DNA from: Yersinia artesiana
GTDB taxonomy: Bacteria; Pseudomonadota; Gammaproteobacteria; Enterobacterales; Enterobacteriaceae
NCBI RefSeq assembly: GCF_902726545.1
Contig: NZ_CACVAD010000031.1
Coordinates: 1-58,684, forward strand
Length of the DNA stretch: 58,684 nucleotides
Direction: 5' to 3'
A model generated the notes under the pieces. That model did not search any database and was not told where the DNA came from. It was given only the letters and a program-made list of their open reading frames with translations. The position numbers and the translations under genes were made by a program. Of this stretch, positions 1 through 58,684 are shown piece after piece (position 1 is the first letter of the stretch; each line of letters starts with the position of its first letter).

Positions 1-174
1 ATTATTACGAAGCTTAATCCTAATGAAATTATTATTATACCAATGGTTAGTTTTGAGTTTTTATTCCTCAACTCATGGCGGCTAAGTATTTTTCCTTCGT
101 CAATCATAATATTCGCCTTCCAGCCGCCAAGAGGATATTTCACTTGGTTATATTACACAGTCATATTAATACTC
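1..174 (+). CDS. Possible 3' end of an unrecognised gene (cut by window edge)
   Basis: The first forward frame is open from base 1 to a TAG at 172-174, giving 57 residues rich in I, F and L, including the stretch FAFQPPRGYFTWLYYTVILI. The stretch is AT-rich and I recognise no family. It may be the tail of a membrane protein, or a chance open frame in AT-rich DNA. In E. coli the gene before lepA is rseC, but this peptide does not look like RseC to me. Confidence 0.25.
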
Positions 175-300
175 TAGGCTATTTATCTATAGGATAAATG
201 AGCATTTTCCTAAAGTGGTTTGATTAATATTTATTCTGTGGAAATAGAAATACAATGAGTTGTTAAATCAGGATTTCATCTTGACGATAGTGGTTAGCTG

Positions 301-320
301 AAAGGTGCTGGCACCTTTTT
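301..320 (+). terminator. Candidate intrinsic terminator upstream of lepA
   Basis: A 7-bp perfect stem AAAGGTG/CACCTTT with loop CTGG is followed by a short T run. It would end a transcript coming from the left. Between it and the frame ending at 174 there is no gene I can support. From 321 to 480 I see only the lepA leader, with a small inverted repeat CTTAC-AGT-GTAAG at 371-383. Confidence 0.5.
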
Positions 321-480
321 ACAGCATAAATCAGGTAACAAGCTAAGTGTGATGCCTTTCACGAGGCTGACTTACAGTGTAAGATGCGTGCATATTTATG
401 TGGGTAGTTTTGGGTTTGAGTCCATCGCTGTGTCCACCAATAATTAATTAAAGACAACGACTAGAGAAAAATTCATATAA

Positions 481-2280
481 ATGAAGCACATAAGAAACTT
501 TTCTATTATTGCCCATATTGACCACGGTAAGTCGACACTATCGGATCGCATTATCCAGATTTGTGGTGGTTTATCTGAGCGTGAAATGGCGGCTCAAGTG
601 CTGGATTCCATGGATCTGGAGCGTGAGCGTGGTATTACCATCAAGGCACAGAGTGTGACACTTGATTATCACGCGAAAGATGGTCAAACCTATCAACTCA
701 ACTTTATCGATACCCCTGGTCACGTTGACTTCTCTTATGAAGTTTCCCGCTCGTTGGCGGCTTGTGAAGGGGCTCTATTGGTCGTAGATGCAGGGCAGGG
801 CGTTGAAGCTCAGACGCTGGCAAACTGCTATACCGCGATGGAAATGAATCTGGAAGTGGTTCCAGTTCTGAATAAAATCGATTTACCTGCTGCAGACCCT
901 GAGCGTGTTGCTGAAGAAATCGAAGACATTGTTGGTATTGATGCAACTGATGCTGTGCGTTGCTCGGCAAAAACCGGCGTAGGTGTACCTGATATTCTTG
1001 AACGGCTGGTGCGCGATATTCCACCGCCTCAGGGCGATCCGGACGGCCCATTGCAGGCGCTGATTATTGACTCCTGGTTTGATAACTATCTGGGCGTTGT
1101 GTCATTAATCCGTATCAAGAATGGTTCGTTGCGCAAAGGCGATAAAATTAAGGTCATGAGTACTGGTCAGACCTACAACGCCGACCGTTTGGGGATTTTT
1201 ACACCAAAACGTGTTGATCGTGATGTGCTAAATTGCGGCGAAGTAGGCTGGTTGGTTTGTGCGATAAAAGACATTCTTGGCGCGCCAGTCGGCGATACCT
1301 TGACATTGGCTCGTAACCCGGCTGAAAAGTCATTACCTGGTTTTAAGAAAGTTAAACCACAGGTTTATGCAGGACTGTTCCCGATTAGCTCCGATGACTA
1401 TGAGGCTTTCCGCGATGCGCTGGGCAAGTTGAGTCTGAATGACGCCTCTTTGTTCTATGAGCCAGAAAGTTCAACTGCATTGGGTTTTGGTTTCCGCTGT
1501 GGCTTCCTTGGCTTGCTGCATATGGAAATCATCCAGGAGCGTTTGGAGCGCGAGTACGATCTGGAGCTTATCACGACGGCCCCCACGGTGGTGTACGAAG
1601 TGATTACTACTGCTCAGGAAACGGTCTATGTTGATAGCCCTTCCAAACTGCCTGCTCTAAATAATATTGAAGAACTGCGCGAACCTATTGCCGAATGCCA
1701 TATGTTGTTGCCACAGGAATATCTGGGTAACGTCATTACATTGTGTATTGAAAAGCGCGGCATGCAGACCAACATGGTTTACCACGGTAACCAAGTGGCA
1801 CTAACCTATGAAATTCCAATGGCGGAAGTGGTTCTTGATTTCTTCGACCGTCTGAAATCGACATCTCGTGGTTATGCATCATTAGATTACAATTTTAAAC
1901 GTTTCCAGACTTCCGACATGGTGCGTGTTGATGTATTAATCAACAACGAGCGGGTGGATGCCTTAGCGCTTATCACTCACCGTGATAACGCACAGTACCG
2001 TGGTCGTGATCTGGTTGAGAAAATGAAAGAACTGATCCCGCGCCAGCAATTTGACATTGCGATTCAGGCCGCTATCGGCAACCACATCATTGCTCGTTCG
2101 ACTGTGAAACAGTTACGTAAAAACGTACTGGCGAAGTGTTATGGCGGCGACGTTAGTCGTAAGAAGAAACTTCTGCAGAAACAGAAAGACGGTAAAAAAC
2201 GTATGAAGCAGGTCGGTAACGTTGAATTACCGCAAGAGGCTTTCCTGGCTATTCTGCACGTCGGAAAAGACAGTAAATAA
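481..2280 (+). CDS. lepA: Elongation factor 4 (LepA), ribosome-associated GTPase
   Basis: A 599-residue translational GTPase, the usual length for LepA/EF4, which acts on stalled or mispositioned ribosomes during translation. The GTP-binding motifs are all visible: AHIDHGKST near residue 11 (P-loop), the G2 region with [13 protein letters not shown] (G3), NKID (G4) and SAK (G5). EF-G-like domains II, III and V follow, then the LepA-specific C-terminal domain ending in a basic stretch ([19 protein letters not shown]). The ATG at 481 opens directly at the conserved [17 protein letters not shown] start. The ribosome-binding site is only a weak GAGA. lepB starts 9 bases after the stop, so the two are very likely one operon, as in E. 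coli. Confidence 0.98.
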
Positions 2281-2289
2281 GGAGTTTTG

Positions 2290-3288
2290 ATGGCTAACAT
2301 GTTTGCCTTGATTTTAGCGATAGCAACGCTGGTGACAGGGGTTATCTGGTGCTTCGAGCGGTTTAAATGGGGGCCGGCCCGTCAGGCAAAAATTGCGGCT
2401 GTTAATGCGCAAACTGCGGCTATCAAGGCGCAAACCGGGAGTGCTGTTGATAACAAGACTCTGGCTCCGGCGGCAAAACAGCCGGGCTGGATAGAGACTT
2501 GTGCTTCAGTCTTCCCGGTGTTAGCTCTGGTCTTTATCGTGCGTTCGTTTATTTACGAACCCTTCCAGATTCCTTCTGGTTCGATGATGCCCACGTTATT
2601 GATCGGTGATTTCATTCTGGTAGAGAAATTTGCTTACGGTATTAAAGACCCGATTACTCAAACTACGCTGATTCCTACCGGACAGCCGAAACGCGGTGAT
2701 ATTGCCGTGTTTAAATATCCGTTAGATCCTCGTTTGGACTATATCAAGCGCGTGGTGGGTTTACCGGGTGACCGCGTAAGTTATAATCCAATCAGCAAAG
2801 AAGTGACGGTTCAGCCAGCATGTAATACCGGCGCTTCTTGTGATAGCGCATTGCCGATTACTTACAGTGCATCTGAGCCGAGTGATTTCGTACAAACATT
2901 CCGTTATAGCGGTAATGGTGAGGCTTCTGCCGGTTTCTTCCAAATTCCGCTAAATCAGGCGGTACCTGATGGTGGTGTGCGTTTGAGAGAGCGTACCGAA
3001 ACCCTCGGCCCGGTTGCACACCAGATTTTGACCGTTCCTGGGCGCCAGGAGCAGCTAGGTGCTTATTATCAGCAACCTAATCAGCCGTTAGGTGTATGGG
3101 TTGTTCCAGAAGGTCATTACTTTATGATGGGTGATAACCGGGATAATAGCGCTGATAGCCGTTACTGGGGTTTTGTGCCAGAACGTAATCTGGTCGGCAA
3201 AGCCACTGCTATTTGGATGAGTTTTGAAAAGCAAGAAGGTGAGTGGCCAACGGGTGTGCGTTTAAGCCGTATTGGTGGAATACATTAA
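2290..3288 (+). CDS. lepB: Signal peptidase I (LepB)
   Basis: Leader peptidase, which removes signal peptides from exported proteins at the outer face of the inner membrane. The ATG at 2290 (MANMFALILAI) is preferred over the TTG three bases upstream because GGAG at 2281-2284 is well spaced for it; 332 aa. There is an N-terminal membrane segment (residues ~3-20), a cytoplasmic basic and alanine-rich loop, and a second membrane segment (~75-88). The catalytic serine lies in PSGSMMPT (about Ser98) and the general-base lysine in YIKRVVGLPGD (about Lys153). The C-terminal box GDNRDNSADSRYWGFVP is complete. A longer cytoplasmic loop than in E. coli is not obvious. It is co-transcribed with lepA. 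Confidence 0.97.
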   Translation: MANMFALILAIATLVTGVIWCFERFKWGPARQAKIAAVNAQTAAIKAQTGSAVDNKTLAPAAKQPGWIETCASVFPVLALVFIVRSFIYEPFQIPSGSMMPTLLIGDFILVEKFAYGIKDPITQTTLIPTGQPKRGDIAVFKYPLDPRLDYIKRVVGLPGDRVSYNPISKEVTVQPACNTGASCDSALPITYSASEPSDFVQTFRYSGNGEASAGFFQIPLNQAVPDGGVRLRERTETLGPVAHQILTVPGRQEQLGAYYQQPNQPLGVWVVPEGHYFMMGDNRDNSADSRYWGFVPERNLVGKATAIWMSFEKQEGEWPTGVRLSRIGGIH

Positions 3289-5122
<1,834 letters not shown>

Positions 5123-5131
5123 GACTCGTCG

Positions 5132-5857
5132 ATGGAAGGTTGGCAACGCGCATTTGTCCTGCATGGGCGACCTTACAGTGAAACCAGTTTAATGCTGGAT
5201 TTGTTCACTGAAGGGGAGGGCCGCATGCGGGTGTTGGCAAAAGGTGCGCGGGGTCGTCGTTCCAATCTAAAGGGCTGCTTGCAGCCTTTTACACCCTTAC
5301 TGGTTCGCTGGACCGGGCGTGGTGAAGTCAAAACATTACGTAGTGCCGAGCCGGTTTCATTGGCTCTCCCATTGACCGGCTCAATGTTGTACAGCGGCCT
5401 ATATGTTAACGAGCTGCTCTCACGGGTTCTCGAACACCAAACTAATTACTCTGCGTTATTCTTCGACTATCTGCATTGCTTACAGTCACTCGCGGGCAGC
5501 GATGGTTCACCTGAATATGCTTTACGCCAGTTTGAATTGGCGATACTGGCCCATCTTGGCTATGGCGTTGACTTCCTCCATTGCGCTGGCAGTGGTCAAC
5601 CGGTGTCAGACACCATGACCTACCGCTATCGTGAAGAGAAAGGGTTTATTGCCAGTTTGGTTGTTGATCACTACAGCTTTACCGGTCGCCAGTTATTGGC
5701 TCTGGCTAATCGTGAGTTTCCCGATGCTGATACCTTGCGTGCCGCCAAGCGTTTTACTCGCATTGCGCTGAAGCCCTACCTGGGGGGAAAACCGCTCAAA
5801 AGTCGCGAACTGTTCCGCCAATTTGTGATTAAACCGCCATCTGAACCCTTACCCTAG
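5132..5857 (+). CDS. recO: DNA repair protein RecO
   Basis: A 241-residue recombination mediator of the RecFOR pathway. It helps RecA replace SSB on single-stranded DNA at gaps. The N-terminal OB-fold region ([19 protein letters not shown] to ~80) matches family members, and the helical C-terminal half follows. The length is one residue short of E. coli RecO. ATG 5132 lies 9 bases after era. A 168-base gap without a gene follows before pdxJ. Confidence 0.96.
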
Positions 5858-6025
5858 CACCGACCGCTCGATGGTTTACACTGCTCATTATCAATTTTCC
5901 CCTGCTGTAGCCTATCCGCTGGCCGCCTACTCGGTGTAAACTGCCAGGCACTTACACGTTTATTGGCAAGCATTTTTGCATGCTCATTAACCTATTAAAG
6001 ATGCATCCATATCTGGAGGGCTGTC

Positions 6026-6757
6026 ATGGCTGATTTGTTGCTGGGCGTTAATATTGATCACATTGCGACATTACGAAATGCACGTGGGACCATTTACCCC
6101 GATCCTGTTCAGGCAGCTTTTATTGCTGAGCAAGCGGGTGCCGACGGCATTACTGTCCATTTACGTGAAGATCGCCGCCATATCACTGATCGGGATGTGC
6201 GCATCCTGCGTGAAACCATCCAAACCCGCATGAATCTGGAAATGGCCGTCACCGATGAAATGGTGGGGATTGCCTGTGAGATAAACCCTCACTTTTGCTG
6301 TTTAGTACCAGAAAAACGTCAGGAAGTGACGACCGAAGGTGGGCTGGATGTTGCCGGTCAAATTGATAAAATGACCGTCGCGGTGAGTCGCCTATCTGAG
6401 GCCGGTATCCTGGTTTCACTGTTTATCGATGCCGATATGCGCCAAATTGATGCTGCTGTTGCGGTCGGAGCTCCCTACATTGAAATCCACACTGGCGCTT
6501 ATGCTGATGCTACTTCAGATTTGGCACGGCAGGCTGAGCTGGTTCGAATCGCTAAAGCGGCGACCTATGCTGCCAGCAAAGGGTTAAAAGTTAATGCAGG
6601 TCACGGCCTGACTTATCACAATGTCCAACCCATAGCCGCCTTGCCGGAAATGCATGAGCTAAATATTGGCCATGCAATCATTGGTCAGGCTGTTATGTCG
6701 GGACTTGCTGCTGCGGTGACCGATATGAAAGTATTGATGCGGGAAGCGCGTCGTTAA
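6026..6757 (+). CDS. pdxJ: Pyridoxine 5'-phosphate synthase PdxJ
   Basis: A 243-residue TIM-barrel enzyme that condenses 3-amino-1-hydroxyacetone phosphate with 1-deoxyxylulose 5-phosphate to form pyridoxine 5'-phosphate, the last ring-forming step of the DXP-dependent vitamin B6 pathway. Family signatures are [17 protein letters not shown] at the N-terminus, [16 protein letters not shown] (residues ~38-53), and the C-terminal [10 protein letters not shown] and [13 protein letters not shown] loops that bind phosphate. GGAGGG lies 7 bases before the ATG. The stop overlaps the acpS start by one base (TAATG), so the two genes are coupled. Confidence 0.98.
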
Positions 6758-7137
6758 TGGCTATTCTTGGGTTAGGTACTGATATTGTTGAGATTTCACG
6801 GATAGAGGCGGTAGTTGAACGCAGTGGTGAAAAGCTGGCCCGGCGCATCCTTAGCCCAGCGGAATGGCAACATTATCAGCAACACCAGCAGCCAATTCGT
6901 TTTTTAGCCAAACGTTTTGCCGTTAAAGAGGCGGCCGCTAAAGCATTCGGTACCGGTATCCGTAATGGTCTGGCATTTAACCAGTTTGAAGTGGTCAACG
7001 ATGTATTGGGTAAACCAACGCTACGTTTGCATCAACGAGCGGCAGAGTTGGCGGCCGAACTTGGGGTCAAATCTTTGCATGTGACTCTGGCTGATGAGCG
7101 GCGTTATGCTTGTGCGACGGTGATTATTGAAAACTAA
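6757..7137 (+). CDS. acpS: Holo-[acyl-carrier-protein] synthase AcpS
   Basis: A 126-residue 4'-phosphopantetheinyl transferase that moves the phosphopantetheine arm of CoA onto apo-ACP for fatty-acid synthesis. The magnesium-binding N-terminal motif [13 protein letters not shown] and the second motif [19 protein letters not shown] (residues ~48-66) are intact. The length equals E. coli AcpS. It is last in the lepA-to-acpS block, and a terminator follows at 7178. Confidence 0.97.
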
Positions 7138-7177
7138 AAGATTTCTCTGGCTGCCAGAGCGTGGCTAATCGATCTTA

Positions 7178-7208
7178 AGGGGTGGCATGAAAATGCCGCT
7201 CCTTTTTG
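7178..7208 (+). terminator. Intrinsic terminator after acpS
   Basis: An 11-bp stem AGGGGTGGCAT/ATGCCGCTCCT, including two G-U pairs, with a GAAA tetraloop and followed by TTTTT. It ends the pdxJ-acpS transcript. Confidence 0.85.
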
Positions 7209-7343
7209 TTGCCCACTCTACTTGCTGGTAGGTCATGACGCCGATATTCCCCCATTTTCCATCTGAAAGCTGCGCGCTTTATACCCCACCTGCATGTGAA
7301 AATTCCCCAGAATAAATCTTAATTTTGCGATCTGCCCGACAAG

Positions 7344-7399
7344 TTGGTTAACCAATGCTTCATTTGGTCAGCCAATTGGTGGTACTTGTAATACCAAAT
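7344..7399. promoter_or_regulatory. Cluster of TTGG/CCAA inverted repeats before the permease gene
   Basis: Within the 427-base gap before the permease are two 12-base palindromes, TTGGTTAACCAA (7344-7355) and TTGGTCAGCCAA (7364-7375), and a wider pair ATTGGT (7375-7380) / ACCAAAT (7393-7399). The TTGGT/ACCAA half-sites resemble operators of FadR-subfamily GntR regulators. Which regulator acts here is not known from the sequence. The rest of the gap (7209-7343 and 7400-7564) shows no gene. Confidence 0.45.
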
Positions 7400-7564
7400 G
7401 GCTGGATATGATGAACAATTTGCACGTATGAGTACGAATTGGCACAAAAATTTCCAGTTTTAAGGCGATATTATAGCCATAAAAAATCACTAAATTTGGC
7501 CTGACCAATATAACAACAGTGATATCAGCAAAATTTGATGTTTAACTACTGGGGAAAGTAAAAG

Positions 7565-8908
7565 ATGGAATGGATTAATATCCTATGGGTGGTATTGGGT
7601 ATTGGCTTAATGCTGGTGCTGAATATACGCTATCAGATCAATTCAATGATTGCATTGCTGCTGGCAGCTCTGCTGGTGGGAACTCTCGCCGGGATGGACT
7701 TGCTCAAACTTCTGCATACCATTAAAGCGGGGTTTGGCGGGACACTCGGTGAACTGGCGATAATCGTCGTATTTGGTGCCGTTATCGGCAAGCTCATGGT
7801 CGACTCTGGTGCTGCTCATCAGATAGCCCAGACACTGCTGAGCCGGTTTGGGCTTAAGTACGTTGAATTTGCAGTCATTATCATCGGGCTGATCTTTGGT
7901 CTGGCGATGTTCTATGAAGTTGCCTTTATCATTCTGGCGCCATTGATCATTGCTATTGCTGTTGAAGCTAAGATCCCATTTCTTAAGTTGGCAATCCCAG
8001 CGGTTGCTGCTGCGACCACCGCGCACTCTCTTTTCCCACCACAGCCAGGGCCAGTTGCATTGGTGAGTGCGTATGGTGCTGATATGGGGATGGTTTATAT
8101 CTACGGCGTTTTGGTTGCCATCCCTTCGGTGATTTGTGCCGGGCTGATTTTGCCCAAATTCCTTGGCAACCTGGAACGGCCAGTGCCAACCTTCCTGAAA
8201 GCAGAGAATCCGCTGGATGAGAACAACTTACCGTCGTTCAGTACCTCAATCCTGGTGCCGTTAATCCCTGCTTTTATTATGATTTTTACCACCGTTGCCA
8301 ACATCTGGCTGGTGAAAGGGACAACCTCGTACACTATCCTCAACTTCCTCGGTTCATCACCTATTGCCATGTTTATCGCCATGCTGGTTGCCTTTGTACT
8401 GTTCGGTACCGGGCGTGGTCATAAGATGGAATGGGTTATGCACTCATTTGAGGGGGCAGTAAAAGGCATTGCGATGGTCATCTTGATCATTGGTGCGGGT
8501 GGTGCGCTCAAGCAGGTCATCATTGATACCGGTATTGGCGATACTATCGGCATGTTGATGTCAGCAGGCGGTGTGTCACCTTATATCATGGCCTGGCTGA
8601 TTACTGTGCTTATTCGCCTGTCAACCGGGCAAGGTGTGGTGTCGGCAATGACTGCCGCAGGTATTATTGGTGCTGCCGTTATGGATCCTGTGACACATAC
8701 CATTACCTCGGTCGATCCGGCGTTGTTGGTGCTGGCAACGGCGGCCGGTTCCAATACCTTTACCCACATTAATGATGCTTCATTCTGGCTGTTTAAAGGC
8801 TATTTCGACTTGTCCATTAAAGACACGCTAAAGACCTGGGGCTTGCTTGAGTTGACTAACTCAGTGGTGGGGCTGGCAATGGTATTGTTGATCAGCCTGT
8901 TTGTTTAG
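7565..8908 (+). CDS. GntP-family gluconate/sugar-acid permease
   Basis: A 447-residue inner-membrane transporter of the GntP family (proton symport of gluconate or related sugar acids). It has about twelve or more hydrophobic segments. Family-like features are an N-terminal hydrophobic helix followed by [19 protein letters not shown], the [20 protein letters not shown] loop (residues ~153-172), and the C-terminal [20 protein letters not shown] and [19 protein letters not shown] motifs. GGGGAAAG precedes ATG 7565. It stands alone between acpS and yfhL, which are neighbours in E. coli, so it looks like an insertion. With no catabolic gene nearby the substrate cannot be assigned; gluconate, ketogluconate or glycerate-like acids are possible. 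Confidence 0.9.
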
Positions 8909-8928
8909 TGCGGATTTGAGTTGATTTT

Positions 8929-8960
8929 ATTATCAGTGCTTCAGTGGAGGCACTGATAAT
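8929..8960. terminator. Hairpin between convergent permease and yfhL
   Basis: An 11-bp perfect inverted repeat ATTATCAGTGC/GCACTGATAAT with a 10-base loop, placed between two convergent genes. There is no strong T run on either side, so its role as a bidirectional terminator rests on position. Confidence 0.45.
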
Positions 8961-8972
8961 TCAGCCGTAAAA

Positions 8973-9233
8973 TCAGAGACGATCGGCGTGATGCAGTTGG
9001 ACAAATTTGTCCCACAATTGTTCGTTAGTTTCAACCCAAGCCGGATCGATAGAAATCGTATTATCAATAGGGCAAACCAACTGACAGGTTGGAGTTTCGT
9101 AATGACCGACGCATTCTGTACAGCGCATTGGGTCAATTTGATAGATTTCTGCGCCCATAGAAATTGCCTCGTTAGGGCATTCTGGCTCGCACATGTCGCA
9201 ATTAATACATTTACGAGTGATCAACAGGGCCAT
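8973..9233 (-). CDS. yfhL: 2[4Fe-4S] ferredoxin YfhL
   Basis: An 86-residue small electron carrier of the YfhL/Alvin ferredoxin type, the same length as in E. coli. The first cluster motif is CINCDMCEPECP. The second is the long-insert type CTECVGHYETPTCQLVCP, typical of this subfamily, whose clusters have very low potential. The physiological partner is not known from the sequence. In E. coli yfhL lies next to acpS; here the permease is inserted between them. yfhH is next upstream on the same strand. Confidence 0.95.
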   Translation of the reverse strand: MALLITRKCINCDMCEPECPNEAISMGAEIYQIDPMRCTECVGHYETPTCQLVCPIDNTISIDPAWVETNEQLWDKFVQLHHADRL

Positions 9234-9293
9234 GGTTCCTCTTACCTTAGGTCGGTATTCTTAACAGCGGGGGATTATACCCCTCTGGCATCC

Positions 9294-10136
9294 TTAGACC
9301 AGTTTTTTCACCAGTGCGGCACTGTGCTTAATATGATCTTGCGCACTTTCAAGGTCTTGCTGAATCATTGCCATAAATAGCAGATCAGTTAGCGCGTATT
9401 GTGCGGTGCTCGATGAAATGGCTGCGCTGCGTATGGCTGGTTCTTCGGAGATGGTGTACAAACAATGATCAGCCCGTTGCTGCAAGCTATTTGGGGTAAA
9501 ACTGGTCAATGCCAACACTTTGGCACCACATCGTTGTGCTTCTTCAGCCGCCAAATTAATCTCACGGCGCTCACCGCTGAAGGAAATAGCCAATAGTAGA
9601 TCTCGCGAATCCAAAGCCTGCACCGCCGCTAATTGTGCATGCATATCTGTTTCGGATACCGCCATAACGCCAATCTTCAATAGCTTATAAGCAAGGTCTT
9701 TCGCCACTAAACCAGAGGCCCCCAAGCCCGTCAAAATAACGCGGCGCGCTGAGCGCAGCATATCTAATGCGTCAGTCAGGCGCTGCTCGCTATTGATATC
9801 CAACGTCGCTCGTAGTGCAGCAGCCTTTTCGGCCAATAACTTTTCGCCCACTGTTTTTAAACTGTCGGTACTTAAAATTTGGTTATGAAGAGTGACGGCT
9901 TGCTCAGGAGCCGCCACCATCTCACTCAAGGCTTGCTTAAGTGCCGGGAAGCCCTTATAGCCTAACTTTTGTGCGAATTTCACTACCGCAGATTGGCTAA
10001 CGCCGGTTTGCTGTGCCAATTTTTGAGAACTGAGGTAGCGTGCCAGCTCAGGATTGGTCAGCAAGAAATCAGCTAACTTACGATCATTTTGTGCCAGCGT
10101 TGGATAGAGCTGACGAATGCGAAGAAGACTACTCAT
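9294..10136 (-). CDS. yfhH: RpiR/MurR-family transcriptional regulator YfhH
   Basis: A 280-residue regulator with an N-terminal HTH_6 domain (residues ~1-75; ARYLSSQKLAQQTGVSQSAV is the recognition region) and a C-terminal SIS sugar-phosphate-binding domain (~125-260; VILTGLGASGLVAKDLAYKL is the phosphosugar loop). From memory the sequence tracks E. coli YfhH from end to end (LRIRQLYPTLAQNDRKLADF at the N-terminus) better than E. coli MurR. It is divergent from murQ across a 200-base gap, so control of murQ by an N-acetylmuramic acid phosphate signal is a reasonable inference. Confidence 0.88.
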   Translation of the reverse strand: MSSLLRIRQLYPTLAQNDRKLADFLLTNPELARYLSSQKLAQQTGVSQSAVVKFAQKLGYKGFPALKQALSEMVAAPEQAVTLHNQILSTDSLKTVGEKLLAEKAAALRATLDINSEQRLTDALDMLRSARRVILTGLGASGLVAKDLAYKLLKIGVMAVSETDMHAQLAAVQALDSRDLLLAISFSGERREINLAAEEAQRCGAKVLALTSFTPNSLQQRADHCLYTISEEPAIRSAAISSSTAQYALTDLLFMAMIQQDLESAQDHIKHSAALVKKLV

Positions 10137-10337
10137 AAATCAGTTCCTGAATATGGGAGGTTATTCTGCCAGGTTGGTTAATAATACCCATAAATAATAA
10201 AATCAAAGGGCCAAGTGAGGGAGCATAGCACCCTTTTTTTGTGCGAGTCCGGTGAATGGGACAAGAAAACAGTCACTTTTATACATTTTCAGTTATAACG
10301 AAATCATTATGAACAGAAAATCTAATGAGGAAAAATC

Positions 10338-11225
10338 ATGAACTTGGGTGCTTTGATTTCTGAAAGTCGCAATCCAGACACGATGGATCTGGATACGCTC
10401 TCCACATTGGAGATGTTGACCCGCATTAATGATGAAGACAGAAAAGTACCCGAGGCAATTCGTTTGGTGCTACCACACATTGCTCAGGCGGTAGACTTAG
10501 CGGCTAAAGCCTTACAGGACGGAGGCCGGTTGATCTATCTGGGGGCGGGTACCAGTGGGCGGCTTGGTGTTTTAGATGCCTCGGAATGTCCGCCGACCTT
10601 CGGTGTGCCTCATGGTAGGGTTATCGGCTTAATTGCCGGAGGCCCCGGTGCATTACTCAAAGCGGTGGAAGGTGCCGAAGATGATGCATCACTCGGCGAG
10701 CGGGACTTGCGAGATTTGCAGTTGACCACAACAGATATGGTGGTCGGGCTGGCCGCTTCTGGCCGTACCCCCTATGTTATTGGCGCACTGCGTTATGCCC
10801 GCCAACTTGGATGCCCCACTGCGGCTATTTCCTGTAATCCTGATTCTCCTATCGCGCAAGAAGCGCTGATCGCGATTTCGCCGGTTGTTGGACCAGAAGC
10901 GCTTACTGGTTCCACCCGGATGAAGTCGGGCACGGCACAAAAACTAGTCCTGAATATGTTATCGACCGGCGCGATGGTGAAGTTAGGTAAGGTCTATCAA
11001 AACCTGATGGTGGATGTAAAAGCCACTAATGTGAAATTAGTCGATCGCGCATGCCGCATTGTGGTTGAAGCCACTGGAGCCAGCCGTGCCGAGGCGGAAA
11101 ATGCCTTATCGCAAACTGAATTTGAAGTTAAACCGGCTATCTTGATGATCCTAAAAGGGGTCAGTGCTGAGCAAGCTCGTTTGGATCTACAGCAACATAA
11201 TGGATATTTGCGGGCGGCATTGTAA
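10338..11225 (+). CDS. murQ: N-acetylmuramic acid 6-phosphate etherase MurQ
   Basis: A 295-residue SIS-domain lyase that splits the D-lactyl ether of MurNAc 6-phosphate to GlcNAc 6-phosphate and D-lactate in peptidoglycan recycling. Signatures are [20 protein letters not shown] (residues ~67-86), [10 protein letters not shown] with the catalytic Glu region, [15 protein letters not shown], and [34 protein letters not shown] gives a good ribosome-binding site before ATG 10338. The usual partner murP (the PTS importer) is not in this window. The enzyme may serve only the intracellular anhMurNAc recycling route, or murP lies elsewhere. Confidence 0.96.
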
Positions 11226-11317
11226 GGTTGGTTATCGCGGACCTTTAGCTGCCAGTAAAATGATATTGTATTGAACCGTAATAACAGATTTTAATTGATT
11301 AAATTTATGGGATTCCA

Positions 11318-12001
11318 ATGACCAAGGCTTCGAATGCAGAACCAGCAAGTACAATAGTCGAGCCACCATCGACAAGTGCCAAACGTATTGTCTTCTTTGA
11401 TTTAGATGGCACTTTGCATCAGCAAGATATGTTTGGCAGTTTTTTGCGTTTTCTGCTGCGCCATTTGCCACTGAATCTATTGTTAGTTATTCCATTACTG
11501 CCTGTTATTGGTTTGGGGCTATTGCTCGGTGGGCGTTGTGCGCGCTGGCCGATGAGCCTGCTGTTGTGGGCGATCACTTTTGGCCGACGTGAAGCTCATC
11601 TGAGGGAGTTGGAATTGCGTTTTGTGAATGAGTTTCGCCAAAAAGTTACTGAATTTCCAGTGGTGATGATGCGGTTACGTCAATATTTAAGGAGCAGCGA
11701 CGCGCAAGTATGGCTGATCACTGGTTCGCCACAACGGCTGGTCGAGCAGGTTTATCACGATTCGGACTTTATTCATCATTTACGGCTGGTGGGTAGCCAC
11801 ATGGTACGGCGCAATGGTGGGTGGGTGCTGCCACTGCGCTGTTTAGGGCCAGAAAAAGTGGTGCAGCTAGAACAGCGTTTAGGTTCACCGCTGAAACTCT
11901 ACAGTGGTTACAGCGACAGTAAGCAAGATAACCCGCTGCTGCATTTCTGCGAACACCGCTGGCGGGTCAGTAAGAACGGTGAATTACAACAGTTGGATTA
12001 A
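11318..12001 (+). CDS. pgpC: Phosphatidylglycerophosphatase C (HAD family)
   Basis: A 227-residue membrane-associated HAD phosphatase (formerly YfhB) that removes the phosphate from phosphatidylglycerophosphate to give phosphatidylglycerol. The HAD nucleophile motif is FFDLDGTLHQQD (residues ~24-35), the Thr/Ser motif is WLITGSP, and the acidic motif is YSGYSDSKQDNPLL. There is a hydrophobic segment at ~50-70 (LPLNLLLVIPLLPVIGLGLL). About 16 N-terminal residues precede the part that aligns with E. coli PgpC, so the exact start is less certain. In E. coli it neighbours tadA; here a membrane-protein gene lies between the two. Confidence 0.93.
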   Translation: MTKASNAEPASTIVEPPSTSAKRIVFFDLDGTLHQQDMFGSFLRFLLRHLPLNLLLVIPLLPVIGLGLLLGGRCARWPMSLLLWAITFGRREAHLRELELRFVNEFRQKVTEFPVVMMRLRQYLRSSDAQVWLITGSPQRLVEQVYHDSDFIHHLRLVGSHMVRRNGGWVLPLRCLGPEKVVQLEQRLGSPLKLYSGYSDSKQDNPLLHFCEHRWRVSKNGELQQLD

Positions 12002-12033
12002 GCCACCATGGGTGTCAAAGCCCACAGTGGCTT
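12000..12033. terminator. Hairpin between convergent pgpC and membrane-protein gene
   Basis: A stem AAGCCAC (12000-12006) / GTGGCTT (12027-12033) with an inner TGGG/CCCA pairing overlaps the last base of pgpC. It sits 15 bases from the end of the gene on the other strand. This is a probable bidirectional terminator with a poor T run. Confidence 0.5.
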
Positions 12034-12048
12034 ATTCGCCACATCACA

Positions 12049-13098
12049 CTAGTGAGTCACATCATTTTCGTGATGACCAAGCCGCCAGATCCGCTCAGCG
12101 TGTCGCCCCAGTAACCACAAACTGATGCCGAGCAACAGGAAGAAAATTGTTTTCGGCATTGCATCCCAGAAGAATTCAAAGAAACGGGTATACAAGTTGA
12201 TGGCCAAAAATGTCAGGCCAAAGCCGCGTAACATGGCATCATCGCGTTTTAACCCTAGCCAGATGGCCGCTGCTGCCGCGAGAGCAAACAATAAACTCCA
12301 ATGAAGCAGTTCAATTTGGCGTACTTGATACCAATGGTCGATATCGCCGTAATTACCAAAAATAGACAGTAGCCACAGGGCAATAAACAGATAAAGCAGC
12401 CCCATGGCCTGCGAAACCCGATCCAGCCGACGTGCAGCCAACTGCGGTTGTAGTGTCAATGCACTGGCGCAAAGCAGCAAGCCAAAGGCGATAAAGCGAA
12501 CAGGGTAGCTCATTCCCAACCAGTATGCGCCCCAACCGGACAGATAACCGGTTTCTGCGCCAAATGCATTCCCCAGTGACAGTAGAGCAAACAGCCACAC
12601 CAGTGGTGAGCGCCCAAACCAGCCAACCACCCCGTAAATCACTGTGCCAAGCAACAATAATACCGAGATGCGGCCACTGCCGTTATCCAGCCATTCGCCA
12701 AGTTGGCCGATAGCGGCGGCAGTAAAAATGACACCGAGGAACAGCACGGCCTCATTGCTATAGATTTTGCTGGCATCTTGTCGGCGGCGGTAAAACCCCC
12801 AGCTGTAACAGGCCGCAGCCAATATGCCGGTGACGGCCACTCGAACGGGGGGATCAAAACGGAAAAATTGGCTGATCCAGGCGAGCAGGAAGGTATCAGC
12901 CATCAAGCTGCCAATGGCGATGACCAGCGATGCCAGTGCTGCCAGAAAGGCGTAACCCGCCAATCTGCGCCAGTCGAAAGGTTGAATATCAATTTTCCCC
13001 AGTAAGTGCTGATGCTCGTCTGCGGGAATAACGCCTTCTTTGGCCCATCCATCAAGGGCTTTGCGTACAATGGCCGCATTCTTCTTGCTCAGCTTCAT
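12049..13098 (-). CDS. Multi-pass membrane protein, DUF2157-type
   Basis: A 349-residue protein of unknown function. A soluble N-terminus (KLSKKNAAIVRKALDGWAKE...HLLGKI, ~55 residues) is followed by about ten hydrophobic segments, the layout of DUF2157 proteins. The start at 13098 (MKLSKKNAAI) is chosen because GGAAG lies 7 bases upstream. The ATG 15 bases earlier has no ribosome-binding site. The final residues RRLGHHENDVTH carry several histidines. It stands between pgpC and tadA, which adjoin in E. coli, and is divergent from tadA. No partner gene hints at its role. Confidence 0.8.
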   Translation of the reverse strand: MKLSKKNAAIVRKALDGWAKEGVIPADEHQHLLGKIDIQPFDWRRLAGYAFLAALASLVIAIGSLMADTFLLAWISQFFRFDPPVRVAVTGILAAACYSWGFYRRRQDASKIYSNEAVLFLGVIFTAAAIGQLGEWLDNGSGRISVLLLLGTVIYGVVGWFGRSPLVWLFALLSLGNAFGAETGYLSGWGAYWLGMSYPVRFIAFGLLLCASALTLQPQLAARRLDRVSQAMGLLYLFIALWLLSIFGNYGDIDHWYQVRQIELLHWSLLFALAAAAAIWLGLKRDDAMLRGFGLTFLAINLYTRFFEFFWDAMPKTIFFLLLGISLWLLGRHAERIWRLGHHENDVTH

Positions 13099-13216
13099 AT
13101 TTTTGGCTTCCATATCGAGTTATTTATGATTTACATCGGGAATGGTTCTTACCCTGTCGAAACATTAACCGAACATTATGCATTGAGCTACTTTATAGTG
13201 AATTTAGTGGGTATAG

Positions 13217-13812
<596 letters not shown>

Positions 13813-13813
<1 letters not shown>

Positions 13814-13825
13814 GTTTTTAAACTC
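13813..13825 (+). repeat. Target-site duplication, left copy
   Basis: AGTTTTTAAACTC, which overlaps the tadA stop, is repeated with one mismatch as AGTTCTTAAACTC at 13994-14006. The two copies flank the 168-base palindromic element exactly. The sequence is itself a palindrome, so the target was probably a hairpin after tadA. Confidence 0.65.
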
Positions 13826-13993
13826 AGAGGTTAATGACAAACTTCCCGCAGTGGTGAAAACAGGCAGATCGTAAAGACGCCGTAAACCCATCCCTGGGGG
13901 CTCGAGCCGCGCCATCCCTGGCGCGGACGCTTTACTCTTCTACCTGTCTTCACCAGCCAAGATCGAGTGTTCGAGGTTTTTCAACAGCGGATA
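13826..13993 (+). mobile_element. YPAL-like palindromic miniature element, copy A
   Basis: A 168-base element whose reverse complement recurs at 35643-35806 with about 85-90% identity by eye in the core. Its two arms form an imperfect inverted repeat, with CAGGCAGATCGTAAAGACGC on one side and the matching CAGGTAGAAGAGTAAAGCGT read from the other strand. The centre is ggggctcgagccgcgcc. The size and palindromic layout match the non-coding Yersinia palindromic elements (YPAL) described in yersiniae, from memory; the family name needs an alignment. There is no coding capacity. It is flanked by 13-base direct repeats, and lies between tadA and the 3' end of mltF. Confidence 0.75.
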
Positions 13994-14006
13994 AGTTCTT
14001 AAACTC
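13994..14006 (+). repeat. Target-site duplication, right copy
   Basis: AGTTCTTAAACTC, one mismatch from the copy at 13813-13825, ends 2 bases before the mltF stop codon on the other strand. Confidence 0.6.
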
Positions 14007-14007
14007 T

Positions 14008-15468
14008 CTAATTATTGATTGACCAGCCGGGGCCAACCACCGGATAAGCTTTGCCGAGTTCTGCTTCAATCGCGGCGTGCTGTGCTGCTTTTTTCTCTTT
14101 TTCCTGCAAATAACCCACCAGACTGACCTGATAGCGGCGGATGTTTTCGACGTAGTTATAGGCTTCGTGACCGCGAGCATAGCCATAAGTGGTGCTTGGG
14201 TAGTAGCGCTTTTGACTCAACATAGGTAGCCGCATTTTGACGTCAACCCAACTGTCCGGATTGCCATTCTGGTTTTTGGTCAACTTGCGGGCATCGAGCA
14301 TATGGCCGTAACCCAGATTATATGCCGCCAGTGCGAACCAGATTCGTTCATCTTCGGGAATGGTATCTGGTACCTTTTGCATCAACCGCTGTAAGTAAAC
14401 CGAACCGCCTCTAATGCTTTCCTCTGGATCAACCCGGTCTTTGACGCCCAAACCACTTGCGGTGGCTCGCGTGAGCATCATCAGGCCACGTACCCCCGTG
14501 GGGGAGGTGGCTTGTGGATTCCAATGGGATTCCTGATAAGAGATGGCAGCCAGTAACTTCCAGTCGATTTCACCGGCATGTTTTTCAAATAATGGCTGGA
14601 AAGAGGGTAGAACATTGTCGATGGCGGACAGGAATGTTTTCGTATCGACATAATCAAAACTGCCGACATGACCCAGATATTTTTCCTCCAGACGCGCCAA
14701 ACTGCCGTCTTCTACCATTTCACTGTAGAAATCAAGCATCGCCGCATACAGGCTGTCATCATGGTTTTGTTGGAAATACCAGGTCACCGGCTCTTCATCC
14801 GTGACATCAAAAGCCACTGCCAATTGCGGATGGATACGTTGCAGCAGAGCAATGGTGACCGAATCGCCAAGGGTATAATCGAGTTTGCCATCCGCGACCT
14901 GCTCCAGTAACTCTTTTCCTGAGCGATCGACAGACGACCCCCAGTTCAGATCCGGATATTTGGTCTGTTTAAGTTGTTTTAATGTGGTCATATGGGCCGA
15001 ACCGGAGGCCACAATCAGTTGCCCTTTCAGATCACTGAATGACTTTGGTCGTGGAGAACCCAGCCGGTAGACCAATTGTTGCGACACAGAATAATAGGCA
15101 GGGCCAGTGCGCGCCCGGTTAAGACGTTCACTGTTATAAATCAGCCCGGCAGCAATTATGTCTGCATCATCACTATCTAAAGTATCAAACAGATCGTTGA
15201 TATTATGACGCGGGGTCATCACCAGCTTAACCCCCAGATAGTCAGCAAAACGTTTTGCCAGCTCATAGTCGAGACCGGAAGGGCCATCCTTTCCGGTGGT
15301 GTAGATAAGCGGTGAACTTATTGTGCTAACTCGCAGTTCACCACGGGCTTTTATACGGTCAAGTTGCCCCTCTTGGCCATTACGCCAAGGAATATTGGGC
15401 CACAGTGCAAGGGCCAGAAGTAAGGCAACTACACCGATGACAAAGTAATTTAATTTTATGCGCGTCAA
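14008..15468 (-). CDS. mltF: Membrane-bound lytic murein transglycosylase F
   Basis: A 486-residue outer-membrane-associated enzyme that cleaves the MurNAc-GlcNAc bond of peptidoglycan to 1,6-anhydro ends. An N-terminal hydrophobic segment (residues ~8-25) serves as signal or anchor. A periplasmic solute-binding-like regulatory module (~40-265) follows, starting [14 protein letters not shown]. The lytic transglycosylase domain (~290-460) has the catalytic glutamate in [17 protein letters not shown] and the GVRGLMML and [13 protein letters not shown] motifs. It is divergent from purL, as in E. coli. Low-molecular-weight muropeptides released by such enzymes feed the MurQ recycling route encoded upstream. 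Confidence 0.95.
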
Positions 15469-15654
15469 ATAGTTATCTCTCGGCAGCGCTCTTTATAGAT
15501 GTGTCGTGAAGCTGAAATCGACATGGTTAAATCCCCAGTGGAGTGGCATTTTGCGCAACAATTCGTCAGTGTGCAACTTTATTGCGAGCTTATTTATTCC
15601 GTATTCACCTTCTTAAGATAACGACACTTTCTGATGCAATTATTAATAATAGCT

Positions 15655-15693
15655 ACGCAAACGGTTTCGTCGGCGGCTCAGATTCACTATAAT
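15655..15693 (+). promoter_or_regulatory. purL promoter with PurR box
   Basis: ACGCAAACGGTTTCGT (15655-15670) matches the PurR operator consensus ANGCAANCGNTTNCNT at every fixed position. A TATAAT -10 box lies at 15688-15693, so the operator overlaps the -35 region and would block initiation when purines are plentiful. The rest of the 314-base mltF-purL gap (15469-15654, 15694-15782) holds no gene. Confidence 0.88.
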
Positions 15694-15782
15694 GGCGCGC
15701 GTTTTCCCCTGTTTTGCGCCAATGAGTGCTGCGCCCAATGAAGTGCTGTTCCAGTCGCTTCGAAGAGAGAGAAACTTAGATT

Positions 15783-18700
15783 ATGGAAATACTGCGTGGT
15801 TCGCCCGCTTTGTCGGCTTTTCGCATTACCAAACTGCTGTCCCGTTGCCAGGATGCTCATCTGCCAGTAGATGATATCTATGCAGAATATGTTCACTTTG
15901 CCGATGTTAGCGCCCCATTGAGTGCTGACGAACACGCCAGACTCCAGCGGCTGCTACAGTATGGGCCATCTCTCCCCGAACATGCGCCACAAGGGCGTTT
16001 ACTGCTGGTTACCCCAAGGCCAGGCACTATTTCTCCGTGGTCTTCCAAAGCAACAGATATTGCTCACAATTGTGCATTACCACAGGTGCTGCGCCTCGAG
16101 CGCGGTCTGGCTTTCTATATACAAGGCCCGAACCTGACTGAATCTCAATGGCAACAATTATCGGCACTGCTGCATGACCGCATGATGGAAACGGTCTTTA
16201 CTGATTTGCAGCAAGCCGGGCAACTGTTTTCTCACCACCAGCCAGCCCCGGTGCAACGGGTGGATATTCTGGCGCAGGGCCGCAGTGCACTGGAGCAGGC
16301 CAATATTAAATTAGGTCTGGCACTGGCTCCAGATGAAATTGATTATCTGCTGACCGCCTTTACTGGCCTGGGGCGCAACCCGACAGATATTGAGCTGTAT
16401 ATGTTTGCTCAGGCCAACTCTGAGCATTGCCGCCATAAGATTTTTAATGCGGATTGGAAAATTGATGGTGTTGACCAGCCTAAGTCGCTGTTTAAGATGA
16501 TCAAAAACACCTTTGAACATACACCGGATTACGTGCTGTCTGCTTATAAAGACAATGCCGCGGTGATGGAAGGTTCTCAGGTTGGGCGCTTCTTTGCTGC
16601 GCCAGAAAATGGTGTTTATGGCTACCATCAGGAAGAGGCACATATCCTGATGAAAGTTGAAACTCACAACCACCCGACGGCGATATCGCCGTGGCCGGGG
16701 GCGGCTACCGGCTCTGGCGGGGAAATCCGTGATGAAGGTGCTACCGGGCGTGGTGCCAAGCCGAAAGCCGGGTTGGTGGGGTTCTCTGTATCTAACTTGC
16801 GTATCCCCGGTTTTGAACAGCCGTGGGAAGAGAATTTCGGTAAGCCGGATCGCATAGTGACGGCGCTGGACATCATGACCGAAGGCCCATTGGGTGGCGC
16901 GGCATTTAACAATGAATTTGGTCGTCCGGCACTGCTGGGTTATTTCCGTACCTATGAAGAGCGCGTGAACAGCCATAATGGCACTGAGTTACGCGGCTAC
17001 CATAAGCCGATTATGTTAGCGGGCGGAATTGGTAATATCCGCGCGAATCATGTGCAGAAAGGCGAAATTACCGTCGGTGCCAAACTGGTGGTGCTTGGCG
17101 GCCCATCAATGAATATTGGTTTGGGGGGCGGTGCTGCTTCTTCCATGACATCCGGTCAATCTGATGCCGATCTGGATTTTGCTTCGGTACAGCGCGATAA
17201 CCCGGAAATGGAGCGCCGCTGTCAGGAAGTGATTGATCGCTGCTGGCAGTTGGGTGACCACAACCCAATTCTGTTTATTCATGATGTCGGCGCGGGCGGT
17301 TTGTCCAACGCCATGCCGGAGTTGGTGAGCGATGGTGGCCGTGGTGGTCGCTTTGAACTGCGCGATATCCTCAATGACGAACCGGGCATGAGCCCGCTGG
17401 AAGTGTGGTGTAACGAATCCCAGGAGCGCTATGTTCTGGCTGTTGCTCCTGCGCAAATGGCACAATTTGCAGAAATTTGCCGCCGTGAACGCGCGCCATA
17501 TGCTGTTATCGGTGAAGCCACGGAAGAAAAACATCTGACCCTGAATGACCGCCATTTCGACAATCAGCCGATTGATATGCCGCTGGATGTGCTGTTGGGT
17601 AAAACACCGAAAATGCTGCGTGATGTCACCCGTCTACAGGCGAAAGGTGAGGCATTGCAACGGGCTGAAATCAGCATTGCTGATGCAGTGAAACGTGTTA
17701 TGCATTTACCAACAGTTGCCGAGAAAACCTTCTTGATAACCATTGGTGACCGCACTGTAACTGGTATGGTAACCCGTGATCAGATGGTTGGCCCATGGCA
17801 GATTCCGGTAGCTGACTGCGCAGTAACCAGCGCCAGTCTGGACAGTTATTATGGCGAAGCTATGTCACTGGGCGAACGTGCGCCAGTGGCCTTGTTGGAT
17901 TTCGCCGCTTCTGCTCGCTTGGCCGTCGGCGAAGCTTTGACCAATATTGCGGCGACTCAAATTGGCGAACTTAAGCGCATTAAGCTGTCGGCTAACTGGA
18001 TGTCCGCAGCGGGTCACCCCGGTGAAGATGCCGGTTTGTATGACGCGGTACGTGCAGTCGGTGAAGAGTTATGTCCTGCACTGGAAATTACCATTCCAGT
18101 GGGTAAAGACTCCATGTCGATGAAGACCCGTTGGCAGGAAGGTGGCGAGCAGCGTGAAATGACCTCGCCGCTCTCCTTGGTGATTACGGCTTTTGCCCGT
18201 ATCGAAGATGTTCGCCACACCGTGACGCCACAGCTGCGCACCGATAAAGGTGATAATGCGCTGCTGCTGATTGATTTGGGCGCGGGCCATAATGCGCTGG
18301 GTGCTACGGCGTTGACTCAGGTTTATCGCCAGCTAGGGGATAAACCGGCAGATGTGCGCGATGTGCAACAGCTGGCTGGTTTCTTCAACGCGATGCAGCG
18401 TTTAGTTGCTGATCAGGCCTTATTGGCCTATCACGACCGCTCTGACGGCGGCCTGTTAGTGACACTGGCTGAAATGGCTTTTGCTGGTCATTGTGGTGTG
18501 GAAGTCGATATTCAATCCTTGGGTGATGATGCGCTGGCTGCCTTGTTTAACGAGGAGTTGGGGGCCGTTATTCAGGTGCAGGCCGAGCAGCGCGCCGCAG
18601 TGGAAAAAGTGCTGGCAGACCATGGTCTGGCGAATTGTACCCACTATCTGGGCCGCGCTGTTGAGGGGGATGTTTTTGACATCCGCAGTGGCACTGATGG

Positions 18701-19673
18701 GGTATACAGCGAAAAACGCAGTACCTTGCGCTTATGGTGGGCGGAAACCACCTGGCAGATGCAGCGGTTACGCGATAACCCAGATTGCGCCGATCAAGAG
18801 CATCAGGCGAAACAGGATGAACGTGATCCTGGCTTAAATGTGAAACTGACCTTTGATCCGGCAGAAGATATCGCCGCACCTTACATCATCAAGCAAGTGC
18901 GACCAAAAGTGGCCGTGCTACGTGAGCAAGGGGTTAACTCTCACGTCGAGATGGCTGCCGCTTTCCACCGCGCTGGTTTTGATGCAGTTGATGTGCATAT
19001 GAGCGACTTGCTGGCAGGGCGTACTGATTTGCAATCCTTCCAGACCTTAGTGGCTTGCGGTGGTTTCTCTTACGGTGACGTGCTGGGGGCGGGCGAAGGT
19101 TGGGCGAAGTCTATTTTGTTCAATGATCGGGTACGTGATGAGTTTGAAGCATTCTTCCATCGTCCTGAAACATTGGCATTGGGCGTGTGTAATGGCTGTC
19201 AGATGATGTCTAATCTGCGCGAGCTGATTCCGGGCGCTGAGCACTGGCCACGTTTTGTCCGCAATCTGTCTGATCGTTTTGAAGCACGTTTCAGTCTGGT
19301 TGAAGTGACAAACAGCCCATCACTGTTTATGCAGGATATGGCGGGTTCACGGATGCCAATTGCTGTTTCACATGGTGAAGGGCGAGTTGAAGTGCGTGAT
19401 GCCGCGCATCTTGCGACACTGGAGCAAAGCAATTTGGTGGCGTTACGCTTTGTGAATAACTACGGTGTCGTGACCGAGCAGTATCCGGCTAACCCGAATG
19501 GTTCTGCTAACGGCATCACGGCGGTAACCAGTGCTAGCGGGCGGGCTACGGTAATGATGCCGCATCCTGAGCGCGTTTTCCGCACTGTCAGTAACTCATG
19601 GCATCCAGAAGAGTGGGGCGAAGATAGCCCGTGGATGCGTATGTTCCGTAATGCGCGTAAGCAATTGGGCTAA
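15783..19673 (+). CDS. purL: Phosphoribosylformylglycinamidine synthase PurL
   Basis: A 1296-residue ATP-dependent amidotransferase for the fourth step of purine synthesis, converting FGAR plus glutamine to FGAM. The N-terminal domain (~1-140) is followed by the FGAM synthase domains with [17 protein letters not shown]-type and [19 protein letters not shown] motifs (~297-315), and a repeated AIRS-like half including [13 protein letters not shown]. The C-terminal class I glutaminase domain (~1040-1296) has the catalytic Cys in [13 protein letters not shown] and the His/Glu pair near [10 protein letters not shown]. The length is within one residue of E. coli PurL. It is monocistronic, with a PurR box before it and a terminator after it. 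Confidence 0.98.
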
Positions 19674-19698
19674 GTTAATTTGTTTTGAATATGACAGC

Positions 19699-19727
19699 AG
19701 GGGCATCGGATGATGCCCCTTTCTTTT
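19699..19727 (+). terminator. Intrinsic terminator after purL
   Basis: A 9-bp perfect stem AGGGGCATC/GATGCCCCT with loop GGAT, followed by TTTCTTTT. Confidence 0.9.
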
Positions 19728-19745
19728 ATTAGGCTGTTTTCACTA

Positions 19746-20192
19746 TTATTTAAATATTAGTGGAAAAATCTTTTTAGCTGATACTTTCTCACTATTATAA
19801 ACTTCTACAACCAGATCGTAATCTCCGGGAGTTATATTCTCCAGGGTTAAGTCTATCTTTTTTGAATCTTGATTAATAAATCCGGATGTTTCATGGAAAA
19901 TAGTGCTGTCATCATTTATTAGATAAATATAATAACTGACAAACTCAGTTGAGCTTAGGATAAAAGAAACATAATTTTTCTTATTAGTGAGATGATAATT
20001 ATATTGGAAGTCGTTCACCTCAAATTGAGGTGAGGCTGGGGCTTCTGCATCATGAAGATGAGCTATTTTCTGTATGCCTTCTCGCATCGAGTTGGGTGAC
20101 ATTAATAATGTATGTGTTACGGCATATATGCTCTGGATATTGATTAAAAAAATTAGAGTTACTGCGGCGAGTATTTTGTTTGTCGCGTTCAT
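19746..20192 (-). CDS. Small secreted protein of unknown function
   Basis: A 148-residue protein that I do not recognise. An N-terminal signal peptide (MNATNKILAAVTLIFLINIQSIYA, cut after IYA at about residue 24) predicts export. The mature part is polar, without cysteine, and its second half looks like one small beta-sandwich (VSFILSSTEFVSYYIYLIN ... ITPGDYDLVVEVYN). The GDYDLVVEVYN end resembles the last strands of Ig-like or pre-peptidase-C-type beta domains, but this is only a resemblance. The gene is AT-rich compared with purL and glrK, and it lies between purL and glmY where E. coli has no gene. Both traits suggest later acquisition. No partner gene is adjacent. Confidence 0.7.
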   Translation of the reverse strand: MNATNKILAAVTLIFLINIQSIYAVTHTLLMSPNSMREGIQKIAHLHDAEAPASPQFEVNDFQYNYHLTNKKNYVSFILSSTEFVSYYIYLINDDSTIFHETSGFINQDSKKIDLTLENITPGDYDLVVEVYNSEKVSAKKIFPLIFK

Positions 20193-20449
20193 ATAGACCT
20201 CGATGTCATTTTTTAAGTATCGTGGGTTATTGTTTTTTGCATTAAAAATGCAATTTTTTATTTTCTTGTTATAGGGTTTTCCTTCTATCCAGAATGGGGT
20301 ATTTGTCGTAGTGATAAAATTTCATAATTTATAACGTGATGATAATTTCAACAGTATCACTGCGTGGTGTGGTTGGTAGTGGTAAAGACAATGAATAAAA
20401 TAATAAAACCTCACATTTAACTAATTGATTTTAAATATTTTTATTATTT

Positions 20450-20562
20450 TGTCGGTAAATTGCGACAATGACACTTGATTCTGTCTCAAAAAGGAGACAT
20501 TTATATTTTTGATTTATAAGGATTTTATTTTAACGGGAGCTGGGTGTCGGGAAACAGCGACA
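20450..20562 (+). promoter_or_regulatory. Three GlrR binding sites upstream of glmY
   Basis: Three copies fit TGTC-N10-GACA exactly: 20450-20467, 20482-20499 and 20545-20562. This is the binding motif of the response regulator GlrR (QseF), encoded 3 kb downstream in this window. They lie about 110-220 bases before the sigma54 promoter, the usual distance for an enhancer-binding protein. The stretch 20193-20449 before them is AT-rich and shows no gene. Confidence 0.9.
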
Positions 20563-20637
20563 GAATGTGGTTGAATCACTTGGTTTGATCAGAACTCGGG
20601 TGGGAGCAAGGCGCGGTTATAATTTATTTTAATTTAA

Positions 20638-20650
20638 TATCAATTGGTTG
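20638..20650 (+). promoter_or_regulatory. IHF site between GlrR sites and glmY promoter
   Basis: TATCAATTGGTTG matches the IHF consensus WATCAANNNNTTR at every position. It lies between the enhancer sites and the promoter, where IHF bending would bring GlrR to sigma54 polymerase. Confidence 0.8.
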
Positions 20651-20667
20651 GGATTTGTTTTTGAAAC

Positions 20668-20685
20668 TTGGCACGCAAGCTGCAT
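20668..20685 (+). promoter_or_regulatory. Sigma54 promoter of glmY
   Basis: TTGGCACGCAAGCTGCAT has GG at 20670-20671 and GC at 20682-20683 with the strict 10-base spacing of -24/-12 promoters. The predicted start is at about 20695-20696. I see no good overlapping sigma70 -10 box, which fits published work reporting that Yersinia glmY depends on sigma54. Confidence 0.9.
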
Positions 20686-20695
20686 TATCATTTAC

Positions 20696-20895
20696 AGTTG
20701 CTCATTCACCTCTTTATGATAGTCCCGCTGTAAAGCGGAATATGCACTTCATAAGCCATCGAATGATGCCTAAGACTGGTACCTATCGTCCACCCAAACC
20801 GATATCGTGTGAATGCACATATCAAACATCGGACGACACGTTGAGTGAGGTGCCGCCTATGTCCTGCTGTGATGAGTAGTTCATCAATTTTGGAC
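20696..20895 (+). ncRNA. glmY: GlmY small regulatory RNA
   Basis: This RNA is a decoy for the adaptor RapZ. It protects its homologue GlmZ from processing, which raises glucosamine 6-phosphate synthase (GlmS). The family-defining stretches are present: AGTTGCTCATTCACC at the 5' end, CCTATCGTCCACCC in the middle, and CACGTTGAGTGAGGTGCC near the 3' part. It starts one or two bases after the sigma54-predicted position and lies upstream of glrK as in other enterobacteria. The 3' end is uncertain. The known length of ~184 nt in E. coli would end near 20880, close to hairpin TGATGA-GTAGT-TCATCA, but the first GC-rich hairpin is at 20987-21007. Confidence 0.9.
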
Positions 20896-20986
20896 ATGTC
20901 TGGATGCTATTCGTCTCACCCTCCCGATGATTGCCTCGGCTTCATCAAACTGGAGACGATGTTTAAGGGCATCCACATATTTTGCG

Positions 20987-21007
20987 ACGGGGCATTTATT
21001 GCCCCGT
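20987..21007 (+). terminator. GC-rich hairpin downstream of glmY
   Basis: An 8-bp perfect stem ACGGGGCA/TGCCCCGT with loop TTTAT. The following TGTCACATTT has few consecutive Ts, so it may be a weak terminator or a 3'-end-stabilising hairpin for a longer GlmY transcript. Confidence 0.45.
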
Positions 21008-21099
21008 TGTCACATTTAAAGTTCTCCATTTTCACTGCAACTGATGATAAAAGCAGGTCTGATGATGATTCTGACGATAATGGACAAACAGCCTTAATG

Positions 21100-21135
21100 A
21101 AAAGCACTTAGCTTAAAGCCAAGTGCTTTTTTTTT
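21100..21135 (+). terminator. Strong intrinsic terminator before glrK
   Basis: A 10-bp stem AAAAGCACTT/AAGTGCTTTT with an 11-base loop, followed by nine Ts in all. It is stronger than any hairpin closer to glmY. It ends either read-through from glmY or a separate short transcript, and it sits 92 bases before glrK. Confidence 0.9.
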
Positions 21136-21227
21136 ATCTCTACTCTGGTTAGAGCATGTAAATTGAGAGCAGGGATTGTAATCCTGGCAAAGTCAGTTAG
21201 CATCACAACAGAATGATAGGTAATGAG

Positions 21228-22664
21228 ATGATTTCGTTGAAAAGATGGCGTTTGTTCCCCCGTTCTTTACGTCAATTGGTGCTCATGGCATTTCTGTTGG
21301 TGCTGCTCCCTTTATTGGTGCTGGCATATCAGGCTTATCAAAGCCTTGACCATCTGAGCGCCCAGGCGGCCGATATTAACCGCACCACGCTGGCAGATGC
21401 CCGACGTAGCGAGGCAATGACCAGTGTGGCGCTCGAAATGGAGCGCAGTTATCGCCAATACTGTGTGTTAGATGATGCAACACTGGCAAAGCTCTACCAG
21501 CATCAGCGCAAACAGTACGCTCAAATGCTGGATACCCACGCGCCTATCCTGCCCGATGCCCGTTACTACCAGACCTTACGCGGATTACTGACACAACTTT
21601 CTGATATTCAATGTAAAAATAGCGGGCCAGAACAAAATGCTTCGGCGTTATTAGAGCAATTTTCGCGTTCGAATGCCGAAATGGTCCAGGCTACCCGTGA
21701 TGTGATTTTCTCCCGCGGGCAACAGTTGCAAAAAGATATCGCTGAGCGCGGCCAATTCTTTGGCTGGCAATCCCTATTGCTGTTTTTGGTCAGTGTGCTG
21801 CTGGTGGTGTTATTCACCCGTATGATTATCGGGCCGGTTAAGGGCATCGAGCGAATGATAAATCGGTTGGGGGAAGGGCGGCCGCTGGGGAATACGGCGT
21901 TGTTTAAAGGGCCGCGAGAGTTACGTTCGCTGGCACAGCGCATTATCTGGCTTAGTGAACGTTTAGCCTGGCTTGAATCACAGCGCCATGAGTTTTTACG
22001 CCATATTTCCCATGAGTTGAAAACGCCGCTGGCCAGTATGCGCGAAGGTACTGAATTGTTAGCGGATGAGGTTGCCGGCCCGCTGACTCAAGATCAAAAA
22101 GAAGTCGTGGCTATCCTGGATAACAGTAGCCGCCATTTACAATTATTAATTGAACAATTATTGGACTATAACCGTAAACTGGCCGATGGCCCCGGTGAGC
22201 TGGAAAATGTTGAATTGGTTGAAATGGTCGAAGATGTGATTTCAGCCCATAGCTTACCGGCGCGAGCCAAGATGATTCGTACCGAGACGGATCTTAAAGC
22301 GGATATTTGTTGGGCAGATCCGACACTATTGATGCGGGTATTAGATAATCTCTACTCCAATGCGGTGCACTATGGCGAGGAATCCGGTACCATTTGGGTG
22401 AGAAGCCGTCAGGTGAATAACCGCGTGCAAATTGATATCGCCAATACCGGTGCCTCGATCCCGGAATCTGAAGAAACAATGATATTTGAGCCTTTTTTCC
22501 AGGGAAGCCATCAGCGAAAAGGGGCCGTCAAAGGCAGCGGGCTGGGGCTGAGTATTGCTCAGGATTGCATCAAGCGTATGCAGGGCGACTTGCAATTGGT
22601 GTCCGTGGATTACGCCGCAGTCTGTTTCCGTGTTGAATTGCCATTAACCGCTGAGAATGAATAA
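21228..22664 (+). CDS. glrK: Sensor histidine kinase GlrK (QseE)
   Basis: A 478-residue membrane sensor of the GlrKR (QseEF) two-component system for envelope stress and sRNA control. The ATG at 21228 (MISLKRWRLFPRS) has AGGT at a fair distance. The ATG at 21213 has no ribosome-binding site. The layout is TM1 (~18-38), a periplasmic sensor domain (~40-170), TM2 (~175-195), a HAMP-like linker, a dimerisation domain with the phosphorylated His in LRHISHELKTPLASMREG (~255-272), and a HATPase domain with N-box NLYSNAVHYG and G-box KGSGLGLSIAQDC. The stop is 3 bases from qseG: an operon glrK-qseG-glrR. Confidence 0.96.
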   Translation: MISLKRWRLFPRSLRQLVLMAFLLVLLPLLVLAYQAYQSLDHLSAQAADINRTTLADARRSEAMTSVALEMERSYRQYCVLDDATLAKLYQHQRKQYAQMLDTHAPILPDARYYQTLRGLLTQLSDIQCKNSGPEQNASALLEQFSRSNAEMVQATRDVIFSRGQQLQKDIAERGQFFGWQSLLLFLVSVLLVVLFTRMIIGPVKGIERMINRLGEGRPLGNTALFKGPRELRSLAQRIIWLSERLAWLESQRHEFLRHISHELKTPLASMREGTELLADEVAGPLTQDQKEVVAILDNSSRHLQLLIEQLLDYNRKLADGPGELENVELVEMVEDVISAHSLPARAKMIRTETDLKADICWADPTLLMRVLDNLYSNAVHYGEESGTIWVRSRQVNNRVQIDIANTGASIPESEETMIFEPFFQGSHQRKGAVKGSGLGLSIAQDCIKRMQGDLQLVSVDYAAVCFRVELPLTAENE

Positions 22665-22667
22665 ATA

Positions 22668-23747
22668 ATGTACAAATGGTCTATGAGCAGCGTTATTAAA
22701 AAGACCGTCTTTTTGTCATGTCAGACATCAACTACTACCAATAAACGGGTGGGAAGGTCTGGTTCGGGTATTTTTTGGCCAGCTTTGTTGCTGGCCCCGC
22801 TATTACTCACGGGATGTACTGATAACCCGACTGCGGGTCGTTTCTCCCAAGCTGTTCAGATGGTGATACCAGAAACGAAAATCGTTGATTATCGGACCTT
22901 ATCCTGTGATGTATTGTGGGATCTTGATGATAAAGAGACGCTGGAAAATTCCCTTTATTGGCTGCGGGCAATGGATTGTGCTGAGCGTTTGGGTTCAACT
23001 CAAGCACGGACATTAGCCAAAACATTACCGGTAGTGACGTGGTCAGCCGCCTTTAAGCAGGGTATTTTGGTGAGCAGCGCTGAACCGTCGATTGCCGAGC
23101 GCCGTCAAGTGGTTGAGCGCTTGAACAGTTATAGCCAAAGTTTCCCCGGCGCTGTGCGCCCACTGATTCAACTGTGGCGTGAGCAGCAAGTTCTGCGCAT
23201 CTCTCTGGCAGAAGAGCGCACGCGTTATCAGCGCTTGCAAGAAGAGTCCGACGCGCAAATTGACCGCCTGAGAGAAAGCCAGGTTCGGTTGCAATATAAT
23301 TTACTGGATACCACCCGTAAGCTGGAAAACCTGACAGATATCGAACGGCAGCTTTCATCACGTAAGCAAATGCAAAACGAGATCCCGGAAACCGATGCTG
23401 ACAGCAAAGCCGCTGCGGCCCTTAAACCAGCAGAAACCAAGCCAGTTGAAGCTAAACCTCAGCCCAAAGTTGAGCCTGCTAAACCGGTTGAAACCAAGCC
23501 TGCGGATGTTAAACCCGCTGAAACTAAACCAGTTGAAATCAAACCGACGGAAACGAAGCCTGTCGCTCCGAGTCCTGTTGAAAGCAAACCAACCGAGCCG
23601 CCAGCAGGCAGCAAAGCCGCGCCACAACCAGTAGAAAAACCGGCTGATACTTATGCCGCACCAGTCGTACCGCCAACTGACGTTCCACCAGCGACAAATA
23701 AGGAATCACATGACGCCACGCAAACCGGCCAATCTACTGCTGGTTGA
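22668..23747 (+). CDS. qseG: QseG outer-membrane lipoprotein with a long Pro/Lys/Glu repeat tail
   Basis: A lipoprotein that in E. coli interacts with QseE and adjusts its signalling. The lipobox LLLTGC places the lipidated Cys at residue 50 from this start, so ~30 residues precede the signal peptide and the true start may be internal. The conserved part (Cys50 to ~245) ends in a coiled-coil-like stretch (EERTRYQRLQEESDAQIDRL). After it comes a tail (~250-325) of repeats such as KPAETKPVEAKP and KPADVKPAETKPVEIKP. The whole protein is 359 aa against about 237 in E. coli. The TonB-like tail could span the periplasm. The 3' end overlaps glrR by 38 bases. Confidence 0.88.
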   Translation: MYKWSMSSVIKKTVFLSCQTSTTTNKRVGRSGSGIFWPALLLAPLLLTGCTDNPTAGRFSQAVQMVIPETKIVDYRTLSCDVLWDLDDKETLENSLYWLRAMDCAERLGSTQARTLAKTLPVVTWSAAFKQGILVSSAEPSIAERRQVVERLNSYSQSFPGAVRPLIQLWREQQVLRISLAEERTRYQRLQEESDAQIDRLRESQVRLQYNLLDTTRKLENLTDIERQLSSRKQMQNEIPETDADSKAAAALKPAETKPVEAKPQPKVEPAKPVETKPADVKPAETKPVEIKPTETKPVAPSPVESKPTEPPAGSKAAPQPVEKPADTYAAPVVPPTDVPPATNKESHDATQTGQSTAG

Positions 23748-25047
23748 CGACGACCCCAGCTTACTGAAATTGCTAGGGATGCGTTTAACCAGTGAAGGTT
23801 TTAATGTCACCACAGCAGAAAGCGGGCAGGAAGCATTGCGTCTGTTGATGCGCGAAAAGATTGATCTGGTTATCAGTGACTTGCGTATGGATGAAATGGA
23901 TGGCATGGCGTTGTTTGCTGAAATACAAAAGCATCAACCGGGCATGCCAGTCATTATCCTGACCGCACATGGCTCTATCCCAGATGCCGTGGCTGCGACC
24001 CAACAGGGGGTGTTTAGTTTCCTGACTAAACCGGTTGATCGCGATGCCTTATATAAAGCAATCGATGCAGCTTTAGAGCTTTCTATTCCTGCCGGTGATG
24101 ATACCTGGCGTGAAGAGATAGTGACCCGCAGCCCTGTGATGTTGCGCTTGCTAGAGCAGGCCAAAATGGTGGCGCAATCGGATGTCAGCGTGTTGATTAA
24201 CGGCCAAAGTGGTACCGGTAAAGAAGTGTTGGCGCAAGCTATCCATGCCGCCAGCCCTCGGGCGAAAAAAGCTTTCATCGCGATCAACTGCGGTGCCTTG
24301 CCTGAACAGTTACTGGAATCAGAGCTATTTGGTCATGCCAAAGGGGCATTTACCGGCGCAGTCAGTAGCCGCGAAGGGCTATTTCAGGCGGCTGAAGGCG
24401 GGACACTGTTTTTAGACGAAATCGGTGATATGCCGCTGTCTTTGCAGGTGAAACTACTGCGAGTATTGCAGGAGCGCAAAGTGCGCCCTTTGGGCAGCAA
24501 TCGTGATTTGAGCATCGACGTGCGGATCATTTCAGCGACTCACCGTGATTTACCCAAGGCGATGGCAAAAAATGAATTTCGCGAAGATCTCTACTATCGT
24601 TTGAATGTGGTGAATCTCAAGATCCCCGCATTGCATGAGCGTTCAGAAGATATTCCGCTGCTGGCTAACCATCTGTTACGTGAATCAGCCAAACGCCATA
24701 AGCCATTTGTTCGCAGCTTCTCAACCGATGCCATGAAACGACTCATGACCGCCAGTTGGCCAGGTAACGTGCGCCAGTTGGTGAACGTGATTGAGCAATG
24801 TGTGGCATTAACCTCTGCACCTGTTATCAGTGAAGCACTGGTTGAACAGGCGTTGGAAGGGGAAAATACCGCGTTGCCGACCTTTGTCGAGGCTCGTAAT
24901 CAATTCGAATTGAATTATTTGCGTAAACTGCTACAAATCACCAAAGGCAATGTGACGCAGGCAGCAAGGATGGCGGGGCGTAACCGTACCGAATTTTACA
25001 AGTTACTGTCACGCCATGAGCTAGATGCCAACGATTTCAAAGAATAA
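23710..25047 (+). CDS. glrR: Response regulator GlrR (QseF), sigma54 activator
   Basis: A 445-residue NtrC-type activator. The receiver domain (~1-120) has the acidic pocket VDDD and the phosphorylated Asp57 in VISDLRM. The AAA+ domain (~140-370) has Walker A GQSGTGKE, the sigma54-contact loop GAFTGA and the Walker B stretch [12 protein letters not shown]. The C-terminal Fis-type HTH (~400-440) includes [20 protein letters not shown]. The ATG at 23710 is chosen, with AAGGAA just upstream; it lies inside the qseG frame, so the two are coupled. The expected target is the glmY promoter at 20668-20685, where three sites for this protein are visible. Confidence 0.97.
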
Positions 25048-25091
25048 CTGTTGTTAATCAATAACAACACTGATAACCGAGTTTAAATCCC

Positions 25092-27067
<1,976 letters not shown>

Positions 27068-27078
27068 ATTTGGCGACA

Positions 27079-27149
27079 GGTGGGGCGACTGCACCGATGG
27101 GCGCTCCGGCGGCGCACGCCGCTACGACCATTCGGCACATTTCCCCATC
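27079..27149. repeat. REP-like intergenic palindrome, copy 1
   Basis: A 71-base palindromic element. The outer arms GGTGGGG/CCCCATC pair, and an inner stem GCGGC-GCAC-GCCGC sits at 27109-27122. The core CTCCGGCGGC(G/T)CACGCCGCTACGACC recurs after pepB at 49544-49613 in the same relation to outer arms. I do not know a published name for it. Confidence 0.7.
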
Positions 27150-27163
27150 TAATGGCGCTCAAG

Positions 27164-27195
27164 AAGCCCGTTTCGTTTCCACGAACGGGCTTTTT
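27164..27195 (+). terminator. Intrinsic terminator after glnB
   Basis: Stem AAGCCCGTT/AACGGGCTT with an 11-base loop, followed by TTTTT. It separates glnB from the convergent yhf operon. Confidence 0.88.
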
Positions 27196-27237
27196 AACTC
27201 TCAATGCAGCAACCTTGCAACTTCAAGTACAACGGGT

Positions 27238-28533
27238 TTATGCCGGGACAAATAACCCCAGCCAGTAGAACAGATTCAGCACAATACCGGCGATAATCAC
27301 TGCAACCACAGGTGCGGCAATTTTCATTACCGGGCGGCCAATCGCCTCGTTGAGGAAATAGAGTGCGGTGGTGATAGTAAAACCGGTGTAACCGGCCATT
27401 TTGATTGACGCGAAAATAGCCCCGATTAACAGCGCATATTCCATCAGCAGATTCATGGCATTACGAATATTGTCGGAAGCATTTCGCACTGACGGGAAGC
27501 GGCCCAGCCACTTGCCGATTGAGCGCAGCATCAATACTTCCAGCGATATCACTGCTGCACCAATTATCCCTGCCAGTAATGGATTTGGCACCAGATAACC
27601 CACCACAAACACGAATGTGAAACCAGCTACGGCATAAACACCGGTCGCCAGCGCGGTAGTGGCAATTAATGGTACAAAGCCAAGACCGCGCATAAACTCA
27701 GCCAATGATGCCTGATGGATTAATGCCAGCGATTCTTCCGGTGTGATGCCCGGAGCGTAAGCTTTTGCCAGGGTATAAATCGACACTTCGCTACCGCCGA
27801 AGATCTTCATACTGGCTACTGCAGAAATTAACCCACCGACGATCGCCAGCATCGGGAGATTTTTAATAATTCGCTGGGTTCGCTCTTCGAAAACAGAGTG
27901 CCCGCCACCACCTCCCAGGTGGGTTTTTGCTTTTAAATCTTGCGCAATGGCGATGCCGATAAGCAGTATCATACCGACGAAAATCTCAATGGATTCAGGG
28001 AATAAGCCGGTAAAGCGAGTGATGATCAGGCGAGTTAGTAGCACTATAAAGGCAGAGACGACGGCAGTTTTCCAGCCAAATTGGTAGAAAATGGCGACCA
28101 ATGGGAACAAAGCGAAGGCGGAAATCACCGGGCTGCTCAGTTCTCCTAATGAGCCAATAAAGTTCACCGGCAATGAGGTCAACGCGGTATTAACGGCCGG
28201 CAAACTGGTCAGTGCTAAAATACCCCAAGCCGCGCCTAGCGCGAAGGCCAGATAGCTATTAATTGCCAACACACCAATAATGTCGGTCGGCAGAAACAGC
28301 AGCCAGGAGTTAAGTAAACCGGTTGAGAGTGTGAAAGAGATACCGACGGAGGCAATAAAACCGACACTCAGGCCAAAAGCGATACTGCCTGCCTCACGGC
28401 GACTCATATTCCCTTCAACCAATTGCGGCAGAATAGGGCGAATGCCGTCATGGAACACGGCGACACTGCGGTGAGAAAGCAGCGCGGTCATCCCGGTCAA
28501 CAGGGCAACCACAACAATATGAATATAATCCAC
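27238..28533 (-). CDS. yhfT: YhfT-like membrane transporter
   Basis: A 431-residue inner-membrane protein with about eleven or twelve hydrophobic segments, similar from memory to E. coli YhfT, a putative transporter of unknown substrate. The GTG at 28533 (MDYIHIVVVALLTGM) is preceded by AAGGGG. The segment HRSVAVFHDGIRPILPQLVEGNMSRR (residues ~21-46; quoted only in part here as VFHDGIRPILPQLVEG) and a glycine-rich cytoplasmic loop THLGGGGGHSVFEERTQR stand out. It is last of six genes on one strand, 10 bases after yhfU, so it probably imports or exports the metabolite handled by the php and yhfX products. Confidence 0.85.
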   Translation of the reverse strand: MDYIHIVVVALLTGMTALLSHRSVAVFHDGIRPILPQLVEGNMSRREAGSIAFGLSVGFIASVGISFTLSTGLLNSWLLFLPTDIIGVLAINSYLAFALGAAWGILALTSLPAVNTALTSLPVNFIGSLGELSSPVISAFALFPLVAIFYQFGWKTAVVSAFIVLLTRLIITRFTGLFPESIEIFVGMILLIGIAIAQDLKAKTHLGGGGGHSVFEERTQRIIKNLPMLAIVGGLISAVASMKIFGGSEVSIYTLAKAYAPGITPEESLALIHQASLAEFMRGLGFVPLIATTALATGVYAVAGFTFVFVVGYLVPNPLLAGIIGAAVISLEVLMLRSIGKWLGRFPSVRNASDNIRNAMNLLMEYALLIGAIFASIKMAGYTGFTITTALYFLNEAIGRPVMKIAAPVVAVIIAGIVLNLFYWLGLFVPA

Positions 28534-28543
28534 GGTGGTCCCC

Positions 28544-28897
28544 TTAGCGCAGCTGTGTAATTAGCAGCGGGATAGCATGCTCAATATGTTCAACCGATAG
28601 GCCAAACGCCACTTTGCCCTCAGTGACAAATTTTTCTATTTGTTCTGGTTTGGCTTTGATTCCCGGCTTGGCGATTGTAGCACTTTTGTTATAACCAATA
28701 ATCGCGATAGCCATTGATAATGCGGCCCCGGCCCCAGTGTTACAGGCTCCAATATAATAATCCAACTGGCCTTCTTTCACTTTTACTGCGGCATCCATAT
28801 CCGAGAGAATAAATGTTTCAAAAGCATTCGGTGCCGTCTGCTCAATCATTTCGCGAATTAACTCTCGTTGCAGCCCGGCAATGCCAATCTTCTTCAT
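28544..28897 (-). CDS. yhfU: YhfU-like DUF2620 protein
   Basis: A small protein (117 aa from ATG 28897) similar to E. coli YhfU (DUF2620), function unknown. It begins MKKIGIAGLQRELIREM, like a short Rossmann beta-alpha unit. The central DYYIGACNTGAGAALSMAIA is rich in Gly and Ala and could be a ligand loop. The ATG at 28897 has AAGGAAAG upstream, and the GTG at 28903 overlaps the php stop. Tight coupling to php suggests a shared complex or pathway step. Confidence 0.82.
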   Translation of the reverse strand: MKKIGIAGLQRELIREMIEQTAPNAFETFILSDMDAAVKVKEGQLDYYIGACNTGAGAALSMAIAIIGYNKSATIAKPGIKAKPEQIEKFVTEGKVAFGLSVEHIEHAIPLLITQLR

Positions 28898-28899
28898 AA

Positions 28900-29787
28900 T
28901 CACTTTCCTTGCGTGGCAAAAAATTTATTAGGATTGTGGCGCAACATCATTTCCACCTGAGCGTGGGAAATTCCTGCGGCCAGTAACATGGGAACAAATG
29001 AGTCAACTAAATAGCTAAATCCACTGCCGCCATTGGCTTTTAAATGTGAGCGGCGGGTTATGTCCATTGAGAGCATGACTTTATCCAATAATCCACGCTC
29101 AGCGAGTGTGACTAACATCGCGATTCGGCGTTCATCAGGGAAATAGCTATTTTTACCAATGGTATCGAATTGGACATATACACCCATATCGATCATTTTC
29201 ATAATAAGGTCGGGCTGTTCTTTCAGGTCACAATGGCCGATGACTACGCGCTCCAGCGAGACACCATGTTGCTTGAGCAGGGCGATTTGCTCCAACCCCA
29301 TGGTACTGAAACTGGTGTGGGTTGAGATGGGCAGGCCGGTGGCATGGTGAGCTAATGCTGCGGCATGAAAGACTTTAGCTTCGTCAGGAGTAACCACCCC
29401 CTCGCTGGTGCCAATTTCGGCAATAACACCGGCTTTCAGTTCTGTGCCATCAATGCCTGTCTCGATTTCATCAATCATGGTTTGCGCCAATTGCTGAGCG
29501 CTACTTTCGCGCACCATTGGCGGGTAAAAGCTGTCGGTATAATAGCCGGTTGACGCGATAACATTGATGCCACTGTCACGCATCAAATTCAATAAAAATT
29601 GTGGATTCCGGCCCATATATCGATTGGTCACCTCGACAATATTCGCCACTCCTTTACTTACCAACTCACGCATTTCGTCACAGATGGGTTGATATTGGTC
29701 CAACCGACAATCCAGATTATTTTTAAATCCGGATAAATCAATATGAAGATGTTCGTGCGCGTAGGTGTATCCATTGGGATTAATCAT
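28900..29787 (-). CDS. php: Phosphotriesterase-homology protein (Php), amidohydrolase superfamily
   Basis: A 295-residue TIM-barrel metalloenzyme of the phosphotriesterase family. Metal ligands are visible: the HxH pair in AHEHLHIDLS (residues ~10-19), the bridging acidic residue in VIAEIGTSEG (Glu in place of the carboxylated Lys of true phosphotriesterases, as in E. coli Php), His in ISTHTSFS and VVIGHCDLKEQPD, and the catalytic Asp in MLSMDITRRSHL. The substrate is unknown for this subgroup; lactones and phosphoesters are hydrolysed by relatives. It is coupled to yhfU and follows yhfX after 91 bases. Confidence 0.88.
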   Translation of the reverse strand: MINPNGYTYAHEHLHIDLSGFKNNLDCRLDQYQPICDEMRELVSKGVANIVEVTNRYMGRNPQFLLNLMRDSGINVIASTGYYTDSFYPPMVRESSAQQLAQTMIDEIETGIDGTELKAGVIAEIGTSEGVVTPDEAKVFHAAALAHHATGLPISTHTSFSTMGLEQIALLKQHGVSLERVVIGHCDLKEQPDLIMKMIDMGVYVQFDTIGKNSYFPDERRIAMLVTLAERGLLDKVMLSMDITRRSHLKANGGSGFSYLVDSFVPMLLAAGISHAQVEMMLRHNPNKFFATQGK

Positions 29788-29878
29788 CGGGCAGGCTCCG
29801 AAGAAAGTCAGTGTGTAAGACTATCATGGGAATACATTAAATAAACTAACGTATTGGACTGATAGCTTTTTTTATTGA

Positions 29879-31048
29879 TTAACCCAGCATATTGCCCTGG
29901 CTGTCATAGCAGCCAAGTATGCGGGGAGTGCCACTTTGAATACCATCTATCAAGACGACATCACTGCGAGTCACAAATATCTGGGTGCGGAAACTCATGA
30001 TAACCGGGCTACCCACTGGGAATTGGCCCGCCAGACGCAGACAATAATCGATACTGTCATCGTTAATTGGCAATACAGAGGATTGACTGAATTGGTTATC
30101 GTGCCAAATTAATGCATTTTGCAAGTGGCCGCGGCGATAATAACCGCCGCCAAATACATAGCTATTATCAGCAAAATGATGGGAAATCTCGGACAGATAT
30201 AGCATGGATATCTGTTCTGGCTGGTCGCCATGCTGATTGGCGGGCATGGTTCCGGTGAGCGCATGGCCTGGTTCGCTATGTGTTATCCCTAATTGGGCCA
30301 ACTGGGGGAGGGTGGTACAACTGGTTGCTGAGGGGGCATTTACCTGTTCAATGGTGATATCTTCTGCTTGCAGGATATCCCGCGCGGCCAATAAAGTTTG
30401 CATATTGGTTGTTGGCAAAGTTTGCCGCAACTGGGGGTCATACACCATACAGGGAAAGTGTGTTATCCCGACCAATCTTACGCCCGGCATCTCTCGCAGA
30501 GACGCAATAACAGCCGGTAAATGATTTAACTCGAACCCTGCTTCCTGTCCGGAATAGAGTAAGTCTCCTGATTGGCAAACCTTCAACATTAAGGGTTGGA
30601 TAATATGTTGGCGATGTGCCGCCTGTGATATTTCCAATGCCTTTTCCAATGAGAAAACGGTTATGACTTCAGGCCGCTGGCGGATAATTTCCGCCACCAT
30701 GCCAGAGGGGGGTTGCACCAGATGGCCAATATGAGCAACAGGAATGGCGTGGCGATGGAGTTGTCGAGCTTCTTTAAAATCCACTGCCACCATGCCGTGA
30801 TAATGGGTGCCCTGATAACTGCAAGCCAGCAGCCGGCGACACAACTCCGGATTCCGGCCAAACTGCTTGCTCATCAAATACAATTTTACCTGGTGATGAT
30901 GGGCCGTTTGCAGCAGTAAGTGGGCATTAGCTTCAGTTTGTTCCACATCGATGACATAGCTATCAGGATAAATTTTTCCCTGGTGCCAGAACGAGATAGC
31001 CGCATCAATAAGTTTAGTGTTTTGTTTTAATAGGGTTTTTAAAAACAT
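29879..31048 (-). CDS. yhfX: YhfX-like PLP enzyme of the alanine racemase fold
   Basis: A 389-residue protein with an N-terminal alanine-racemase-type PLP barrel. LYLMSKQFGRNP occupies the place of the VKANAYG motif, so Lys61 is the likely Schiff-base lysine. The C-terminal part contains HHFADNSYVFGGGYYRRG and ends in a beta domain (residues ~290-389). The family (YhfX) has no assigned reaction; racemisation or decarboxylation of an amino acid is plausible by fold. CAGGAC lies 6 bases before the ATG. It sits between the PRD protein gene and php in one operon. Confidence 0.86.
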   Translation of the reverse strand: MFLKTLLKQNTKLIDAAISFWHQGKIYPDSYVIDVEQTEANAHLLLQTAHHHQVKLYLMSKQFGRNPELCRRLLACSYQGTHYHGMVAVDFKEARQLHRHAIPVAHIGHLVQPPSGMVAEIIRQRPEVITVFSLEKALEISQAAHRQHIIQPLMLKVCQSGDLLYSGQEAGFELNHLPAVIASLREMPGVRLVGITHFPCMVYDPQLRQTLPTTNMQTLLAARDILQAEDITIEQVNAPSATSCTTLPQLAQLGITHSEPGHALTGTMPANQHGDQPEQISMLYLSEISHHFADNSYVFGGGYYRRGHLQNALIWHDNQFSQSSVLPINDDSIDYCLRLAGQFPVGSPVIMSFRTQIFVTRSDVVLIDGIQSGTPRILGCYDSQGNMLG

Positions 31049-31167
31049 TTTATGTCCTGGACGCCCTAGGCATAATTACGTTTGTTAAATTATTATTATT
31101 TTGAATATTTTTTATAAAAGAGACCCTGGTGTTGTATTTTTTTTGCGACTGCCCTGCAAACTAACTA

Positions 31168-31548
31168 TTATCGCAATAATGGCGTGTCGCTAGAAAGGTA
31201 TAGACCGTAAAGGTTCGCGAGTAAATATCCGATTTCATTTTCTGCCGGTTTTAGTGAAAAATAGGCTAATAAATCCTGATTTATTTCCCGAATATAGTGA
31301 ATTTCTTCGCTTTGGATAATTTCCGCTAATATTGCCGGATCCAACGCAGCGATCTCTTCTCCCCGGCGGGTTCGCATTAATGCATTCGCCATATGGGTGA
31401 TAGCCATCACCCCTTGATCACCATGTATCGGCAATTGCCAAAAATTCTCTAACCGATTGATAACCTGGTCTAATCCCTGACCAATGTCATGGTCAATAAC
31501 CCCTGACTGACACAGAATATTCAGACGCGCATCAATACAAATCTTCAA
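31168..31548 (-). CDS. yhfY: YhfY-like single PRD-domain protein
   Basis: A 126-residue protein made of little more than one PTS-regulation domain. The conserved GDQGVMAITHMANALMRTRR segment (residues ~43-62) carries the His that PTS proteins phosphorylate in PRD regulators. It has no DNA-binding domain of its own. It follows yhfZ after 48 bases, which suggests that it modulates the YhfZ regulator or an enzyme according to PTS state. That is inference from the domain. Confidence 0.82.
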   Translation of the reverse strand: MKICIDARLNILCQSGVIDHDIGQGLDQVINRLENFWQLPIHGDQGVMAITHMANALMRTRRGEEIAALDPAILAEIIQSEEIHYIREINQDLLAYFSLKPAENEIGYLLANLYGLYLSSDTPLLR

Positions 31549-31596
31549 AGAGTGGCCTCCCGAAAATAGCTTGGTTTGCTAACCAGATTGATATGA

Positions 31597-32496
31597 TTAA
31601 TAGCGAGGTTCTATCTCGCCGTTCTGTACTGCTCGCTGGTGGTTAAGCAGTAATGTCTCATTAATGCCTTTTTCCAGCAGCAATTTGATCGGATGATTGT
31701 CGGGCCGGATAAGGATAACTGCTTGTGAGGCTTGAATATAACGCTCATCGCCTTGCAGTTTTATTGCCTGCAAATCCTCATGAGGGACATTATCCGCCAG
31801 ATTCCAAATAGCAGCATCAATATCACCACGATTTATATGTGCGATGCAATCGCTATAAGGTAATTCAACCAATTCGATAGGTTGCCCGGCAAATTTAATC
31901 TCAGTGAGCAGACATTGGTCAGGGGAACGCGGATCTAGCCCCACCCGCCGAATATTATTTTGCTCACCACGACGGCAAATAAGTTGGTGACCATCCACGT
32001 AGGAGCCATTGCCCAGATTCAGTGCCAGAGCGACTTTCCCTTGATCCAGATAACTTTTCGCTGCCAGATGTGAAACCACGGCCATATCGTAAATACCGTC
32101 TATCAGACATTCTATCCGCACTTCAGCCCCGCGCATATGGGCAAAATAAAGGGGAAGTAAGGTAAATTGCTCTCTTAAACCACTGGCCAAACCTTCATAA
32201 AGCTTGGTGTAAGGTAGTGGCATGGCACACACCATATTACCCAGATCAGCCTGTTGCAGTAACAGCGGCATATTCAGATCAATCAATAAGGTGCCATTAC
32301 GACCCCGGCGTTCAACGATGATAGCACCATCCGCTTCCAGCACTTTTAATGCATGCTGTACCACGCCAACTGAGATGCCGAAATTATCGGATAGCTCATC
32401 AATGGTTTTAAGCCGATTACCCGCGCGCTCACCAATTAAATAGCGCGCCATGGACACCAATGCCAACCCTTCTTTTTTTATGAATTTCTTACTCAT
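31597..32496 (-). CDS. yhfZ: YhfZ-like regulator: winged HTH plus substrate-binding-like domain
   Basis: A 299-residue protein. The N-terminal winged helix (residues ~8-75; KTIDELSDNFGISVGVVQHA is the recognition region) is of GntR type. The C-terminal domain (~85-290) resembles a type 2 periplasmic-binding fold, as in LysR effector domains (IYDMAVVSHLAAKSYLD; INRGDIDAAIWNLADN). It is first in the six-gene operon and probably its sensor-regulator. An inverted repeat CATTCG-TC-CGAATG about 104 bases upstream may be its operator. Confidence 0.85.
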   Translation of the reverse strand: MSKKFIKKEGLALVSMARYLIGERAGNRLKTIDELSDNFGISVGVVQHALKVLEADGAIIVERRGRNGTLLIDLNMPLLLQQADLGNMVCAMPLPYTKLYEGLASGLREQFTLLPLYFAHMRGAEVRIECLIDGIYDMAVVSHLAAKSYLDQGKVALALNLGNGSYVDGHQLICRRGEQNNIRRVGLDPRSPDQCLLTEIKFAGQPIELVELPYSDCIAHINRGDIDAAIWNLADNVPHEDLQAIKLQGDERYIQASQAVILIRPDNHPIKLLLEKGINETLLLNHQRAVQNGEIEPRY

Positions 32497-32599
32497 GGTA
32501 GGTCAATTCAGCCTTAATTCACCCTGTGTTACCGGGCAATAAATTAGTAAGGGATAATGTCAGCCACACGATTAATTTTCAGTTATATGAATATTTAGA

Positions 32600-32613
32600 C
32601 ATTCGTCCGAATG
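32600..32613. promoter_or_regulatory. Inverted repeat upstream of yhfZ
   Basis: CATTCG-TC-CGAATG, a perfect 6-bp inverted repeat in the gap between hmp and the yhf operon. It is a candidate operator for YhfZ. The remaining gap (32497-32760) also has an inverted repeat CAGGGGA/TCCCCTG at 32712-32737 near the hmp end, which may be a terminator without a T run. Confidence 0.4.
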
Positions 32614-32760
32614 CCTCATCGTGGCAATATTAAATGAGGATATATGAGATCTAAATCACGTTCTACCACATTTAAAAGTAATAAGTAGACGGATTTTTTA
32701 TAACGGAGATGCAGGGGAGCGAGAATGGCATCCCCTGAGAAATGAAATGAAATTCAATAA

Positions 32761-33951
32761 TTAAATGACTTTATGTGGGCCAAAGCACTCATAATGAATG
32801 CGCTCTGCAGCGACTCCTTGCGCTAATAATTGGCGGCCGGCAAATTGCATAAAAGCTAACGGGCCGCAGAAGTAATAATGTCGGTTGGGATCGGCTGCCA
32901 GCCACTGATGTGAGCTGAGATCCATCAACCCTTGACTATGATAATCCTGCTCATGATTATCTTGGGCGGTTGGCTCGCGATACCATACATGGCGGCTGAG
33001 ATTGGGCATCTTGTCTGAAATGGCGGCAACTTCGTCGGCAAAAGCATGCACTCGCCCATTTTCAGCGGCATGCAACCAATGCACTGGTGCGGAATGTTGC
33101 TGATTGTGCAAGGTATTGAGCATACTCAACATCGGGGTTTGACCCACGCCCGCGGAAATCAGTGCCACTGGTGTATCCGGCGTAATATCGAGGAAAAAAT
33201 CACCACGCGGAGGCGCGATGCGAACACAGTCGCCTTCGTTCAATTCACGGTGCATATAATTAGAAACAGTCCCTTGCTCTTCGCGTTTCACCGCAATACG
33301 GTAGGTTTTTCCGTTTGGTGCAGCCGTCAGGGAATATTGGCGGATTTCCTGATATTCAAGCCGTTCATCTTCAATATAGATACCCAGATATTGTCCTGGT
33401 TTGAAATCCAATACCCGGCCACCGTCTTCAGGTGCTAACACAAAACTGCAAATAACCTCACTCTGCATCTCTTTTTTGATGATGCGAAAACGGCGTAAGG
33501 TGCGCCAGCCGCCGGTGCTGCTTTCACCTTGCTGATAAATTTGGCTTTCCCGCGTAATAAACACATCAGCCAGTACCCCATAGGCTTTCGCCCAGGCATC
33601 TAACACTTCCTGACCAGGAGAAAACATTTCATCCAGCGTACTGATCAAGTGATGGCCGACGACCGAGTAATGCTCAGGCTGAATGTTTAAACTGGTGTGT
33701 TTCTGGGCAATACGTTCAACTGCGGGCAGTAAAGCGGCTAGATTGTCGATATTTGCTGCATAAGCACAAATGGCGTTGAACAGGGCTTCGCGTTGATCCC
33801 CATTAAACTGATTGCTCATGTTGAAAATGTGTTTCAGCTCGGGATTGTGCTCAAACATGCGGTCATAGAAATGCGCCGTTAGCTTGGGGCCAGTGGCGGC
33901 CAGTAACGGAATAGTGGATTTAACGGTGGCGATGGTTTGACTATCCAGCAT
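32761..33951 (-). CDS. hmp: Flavohaemoprotein Hmp, nitric oxide dioxygenase
   Basis: A 396-residue cytoplasmic enzyme that oxidises NO to nitrate with O2 and NADPH. The globin domain (~1-138) has the proximal His in [15 protein letters not shown] (about residue 85). The FAD-binding domain has [21 protein letters not shown] and the NAD domain has [18 protein letters not shown]. The ending [20 protein letters not shown]... ECFGPH is typical. It is divergent from glyA and has an NsrR box in its upstream region. The length equals E. coli Hmp. Confidence 0.97.
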
Positions 33952-34029
33952 GCGGTGCTCCTTAAATATTTATCCCTTTCGCCCTGACTGCAACGCCAAT
34001 GACTTCAGGTGTTATTGTGTGTGATTTAA

Positions 34030-34052
34030 TACATGTATTTTAAATGCATCTT
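34030..34052 (-). promoter_or_regulatory. NsrR operator upstream of hmp
   Basis: An 11-1-11 palindrome: one half AAATGCATCTT is a perfect match to the NsrR half-site, and the other half TACATGTATTT matches at 8 of 11. It lies 79 bases before the hmp start. NsrR, an iron-sulfur NO sensor, represses hmp in other enterobacteria. Confidence 0.82.
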
Positions 34053-34208
34053 ATAGATTGCAGCCTAATTTGTAAATGGACATCATTCTTAGAAGGGATT
34101 AGCGCGCCGCGTCAGTTCACAGAATATGAAAAAATCACATAGTGAATATGAGGATAATTCCGTTGCCTTGGATGAAGTCTGAGCAGGTCAAAGCCTTACG
34201 CTGCTTGA

Positions 34209-34224
34209 AGCCAATCGTTTGCGT
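34209..34224 (+). promoter_or_regulatory. PurR-like box upstream of glyA
   Basis: AGCCAATCGTTTGCGT matches the PurR consensus ANGCAANCGNTTNCNT except for one fixed base. E. coli glyA is repressed by PurR, so this is probably functional. The hmp-glyA gap of 386 bases holds no other gene. Confidence 0.7.
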
Positions 34225-34337
34225 AAAAACCTCTGTCAAGACCTATCTTAACGGGGGGGAAACAGTTTACACTGTGTGACAGAATCCAAATGGGTGGTCC
34301 ACTAGGTATATTTAGCAAGCTAAGTCAGGAGAGCCGG

Positions 34338-35591
34338 ATGTTAAAGCGTGAAATGAACATTGCCGATTATGATGCAGATCTATGGCGTGCAATGGAGCAA
34401 GAAGTGGTGCGCCAGGAAGAGCACATCGAGCTGATTGCCTCTGAGAACTACACTAGCCCGCGCGTTATGCAGGCTCAAGGTTCACAGTTGACTAACAAAT
34501 ATGCTGAAGGCTATCCGGGCAAGCGTTACTACGGTGGCTGTGAGTATGTCGATATCGTTGAGCAGTTGGCTATTGACCGCGCAAAAGAGTTGTTCGGTGC
34601 GGATTACGCCAACGTTCAGCCGCACTCCGGTTCTCAGGCGAACGTGGCCGTTTACTCTGCATTGCTGCAACCGGGTGACACTGTTTTGGGGATGAATTTG
34701 GCGCACGGCGGCCATTTGACCCACGGCTCACCGGTTAACTTCTCTGGCAAACTATACAATATCGTGCCTTACGGTATTGATGAGTCTGGCAAAATTGATT
34801 ATGAAGATATGGCGCGTCAGGCCGAAATTCATAAACCAAAAATGATCATCGGCGGCTTCTCGGCTTATTCCGGTATTGTTGACTGGGCAAAAATGCGCGA
34901 AATCGCCGACAGCATCGGCGCATGGTTCTTTGTCGATATGGCTCACGTAGCGGGTCTGGTTGCTGCGGGCGTTTATCCTAACCCAGTTCCACATGCACAT
35001 ATCGTAACCACTACCACGCACAAAACACTGGCTGGCCCACGCGGCGGTTTGATTTTGGCGAAAGGTGGTGATGAAGAGCTGTACAAAAAACTGAACTCCT
35101 CGGTGTTCCCGGCGAACCAGGGTGGCCCGTTGATGCATGTTATCGCTGGTAAAGCGGTGGCGCTGAAAGAAGCAATGGAGCCTGAATTCAAGGTCTACCA
35201 GCAACAAGTGGCTAAGAACGCAAAAGCTATGGTGGCTGTCTTCCTGGAACGCGGCTACAAAGTGGTTTCTGGCGGTACAGATAACCACCTGTTCCTGCTT
35301 GATTTGGTTGATAAAAATATCACCGGTAAAGATGCTGATGCGGCTTTGGGTCGTGCCAATATCACGGTAAACAAGAACAGCGTGCCTAACGATCCGAAAA
35401 GCCCGTTTGTCACTTCTGGTGTGCGTATTGGTAGCCCGGCAATCACTCGCCGCGGCTTCAAAGAAGAGGAGTCGCGCGAGCTGGCTGGCTGGATGTGTGA
35501 TGTGTTGGATAACATTACCGATGAAGCCACTATCGAACGTATCAAACAGAAAGTTCTGGCTATCTGCGCCCGTTTCCCGGTTTACGCATAA
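34338..35591 (+). CDS. glyA: Serine hydroxymethyltransferase
   Basis: A 417-residue PLP enzyme that converts serine and tetrahydrofolate to glycine and 5,10-methylene-THF, the main source of one-carbon units. The ATG at 34338 ([16 protein letters not shown]) is chosen because CAGGAGAG precedes it and the length then equals E. coli GlyA; a start at 34290 would add 16 non-conserved residues. The PLP lysine is in [15 protein letters not shown]. Other family motifs are [32 protein letters not shown] and [13 protein letters not shown]. Confidence 0.98.
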
Positions 35592-35618
35592 TCTTGTCAG
35601 GCTCGCTCTAAGCTAATG

Positions 35619-35642
35619 AAAACCCGCGAAATGCGGGTTTTT
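35619..35642 (+). terminator. glyA terminator, first copy
   Basis: Hairpin AAAACCCGC-GAAAT-GCGGGTTTTT directly after glyA. The same sequence recurs at 35807-35830 on the far side of the palindromic element, so it behaves as a target-site duplication. Confidence 0.88.
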
Positions 35643-35806
35643 CAGACTGCGACAAACCCTAACGGCTCGATCTTGCAAGGTGAGGACAGGTAGAAGAGTA
35701 AAGCGTCCGCGCCAGGGACGGCGCGGGTCGAGCCCCCAGGGAAGGGTTTACGGCGTCTTTACGATCTGCCTGTTTTCACCGTTATGGGCACTTTGCCATT
35801 AACCTC
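35643..35806 (-). mobile_element. YPAL-like palindromic miniature element, copy B
   Basis: A 164-base element, the reverse complement of the one at 13826-13993. Shared runs include CAGGCAGATCGTAAAGACGC, GACGCTTTACTCTTCTACCT and GAGGTTAATG at one end. It is bounded exactly by two copies of the glyA terminator hairpin. It is non-coding and could itself fold as one long imperfect hairpin in RNA. Confidence 0.78.
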
Positions 35807-35830
35807 AAACCCGCGAAATGCGGGTTTTTT
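35807..35830 (+). terminator. glyA terminator, second copy
   Basis: AAACCCGC-GAAAT-GCGGGTTTTTT, identical to the first copy over about 23 bases. It still works in principle as a terminator for any read-through. Confidence 0.85.
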
Positions 35831-35832
35831 GT

Positions 35833-35851
35833 CATTTACGTTACGTAAATG
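35833..35851. promoter_or_regulatory. 19-base perfect palindrome upstream of hcaT
   Basis: CATTTACGT-T-ACGTAAATG is a perfect 9-bp inverted repeat with one central base, about 95 bases before the hcaT start. A second one, GTCAC-A-GTGAC, lies at 35913-35923. Both look like operators for dimeric regulators. I cannot name the regulators. Confidence 0.5.
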
Positions 35852-35944
35852 TGAAGTCAATCGCAAATTACATGTTTGCCTAATGACAAAGTTGCTAGCA
35901 CACGGGGCCTCTGTCACAGTGACCGGCTGACCTCGGAGGGATTC

Positions 35945-37102
35945 ATGGTATTGCAATCAACACGTTGGCTGTCGCTCAGCTATTTCACCTATTTCTTTTC
36001 TTATGGCATTTTCCTGCCTTTCTGGGGCATCTGGTTGCAAGGGGAAGGGATACCGCCTGAAACCATTGGTATTTTACTCGGCGCTGGATTGATTGCCCGC
36101 TTTCTTGGCAGCTTGATTATTGCTCCCAGTGTTAAAGATCCCTCCCATTTGGTCACTGCAATCCGAATTTTGGCGCTCCTGACATTAGCCTTTGCGGTTG
36201 GCTTTTGGTTTGGCAATGGCTGGGCCTGGTTGATGGTGATTATTGCCGGTTTTAACCTGTTTTTTGGCCCATTAGTACCACTGACTGATGCGCTGGCGGC
36301 GACCTGGCAAAAACAGATAACCATGGATTACGGCAAGGTTCGACTATGGGGGTCGCTGGCTTTTGTTATTGGTTCTGCATTGACCGGCAAGTTAGTTTCG
36401 GTTTGGGGTCACCCGGCGATTCTTTACAGTTTGCTGTTCGGCGTTTCAGCCATGTTACTGGGGGCATTGCTGAAACCCAGCGTGATGCCTCAGGGAGAAG
36501 TTAAGCACGCTAATGTGGCTGCCACCGACTGGAAAGTGTTGCTATCTGAGCCGCAGGTGTGGCGCTTTTTATTGTGCGTGACCTTATTACAAGGCGCACA
36601 TGCCGGTTATTACAGTTTCAGTTCAATTTACTGGAAAGATGCGGGTTATTCCGCCGCAACTATCGGCTATTTATGGTCGCTGGGCGTGGTGGCCGAGATC
36701 CTGGTATTCGCATTCAGCAATGTCCTTTTCCGCCGCTGGACTGCTCGCAGCCTGCTACTGCTTTCGGCCGTGAGCGGCATTATTCGCTGGAGTTTGATGG
36801 CTTCGACGACGGAACTGCCGTGGCTGATCCTGATGCAAATCCTGCATTGCGGCTCATTCACTGTTTGCCATTTGGCCGCGATGCGCTTTATTGCCGCGCG
36901 GCGTGGAGCAGATGTGATTCGTTTGCAGTCCGTTTATTCTGCACTGGCGATGGGCGGGGGAATTGCGGTGATGACGGTTATCTCAGGGTTCCTGTTCGAA
37001 CATTATCAGGGGGGAGTGTTCTGGGTAATGGCATTGATAGTGATCCCTGCGCTATTTATTCGCCCTCGGGTGGTGGCAAACCCGAAAGATCTCGCCCATT
37101 AG
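35945..37102 (+). CDS. hcaT: MFS transporter HcaT (3-phenylpropionate type)
   Basis: A 385-residue major-facilitator protein with twelve predicted membrane segments, collinear with E. coli HcaT (MVLQSTRWLSLSYFTYFFSY at the start; DYGKVRLWGSLAFVIGSALT; QILHCGSFTVCHLAAMRFIA). CGGAGGG precedes ATG 35945, which is preferred over a longer frame from 35876. E. coli HcaT is assigned to 3-phenylpropionate uptake by similarity. The dioxygenase genes are not in the window, so the substrate is uncertain. The 3' end overlaps csiE by 4 bases. Confidence 0.92.
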   Translation: MVLQSTRWLSLSYFTYFFSYGIFLPFWGIWLQGEGIPPETIGILLGAGLIARFLGSLIIAPSVKDPSHLVTAIRILALLTLAFAVGFWFGNGWAWLMVIIAGFNLFFGPLVPLTDALAATWQKQITMDYGKVRLWGSLAFVIGSALTGKLVSVWGHPAILYSLLFGVSAMLLGALLKPSVMPQGEVKHANVAATDWKVLLSEPQVWRFLLCVTLLQGAHAGYYSFSSIYWKDAGYSAATIGYLWSLGVVAEILVFAFSNVLFRRWTARSLLLLSAVSGIIRWSLMASTTELPWLILMQILHCGSFTVCHLAAMRFIAARRGADVIRLQSVYSALAMGGGIAVMTVISGFLFEHYQGGVFWVMALIVIPALFIRPRVVANPKDLAH

Positions 37103-38382
37103 GGCAAATCCAACAGGCGGCGTAACTGCTTGTTTTGTTGCTCAGTTATGGGCAATAACACCTGAATCAGCGGGGGCGTTGATTCAGGTTGTCGCACCGC
37201 ATAAGGCGTTAGCACCACCGCTGTACCAGGGGGCGCACCCGATTGGAGATACACATCATGGGGCAAGTATTTAATATGCAAAGGTAAAAGCGTTAACTCA
37301 CGAATTTGCTGCTCAACTTGTTGTTCTAATTCCGAATTATTACGTGTCAGTAGTAAAATCTGCTTTTCCTGTAATGCATTTTCTTGCATCAACCAGGCAC
37401 CAAAACTAATGGCTATCAGAGCAACTTCGTCGCCAGAAAATTGAATCTGATACTCTTGCTCGAATATAACCAATGCTTGCCGGGTGGTTCGTAGCAGCCG
37501 GGGATATTGTCGATTCACCTCTTCCAGTGATGAGTTATCAATACCGATATTGAAATAACAGCGTTCAATAGCAGGGGCGAGATGTGCAAAAAGCTGGCTC
37601 ATCAGCATCTCATTGCTGCCCAGCGTCATTCCGGAGAGCTGTTGAAAACGCATGACTAATTGGTTAACAGCATTGATCAGGCGGGAATCCTCTGTTGATT
37701 GGGTGCTGTGATAACGGTGCGCTTTAATCATGGTTAGCATCAAGATAAGTATGTCGCGTTCGATTTTATTGAGCGGGTTATCTAGCAGTGGGTTAAATGA
37801 ATCAAATAAACGGTCAGCGGCCGCCAGTGCGGGCTTGCATATCAACCATTGTTGTTGGGTGAGGGATAACTCTGGCGGAGCATGTTGCCGATTTTCCCAA
37901 GTACAATAAGCCAAATACAGTTGCAAGAATTGGCGATCTTTTTCATTAAGTTGGCGGTTCAGAAAGGGTTCACATTGGGCGACGATTTGAGGTAAGGCTT
38001 CTGAAATCAGTTGGTTATCCCATGAGAGTGCATCATATAAACGGGGAGCAAAATAGCGCTCAACAAATTCAGGGCAATAGCGTACTCCCCGGCGTAGCCA
38101 GTGGATTAAGCACAGCCTTTTATCCAGCCGATTACCCTGAATCAAGCAGCTATCATCGGCATTAGCACTCAGTTGCAAATGGTAGAAACGCTGGATTTCA
38201 TTCGCAACCTCGGCTATATCTTGCCGGGTAGTTGGCTGCCCAACACCGTTGAATTGACTGATAGTGTCCAGTTGTACTGTGCTTGCGGGCATAAATAGCA
38301 TCAGTAACATATGGCAGCGGCGCTGTTGAGCGGATAGTGGTTGACTGGATAACTGGGGCACAGAAGAAGTGTCCGAGTGCAT
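37099..38382 (-). CDS. csiE: Stationary-phase-inducible protein CsiE
   Basis: A 427-residue protein similar to E. coli CsiE, with an N-terminal HTH-like part (SAQQRRCHMLLMLFMPASTV) and PRD-like domains (~160-345), so it resembles a PTS-responsive antiterminator without known target. The C-terminal region GAWLMQENALQEKQILLLT and LREL/ITLLPLHIKYLP-type motif is well conserved. The start at 38382 (MHSDTSSVPQL) is chosen for GGAAGG 5 bases upstream; earlier in-frame ATGs lack this. It is convergent with hcaT, as in E. coli. Confidence 0.88.
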   Translation of the reverse strand: MHSDTSSVPQLSSQPLSAQQRRCHMLLMLFMPASTVQLDTISQFNGVGQPTTRQDIAEVANEIQRFYHLQLSANADDSCLIQGNRLDKRLCLIHWLRRGVRYCPEFVERYFAPRLYDALSWDNQLISEALPQIVAQCEPFLNRQLNEKDRQFLQLYLAYCTWENRQHAPPELSLTQQQWLICKPALAAADRLFDSFNPLLDNPLNKIERDILILMLTMIKAHRYHSTQSTEDSRLINAVNQLVMRFQQLSGMTLGSNEMLMSQLFAHLAPAIERCYFNIGIDNSSLEEVNRQYPRLLRTTRQALVIFEQEYQIQFSGDEVALIAISFGAWLMQENALQEKQILLLTRNNSELEQQVEQQIRELTLLPLHIKYLPHDVYLQSGAPPGTAVVLTPYAVRQPESTPPLIQVLLPITEQQNKQLRRLLDLP

Positions 38383-38525
38383 ATAACCTTCCGTGATGGA
38401 TGCGTTGTTATTCATCAGCCTTAAGCATAGCAAAAGAGATTCTATCCGGTTTACTGAGGTCAGGGGCTTTTACATCGACTTACAACTTACATCACAGTTA
38501 TTGCTGAATTTCCAAGGATTGATCC

Positions 38526-39200
38526 ATGCGGCCCATGTTATGTTATAACAAAATAAGTGCATTTAAGCGGCTGATAGCTCTACTGTTAGTGAGTAGCTCT
38601 TTCATTTATAGCCAAATAGCGGAGGCGCATCCGCACAGTTTTATTGATATGGATGCCACTTTTGTCAGTGAAAAACAGACATTAGTGGGAATAAAAATGG
38701 TATGGACGATGGACGAAATCACGTCTGCGGATCTGCTATATGATGCAGAAAACGCTAAAAGTGACTCTGAAATTTGGAAGAAATTGGCAGCCGAAGTGAT
38801 GGCTAATGTGTTGGGGCAGCACTATTTCACTGATATTTATCGTGACGGTAAGCCGGTGAAATATAAAAATTTACCGACAGAATATCATTTGTCCCGCAAA
38901 GGCCATCAGGCGGTTTTGGAATTCGTGTTACCTCTGGCTGAACCGCAACCCTTGGTCGGAAAGCCTTTTATTATCTCGACTTACGATCCGACCTATTTTG
39001 TGGATATGACCTATGCCGATAATAAAGCAGTCAGGCTGTCGGCTGAGATGGCAAAAAGTTGCAAATTAACCTTATTCACCCCCAACCCCAATGCTTCCTT
39101 ACAGGCTTATGCGTTGTCTTTGGATAAAAATGATTCACCGGGAGAAGATATGGAACTTGGCAAACAATTCGCCCAACGGGTAACTGTGCAATGTCAGTAG
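38526..39200 (+). CDS. zevA: ZevA-like periplasmic zinc protein (DUF1007)
   Basis: A 224-residue DUF1007 protein. The signal peptide ends at AEA (about residue 34), so the mature protein begins HPHSFIDMDA with two histidines suited to metal binding. This family includes ZevA of Haemophilus influenzae, which with the membrane protein ZevB supports zinc acquisition. AAGGA lies 8 bases before ATG 38526. A Zur-like box covers codons 4-9. The next gene, overlapping by 10 bases, encodes a NicO-type transporter, the same pairing as zevAB. The name rests on family and pairing; a nickel or cobalt role is the alternative. Confidence 0.8.
   Translation: MRPMLCYNKISAFKRLIALLLVSSSFIYSQIAEAHPHSFIDMDATFVSEKQTLVGIKMVWTMDEITSADLLYDAENAKSDSEIWKKLAAEVMANVLGQHYFTDIYRDGKPVKYKNLPTEYHLSRKGHQAVLEFVLPLAEPQPLVGKPFIISTYDPTYFVDMTYADNKAVRLSAEMAKSCKLTLFTPNPNASLQAYALSLDKNDSPGEDMELGKQFAQRVTVQCQ
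38536..38550 (+). promoter_or_regulatory. Zur-like box at the start of zevA
   Basis: TGTTATGTTATAACA matches the core of the gamma-proteobacterial Zur operator TGTTATANTATAACA at all but one fixed base. It lies 10 bases inside the chosen zevA frame, so it would block the elongating or initiating polymerase, or the true promoter and start are nearer than assumed. It supports zinc control of the pair. Confidence 0.7.
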
Positions 39201-40207
39201 GTCTCACTCCCATTGCACGACCAAGACATTGGCTAATCAATTTATGGCCGTTGTTGCTGTTCCTCGTGTTATTGGCCGGTGCCGCTCAACTTGCCTGGCT
39301 CTATTGGCCGGAACTGCTGTTCAAAACGGTAGTCTGGCAAAAAAGTATGCATCAGCAGATGGCCCAGTTACTGCAACAGGTGAAAGCCAATCCGCATCAA
39401 ACCGGCCTGGCGTTGATGATGTTCAGCCTGATTTACGGCGTGCTCCATGCTGTGGGGCCGGGGCACGGTAAAGTGGTGATAGTGACTTATCTGGCAACCC
39501 ATCCGGCGCAACTCAAAAACAGTCTGAAACTGACTTTTGCGGCGTCGATATTGCAAGGTGGTGTCGCGATCATGCTGGTAACGGTGTTGCTTGGTATGTT
39601 GCAACTCTCGTCGCGTTATTTGCATCAAAGCAGCTTCTGGTTGGAAAAAGGCAGTTTTCTGCTGGTTATCGCGCTTGGGATTTTGTTATGTTTTCGCGCA
39701 ATAAAGCGGCTTTACCATCAAGTAAAACTATTGAAACCGCAGAAAATTAGCATTCAGCGTATACAGCCGTTGAGTGCAGATCATGTTCACAGTGAGAGTT
39801 GCGGTTGCGGGCATCGTCATATGCCGAGTTCTCAAGAACTGCAAGCGGGCAATGACTGGCGTACCCGTTTGGCGATTATTTTGGCGATGGGGATGCGGCC
39901 TTGCTCCGGTGCGATCATGGTGCTGCTGTTTGCTAAAGTGATTGGGGTTTACTGGTGGGGTATTTTGTCGGCAATTGCGATGGCTATTGGCACATCATTG
40001 ACCATTTCGTTGCTGGCGCTGTTTGTTCACTATGCGCGGCGTCTGGCAGTGCATTTAAGTCGTAAAAGAGCACCTGCGGCCTGGGGAGCAATAGCCTGGG
40101 CGACATTGGCCTTAGCCGGCGGCCTCATTTTATTGTGTGCCGGAGTGCTGCTGTATCTTTCCAGCCAGCCGGAAATGATGGGGGGGATAAGGCCATTCGG
40201 CCGTTAA
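39191..40207 (+). CDS. zevB: ZevB-like NicO-family metal transporter
   Basis: A 338-residue inner-membrane protein with about six or seven hydrophobic segments. The NicO/RcnA-type motif YGVLHAVGPGHGKVVIVTYL lies at residues ~82-101. A metal-binding cytoplasmic or periplasmic loop rich in His and Cys, HVHSESCGCGHRHM, lies at 198-211. The second signature MGMRPCSGAIMVLLFAKVIG is intact. The start overlaps the end of zevA by 10 bases, so the two are translationally coupled. Classic NicO proteins move nickel or cobalt. The ZevA pairing and the Zur box favour zinc here. Confidence 0.83.
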   Translation: MSVGLTPIARPRHWLINLWPLLLFLVLLAGAAQLAWLYWPELLFKTVVWQKSMHQQMAQLLQQVKANPHQTGLALMMFSLIYGVLHAVGPGHGKVVIVTYLATHPAQLKNSLKLTFAASILQGGVAIMLVTVLLGMLQLSSRYLHQSSFWLEKGSFLLVIALGILLCFRAIKRLYHQVKLLKPQKISIQRIQPLSADHVHSESCGCGHRHMPSSQELQAGNDWRTRLAIILAMGMRPCSGAIMVLLFAKVIGVYWWGILSAIAMAIGTSLTISLLALFVHYARRLAVHLSRKRAPAAWGAIAWATLALAGGLILLCAGVLLYLSSQPEMMGGIRPFGR

Positions 40208-40219
40208 TCCTCACAATAA

Positions 40220-40251
40220 AAAAGCCAGTCAGTGTTAGCCGACTGGCTTTT
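40220..40251. terminator. Bidirectional terminator between zevB and suhB
   Basis: An 11-bp perfect stem AAAAGCCAGTC/GACTGGCTTTT with a 10-base loop, lying between two convergent genes and having A and T tracts on the two sides. Confidence 0.9.
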
Positions 40252-40277
40252 AATGTGCATCCGTTAATTGTGTTTAA

Positions 40278-41084
40278 TTAACGTTTTAAGGCATCACTCA
40301 CTTCGGCCTGAACTATGGACTGAAGAATACCTTTCACAACGCGCGGGTTACCGGCCACGATATTGCCAGAGCTGAAGTGATTATGGCCACCGGCAAAGTC
40401 AGTCACCACACCACCTGACTCACGAACCAACAGCTCGCCACCAGCAAAATCCCACGGCTTCAGGCCAATTTCAAAGAAACCGTCAACACGGCCAGCGGCG
40501 ACATAAGCCAAATCCAGTGCCGCAGAACCGGTGCGACGAAAATCTGCACACTGTTCAAACAGTTTGCCGACAATACGGATATACGCCGGAGCATGTTGTT
40601 TCACTTTGAATGGGAAGCCGGTTGCCAGAATGGTGCCGTCTAAATCCTTGGCATTGGTGCCACGCAGACGATAACCATTTAATTGAGCGCCTTGACCACG
40701 AGTAGCTGTAAACAGTTCGTTACGCATTGGGTCATAAACTACGGCAACTTCGGTACGGCCTTTGATGCGTACCGCGATAGAGACTGCGAAGTGAGGAAGA
40801 CGTTTAATGAAGTTGCTAGTGCCATCCAGTGGATCAATAACCCATTGTACATCTTTGTCTTCGCCTTCCAACTCACCGCATTCTTCACCAATAATGGTGT
40901 GTTTTGGGTAAGATTTACGGATAACGTCAACAATCATAGACTCGGCATCGCGGTCAACGTTGGTAACAAAATCGTTGCTGCCTTTTTGGCTCGCTTCAAC
41001 GGAGTCAGGCGTTTCATAATGTTTGGCAATCAGGTTACCGGCCTTACGCGCAGCGCGTACGGCGATAGTCAGCATTGGATGCAT
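40278..41084 (-). CDS. suhB: Inositol monophosphatase SuhB, transcription (anti)termination factor
   Basis: A 268-residue magnesium-dependent phosphatase that also joins the Nus complex on rRNA operons in E. coli. Motifs are IIGEECGELEG, VQWVIDPLDGTSNFIKRLPHF (metal-binding DPLDGT, quoted in two parts: WVIDPLDGT and NFIKRLPHF), and GLKPWDFAGGELLVRESGG. The length is one residue more than E. coli SuhB. It is divergent from trmJ, with an ERIC element in between. Confidence 0.96.
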   Translation of the reverse strand: MHPMLTIAVRAARKAGNLIAKHYETPDSVEASQKGSNDFVTNVDRDAESMIVDVIRKSYPKHTIIGEECGELEGEDKDVQWVIDPLDGTSNFIKRLPHFAVSIAVRIKGRTEVAVVYDPMRNELFTATRGQGAQLNGYRLRGTNAKDLDGTILATGFPFKVKQHAPAYIRIVGKLFEQCADFRRTGSAALDLAYVAAGRVDGFFEIGLKPWDFAGGELLVRESGGVVTDFAGGHNHFSSGNIVAGNPRVVKGILQSIVQAEVSDALKR

Positions 41085-41154
41085 GGGTATCTTCCACTAG
41101 GATGTTAAAGAACGAGAAACGGCGCATAGTATAGCAGGGGTTCGGATAAATGCC

Positions 41155-41281
41155 TATACCCGTCACCCTTCAAGATGCAGGGGTGTTGGCTGCCCTTGCT
41201 TACCCTGGTCACTTAGTTATCTAAGCTCCCAGAGGCTCACTCGGTTGCCGCCTACCTGCAACTCGAAGTAGCTTGGGTATA
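41155..41281 (-). repeat. Complete ERIC element (127 bp)
   Basis: A 127-base imperfect palindrome starting TATACCCGTCACCCTTCAAG and ending GAAGTAGCTTGGGTATA, bounded by TATA ends. The size and ends fit enterobacterial repetitive intergenic consensus elements. It lies in the suhB-trmJ divergent gap, 46 bases before trmJ, and probably forms part of the trmJ leader or promoter region. Confidence 0.93.
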
Positions 41282-41327
41282 TGTCTGTGTTAAGATATGC
41301 CGATTCCCCGTTATCCTCAGAGTTTGT

Positions 41328-42101
41328 ATGTTACACAATATTCGTATCGTTTTGGTTGAAACCTCACACACCGGCAATATGGGTTCGACAGCCAGAGCCA
41401 TGAAAACCATGGGATTAACCAATTTGTATCTGGTCAATCCTTTAGTCAAACCGGATTCTCAAGCCATTGCGCTATCCGCTGGGGCCAGCGATGTGATTGG
41501 CAATGCCACCATCGTTGATACCTTGGATGAAGCGCTGGCGGGATGCAGCCTGGTGGTGGGTACCAGCGCACGTTCTCGCACCTTACCTTGGCCAATGCTC
41601 GAGCCGCGAGAATGTGGGGTTCGCAGTGCACGCGAAGCCGAACATGCGCCGGTCGCACTGGTGTTTGGTCGTGAGCGGGTGGGCTTAACGAATGATGAAC
41701 TGCAAAAGTGCCATTATCATGTCGCAATCCCGGCTAACCCGGAATACAGTTCGCTGAATCTGGCTATGGCGGTGCAAATTTTAGCGTATGAAGTGCGCGT
41801 GGCCTTCCTTGATCGCCAGCAGACTGCCGCGCCAATAGTAGAAGAAGAGGAAGCTCCTTATCCGTTAGTGGATGACCTGGAGCGTTTCTATCTGCATTTG
41901 GAGCAGGTTTTATCTCATACCGGCTTTATTCGCCAGGCCCATCCGGGGCAGATTATGAGCAAATTGCGCCGTCTGTTTACCCGTGCGCGCCCGGAAGCCC
42001 AAGAGCTGAATATCCTGCGCGGGATGCTGACATCTATTGAGAAACAAGATAAATATCCACAACGTGGGGCAGATGGTAGCGAGCATAATGCTAAAAATTA
42101 A
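41328..42101 (+). CDS. trmJ: tRNA (cytidine/uridine-2'-O-)-methyltransferase TrmJ
   Basis: A 257-residue SPOUT methyltransferase that methylates the ribose at position 32 of several tRNAs. The N-terminal [20 protein letters not shown] and the trefoil-knot motifs [15 protein letters not shown] and [20 protein letters not shown] are typical. An acidic linker ([12 protein letters not shown]) leads to the C-terminal helical dimerisation part. It precedes iscR as in E. coli. Confidence 0.96.
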
Positions 42102-42165
42102 TGCTTTATATCAATTGGTTATTATGAAAACTAACCCAAATTATTAGAAATGGAATAGTTAAATA

Positions 42166-42190
42166 ATACTTGAGTGATTTACTAGGTTAA
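42166..42190 (+). promoter_or_regulatory. IscR type 1 site, distal
   Basis: The 25-base stretch begins ATACTTGAGTGATTTAC and its left half closely fits the [2Fe-2S]-IscR type 1 consensus. Its right half is poorer. It abuts the second site exactly. Confidence 0.55.
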
Positions 42191-42215
42191 ATAGTTGACT
42201 AAAACACTCAAGAAT
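42191..42215 (+). promoter_or_regulatory. IscR type 1 site at the iscR promoter
   Basis: ATAGTTGACT-AAAAC-ACTCAAGAAT fits the type 1 consensus ATASYYGACTRWWWYAGTCRRSTAT at 23 of 25 positions. It contains a TTGACT -35 hexamer (42195-42200), with a -10-like CAGAAT or AGAATT about 17 bases on. Holo-IscR would repress its own operon here. Confidence 0.85.
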
Positions 42216-42257
42216 GTCAGAATTCTGGCTTGTTTTCACCAACAGGTAACTTTAGCT

Positions 42258-42752
42258 ATGAGACTGACTTCCAAAGGCCGTTATGCCGTGACCGCCATGC
42301 TTGATGTGGCATTACATTCCCAGGACGGGCCAGTTCCTCTGGCAGATATTTCTGAACGTCAGGGGATCTCATTATCCTATCTGGAGCAGCTTTTTTCACG
42401 GTTACGCAAAAATGGCTTAGTGGCCAGCGTTCGTGGTCCAGGTGGCGGTTACCTGCTGGGTAAAGATGCATCCGCAATCGCGGTCGGTGCTGTTATCACC
42501 GCCGTTGACGAATCTGTCGATGCGACTCGTTGCCAGGGTAAAGAAGGTTGTCAGGGTGGCGATCGTTGCCTGACTCATACCTTGTGGCGTGATTTGAGTG
42601 AGCGCATCAGCAGCTTCCTCAACAACATCACATTGGCAGAACTGGTGAATAACCAAGATATTCTTGAGGTTGCGGATCGTCAGAATAACGATACGCGCCG
42701 TACGGCTAATGGCCGACCGCAAGAGACGATCAACGTCAATCTGCGCGCATAA
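42258..42752 (+). CDS. iscR: Iron-sulfur cluster regulator IscR
   Basis: A 164-residue Rrf2-family regulator that senses the cell's Fe-S demand through a [2Fe-2S] cluster. The winged HTH (~1-65) has [20 protein letters not shown]. The cluster cysteines are in [18 protein letters not shown], with spacing as in E. coli IscR (Cys92/98/104), and the following His region is intact. ATG 42258 ([15 protein letters not shown]) is the conserved start; the frame upstream of it covers the promoter. It is the first gene of iscRSUA-hscBA-fdx-iscX. Confidence 0.97.
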
Positions 42753-42805
42753 GCAGAGTCTGCGGAATTTTACGTTTTGGAAGTGATGTACGGAGCATAA
42801 GAGCA

Positions 42806-44035
42806 ATGACCGAATCAAAAATAAAGACACCGATCTATCTGGACTATGCAGCAACGACCCCGGTAGATCCTCGTGTCGCTGAAAAAATGATGCAGTATCT
42901 GACTCTGGACGGTATTTTCGGTAACCCTGCCTCTCGTTCTCATAAGTTCGGCTGGCAAGCAGAAGAAGCTGTTGATATTGCACGTAATGATATTGCTGCA
43001 TTGGTAGGTGCTGACCCTCGTGAGATAGTCTTCACCTCCGGTGCAACTGAGTCTGATAACCTCGCGATTAAAGGTGCCGCTAACTTCTATCAGAAGAAAG
43101 GCAAGCACATCATCACCTGTAAGACCGAACATAAAGCTGTGTTGGATACTTGTCGCCAGTTGGAGCGTGAAGGCTTCGAAGTGACTTATTTGGCACCGCA
43201 GTCTAACGGTATTATCGACCTGAAACAGCTTGAAGCTGCGATGCGTGAAGACACCATCTTGGTTTCTATCATGCATGTGAATAATGAAATCGGTGTGGTG
43301 CAAGATATCGCGGAAATCGGCGAAATGTGCCGCAGTCGCGGGATCATTTTCCATGTTGATGCTACGCAAAGCGTCGGTAAATTACCGATTGATCTGAGCA
43401 AACTGAAAGTCGATTTGATGTCCTTCTCTGCCCATAAAGTTTATGGCCCGATGGGCATTGGTGCGCTGTTTGTTCGCCGTAAACCTCGTATTCGTATCGA
43501 AGCCCAGCAGCACGGCGGCGGTCATGAGCGCGGTATGCGTTCGGGCACTTTACCAGTGCATCAGATTGCGGGCATGGGTGAAGCTTACCGCATCGCCAAA
43601 GAAGAGATGGAAAGCGAAGCTGCCCGTCTGCGTTCACTGCGCCTGCGCTTGTGGAACGGTATTAAAGATATCGAAGAAGTTTACCTGAATGGCGATTTAG
43701 AGAATGGTGCACCTGGCATTCTTAACGTCAGCTTCAACTATGTTGAAGGTGAATCGCTTATCATGGCATTGAAAGATCTGGCAGTTTCATCGGGTTCAGC
43801 CTGTACTTCCGCGAGTCTGGAACCTTCTTACGTGTTGCGCGCGTTGGGGATGAACGACGAACTGGCTCACAGTTCAATCCGTTTCTCTCTGGGGCGTTTC
43901 ACCACTGAAGAAGAGATCGACTACGCCATTGCGCTGGTACGTAAATCCATTGGCCGCTTGCGTGATTTGTCTCCGTTATGGGAGATGTTCAAGCAGGGCG
44001 TGGATATCAGTAGCATTGAATGGTCTCACCATTAA
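42806..44035 (+). CDS. iscS: Cysteine desulfurase IscS
   Basis: A 409-residue PLP enzyme that takes sulfur from cysteine for Fe-S clusters, tRNA thiolation and thiamine. The PLP lysine is in [18 protein letters not shown] and the persulfide Cys loop in [14 protein letters not shown]. After MTESKIKTP the sequence reaches the conserved [19 protein letters not shown]. The N-terminus is about 5 residues longer than in E. coli. GGAG lies 10 bases before ATG 42806. Confidence 0.98.
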
Positions 44036-44065
44036 TTCCAGACTTTAAGACTCAGGAGTAATCAC

Positions 44066-44452
44066 ATGGCTTACAGCGAAAAAGTAATCGATCACTACGA
44101 AAACCCACGCAACGTTGGGTCATTCGATAATGCAGACCCAACCATTGGTAGCGGCATGGTTGGCGCACCCGCTTGTGGTGATGTCATGAAATTGCAGATC
44201 AAAGTTAACGAAGCTGGCATCATTGAAGATGCGCGTTTCAAGACTTATGGCTGCGGCTCTGCCATTGCTTCCAGTTCTCTGGTAACTGAATGGATGAAAG
44301 GCAAGTCTCTCGATCAGGCTGAAGCGATCAAAAATACTCAGATCGCGGAAGAACTGGAGTTACCGCCAGTCAAAATTCACTGCTCAATTTTGGCAGAAGA
44401 TGCCATCAAAGCAGCTATCGCCGACTACAAAAGCAAACATACTGCCAAGTAG
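44066..44452 (+). CDS. iscU: Fe-S cluster scaffold IscU
   Basis: A 128-residue scaffold on which IscS-derived sulfur and iron form clusters. Cluster cysteines are in GAPACGDVMKL, TYGCGSAIASS and KIHCSILAEDA. The LPPVKIHC stretch contains the HscA recognition motif (LPPVK). The length equals E. coli IscU. A strong CAGGAG precedes the ATG. A shortened ERIC separates it from iscA. Confidence 0.98.
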   Translation: MAYSEKVIDHYENPRNVGSFDNADPTIGSGMVGAPACGDVMKLQIKVNEAGIIEDARFKTYGCGSAIASSSLVTEWMKGKSLDQAEAIKNTQIAEELELPPVKIHCSILAEDAIKAAIADYKSKHTAK

Positions 44453-44463
44453 TCTAATATAGA

Positions 44464-44530
44464 TACCCCAAATAATTTGAGTTACAGGAAGGCGGCTAGC
44501 GCACTTGTAGCTTGAAGTATGAGGGGGATA
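44464..44530 (+). repeat. Shortened ERIC element between iscU and iscA
   Basis: A 67-base sequence starts TACCCCAAATAATTTGAGTT, continues acaggaaggcggct, and ends cttgaagtatgagggggata. These are the two outer parts of an ERIC (compare the full copy at 41155-41281, read on the other strand) with about 60 inner bases missing. It widens the iscU-iscA gap to 102 bases. Confidence 0.72.
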
Positions 44531-44554
44531 AGTTATCAGAGTTGAGGAAGGTCT

Positions 44555-44878
44555 ATGTCGATATCAATCAGCGACAGTGCTGCACAGCGGGTCAGCGCCT
44601 TTTTAAATAACCGTGGTAAGGGCTTGGGTCTGCGCTTAGGCGTTCGGACGTCGGGCTGCTCCGGTATGGCGTATATCCTGGAATTTGTTGATGAAATGAA
44701 TGATGACGACATCGTTTTTGAAGACAAAGGTGTGAAAGTGATCATCGACGGCAAAAGCATGGTCTATCTTGACGGCACCGAATTGGATTTCGTCAAAGAA
44801 GGTCTGAACGAAGGCTTTAAGTTCAACAATCCGAACGTCTCCAGTGAGTGCGGATGTGGCGAAAGCTTTAACGTCTGA
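44555..44878 (+). CDS. iscA: Fe-S assembly protein IscA
   Basis: A 107-residue A-type carrier that binds iron or a cluster and hands it to [4Fe-4S] targets. The three conserved cysteines are in [11 protein letters not shown] and SECGCGESF. The length equals E. coli IscA. GAGGAAGG precedes the ATG. It sits between iscU and hscB, with a hairpin-containing gap after it. Confidence 0.97.
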
Positions 44879-44914
44879 CCCCTGTTTTGTCCCTACCTCA
44901 GGCACTTGTGCTTC

Positions 44915-44947
44915 ATACAGCTCTCTTGCGTTATAAGAGGGCTGTAT
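44915..44947 (+). other. Strong hairpin between iscA and hscB
   Basis: A 13-bp stem ATACAGCTCTCTT/AAGAGGGCTGTAT, with one G-U pair and loop GCGTTAT, followed by no T run. It lies 39 bases before hscB. It could protect or expose RNA ends after cleavage of the isc mRNA, so that iscSUA and hscBA-fdx are expressed differently. Confidence 0.6.
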
Positions 44948-44985
44948 AACTTTCAGCTAAGCCATCACATATTCTTGAGCATGCT

Positions 44986-45510
44986 ATGGATTACTTCACA
45001 CTATTTGGGCTGTCGCCTCAGTACCTGATTGACGGTAGCCAACTCACGACCCGCTATCAGGAATTGCAGCGCCAATTCCATCCTGACCGTTTTGCCAATC
45101 AGCCTGAACGCGAGCGTTTGGCCTCATTACAGCAAGCCGCGACCATCAATGACGCCTACCAAGCCCTCAAGCATCCGTTAAAACGGGCTGAGTATATGCT
45201 ATCTTTGCAGGGTTTTGATTTAGGCAATGAACAACATACTCTGCGTGATACCGCGTTTCTGATGGAACAATTGGAGTTGCGGGAAGAGCTTGATGCTATC
45301 GAACGCAGCCCGGATGCCGAAACGCAACTCGCTGCATTCAGTAGCCGCCTGGCTTTGATGACAAAAATGCGCAGCCAACTAATGGTTGAGCAATTGGATC
45401 AGCAACAGTGGGAACAAGCCGCTGATACGGTTCGGAAATTACGATTTCTGGATAAGCTACAGCAGCAGGTTGAGCAGCTAGAAGAGCGGCTGTTTGATGA
45501 CTTCGTTTGA
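44986..45510 (+). CDS. hscB: Co-chaperone HscB (J-type)
   Basis: A 174-residue J-domain protein that delivers IscU to HscA. The J domain (~1-75) has the HPD motif in [13 protein letters not shown]. The C-terminal three-helix domain (~85-174) binds IscU. Size and position match E. coli HscB. hscA follows after 146 bases of AT-rich DNA without a gene. Confidence 0.97.
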
Positions 45511-45656
45511 TTTAAATATCGTATAAATTAATTAAAAATAAATAAAATCAAAGTGTTAATTAAGTTTTAATCACTGCAATGTCTGAATAGTTCTTATTAG
45601 AGCAGGATCGCTGGATAGATTTTGCTCTTTAGACTCATGATTGATGGAAGCTCAAC

Positions 45657-47507
45657 ATGGCCTTATTACAAATTAGTGAGCCTGGTTTAACTGCGGCACC
45701 ACACCAACGTCGGTTGGCCGCAGGGATAGATTTAGGCACCACAAATTCATTGGTAGCCACGGTGCGCAGCGGTAAAGCGCAAACGCTGGCAGATGAACAG
45801 CTGCGGGATCTTTTGCCGTCGGTGGTTCACTATCAACAAAATAACATTGATGTCGGCTGGAATGCGCGCGATTTAGCTGCATTGGATCCGGTCAATACTA
45901 TTAGTTCAGTCAAACGCATGATGGGCCGTTCTTTGGCCGATATCGTGCAGCGCTACCCTAATCTGCCTTACCAGTTTCAGCCTAGTGAAAATGGCTTGCC
46001 GATGATCCAGACTGCCAGCGGGTTAGTTAATCCGGTGCAAGTGTCTGCGGATATCCTAAAAGCATTGGCACAGCGGGCGCGTGCTGCATTGGAAGGTGAA
46101 CTTGACGGTGTAGTGATTACCGTTCCGGCTTACTTTGATGATGCTCAGCGTCAGGGAACCAAAGATGCCGCCCGCTTAGCGGGGTTGCATGTGTTGCGTT
46201 TGCTTAATGAGCCGACCGCAGCGGCTATCGCCTATGGCCTGGATTCAGGCCAGGAAGGGGTGATTGCTGTTTACGATTTGGGTGGCGGAACATTTGATAT
46301 CTCTATCTTGCGCTTAAGCCGTGGTGTGTTTGAAGTGCTGGCAACAGGCGGTGATTCTGCGCTGGGTGGGGATGATTTTGACCACCTATTGGCAGATTGG
46401 CTGCGCGAGCAAGCCGGTATTGATTCCCGTGATGATCATGGTGTCCAGCGGCAATTACTTGATGCGGCGATCGCGGCCAAAATTGCCTTGAGTGATGCCG
46501 AAGTTGCTGATGTCTCGGTAGCTGGCTGGCAAGGGCAAATTACCCGTGAGCAATTTGAAGCGCTGATCGCTTCATTAGTTAAGCGCACATTAATGGCTTG
46601 TCGCCGTGCGTTAAAAGATGCTGGCGTGACGGCTGACGAAGTGTTGGAAGTGGTGATGGTGGGCGGTTCGACCCGTGTGCCGTTGGTGCGTGAGCAGGTG
46701 GGGCAATTCTTTGGCCGCACGCCACTGACCTCGATTGATCCCGATAAAGTGGTCGCTATTGGTGCGGCGATCCAAGCAGACATTCTGGTGGGAAATAAAC
46801 CTGACAGTGACATGTTGCTGCTGGATGTTATCCCGCTGTCATTAGGGCTGGAAACCATGGGCGGTTTAGTGGAAAAAGTGATTCCACGCAATACCACCAT
46901 TCCGGTCGCCCGCGCGCAAGAGTTCACCACCTTTAAAGATGGTCAGAGTGCGATGACTATCCACGTGCTACAAGGTGAACGCGAGTTGGTGCAGGATTGC
47001 CGTTCCCTGGCCCGCTTTGCCTTACGTGGTTTGCCGCCGCTGCCAGCGGGAGGGGCACATATTCGTGTGACTTTCCAGGTTGATGCGGATGGGTTATTGA
47101 GTGTCACGGCGATGGAAAAATCCACTGGCGTGGAGGCATCGATTCAGGTGAAGCCTTCCTATGGGCTATCCGATGATGAAATTGCCAATATGATTAAAGA
47201 TTCAATGGCGAATGCGCAAAGTGATATCGGCGCGCGTAAGCTGGCGGAACAACAAGTCGAAGCCTCTCGTGTGCTGGAAAGTTTACAAGGCGCACTGGCG
47301 GAAGACTCGGCATTACTCAGTGAGCAAGAAAGTACTGCTATCGCTCAGGCGATGGCGGCATTACAGCAGCAGATGCAAGGCACTGACCCACACGCAATCG
47401 AAGCTGCGATAAAAGCGTTAGATGCACAAACGCAAGATTTTGCCGCGCGCCGAATGGATGCTTCTATTCGCCGTGCTTTGGCTGGCCATTCAGTGGATGA
47501 GGTTTAA
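45657..47507 (+). CDS. hscA: Hsp70-type chaperone HscA
   Basis: A 616-residue Hsp70 specialised for releasing clusters from IscU. The nucleotide-binding domain has [12 protein letters not shown] (~24-35), [14 protein letters not shown] and [13 protein letters not shown]. The substrate domain (~390-500) and helical lid follow. The length equals E. coli HscA. It ends 2 bases before fdx. Confidence 0.98.
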
Positions 47508-47509
47508 TC

Positions 47510-47845
47510 ATGCCCAAAATAGTATTTCTGCCCCATAAAGACCTTTGCCCGGATGGTGCCGTACTGGAAGCAACTCAAGGTGAAACCATATTGGATGTCG
47601 CCTTGCGCAATGGGATCGACATCGAGCATGCCTGTGAGAAATCCTGTGCCTGTACCACTTGCCACTGTGTGGTGCGGGAAGGTTTTGATTCTCTGCCAGA
47701 AAGTAGTGAACTGGAAGATGACATGCTGGATAAAGCCTGGGGTCTGGAGCCGGAGAGCCGCCTGAGTTGTCAGGCCAGAGTGACGGACGAAGATCTGGTG
47801 GTTGAGATCCCGCGTTATACCATTAACCATGCGCGAGAGCATTAA
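47510..47845 (+). CDS. fdx: [2Fe-2S] ferredoxin Fdx
   Basis: A 111-residue adrenodoxin-type ferredoxin that supplies electrons for cluster assembly. The ligand motif is [12 protein letters not shown] (residues ~42-53) plus a distal Cys in RLSCQARV (~87). The length equals E. coli Fdx. It is coupled to hscA and followed by iscX after 19 bases. Confidence 0.97.
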
Positions 47846-47864
47846 TCATAAGCGAGGACATGAT

Positions 47865-48065
47865 ATGAGTTTAACCTGGCAAGATACCCGCGAAATTGGT
47901 GAAGCGCTATATGATCAATTTCCGGATACCGATCCGAAGACGGTGCGTTTCACCGATATGCACCAATGGATCTGCGACTTAGAAGATTTCGATGACGATC
48001 CGCAGGGATCAAATGAAAAAGTGCTGGAAGCGATCCTTCTGGTCTGGTTAGATGAGTTTGAATAA
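47865..48065 (+). CDS. iscX: IscX, small acidic ISC accessory protein
   Basis: A 66-residue acidic protein that binds IscS and tunes cluster synthesis, probably with iron. It begins [20 protein letters not shown], includes [18 protein letters not shown] and ends WLDEFE. The ATG at 47865 is chosen, with AGCGAGGA upstream; an open frame extends further 5' but overlaps fdx and is not conserved. It is the last gene of the isc operon. Confidence 0.95.
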
Positions 48066-48072
48066 ATACCTG

Positions 48073-48098
48073 AGGGTCGCACGAGCGGCCCTTTTTTC
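48073..48098 (+). terminator. Intrinsic terminator after iscX
   Basis: Stem AGGGTCGC/GCGGCCCT with one G-U pair, loop ACGA, and a six-T run. It ends the isc operon. Confidence 0.9.
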
Positions 48099-48235
48099 TA
48101 TTGTTACTTTATAGCTGGCTGTTACTGTATAGCAGACAGTATTTTTCGAGTAGAACGTTTTGAACCGCCGTGGCTAACACAGGGCCGCGTATAACTAGCT
48201 GAATAACAGCAAAAAATAATAATGAAGAGGTTGTC

Positions 48236-49531
48236 ATGACAGAAATAATGCAAGTATCCCTATCAAATAACCCAGCTGACGCCCGTTGGGGTGAGAAAGC
48301 TTTGCTCAGCACCGATGCTGAGGGGATAACGATTCATCTGACCGGTAATGGCAAGTTAGGGGCGATTCAACGTGCCGCCCGTAAAATCGACGGGCAGGGC
48401 ATCAAACACGTAAAATTGGCCGGGGACGGCTGGGGTTTGGAACAAAGCTGGGCATTCTGGCAGGGGTTCCGTGGGCCAAAAGGCCAGCGCAGCGTGGAGT
48501 GGGCAGAACTGCCAGAGAACGAAAAAACCGAGCTGGAACAACGGCTAAAAATTATTGACTGGGTGCGCGACACCATTAATGCACCGGCAGAGGACTTGGG
48601 GCCAGAGCAACTGGCTAAAAACGCGATCGATTTACTGTGTTCAGTATCATGCGATGCTGTCAGCTATCGTATTACTAAAGGTGAAGATCTGCGTGAGCAG
48701 GGGTATGCCGGGATTTACACTGTCGGTCGCGGTTCTGATCGTGCACCAGTGTTGTTGGCGTTGGACTATAACCCAACCGGTAATCCCGATGCGCCAGTGA
48801 TGGCGTGTTTGGTCGGTAAAGGTATTACTTTTGATTCAGGCGGTTACAGCTTGAAGCAGAGCGCTTTTATGGATTCGATGAAATCCGACATGGGGGGTGC
48901 TGCGACAGTTACCGGTGCATTAGCATTGGCTGCGGCTCGTGGCTTGAAAGAGCGGGTAAAACTGTATTTGTGTTGCGCAGATAATATGGTGAGCGGTAAT
49001 GCCTTTAAGCTGGGTGATATCATTCGCTATCGCAATGGTAAGACGGTTGAAATCATGAATACTGATGCAGAAGGGCGCTTGGTATTAGCCGATGGCCTGA
49101 TTGATGCTTCGGAACAGAATGCACCGCTGATTATTGATGCAGCAACCTTAACCGGCGCAGCGAAAACTGCCTTGGGTAATGATTACCATGCTCTGTTTAG
49201 CTTTGATGATCAACTGGCGCAAGAGTTGTTAAACAGCGCCAACAGTGAGCACGAACCTTTCTGGCGTTTACCGCTGGCCGAGTTCCATCGCAGCCAGTTG
49301 CCGTCTAATTTTGCTGAATTGAATAATGTCGCGGGTGCAGCCTACAGTGCTGGTGCCAGCACCGCTGCTGCGTTCTTGTCGCATTTCGTGAAAGAGTATC
49401 AGCAAGGCTGGTTGCATATTGACTGTTCTGCCACTTACCGCAAAGGCGCGGTTGAACAATGGTCGGCCGGTGCTACAGGTCTGGGTGTGCGTACCATTGC
49501 AAATCTGCTGCTGGCGAAAGCAAAACAGTAA
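48236..49531 (+). CDS. pepB: Peptidase B (PepB), leucyl aminopeptidase family
   Basis: A 431-residue cytosolic M17 aminopeptidase with two catalytic metals. Signatures are [15 protein letters not shown] (metal-binding Asp and Lys), [18 protein letters not shown], and [14 protein letters not shown] (the family NTDAEGRL motif). From memory the N-terminus [20 protein letters not shown] tracks E. coli PepB. It has its own upstream gap of 170 bases. A REP-like palindrome follows it. Confidence 0.96.
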
Positions 49532-49543
49532 GTTTGGTGAAGC

Positions 49544-49613
49544 AAGGGGCTAGCACACCTATGGGCACTCCGGCGGCTCACGCCGCTACGACCCAAACGG
49601 CATGCTTCCCCTT
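49544..49613. repeat. REP-like intergenic palindrome, copy 2
   Basis: A 70-base element with outer arms AAGGGG/CCCCTT and an inner stem GCGGC-TCAC-GCCGC at 49573-49586. The core and spacing match the copy after glnB at 27079-27149. It lies between pepB and sseB. Confidence 0.7.
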
Positions 49614-49693
49614 CGTCAAGCTTTGTAAGTTATCAATGGGGGCGCATTTGCGTCCCTTGGTTTGATCTGTTTGATGTACTTCTGGAGTAGAGC

Positions 49694-50569
49694 ATGAGTG
49701 TGCCGCAGTCCCCTGATGATAAGCACGATCATCACCATCACGATGAAGACCAAAGTCTGGAATCCTTGCTAAAACTGGCGGCGACAGAGTCTATTTATCG
49801 CACCGCCTTTTTCCGTGCATTGTTAGATGCAACAGTTTTAGTGCTGGTGGACGATTCAGAGCAGCGCGGTGAAGACGGTGAAATGACATTCACTACGGGC
49901 AATGGGGTGAATATTCTGCATTGGGAAAAGCAGGATGGCGAATCGGTCATTCCATTCTTTACCTCGGTAGAGGTGTTACAGCAGGCGTTGGATATTGCCG
50001 AAGATCAACCCATTGACAGTGATAATCAGCCTTTTATCGCGATGCCAGTGCGGGTGTTATTTGAAATGACACAGGGCGCGCATCTGTTTTTGAATCCTAA
50101 ATCAGAGCACGGTAAAGAGTTTTGGCCGCAAGAAGTGGCGATGTTACTGGAAAACGGCGGTTTGGCCCAAGCGGCAGAAATGGTCGTGGATAAAGAGAGT
50201 CAAATTCTGCTGGGGCAGCCGGAAGAATACCCGACGGCAATGGTTGATGCTTTGATTCAACTGTTCAGTCAACGCAAACCGGTGCGGCGTGCATTTCTGG
50301 CGCTGATGCATGATAAGAGTGTGGATGAGAAACCTAACTTGTTGATTGGGCTGGAAGTAGATGGCTCTATTGATGAGATTGACCAACTGATTCAAGAGGC
50401 CGGCACTGTAGCCAGTGACCATGCGCCTGATGATGGCCCGGTCGATTTTTGCGTGGTAAATGAGAACGAACGGGGAGTCAGTCACTATCTGATGACCCAT
50501 ACCCAGGCGTTTTATCAGCGCAGATGGGGTAGTTGGCTGCGCAATGTGATTCCTTCAGTTAATCATTAA
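49694..50569 (+). CDS. sseB: SseB family protein
   Basis: A 291-residue cytosolic protein of the SseB family (a DUF with N- and C-terminal SseB domains). The N-domain segment is LQHWEKxDGESVIPFFTS-like (here HWEKQDGESVIPFFTS), followed by MPVRVLFEMTQGAHLFLNP; the C-domain has KPNLLIGLEVDGSIDEI and ends YQRRWGSWLRN. It is ~30 residues longer than E. coli SseB, partly from an N-terminal histidine-rich stretch DDKHDHHHHDED. The function is unclear; it was named for a role in serine sensitivity. sseA, next in E. coli, is absent here. Confidence 0.92.
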   Translation: MSVPQSPDDKHDHHHHDEDQSLESLLKLAATESIYRTAFFRALLDATVLVLVDDSEQRGEDGEMTFTTGNGVNILHWEKQDGESVIPFFTSVEVLQQALDIAEDQPIDSDNQPFIAMPVRVLFEMTQGAHLFLNPKSEHGKEFWPQEVAMLLENGGLAQAAEMVVDKESQILLGQPEEYPTAMVDALIQLFSQRKPVRRAFLALMHDKSVDEKPNLLIGLEVDGSIDEIDQLIQEAGTVASDHAPDDGPVDFCVVNENERGVSHYLMTHTQAFYQRRWGSWLRNVIPSVNH

Positions 50570-50590
50570 TTATTAGTCATGGGGCAAGAT

Positions 50591-53500
50591 ATGAACCACA
50601 ACGGATTGCAGCGGTTAATGTCGAAAATGAAAGGGTACAGGGCTGCCCTGTTCGTCAGTACCTTCTTGTTATTGGCGGGCTGCGATGATGGGAGCAAAAA
50701 TAAGGATGTAGTAGCACCATCAGCCCCAGCGACTACACAGGTGAGTGAATCGGCAGCGAAAGCGCCGTCGAGACAAATAAACGATGCAAATAAGTTAGCG
50801 GAATTGACAAAACAGCATGCTGGTCAGCCGCTCACTTTACTGGATGCCTCTGAGCTACAACTCGAGGGGGCCAGTGCTATGGTGCTGACTTTTTCGCAAC
50901 CATTGGATCCCAAACAAGACTTCTCCGCACGGGTTCATTTGGTTGATACCGTCAGTGGAAAAATAGACGGAGCCTGGGAGCTGTCTGACAACCTGATGGA
51001 GCTGCGGCTACGCCATCTTAAACCTGAGCGTAAATTACTGCTGACTGTCGATGGCACGTTGCAAGGTATCGGCGGAGGCGAGCTGGGTAAACAACAGCAG
51101 CAGGAAATAACCACTCGCGATATCAAGCCAAGTGTCGGTTTTGCCAGCAAAGGTTCTTTGTTACCGGGTAAATTGGCCCAAGGCTTGCCGGTGATGGCGC
51201 TCAATGTTGATAGCGTTGATATTAATTTTTTCCGCATCAAGCAGAGCAGCCTGGCGAATTTCCTCGCAAGCTGGCAGTACCGCAGTGCGCTGTCGAACTG
51301 GGAATCAGATGAATTACTGAAAATGGCCGATCTGGTCTATACCGGCCGTTTTGACCTTAACCCTGCCGCCAATACCCGCGAAAAATTATTACTCCCATTA
51401 GCCGATATCAAGCCGTTGCAAGAGTCGGGTGTCTATCTGGCGGTGATGCAACAAGCCGGGCAATACAGCTACACCAATGCCGCCACCTTATTTACCCTGA
51501 GTGATATTGGCGTTTCGTTGCACAGCTATCATGACCGGATGGATGTCTTTACTCAGGCGTTGGCCGGTGGGGCGGCACTGAAAGGTGTGTCGCTACAGTT
51601 GCTGGATGAAAAAGGCCAGGTGCTGGTACAAGCTGAGACTGATGGTCAGGGCCATGCGCAGCTAGAAAAGAATGCTAAAGCAAAATTGCTACTGGCCGCG
51701 CAAAACGGGCAGACCAGTCTGATTGACCTCAATGCGCCGGCGCTGGATCTGGCTGAGTTTGATATTGCCGGGCCAGAAGGTTTCCAGAAACAGTTTTTCG
51801 TCTTCGGCCCGCGCGACTTGTATCGTCCCGGAGAGACGTTAATTGTCAATGGGTTGCTGCGTGATGCCGATGGTAAACCTCTCACTGCCCAGCCGGTTAA
51901 AGTGGATATTCTCAAGCCCGATAATCAAGTGGTGCGCAGTTTTGTCTGGCAGCCACAGGATGGTTTGTATCAATACCAGTACGCGATTGCAGAAAATGGC
52001 CCGACCGGCGAGTGGTCATTGCGCATGAATTTGGGCGATAACCAGCCGCGCCTGTACAAATTTAAAGTGGAAGACTTCCTGCCAGAACGGATGGCACTTG
52101 AGATTGCCACCCATAAAGAACCGATCGCCACCGACAGCGAAGCCAGTTTTGTCATCACTGGCCGCTATCTGTATGGCGCTCCGGCAGCCGGTAACCGATT
52201 GCAAGGCCAATTATTCCTGCGCCCACTGCGCGAAGCGGTGGCCTCATTACCCGGTTTTGAATTTGGTTCGGTTATCGAAGAGAACCTTTCGCGTACCCTG
52301 GATGAGTTCGATACCACACTCAACAGCGACGGCCAAACTGACGTTGAAGTTGATAACAGTTGGCAGAATGCGCAATCACCACTGAAGCTGATTTTACAGG
52401 CCAGTTTACTGGAGTCCGGCGGGCGGCCAGTCACGCGGCGTGCTGAGCAAGCTTTGTGGCCAGCCGATGCGCTGGTCGGTATTCGCCCGTTGTTCAACAA
52501 GCAGCAAGTTTATGATTATCGCAGTGACAGTTATAAATCACAGGCGATGGTCGATCAGGACAGCACGGCTGATTTTGAGATTGTTTATGCCAATGCTGAT
52601 GGTGAAAAACTGGCGGCGAAGGGTCTGAAAGTGAAGCTGGTGCGTGAGCGCCGCGACTACTACTGGCAGTGGTCAGAAAGTGATGGCTGGCAGTCACTGT
52701 ATGATAAAAAAGATCTGACACTGGCAGAGCAGTCAGTGAATGTTCCGGCAGGCGGTAGCGCTAAAGTCAGCTTCCCGGTGGAGTGGGGCGCATATCGTAT
52801 TGAGGTGAGTAATCCAGATAATGAATTAGTCAGTAGCTCCCGATTCTGGGCCGGTTACAGTTGGCAGGATAATACCGCAGGCAGCGGTGCTGTCCGGCCA
52901 GATCAGGTCAAACTGGCACTGGATAAACCGGCTTACCGCCCCGGCGAAAAAGTAAAACTGCATATTGAAGCACCGGCTGCCGGTAATGGCTATCTGCTGG
53001 TGGAATCCAGTGATGGCCCATTGTGGTGGCAGGAAGTGACCATTCCGGCTGGGGGCGCTGAAGTCGAAGTGCCGATTAATAAAGAGTGGAATCGTCATGA
53101 TTTATATCTCAGTGCGACAGTGATTCGCCCTGGTGATAAGTCACAGCAGGCGACCCCAAAACGCGCCATTGGTTTGTTGCATCTGCCGCTGGTTGATGAA
53201 ACCCGCAAATTAGCACTAGAGCTGGAATCGCCTGAGCGCATTCGTCCTAATCAGACCTTAACGGTCAAAGTGAAAGCCAGTCGCAGCGGTGCGCCGTTAC
53301 CTGAAAAAGTGCAGGTATTACTATCGGCGGTCGACAGCGGGATTCTGAATATTACTGATTACGCCACGCCCGATCCCTATGACGCCTTCTTTGGCCGCAA
53401 GCGCTACAGCGCCGACCAATATGATGTTTATGGGCAACTCATTGAAGGGCAGGGGCGTTTGGCAAGTCTGCGCTTTGGGGGGGATGGAGATGACGAAGAC

Positions 53501-55627
53501 GCGCTATCCCGCGGCGGTAAAAAACCGATAACTGAAGTCACGATCGTGGCGCAACAGGCCCAGCCGGTGACATTAAACGCGCAAGGTGAAGGCACTATTG
53601 AGCTGGCTATTCCGGACTTTAACGGTGAGCTACGCCTGATGGCGCAAGCCTGGAGTGAGGAAGATTTCGGTAAAGCTGAGTCTAAGGTGGTGGTCGCGGC
53701 TCCGCTAATTGCCCAACTCGCTACTCCGCGCTTCCTGGCGGGAGGGGACAGTACCCAACTGGCATTGGATTTAAGTAATCTATCCGGTCAGCCGCAAACG
53801 CTGTCACTTAACTGGGCCGCCAGCGATTTACTGACACTCAATGGCGCGCCAACCCAAACTATTTCGCTGGCAAATGGCGAGCGCAAAACTGTGCTGATCC
53901 CGGTACGGGCGTTGAATGGTTTTGGTCAGGGCGATATCGGCCTGACTATTACTGGCATGGTGTTACCCAATGAGAAATTGCCCGACTATCAGCATCATTG
54001 GAAAATAGGTGTGCGGCCAGCGTATCCTGCCCAGACGCGCCATTTCGCCAATGTATTGCATAGCGGTGAAAGTTGGAGCCTGCCAGCGGAGGCCACCAAA
54101 GGTCTGGCTCCTGAAACGCTGCAAGGGCAACTGCTGATAACCAGCCGGCCACCGCTGAATTTAGTGCGCTATATCACTGAATTATATGCTTATCCTTATG
54201 GCTGTCTGGAGCAGACAGTGAGCGGGTTGTATCCGTCGTTGTACAGCAATTATGCTCAACTGACGGCGCTCGGTATCAAGGCCGACAGTGACGAAAAACG
54301 GCGTAAAAGCATTGATGTCGGTATCGAGCATTTGCTCAGCATGCAGCGCTATAACGGCGGTTTCGGTCTGTGGAGCAATGATAGCCCGGAAGAATTCTGG
54401 CTGACGGCGTATGCCACGGACTTCCTCTATCGCGCCAGCCAGCAGGGTTACAGTGTGCCGGTGGCTGCGCTCACGGCGGCGAATAATCGTTTGCAGCGCT
54501 ATTTGCAAGATCCGAGTCAAATTGAAATTCGTTACAGTGAACAGACCAAACACACGCGCTTTGCGGTGCAAGCTTACGCGGGCCTGGTACTGGCACAACA
54601 GCAGCAGGCTTCACTGGGTGCCTTGCGCCAATTGTATACTCGCCGCGATGATGCGCGTTCCGGTTTGCCGTTGGTGCAACTGGGCGTCGCACTGAAATTG
54701 ATGGGGGATATGCCGCGCGCCAAAGAAGCCATTACACAAGGGTTGAATACCACCCGCAGTGATAAAGACTACTGGCTGGAGGATTACGGCAGTTCATTGC
54801 GCGATGATGCTCTGATTTTGGCGCTGCTAACTGACAATAACCTGCTGGCGCAAGATCGTGATACGCGCCTATTGGCACTGTCTGATGCGCTGACCAGCCG
54901 TAACTACCTGTCAACGCAGGAGAGCAATGCGGTATTCCTCGCCGGCCGCACATTGATGAGTGGGGCAGAAACGCCGTGGCAAGTGGCGATTGCACCGCAA
55001 GTTGAGCCAATTGAACAGGCCGAAACATTGACGCAAAGTGCGGCATTGAATCAAAACTGGTCGGCACAACAATTGGCGAGCGGGATGCAATTACAAAACC
55101 GCGGCGACGTTGCATTGTATAGCCGCGTGAATGTGGTGGGATATCCGCAGCAAACGCCAGCGCCATACAGCAACAATTTACATATCACCCGCAGTTATAT
55201 TGGGCTTGACGGTCAGCCGCTGCGCTTATCCCAATTGAAGAGTGGCGAGTTAGTTCTGGTGCATTTAGATGTCTGGGCTGATAAACGGGTACCCGATGCG
55301 CTGGTGGTCGATTTGCTGCCAGCCGGTTTGGAACTGGAAAACCAGAACCTGGGCGACAGCAGCGCCAGTCTGGGGGAGAGTGCCAGCAGTGTGACCGAGT
55401 TGATGCAGGATATGCAGCAGTCCGATATCAAACATCAGGAGTTCCGTGATGACCGCTATGTTGCCGCCGTTAATGTTGATGCTTACCGCCATACGACATT
55501 GTTATATCTGGCGCGCGCAGTGACGCCAGGTATTTATCAGGTGCCTGCGCCACAGGTGGAGTCGATGTATGTTCCAGATTGGCGGGCGCTGGGCAGCACG
55601 GTGCCGCAGCTCGAAATAGTTAAGTAA
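50591..55627 (+). CDS. yfhM: Alpha-2-macroglobulin-like lipoprotein YfhM
   Basis: A ~1678-residue periplasmic protease trap. The lipobox LLLAGC puts the lipidated Cys at about residue 31. The ATG at 50591 is chosen (GGGGCAAG upstream), though ATGs at 50618 and 50627 are possible. The middle contains several macroglobulin (MG) beta domains, including FVFGPRDLYRPGETL and LDKPAYRPGEKVKL, and an alpha-2-macroglobulin domain. The thioester motif CLEQ, in YPYGCLEQTVSG, is intact at about residue 1205, so a covalent trap is predicted. The C-terminus ends ESMYVPDWRALGS. It is paired with pbpC, as in most bacteria that have it, and is thought to guard the periplasm when peptidoglycan is breached. Confidence 0.96.
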   Translation: MNHNGLQRLMSKMKGYRAALFVSTFLLLAGCDDGSKNKDVVAPSAPATTQVSESAAKAPSRQINDANKLAELTKQHAGQPLTLLDASELQLEGASAMVLTFSQPLDPKQDFSARVHLVDTVSGKIDGAWELSDNLMELRLRHLKPERKLLLTVDGTLQGIGGGELGKQQQQEITTRDIKPSVGFASKGSLLPGKLAQGLPVMALNVDSVDINFFRIKQSSLANFLASWQYRSALSNWESDELLKMADLVYTGRFDLNPAANTREKLLLPLADIKPLQESGVYLAVMQQAGQYSYTNAATLFTLSDIGVSLHSYHDRMDVFTQALAGGAALKGVSLQLLDEKGQVLVQAETDGQGHAQLEKNAKAKLLLAAQNGQTSLIDLNAPALDLAEFDIAGPEGFQKQFFVFGPRDLYRPGETLIVNGLLRDADGKPLTAQPVKVDILKPDNQVVRSFVWQPQDGLYQYQYAIAENGPTGEWSLRMNLGDNQPRLYKFKVEDFLPERMALEIATHKEPIATDSEASFVITGRYLYGAPAAGNRLQGQLFLRPLREAVASLPGFEFGSVIEENLSRTLDEFDTTLNSDGQTDVEVDNSWQNAQSPLKLILQASLLESGGRPVTRRAEQALWPADALVGIRPLFNKQQVYDYRSDSYKSQAMVDQDSTADFEIVYANADGEKLAAKGLKVKLVRERRDYYWQWSESDGWQSLYDKKDLTLAEQSVNVPAGGSAKVSFPVEWGAYRIEVSNPDNELVSSSRFWAGYSWQDNTAGSGAVRPDQVKLALDKPAYRPGEKVKLHIEAPAAGNGYLLVESSDGPLWWQEVTIPAGGAEVEVPINKEWNRHDLYLSATVIRPGDKSQQATPKRAIGLLHLPLVDETRKLALELESPERIRPNQTLTVKVKASRSGAPLPEKVQVLLSAVDSGILNITDYATPDPYDAFFGRKRYSADQYDVYGQLIEGQGRLASLRFGGDGDDEDALSRGGKKPITEVTIVAQQAQPVTLNAQGEGTIELAIPDFNGELRLMAQAWSEEDFGKAESKVVVAAPLIAQLATPRFLAGGDSTQLALDLSNLSGQPQTLSLNWAASDLLTLNGAPTQTISLANGERKTVLIPVRALNGFGQGDIGLTITGMVLPNEKLPDYQHHWKIGVRPAYPAQTRHFANVLHSGESWSLPAEATKGLAPETLQGQLLITSRPPLNLVRYITELYAYPYGCLEQTVSGLYPSLYSNYAQLTALGIKADSDEKRRKSIDVGIEHLLSMQRYNGGFGLWSNDSPEEFWLTAYATDFLYRASQQGYSVPVAALTAANNRLQRYLQDPSQIEIRYSEQTKHTRFAVQAYAGLVLAQQQQASLGALRQLYTRRDDARSGLPLVQLGVALKLMGDMPRAKEAITQGLNTTRSDKDYWLEDYGSSLRDDALILALLTDNNLLAQDRDTRLLALSDALTSRNYLSTQESNAVFLAGRTLMSGAETPWQVAIAPQVEPIEQAETLTQSAALNQNWSAQQLASGMQLQNRGDVALYSRVNVVGYPQQTPAPYSNNLHITRSYIGLDGQPLRLSQLKSGELVLVHLDVWADKRVPDALVVDLLPAGLELENQNLGDSSASLGESASSVTELMQDMQQSDIKHQEFRDDRYVAAVNVDAYRHTTLLYLARAVTPGIYQVPAPQVESMYVPDWRALGSTVPQLEIVK

Positions 55628-55633
55628 ACACTT

Positions 55634-55667
55634 ACTCCCCTTTTGCGGTTACAGGTAAAAGGGGAGT
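55634..55667 (+). promoter_or_regulatory. Hairpin that covers the pbpC ribosome-binding site
   Basis: An 11-bp perfect inverted repeat ACTCCCCTTTT/AAAAGGGGAGT with a 12-base loop lies between yfhM and pbpC. No T run follows, so it is not an intrinsic terminator. Its right arm holds GGGGAG, the only Shine-Dalgarno-like sequence before pbpC, so folding would limit translation of pbpC. Confidence 0.6.
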
Positions 55668-55679
55668 TACCTATCCTTG

Positions 55680-58016
55680 ATGCTAAAAACATACTTTTCC
55701 CGTCATCGCCGTAAAATCTGGCTGCTGGCGCTTATTGTGGTGCTGCTTCCGGCTATCTTGTGGCTGGCGGACAAGCGCTGGCCGCTTCCATTGACTGAAG
55801 TACAAGTCGCGCGGGTGGTGGTCGCCGAAGATGGGACACCGTTATGGCGCTTTGCCGATGCTGACGGGGTTTGGCGCTATCCGGTGACGCTGCAAGAGGT
55901 GTCTCCTTATTACCTACAAGCGCTGCTGACCTTTGAAGACCGCTGGTTTTATTCTCACCCCGGCGTGAACCCATTGGCTCTGGCCCGCGCCGCCTGGCAG
56001 GATTTGCGCGCAGGTAAGATTCTGTCTGGTGGCAGCACACTTTCGATGCAAGTTGCCCGCCTGATTGACCCACATCCCCGCACATTAACGGGTAAGTTAC
56101 GCCAAGTGTGGCGAACGGCTCAGTTGGAATGGCACTTTTCTAAAGACAAAATTCTCGAAATTTATCTTAACCGCGCCCCTTTCGGTGGCACGTTGCAAGG
56201 CATTGGCGCGGCTAGCTGGGCATATCTGGGCAAGCCGCCCTCACAATTAACGCCGGCAGAAGCCGCATTATTGGCCGCATTGCCCCAGGCTCCGAGCCGC
56301 TTGCGCCCGGATCGCTATCCACTGCGAGCTAAAGCCGCGCGCGATAAAGTGCTCAGTCGGCTGGCGGATTATCAGGTGTGGCCGGTTGAGCAGGTGGCTG
56401 ATATCAAACAAGAAGATATCTGGCTGGCACCGCGTCAGGTTCCGCAATTAGCACCATTGTTAGCCCGGCGCTTAACGGCGGGTAACCAGCGGGAAGTGAT
56501 TAACACCACTGTGGATGCAGGTTTGCAGCGCCAACTAGAAGACATGGCGGCAGGTTGGCGTCACCAACTTCCTGAGAAAACCTCATTGGGGTTGCTGGTG
56601 GTAGACCATACCACCATGAATGTACGTGCTTACCTCGGCTCGGTCGATTTCCAAGACAACAGCCGCTTCGGTCATGTGGATATGGTCAGTGCCTGGCGCT
56701 CGCCGGGATCAACACTGAAGCCATTTCTATATGCCATGGCATTGGATGATGGTCTGATCCATGCTGAATCACTGTTGCAAGATGTGCCGCGCCGCTTTGG
56801 CGATTATCGGCCCGGTAATTTTGATACTGGTTTCCACGGCCCGGTCAGTGCCAGCGAGGCTTTGGTGCGATCCTTAAATCTGCCAGCGATACAGTTACTC
56901 GAAGCTTATGGCCCGAAACGTTTTACTGCCAACTTACGTAATGGCGGTTTGAACTTACGTTTTCCACTGCACAGTGAACCCAGTTTGGCGGTGATCCTTG
57001 GCGGCACAGGGTCCCGGCTGGACCAATTAGTCGCAGCCTACAGTGCTTTTGCGCGGGGCGGAATGGCGGCAACATTGCGGTTCGAACCTCAACAGCAGTT
57101 GCAGGAGCGGCGCTTGTTTTCACCGGGAGCGGCGTGGATTACCCGACGAATTATGGCGGGGGAAGCTCGCCCATTACCAGACGATATTTTACCCGCCACG
57201 GTACCGTTGGCATGGAAAACCGGTACCAGCTATGGCTACCGTGATGCTTGGGCGATTGGTATTAATGCGCGCTATACCATTGGTGTGTGGGTCGGTCGGC
57301 CCGATGGGACACCGGTCGCTGGGCAGTTTGGTTACGCCACTGCTATCCCTATCCTCAATCAAGTCAATAACTTGCTGATGACGGGGTTACAGCAAAATGG
57401 CCGCCAATTACCTCTCGACCCCAGGCCGTCGTCTGTCAGCCGCGCAGAGATTTGCTGGCCGGGGGGGCAGCCGCTCGCCGCTGGCGACAGTAATTGCCGG
57501 CAGCGGCGGCAAAGCTGGGTTCTGGATGGCACCCTTCCGCCGACACTTGCCGCACCTGGGCAGGAAAATACGCAGGGCAGCCAGTTCACTATTTGGTTGA
57601 ATCCACAAGGCCAGCGAGTTGCCGCTGATTGCCAGGGCGCTACGGCGGTCGCATTAACGTTGTGGCCCCTACCACTGGAACCCTGGCTACCCATGGCCGA
57701 GCGCCGCAGTCATCGGCTGCCTGCGGCAAGTCGTGAATGCCCGCCTCAAGGCGATATTGAAGCTGCGCCGCTATTGGTTTTAGGGATACGCGATGGTGCG
57801 GTCGTGAAACGATTACCGGGCCAAAATCGTCTTGATCTCCGCTTAGAGGCACAAGGAGGGCGTGGACAAAGATGGTGGTTCCTCAATGGAGAACAGGTTG
57901 CGGTGACCGATAATAATCAATCATGGATACAAACCTTATCTGTGCCGGGTCGCTATCAACTTAATGTATTGGATGAAAGCGGGCTGGTGGGTAATCTAGT
58001 ATTTCGCCTGGAATGA
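55680..58016 (+). CDS. pbpC: Penicillin-binding protein 1C (PbpC)
   Basis: A 778-residue bifunctional peptidoglycan synthase anchored by an N-terminal membrane segment (~14-32). The glycosyltransferase domain has EDRWFYSHPGVNPLALARA and GGSTLSMQVARL. The transpeptidase domain has the catalytic Ser in SPGSTLKPFLYAMALD, SLNLPA and KTGTSYGYRDAWAIG. The C-terminal BiPBP_C domain covers about the last 90 residues. ATG 55680 (MLKTYFSRHRRK) is chosen over the TTG at 55677. It follows yfhM by 52 bases. In E. coli ndk comes next; here a crystallin-like gene follows. Confidence 0.96.
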   Translation: MLKTYFSRHRRKIWLLALIVVLLPAILWLADKRWPLPLTEVQVARVVVAEDGTPLWRFADADGVWRYPVTLQEVSPYYLQALLTFEDRWFYSHPGVNPLALARAAWQDLRAGKILSGGSTLSMQVARLIDPHPRTLTGKLRQVWRTAQLEWHFSKDKILEIYLNRAPFGGTLQGIGAASWAYLGKPPSQLTPAEAALLAALPQAPSRLRPDRYPLRAKAARDKVLSRLADYQVWPVEQVADIKQEDIWLAPRQVPQLAPLLARRLTAGNQREVINTTVDAGLQRQLEDMAAGWRHQLPEKTSLGLLVVDHTTMNVRAYLGSVDFQDNSRFGHVDMVSAWRSPGSTLKPFLYAMALDDGLIHAESLLQDVPRRFGDYRPGNFDTGFHGPVSASEALVRSLNLPAIQLLEAYGPKRFTANLRNGGLNLRFPLHSEPSLAVILGGTGSRLDQLVAAYSAFARGGMAATLRFEPQQQLQERRLFSPGAAWITRRIMAGEARPLPDDILPATVPLAWKTGTSYGYRDAWAIGINARYTIGVWVGRPDGTPVAGQFGYATAIPILNQVNNLLMTGLQQNGRQLPLDPRPSSVSRAEICWPGGQPLAAGDSNCRQRRQSWVLDGTLPPTLAAPGQENTQGSQFTIWLNPQGQRVAADCQGATAVALTLWPLPLEPWLPMAERRSHRLPAASRECPPQGDIEAAPLLVLGIRDGAVVKRLPGQNRLDLRLEAQGGRGQRWWFLNGEQVAVTDNNQSWIQTLSVPGRYQLNVLDESGLVGNLVFRLE

Positions 58017-58182
58017 ATTAATAGAATAAATCAATTAATGGCAACACATAGTCGTCTTTTATATTCTATTATTAATTAATGTTTTTGTGATAAATAAAAT
58101 AATGTTATGATTTTGATTTGTCCGATAAATTAACTCTAGCATAGGTATTCCGTATTATGATTTATGGCTGGAGGATGACTAG

Positions 58183-58684
58183 ATGATTTATAACGTTCCA
58201 TTTATAATGCTATTCTTAATAATATTAACAACTAATGTTTTTGCAGAACAACCGAGAATATGTTTTTTTGCCGATGAGAATTATCAAGGAAGATCTATTT
58301 GCGCTACTCAGGGGCAAGCGGTAAGTAATCTTAAAACAGAATGGAATGATAAGATATCATCGATTCACATTCCTCCAGGAATGATGGTTACCACATTCAA
58401 AGATATCAATTTTTCAGGTGAAAATTTAACATTTAAGGAAAGTGTCAATTTAGGTCTCTCCCGCCGCTGGACAAGTTTAAATAATGCAATTAGTTCTTTT
58501 AAAGTCAGAAGTGCAGCCTGTTTTTATACCAATGATAACTTTATTGGTGAATCTATTTGTATCTCAGGTAATGAACGGCTTGATTTATATAATGAAAGTC
58601 ATGGCCGGAAATCTCATATGTTAAATCCCCTTAATGATAGAATTAGATCTATTCTATTGCCAGAGGATACTCAAACTATTATCT
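58183..58684 (+). CDS. Exported beta-gamma-crystallin protein (truncated by window edge)
   Basis: An open frame from ATG 58183 to the window end with no stop, 167 codons visible. GGAGG lies 8 bases upstream. The signal peptide ends at VFA (about residue 21). The mature part shows repeated Greek-key units beginning RICFFADENYQGRSICA, MVTTFKDINFSGENLTF and ACFYTNDNFIGESICI. They end in calcium-site motifs of the type (N/D)(N/D)xx(S/T)S: NDKISS, NNAISS and, less perfectly, NDRIRS. Calcium-binding exported crystallins are known from Yersinia pestis, and this is probably the same family. The gene and the 166-base gap before it are AT-rich, unlike pbpC. Confidence 0.85.
   Translation, partial: MIYNVPFIMLFLIILTTNVFAEQPRICFFADENYQGRSICATQGQAVSNLKTEWNDKISSIHIPPGMMVTTFKDINFSGENLTFKESVNLGLSRRWTSLNNAISSFKVRSAACFYTNDNFIGESICISGNERLDLYNESHGRKSHMLNPLNDRIRSILLPEDTQTII

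Follow-up and report, generated by a model that had tools for sequence, protein, structure and literature searches.

The yhf operon of Yersinia artesiana: a possible catabolic unit for an amino-sugar compound

The stretch of DNA that we analyzed (the window, 58,684 nucleotides of Yersinia artesiana) contains a yhf operon. Our tentative reading, at a little short of an even chance, is that the operon is inducible and serves the catabolism of an amino-sugar compound, which probably bears an acyl or amino-acid group. By sequence, the operon has six intact genes with conserved catalytic-type residues, belongs to a conserved module, and has a palindrome-like block before yhfZ. A structure model predicts an RpiB/LacAB-type fold for YhfU, with a cysteine at the catalytic position, and in other bacteria the module is repeatedly coupled to NagB and amidase-like genes. 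The sugar class is inferred from neighbors in a minority of lineages, which point more specifically to amino sugars than the ester, lactone, phosphoester, or amino-acid-like compounds guessed at in a preliminary description of the locus.

Results

The preliminary description had six minus-strand genes with short gaps at positions 27238 to 32496, and we found all six ORFs of yhfZ-yhfY-yhfX-php-yhfU-yhfT present and intact between glnB and hmp (Table 1). None of the six exceeds a dN/dS of about 0.07 in pairwise comparison with L121, so all are under purifying selection. The hairpin between glnB and yhfT is likely the glnB terminator and is perhaps shared as a terminator by the glnB and yhfT sides; it is not among the sites listed by the terminator scan. 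Promoter and terminator scans did no better than shuffles, and no RNA family was found.

Table 1. Features of the yhf operon region in the window
Feature	Position	Strand	Evidence or remark
Hairpin between glnB and yhfT	27164..27192	.	T-run on plus-strand side; read by eye
yhfT, multi-helix membrane protein, inferred transporter	27238..28533	-	PF10797, E 1.3e-162
yhfU (DUF2620), predicted RpiB/LacAB-fold protein	28544..28897	-	DUF2620, E 9e-50
php, phosphotriesterase-family metal hydrolase	28900..29787	-	PTE + PRK09875
Gap, 91 bases	29788..29878	-	Place of yhfW in Y. nurmii, Ewingella, Serratia, E. coli
yhfX, PLP enzyme of alanine-racemase fold	29879..31048	-	PF01168 + PF21279
yhfY, lone PRD domain	31168..31548	-	PF00874, 24.4 bits (cut-off, 23)
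yhfZ, GntR-type regulator with YhfZ_C effector domain	31597..32496	-	HTH_41 + YhfZ_C
Candidate YhfZ operator CGAATGTCTAAATATTCA	32588..32605	-	Palindrome-like
Candidate CRP-like site CGTGATTTAGATCTCA	32645..32660	-	2 mismatches to consensus

The same six genes, in the same relative order, are found in the E. coli yhfS-yhfZ/php cluster, and the E. coli and window YhfT proteins are 75% identical. In E. coli, however, yhfW lies between yhfX and php, yhfS follows yhfT, and the chromosomal place is different: in the one record examined for this, glyA-hmpA-glnB are contiguous, with no yhf genes between hmp and glnB, and in another record the cluster, ordered Z-Y-X-W-php-U-T-S, is elsewhere on the chromosome. 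Of 5426 complete E. coli genomes, 5025 have a php match, and among the ten matches listed, window php DNA is 66.6 to 68.5% identical to E. coli php.

A further difference is that the Yersinia genome has a second, diverged yhf operon, Y-X-W-U-T (G000:C23), without Z and php, in which yhfW scores 647.9 bits (PRK12383; cut-off, 254). The earlier statement that two E. coli partners are missing therefore stands for the window operon and, genome-wide, for yhfS (no PF22475 match anywhere in the genome at E 0.001), but not for yhfW. YhfW is absent from the window operon though within the cluster in 29 of 30 lineages, and no yhfW remnant was noticed by eye in the 91-base gap. The idea that the second operon compensates for the loss of W is not general, as genomes without a second YhfT account for 8 of the 10 W-less Yersinia loci that were taken from whole genomes. 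The idea that yhfX decays where W is lost is likewise not supported: X is still under purifying selection there (dN/dS of about 0.05 to 0.09 in the five W-less pairs with estimable dS; in a sixth, dS was not estimable), and the X/T change ratio is also high in the W-bearing second operon.

Our survey comprised 128 YhfT loci from 30 lineages, picked by YhfT and with some records in twice. Co-occurrence of php, yhfX, and yhfU, suggested in the preliminary description as a check, was seen in 116, 123, and 127 of these loci, respectively, counts that are conditional on YhfT. By lineage, U, X, W, and Y are each present in 29 of 30, Z and php in 27, and S in 21. That the six-gene set is the core is not supported: Z and php are missing from the sister operon, which has W, and W is as constant as X across lineages. 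YhfX, Php, YhfY, and YhfZ of the window operon are of the same families as in the yhf cluster, with YhfU and YhfT adjacent. A Bacillota search centered on G076 gave essentially the same genomes as one centered on G072, and plasmid searches with YhfT yielded nothing new, returning one Vibrio plasmid record without annotation.

For YhfU, which had been described as a small Gly/Ala-rich protein, a high-confidence prediction gives the five-stranded, Rossmann-like fold of RpiB/LacAB sugar-phosphate isomerases (model pLDDT, 96.1; Foldseek ranks 1 to 25 all RpiB/LacAB). Its likelier start is the ATG at 28897 over the GTG at 28903. C52, which has a conservation of 1.00 (114 unique rows), is aligned by hhalign to the RpiB catalytic cysteine, and like that residue it lies at the end of strand 3, ahead of a Gly-rich loop. 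Proteins of the RpiB/LacAB family have an N-terminal Asp-His together with other sugar-phosphate-binding residues. YhfU differs from them in being shorter, in having no match to Pfam LacAB_rpiB (PF02502; DUF2620 is the sole family up to E 1), and in having no aligned counterpart of the Asp-His in the profile comparison, and sequence support from the alignment with the RpiB profile is modest (E 5.3e-4). The single PDB sequence match of YhfU, a designed repeat protein, was taken as spurious, and class-wide searches were too thin for use (PF02502 in 2 of 36 genomes, PF03611 in 1 of 56).

The predicted model of YhfT (pLDDT, 86.2) has no confident PDB fold match and no recognized transporter fold. 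In 126 of 129 loci, U immediately precedes T, with a gap of 10 bases in the window. This adjacency, the invariant YhfU cysteine in its Gly-rich loop, and HPr or EI genes in four surveyed clusters could be taken to mean that the two proteins are a new kind of PTS permease with EIIC- and EIIB-like parts, the cysteine being the phosphate carrier, but we consider this very unlikely, because YhfU aligns better with RpiB than with EIIB (E 0.082; one EIIB sequence), YhfT gave 0.52, unaligned, against a PF03611-type EIIC (one EIIC sequence), no EIIC is among the 50 fold matches listed for YhfT, and inspection of the clusters by eye showed no EIIA. Sequence and fold comparisons thus go against the permease idea, with single EII sequences being a weak test.

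YhfX has Ala_racemase_N and YhfX-like_C domains and matches the solved structure 4KBX over its full length; its K61 (conservation, 1.00; 117 unique rows) is, by family analogy, presumably the PLP lysine. Php scores 564.9 bits against PRK09875 (cut-off, 486) and matches the solved structures 1BF6 and 4LEF, and it keeps H11, H13, E124, H157, H185, and D242, each at least 0.99 conserved (112 unique rows), the metal-ligand positions of the family. YhfS weakly resembles methionine gamma-lyase and cystathionine synthases. YhfW from the second operon aligns with the phosphopentomutase DeoB in its two end regions, with the metal-site motifs and the DT stretch (T89 conservation, 0.91), but its middle region is unaligned, it reaches 139 bits of the 341 required by the DeoB model, and it belongs to a family of its own, PRK12383.

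These enzymes could instead form a salvage route for a phosphorylated pentose or its lactone, in which Php would be a phospho-lactonase, YhfU a pentose-phosphate isomerase, and YhfW a phosphopentomutase, the name carried by PRK12383. The solved folds nearest YhfU are mostly ribose-5-phosphate isomerases, and Php is weakly similar to phospho-furanose lactonase, although its 88.7 bits against NF045706 are far below the cut-off of 630. A Listeria phosphotriesterase-family gene lies beside ascorbate-type PTS genes. That locus resembles yhf in having a Php-related hydrolase next to sugar-uptake genes and a GntR regulator, but the identity is 34.8%, its transporter is a classical PTS IIA-IIB-IIC rather than YhfT/YhfU, and the stretch shown has no PLP enzyme. 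Since a pentose route also leaves NagB, the amidase-like genes, and two PLP enzymes unexplained, and the middle region of YhfW does not fit, we judge it improbable.

Full-length YhfZ scores 361 bits against YhfZ_full (NF041241; cut-off, 260), and its effector domain matches the solved structure 2OZZ. The yhfY start is a TTG preceded by a GGGAGG stretch. The earlier proposal of PRD-mediated control by sugar status is strengthened by H52, the putative phosphorylatable histidine of the PRD, which is invariant (conservation, 1.00; 116 unique rows), and by HPr after W in three loci (L080, L138, and L156) or EI in one (L074). The candidate YhfZ operator is the sole zero-mismatch copy in the genome, and its block is partly conserved in aligned Yersinia and Ewingella. 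Of the upstream regions, 9 of 22 from the Yersinia lineage and 29 of 33 from the E. coli lineage have its strict form; the window copy falls outside it, with C for T at one end. At two mismatches, there are five further genome places versus one in the control; four of these five are inside ORFs and none is beside an amino-sugar gene, by eye. With a single zero-mismatch site, a wider YhfZ regulon was rejected. The candidate CRP-like site is identical in L007, L008, and L011 and differs in L012, L013, and L015; of 114 upstream regions, 58 have a site of this class, against 16.8 when the bases are shuffled.

We found that a true NagB (glucosamine-6-phosphate deaminase) adjoins the yhf cluster on the same strand, at 0 to 134 bases and in four kinds of position, in 5 of 30 lineages, with all five above the TIGR00502 cut-off (294 to 411 bits versus 236.9). 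Because the L076 and L082 lineages share one arrangement, these are possibly four events rather than five. NagB is absent beside the cluster in the other 25 lineages, the window's included (none among the surrounding ORFs, by eye); in lineage 0, 1 of 24 loci has it. The sole further NagB-profile match in the surveyed loci is weak (37 bits, L058). NagB itself is common, a point that counts against the link, and we noticed no NagA in the clusters.

The NagB reaction is reversible, and YhfT is a membrane protein that could work in either direction, so that the operon might be biosynthetic, with NagB making glucosamine-6-phosphate from fructose-6-phosphate and the product leaving via YhfT. Uptake is favored by a regulator with a separate effector domain, by the PRD gene, and by a porin/hexosaminidase pair next to an orphan YhfT, and we regard export as highly improbable. 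The pair, a ChiP-like porin and a GH20 hexosaminidase, precedes YhfT by about 840 bases in L128, a single genome whose YhfT has no partner U and is 50% identical to a fusobacterial YhfT; the chitoporin-like gene scores at the 712-bit level, under the family cut-off of 750. Other neighbors also favor the amino-sugar reading. Upstream of the cluster in L157, on the same strand, are NanE, YhcH, and a glucose/GlcNAc-group PTS IIBC whose score is under the named model's cut-off. Related ORFs directly follow W in Photobacterium loci L060, L063, L066, and L079, and that of L063 carries a CBM5/12 module. The rhamnogalacturonan-lyase-like gene before Z in L138 is not suggestive of amino sugars.

Profile matching puts an amidase-like gene in 10 of 30 lineages (9 by BLAST clustering). 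In two Fusobacteriota lineages, 5 of 7 loci have an ORF for a PBP4B-like serine hydrolase between php and S; that of L153, the only one scanned, has 254 bits, under the cut-off of 385. Together with the PLP enzymes YhfX and YhfS, these partners would also suit an amino-acid or peptide-like substrate, e.g., a D-amino-acid conjugate, with NagB present only through co-occurrence in cell-wall scavenging. This seems unlikely to us, as the sugar-phosphate-type folds of YhfU and YhfW and the PRD, HPr, and EI genes fit a sugar better, and it overlaps the amino-sugar reading should the substrate be an aminoacyl amino sugar.

Discussion

If the operon acts on an amino-sugar compound, YhfT would import it, and YhfU, from the adjacent gene, would be an isomerase-type partner acting on the compound or its phosphorylated sugar. 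Php would remove the substituent by metal-dependent hydrolysis, a role that an amidase-like gene may fill in other lineages, and YhfX would handle the released amino-acid-like part. YhfW, where present, would shift phosphate on the sugar, which would end as glucosamine-6-phosphate, for NagB. YhfZ would sense a metabolite at its operator, and PTS phosphorylation at H52 would set the state of YhfY. Because the window operon lacks W and S, the YhfX and YhfW steps may be shortened there, or the second operon or housekeeping enzymes may supply them.

Against this reading, the named relatives of YhfW are pentose enzymes, sequence support for YhfU is modest with the RpiB Asp-His unaligned, YhfT has no recognized transporter fold, most lineages lack NagB beside the cluster, L128 is one genome, and the PBP4B-like, PTS, and porin scores are under their cut-offs. 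The fuller proposal is a doubtful one: an undescribed route for an acyl- or aminoacyl-amino sugar that would couple a non-PTS importer (YhfT) to a minimal RpiB-fold isomerase (YhfU), use a metal hydrolase along with two PLP enzymes, end at glucosamine-6-phosphate, and be PTS-gated via a lone PRD, in some cases with its own HPr or EI.

Solved structures exist for four cluster proteins (Php, YhfX, YhfS, and the YhfZ effector domain). In the open-access literature subset, outside which most subscription papers lie, we found no function, substrate, growth, or expression datum for the yhf operon. A table entry for L. rhamnosus has a DUF2620 protein with accession numbers neighboring those of PRD and membrane proteins and gives no function (PMC7513527), a computed list of candidate switches likewise gives none (PMC4448311), and in the matching part of a third source the term is present only as a database index (PMC2955703).

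The yhf gene set, known from E. coli, is conserved yet unexplained, occurs in a trimmed form in Yersinia, and repeatedly travels with amino-sugar genes. If the amino-sugar reading is true, an orphan enzyme set would gain a pathway, DUF2620 would be a minimal sugar-isomerase-fold family, and YhfT would be a new kind of amino-sugar importer.

Organization of the yhf operons in Yersinia

All six genes of the window operon (yhfZ, yhfY, yhfX, php, yhfU, and yhfT) are intact, with spacings of 48 bases between yhfZ and yhfY, 119 between yhfY and yhfX, 91 between yhfX and php, 2 between php and yhfU (counted from the ATG of yhfU), and 10 between yhfU and yhfT. Compared to the surveyed locus L121, dN/dS was at most about 0.07 in every one of these genes, which speaks against chance open reading frames or decay, and the closest relative found for the window YhfT, from Yersinia proxima, was 100% identical. 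Since glyA, hmpA, and glnB are contiguous in one E. coli record, we place the window operon within that order. We also saw, by eye, a NAD synthetase-like gene between a glrR-like gene and glnB in the window; glrR is immediately next to glnB in the E. coli record that we inspected.

Coordinates of features in the window and in surveyed loci
Feature	Location	Coordinates	Strand
yhf operon	window	27238-32496	-
NAD synthetase-like gene	window	25092-26714	
Palindrome-like block CGAATGTCTAAATATTCA, before yhfZ	window	32588-32605	
Candidate CRP-like site	window	32645-32660	
Second operon, Y-X-W-U-T	L006 (contig G000:C23, window's genome)	10460-15138	
Partial yhfX (Y. aldovae)	L010	near 8035	
Orphan YhfT gene	L128	7000-8355	

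The E. coli cluster has the order Z-Y-X-W-php-U-T-S, in contrast to the window operon, which lacks W and S. The preliminary description had both partners missing; a profile search indeed found no YhfS in the window's genome, but YhfW is present there, inside a second operon that lacks yhfZ, php, and yhfS and comes after an AcrB-like open reading frame (ORF; recognized by eye). Between the two operons, U and T are ~40% identical and X is ~60% identical. When YhfT was assigned by score class in 25 Yersinia genomes, including the window's own, 13 had only the window type and 4 only the second; both types were present in 5 genomes and neither in 3. We fetched 12 window-type loci out of the 17 other Yersinia genomes carrying one; W was kept in 2 and absent in 10, and 8 of these 10 were in genomes without a second-type YhfT. 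The second-type loci were all Y-X-W-U-T (7 of 7 inspected, of 9). In the draft sequence, Y. aldovae yhfX has no more than a partial open frame and is possibly broken. On the basis of these loci, the six genes are a Yersinia trim of a larger set and do not form a general core.

Conserved residues and predicted folds

Solved structures exist for Php, YhfX, the YhfZ effector domain, and YhfS, with no substrate in their listed names. In the survey alignment, conservation was at least 0.99 at six Php metal-ligand positions, 1.00 at YhfX K61 and YhfY H52, 0.99 to 1.00 in the DeoB-type metal motifs of YhfW, and 0.91 at its nucleophile-position T89; we take the catalytic roles of these residues from their families. 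The two end regions of YhfW align with phosphopentomutase, but its middle does not, suggesting that it acts on a different phosphosugar. The YhfT model is a helical membrane protein (pLDDT, 86.2), and its fold search gave no confident match (best E value, 0.019).

A PDB sequence search with YhfU (DUF2620) gave no meaningful match. With its AlphaFold2 model (pLDDT, 96.1), Foldseek ranks 1 to 25 were all RpiB or LacAB isomerases (best match: E value, 1.4e-4; probability, 1.00; TM-score by query, 0.77). Using hhalign, YhfU matched RpiB with an E value of 5.3e-4 and 30% probability (113 rows) or 0.006 and 6% (29 rows), and a second RpiB-like family with an E value of 8.7e-4 or 0.0014 in two runs. 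The 113-row RpiB alignment outscored 9 other cluster families and 40 of 40 column-shuffled controls (best control, 0.0015), and it paired the invariant C52 of YhfU with the RpiB cysteine. Sequence support for this kinship is modest, and YhfU fails the Pfam RpiB model, so we call it a predicted RpiB-fold protein, not an RpiB. The window's genome also encodes a separate RpiB-related family (L088, contig G000:C20) with a GCGTGQG loop, presumably of the PRK09273 type, that matches YhfU weakly.

Control of the operon

The palindrome-like block is partly conserved in aligned Yersinia and Ewingella sequences, and a genome-wide search matched its search pattern without mismatches at this site only. 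It is one base off TGAA-N8-10-TTCA, which occurred in 44 of 114 upstream regions compared to 2.9 in base shuffles (E. coli lineage, 29/33; Yersinia lineage, 9/22; elsewhere, 6; relatives are not independent). Directly after W, we found HPr genes in three loci (L080, L138, and L156; the last two identified by a one-sequence profile and the HARPA motif) and an EI gene in L074; by eye, no EII genes were noticed within these four clusters. Given HPr or EI in clusters and the invariant PRD histidine, YhfY is a likely target of PTS phosphorylation.

Neighbors of yhf clusters and proposed substrate

Five strong NagB (glucosamine-6-phosphate deaminase) genes, all exceeding the TIGR00502 cutoff, lie on the same strand as a yhf cluster and at most 134 bases from it: between W and U (L068), after X (L076 and L082), after W (L139), and before Z (L148). 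Beyond these, the NagB profile gave only one weak, 37-bit match in the surveyed loci (L058). Adjacency in 5 of 30 lineages is far above chance by a rough estimate from one or two copies per ~4,000-gene genome.

An amidase-signature gene accompanies the cluster in 10 lineages, with Pfam scores slightly under the cutoff in both genes scanned. In 5 of 7 loci from two Fusobacteriota lineages, a PBP4B-like serine hydrolase ORF lies between php and S (one scanned: PF00144, 216.8 bits; PBP4B model, 254 against a cutoff of 385). In E. coli, the PBP4B gene is next to the muramic-acid genes. Other neighbors include NanE, YhcH, and PTS IIBC genes before Z (L157), YhcH- and PTS-like ORFs recognized by eye (L158 and L160), and an APH-type kinase gene 1 base before Z (L144). 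In four Photobacterium loci, W is followed by related ORFs, one of which carries a CBM5/12 module. The orphan YhfT of L128, from a 2.5-Mb Enterobacterales genome, is 50% identical to a fusobacterial YhfT and follows a ChiP-like porin (712 bits, slightly under the family cutoff of 750) and a GH20 hexosaminidase; no further yhf gene was seen at this locus. Near single clusters there are also genes at odds with amino sugars; L138, for instance, has a rhamnogalacturonan-lyase-like gene ahead of Z. Two Photobacterium loci (L071 and L073) have a second, short Z-php-U-T cluster, located downstream of where another yhfW ends. Upstream of the L071 cluster, on the opposite strand, we recognized cellobiose-type PTS-like ORFs by eye.

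The folds point to sugar phosphate and amino acid chemistry, and the neighbors point to an amino sugar with amide cleavage. From the neighborhood in a minority of lineages, we infer that the substrate class may be an amino sugar; the order of pathway steps is conjecture. Taking folds and neighbors together, we propose that the yhf operon would import a substituted amino sugar and break it down as far as glucosamine-6-phosphate, with a pentose route as a main rival reading.
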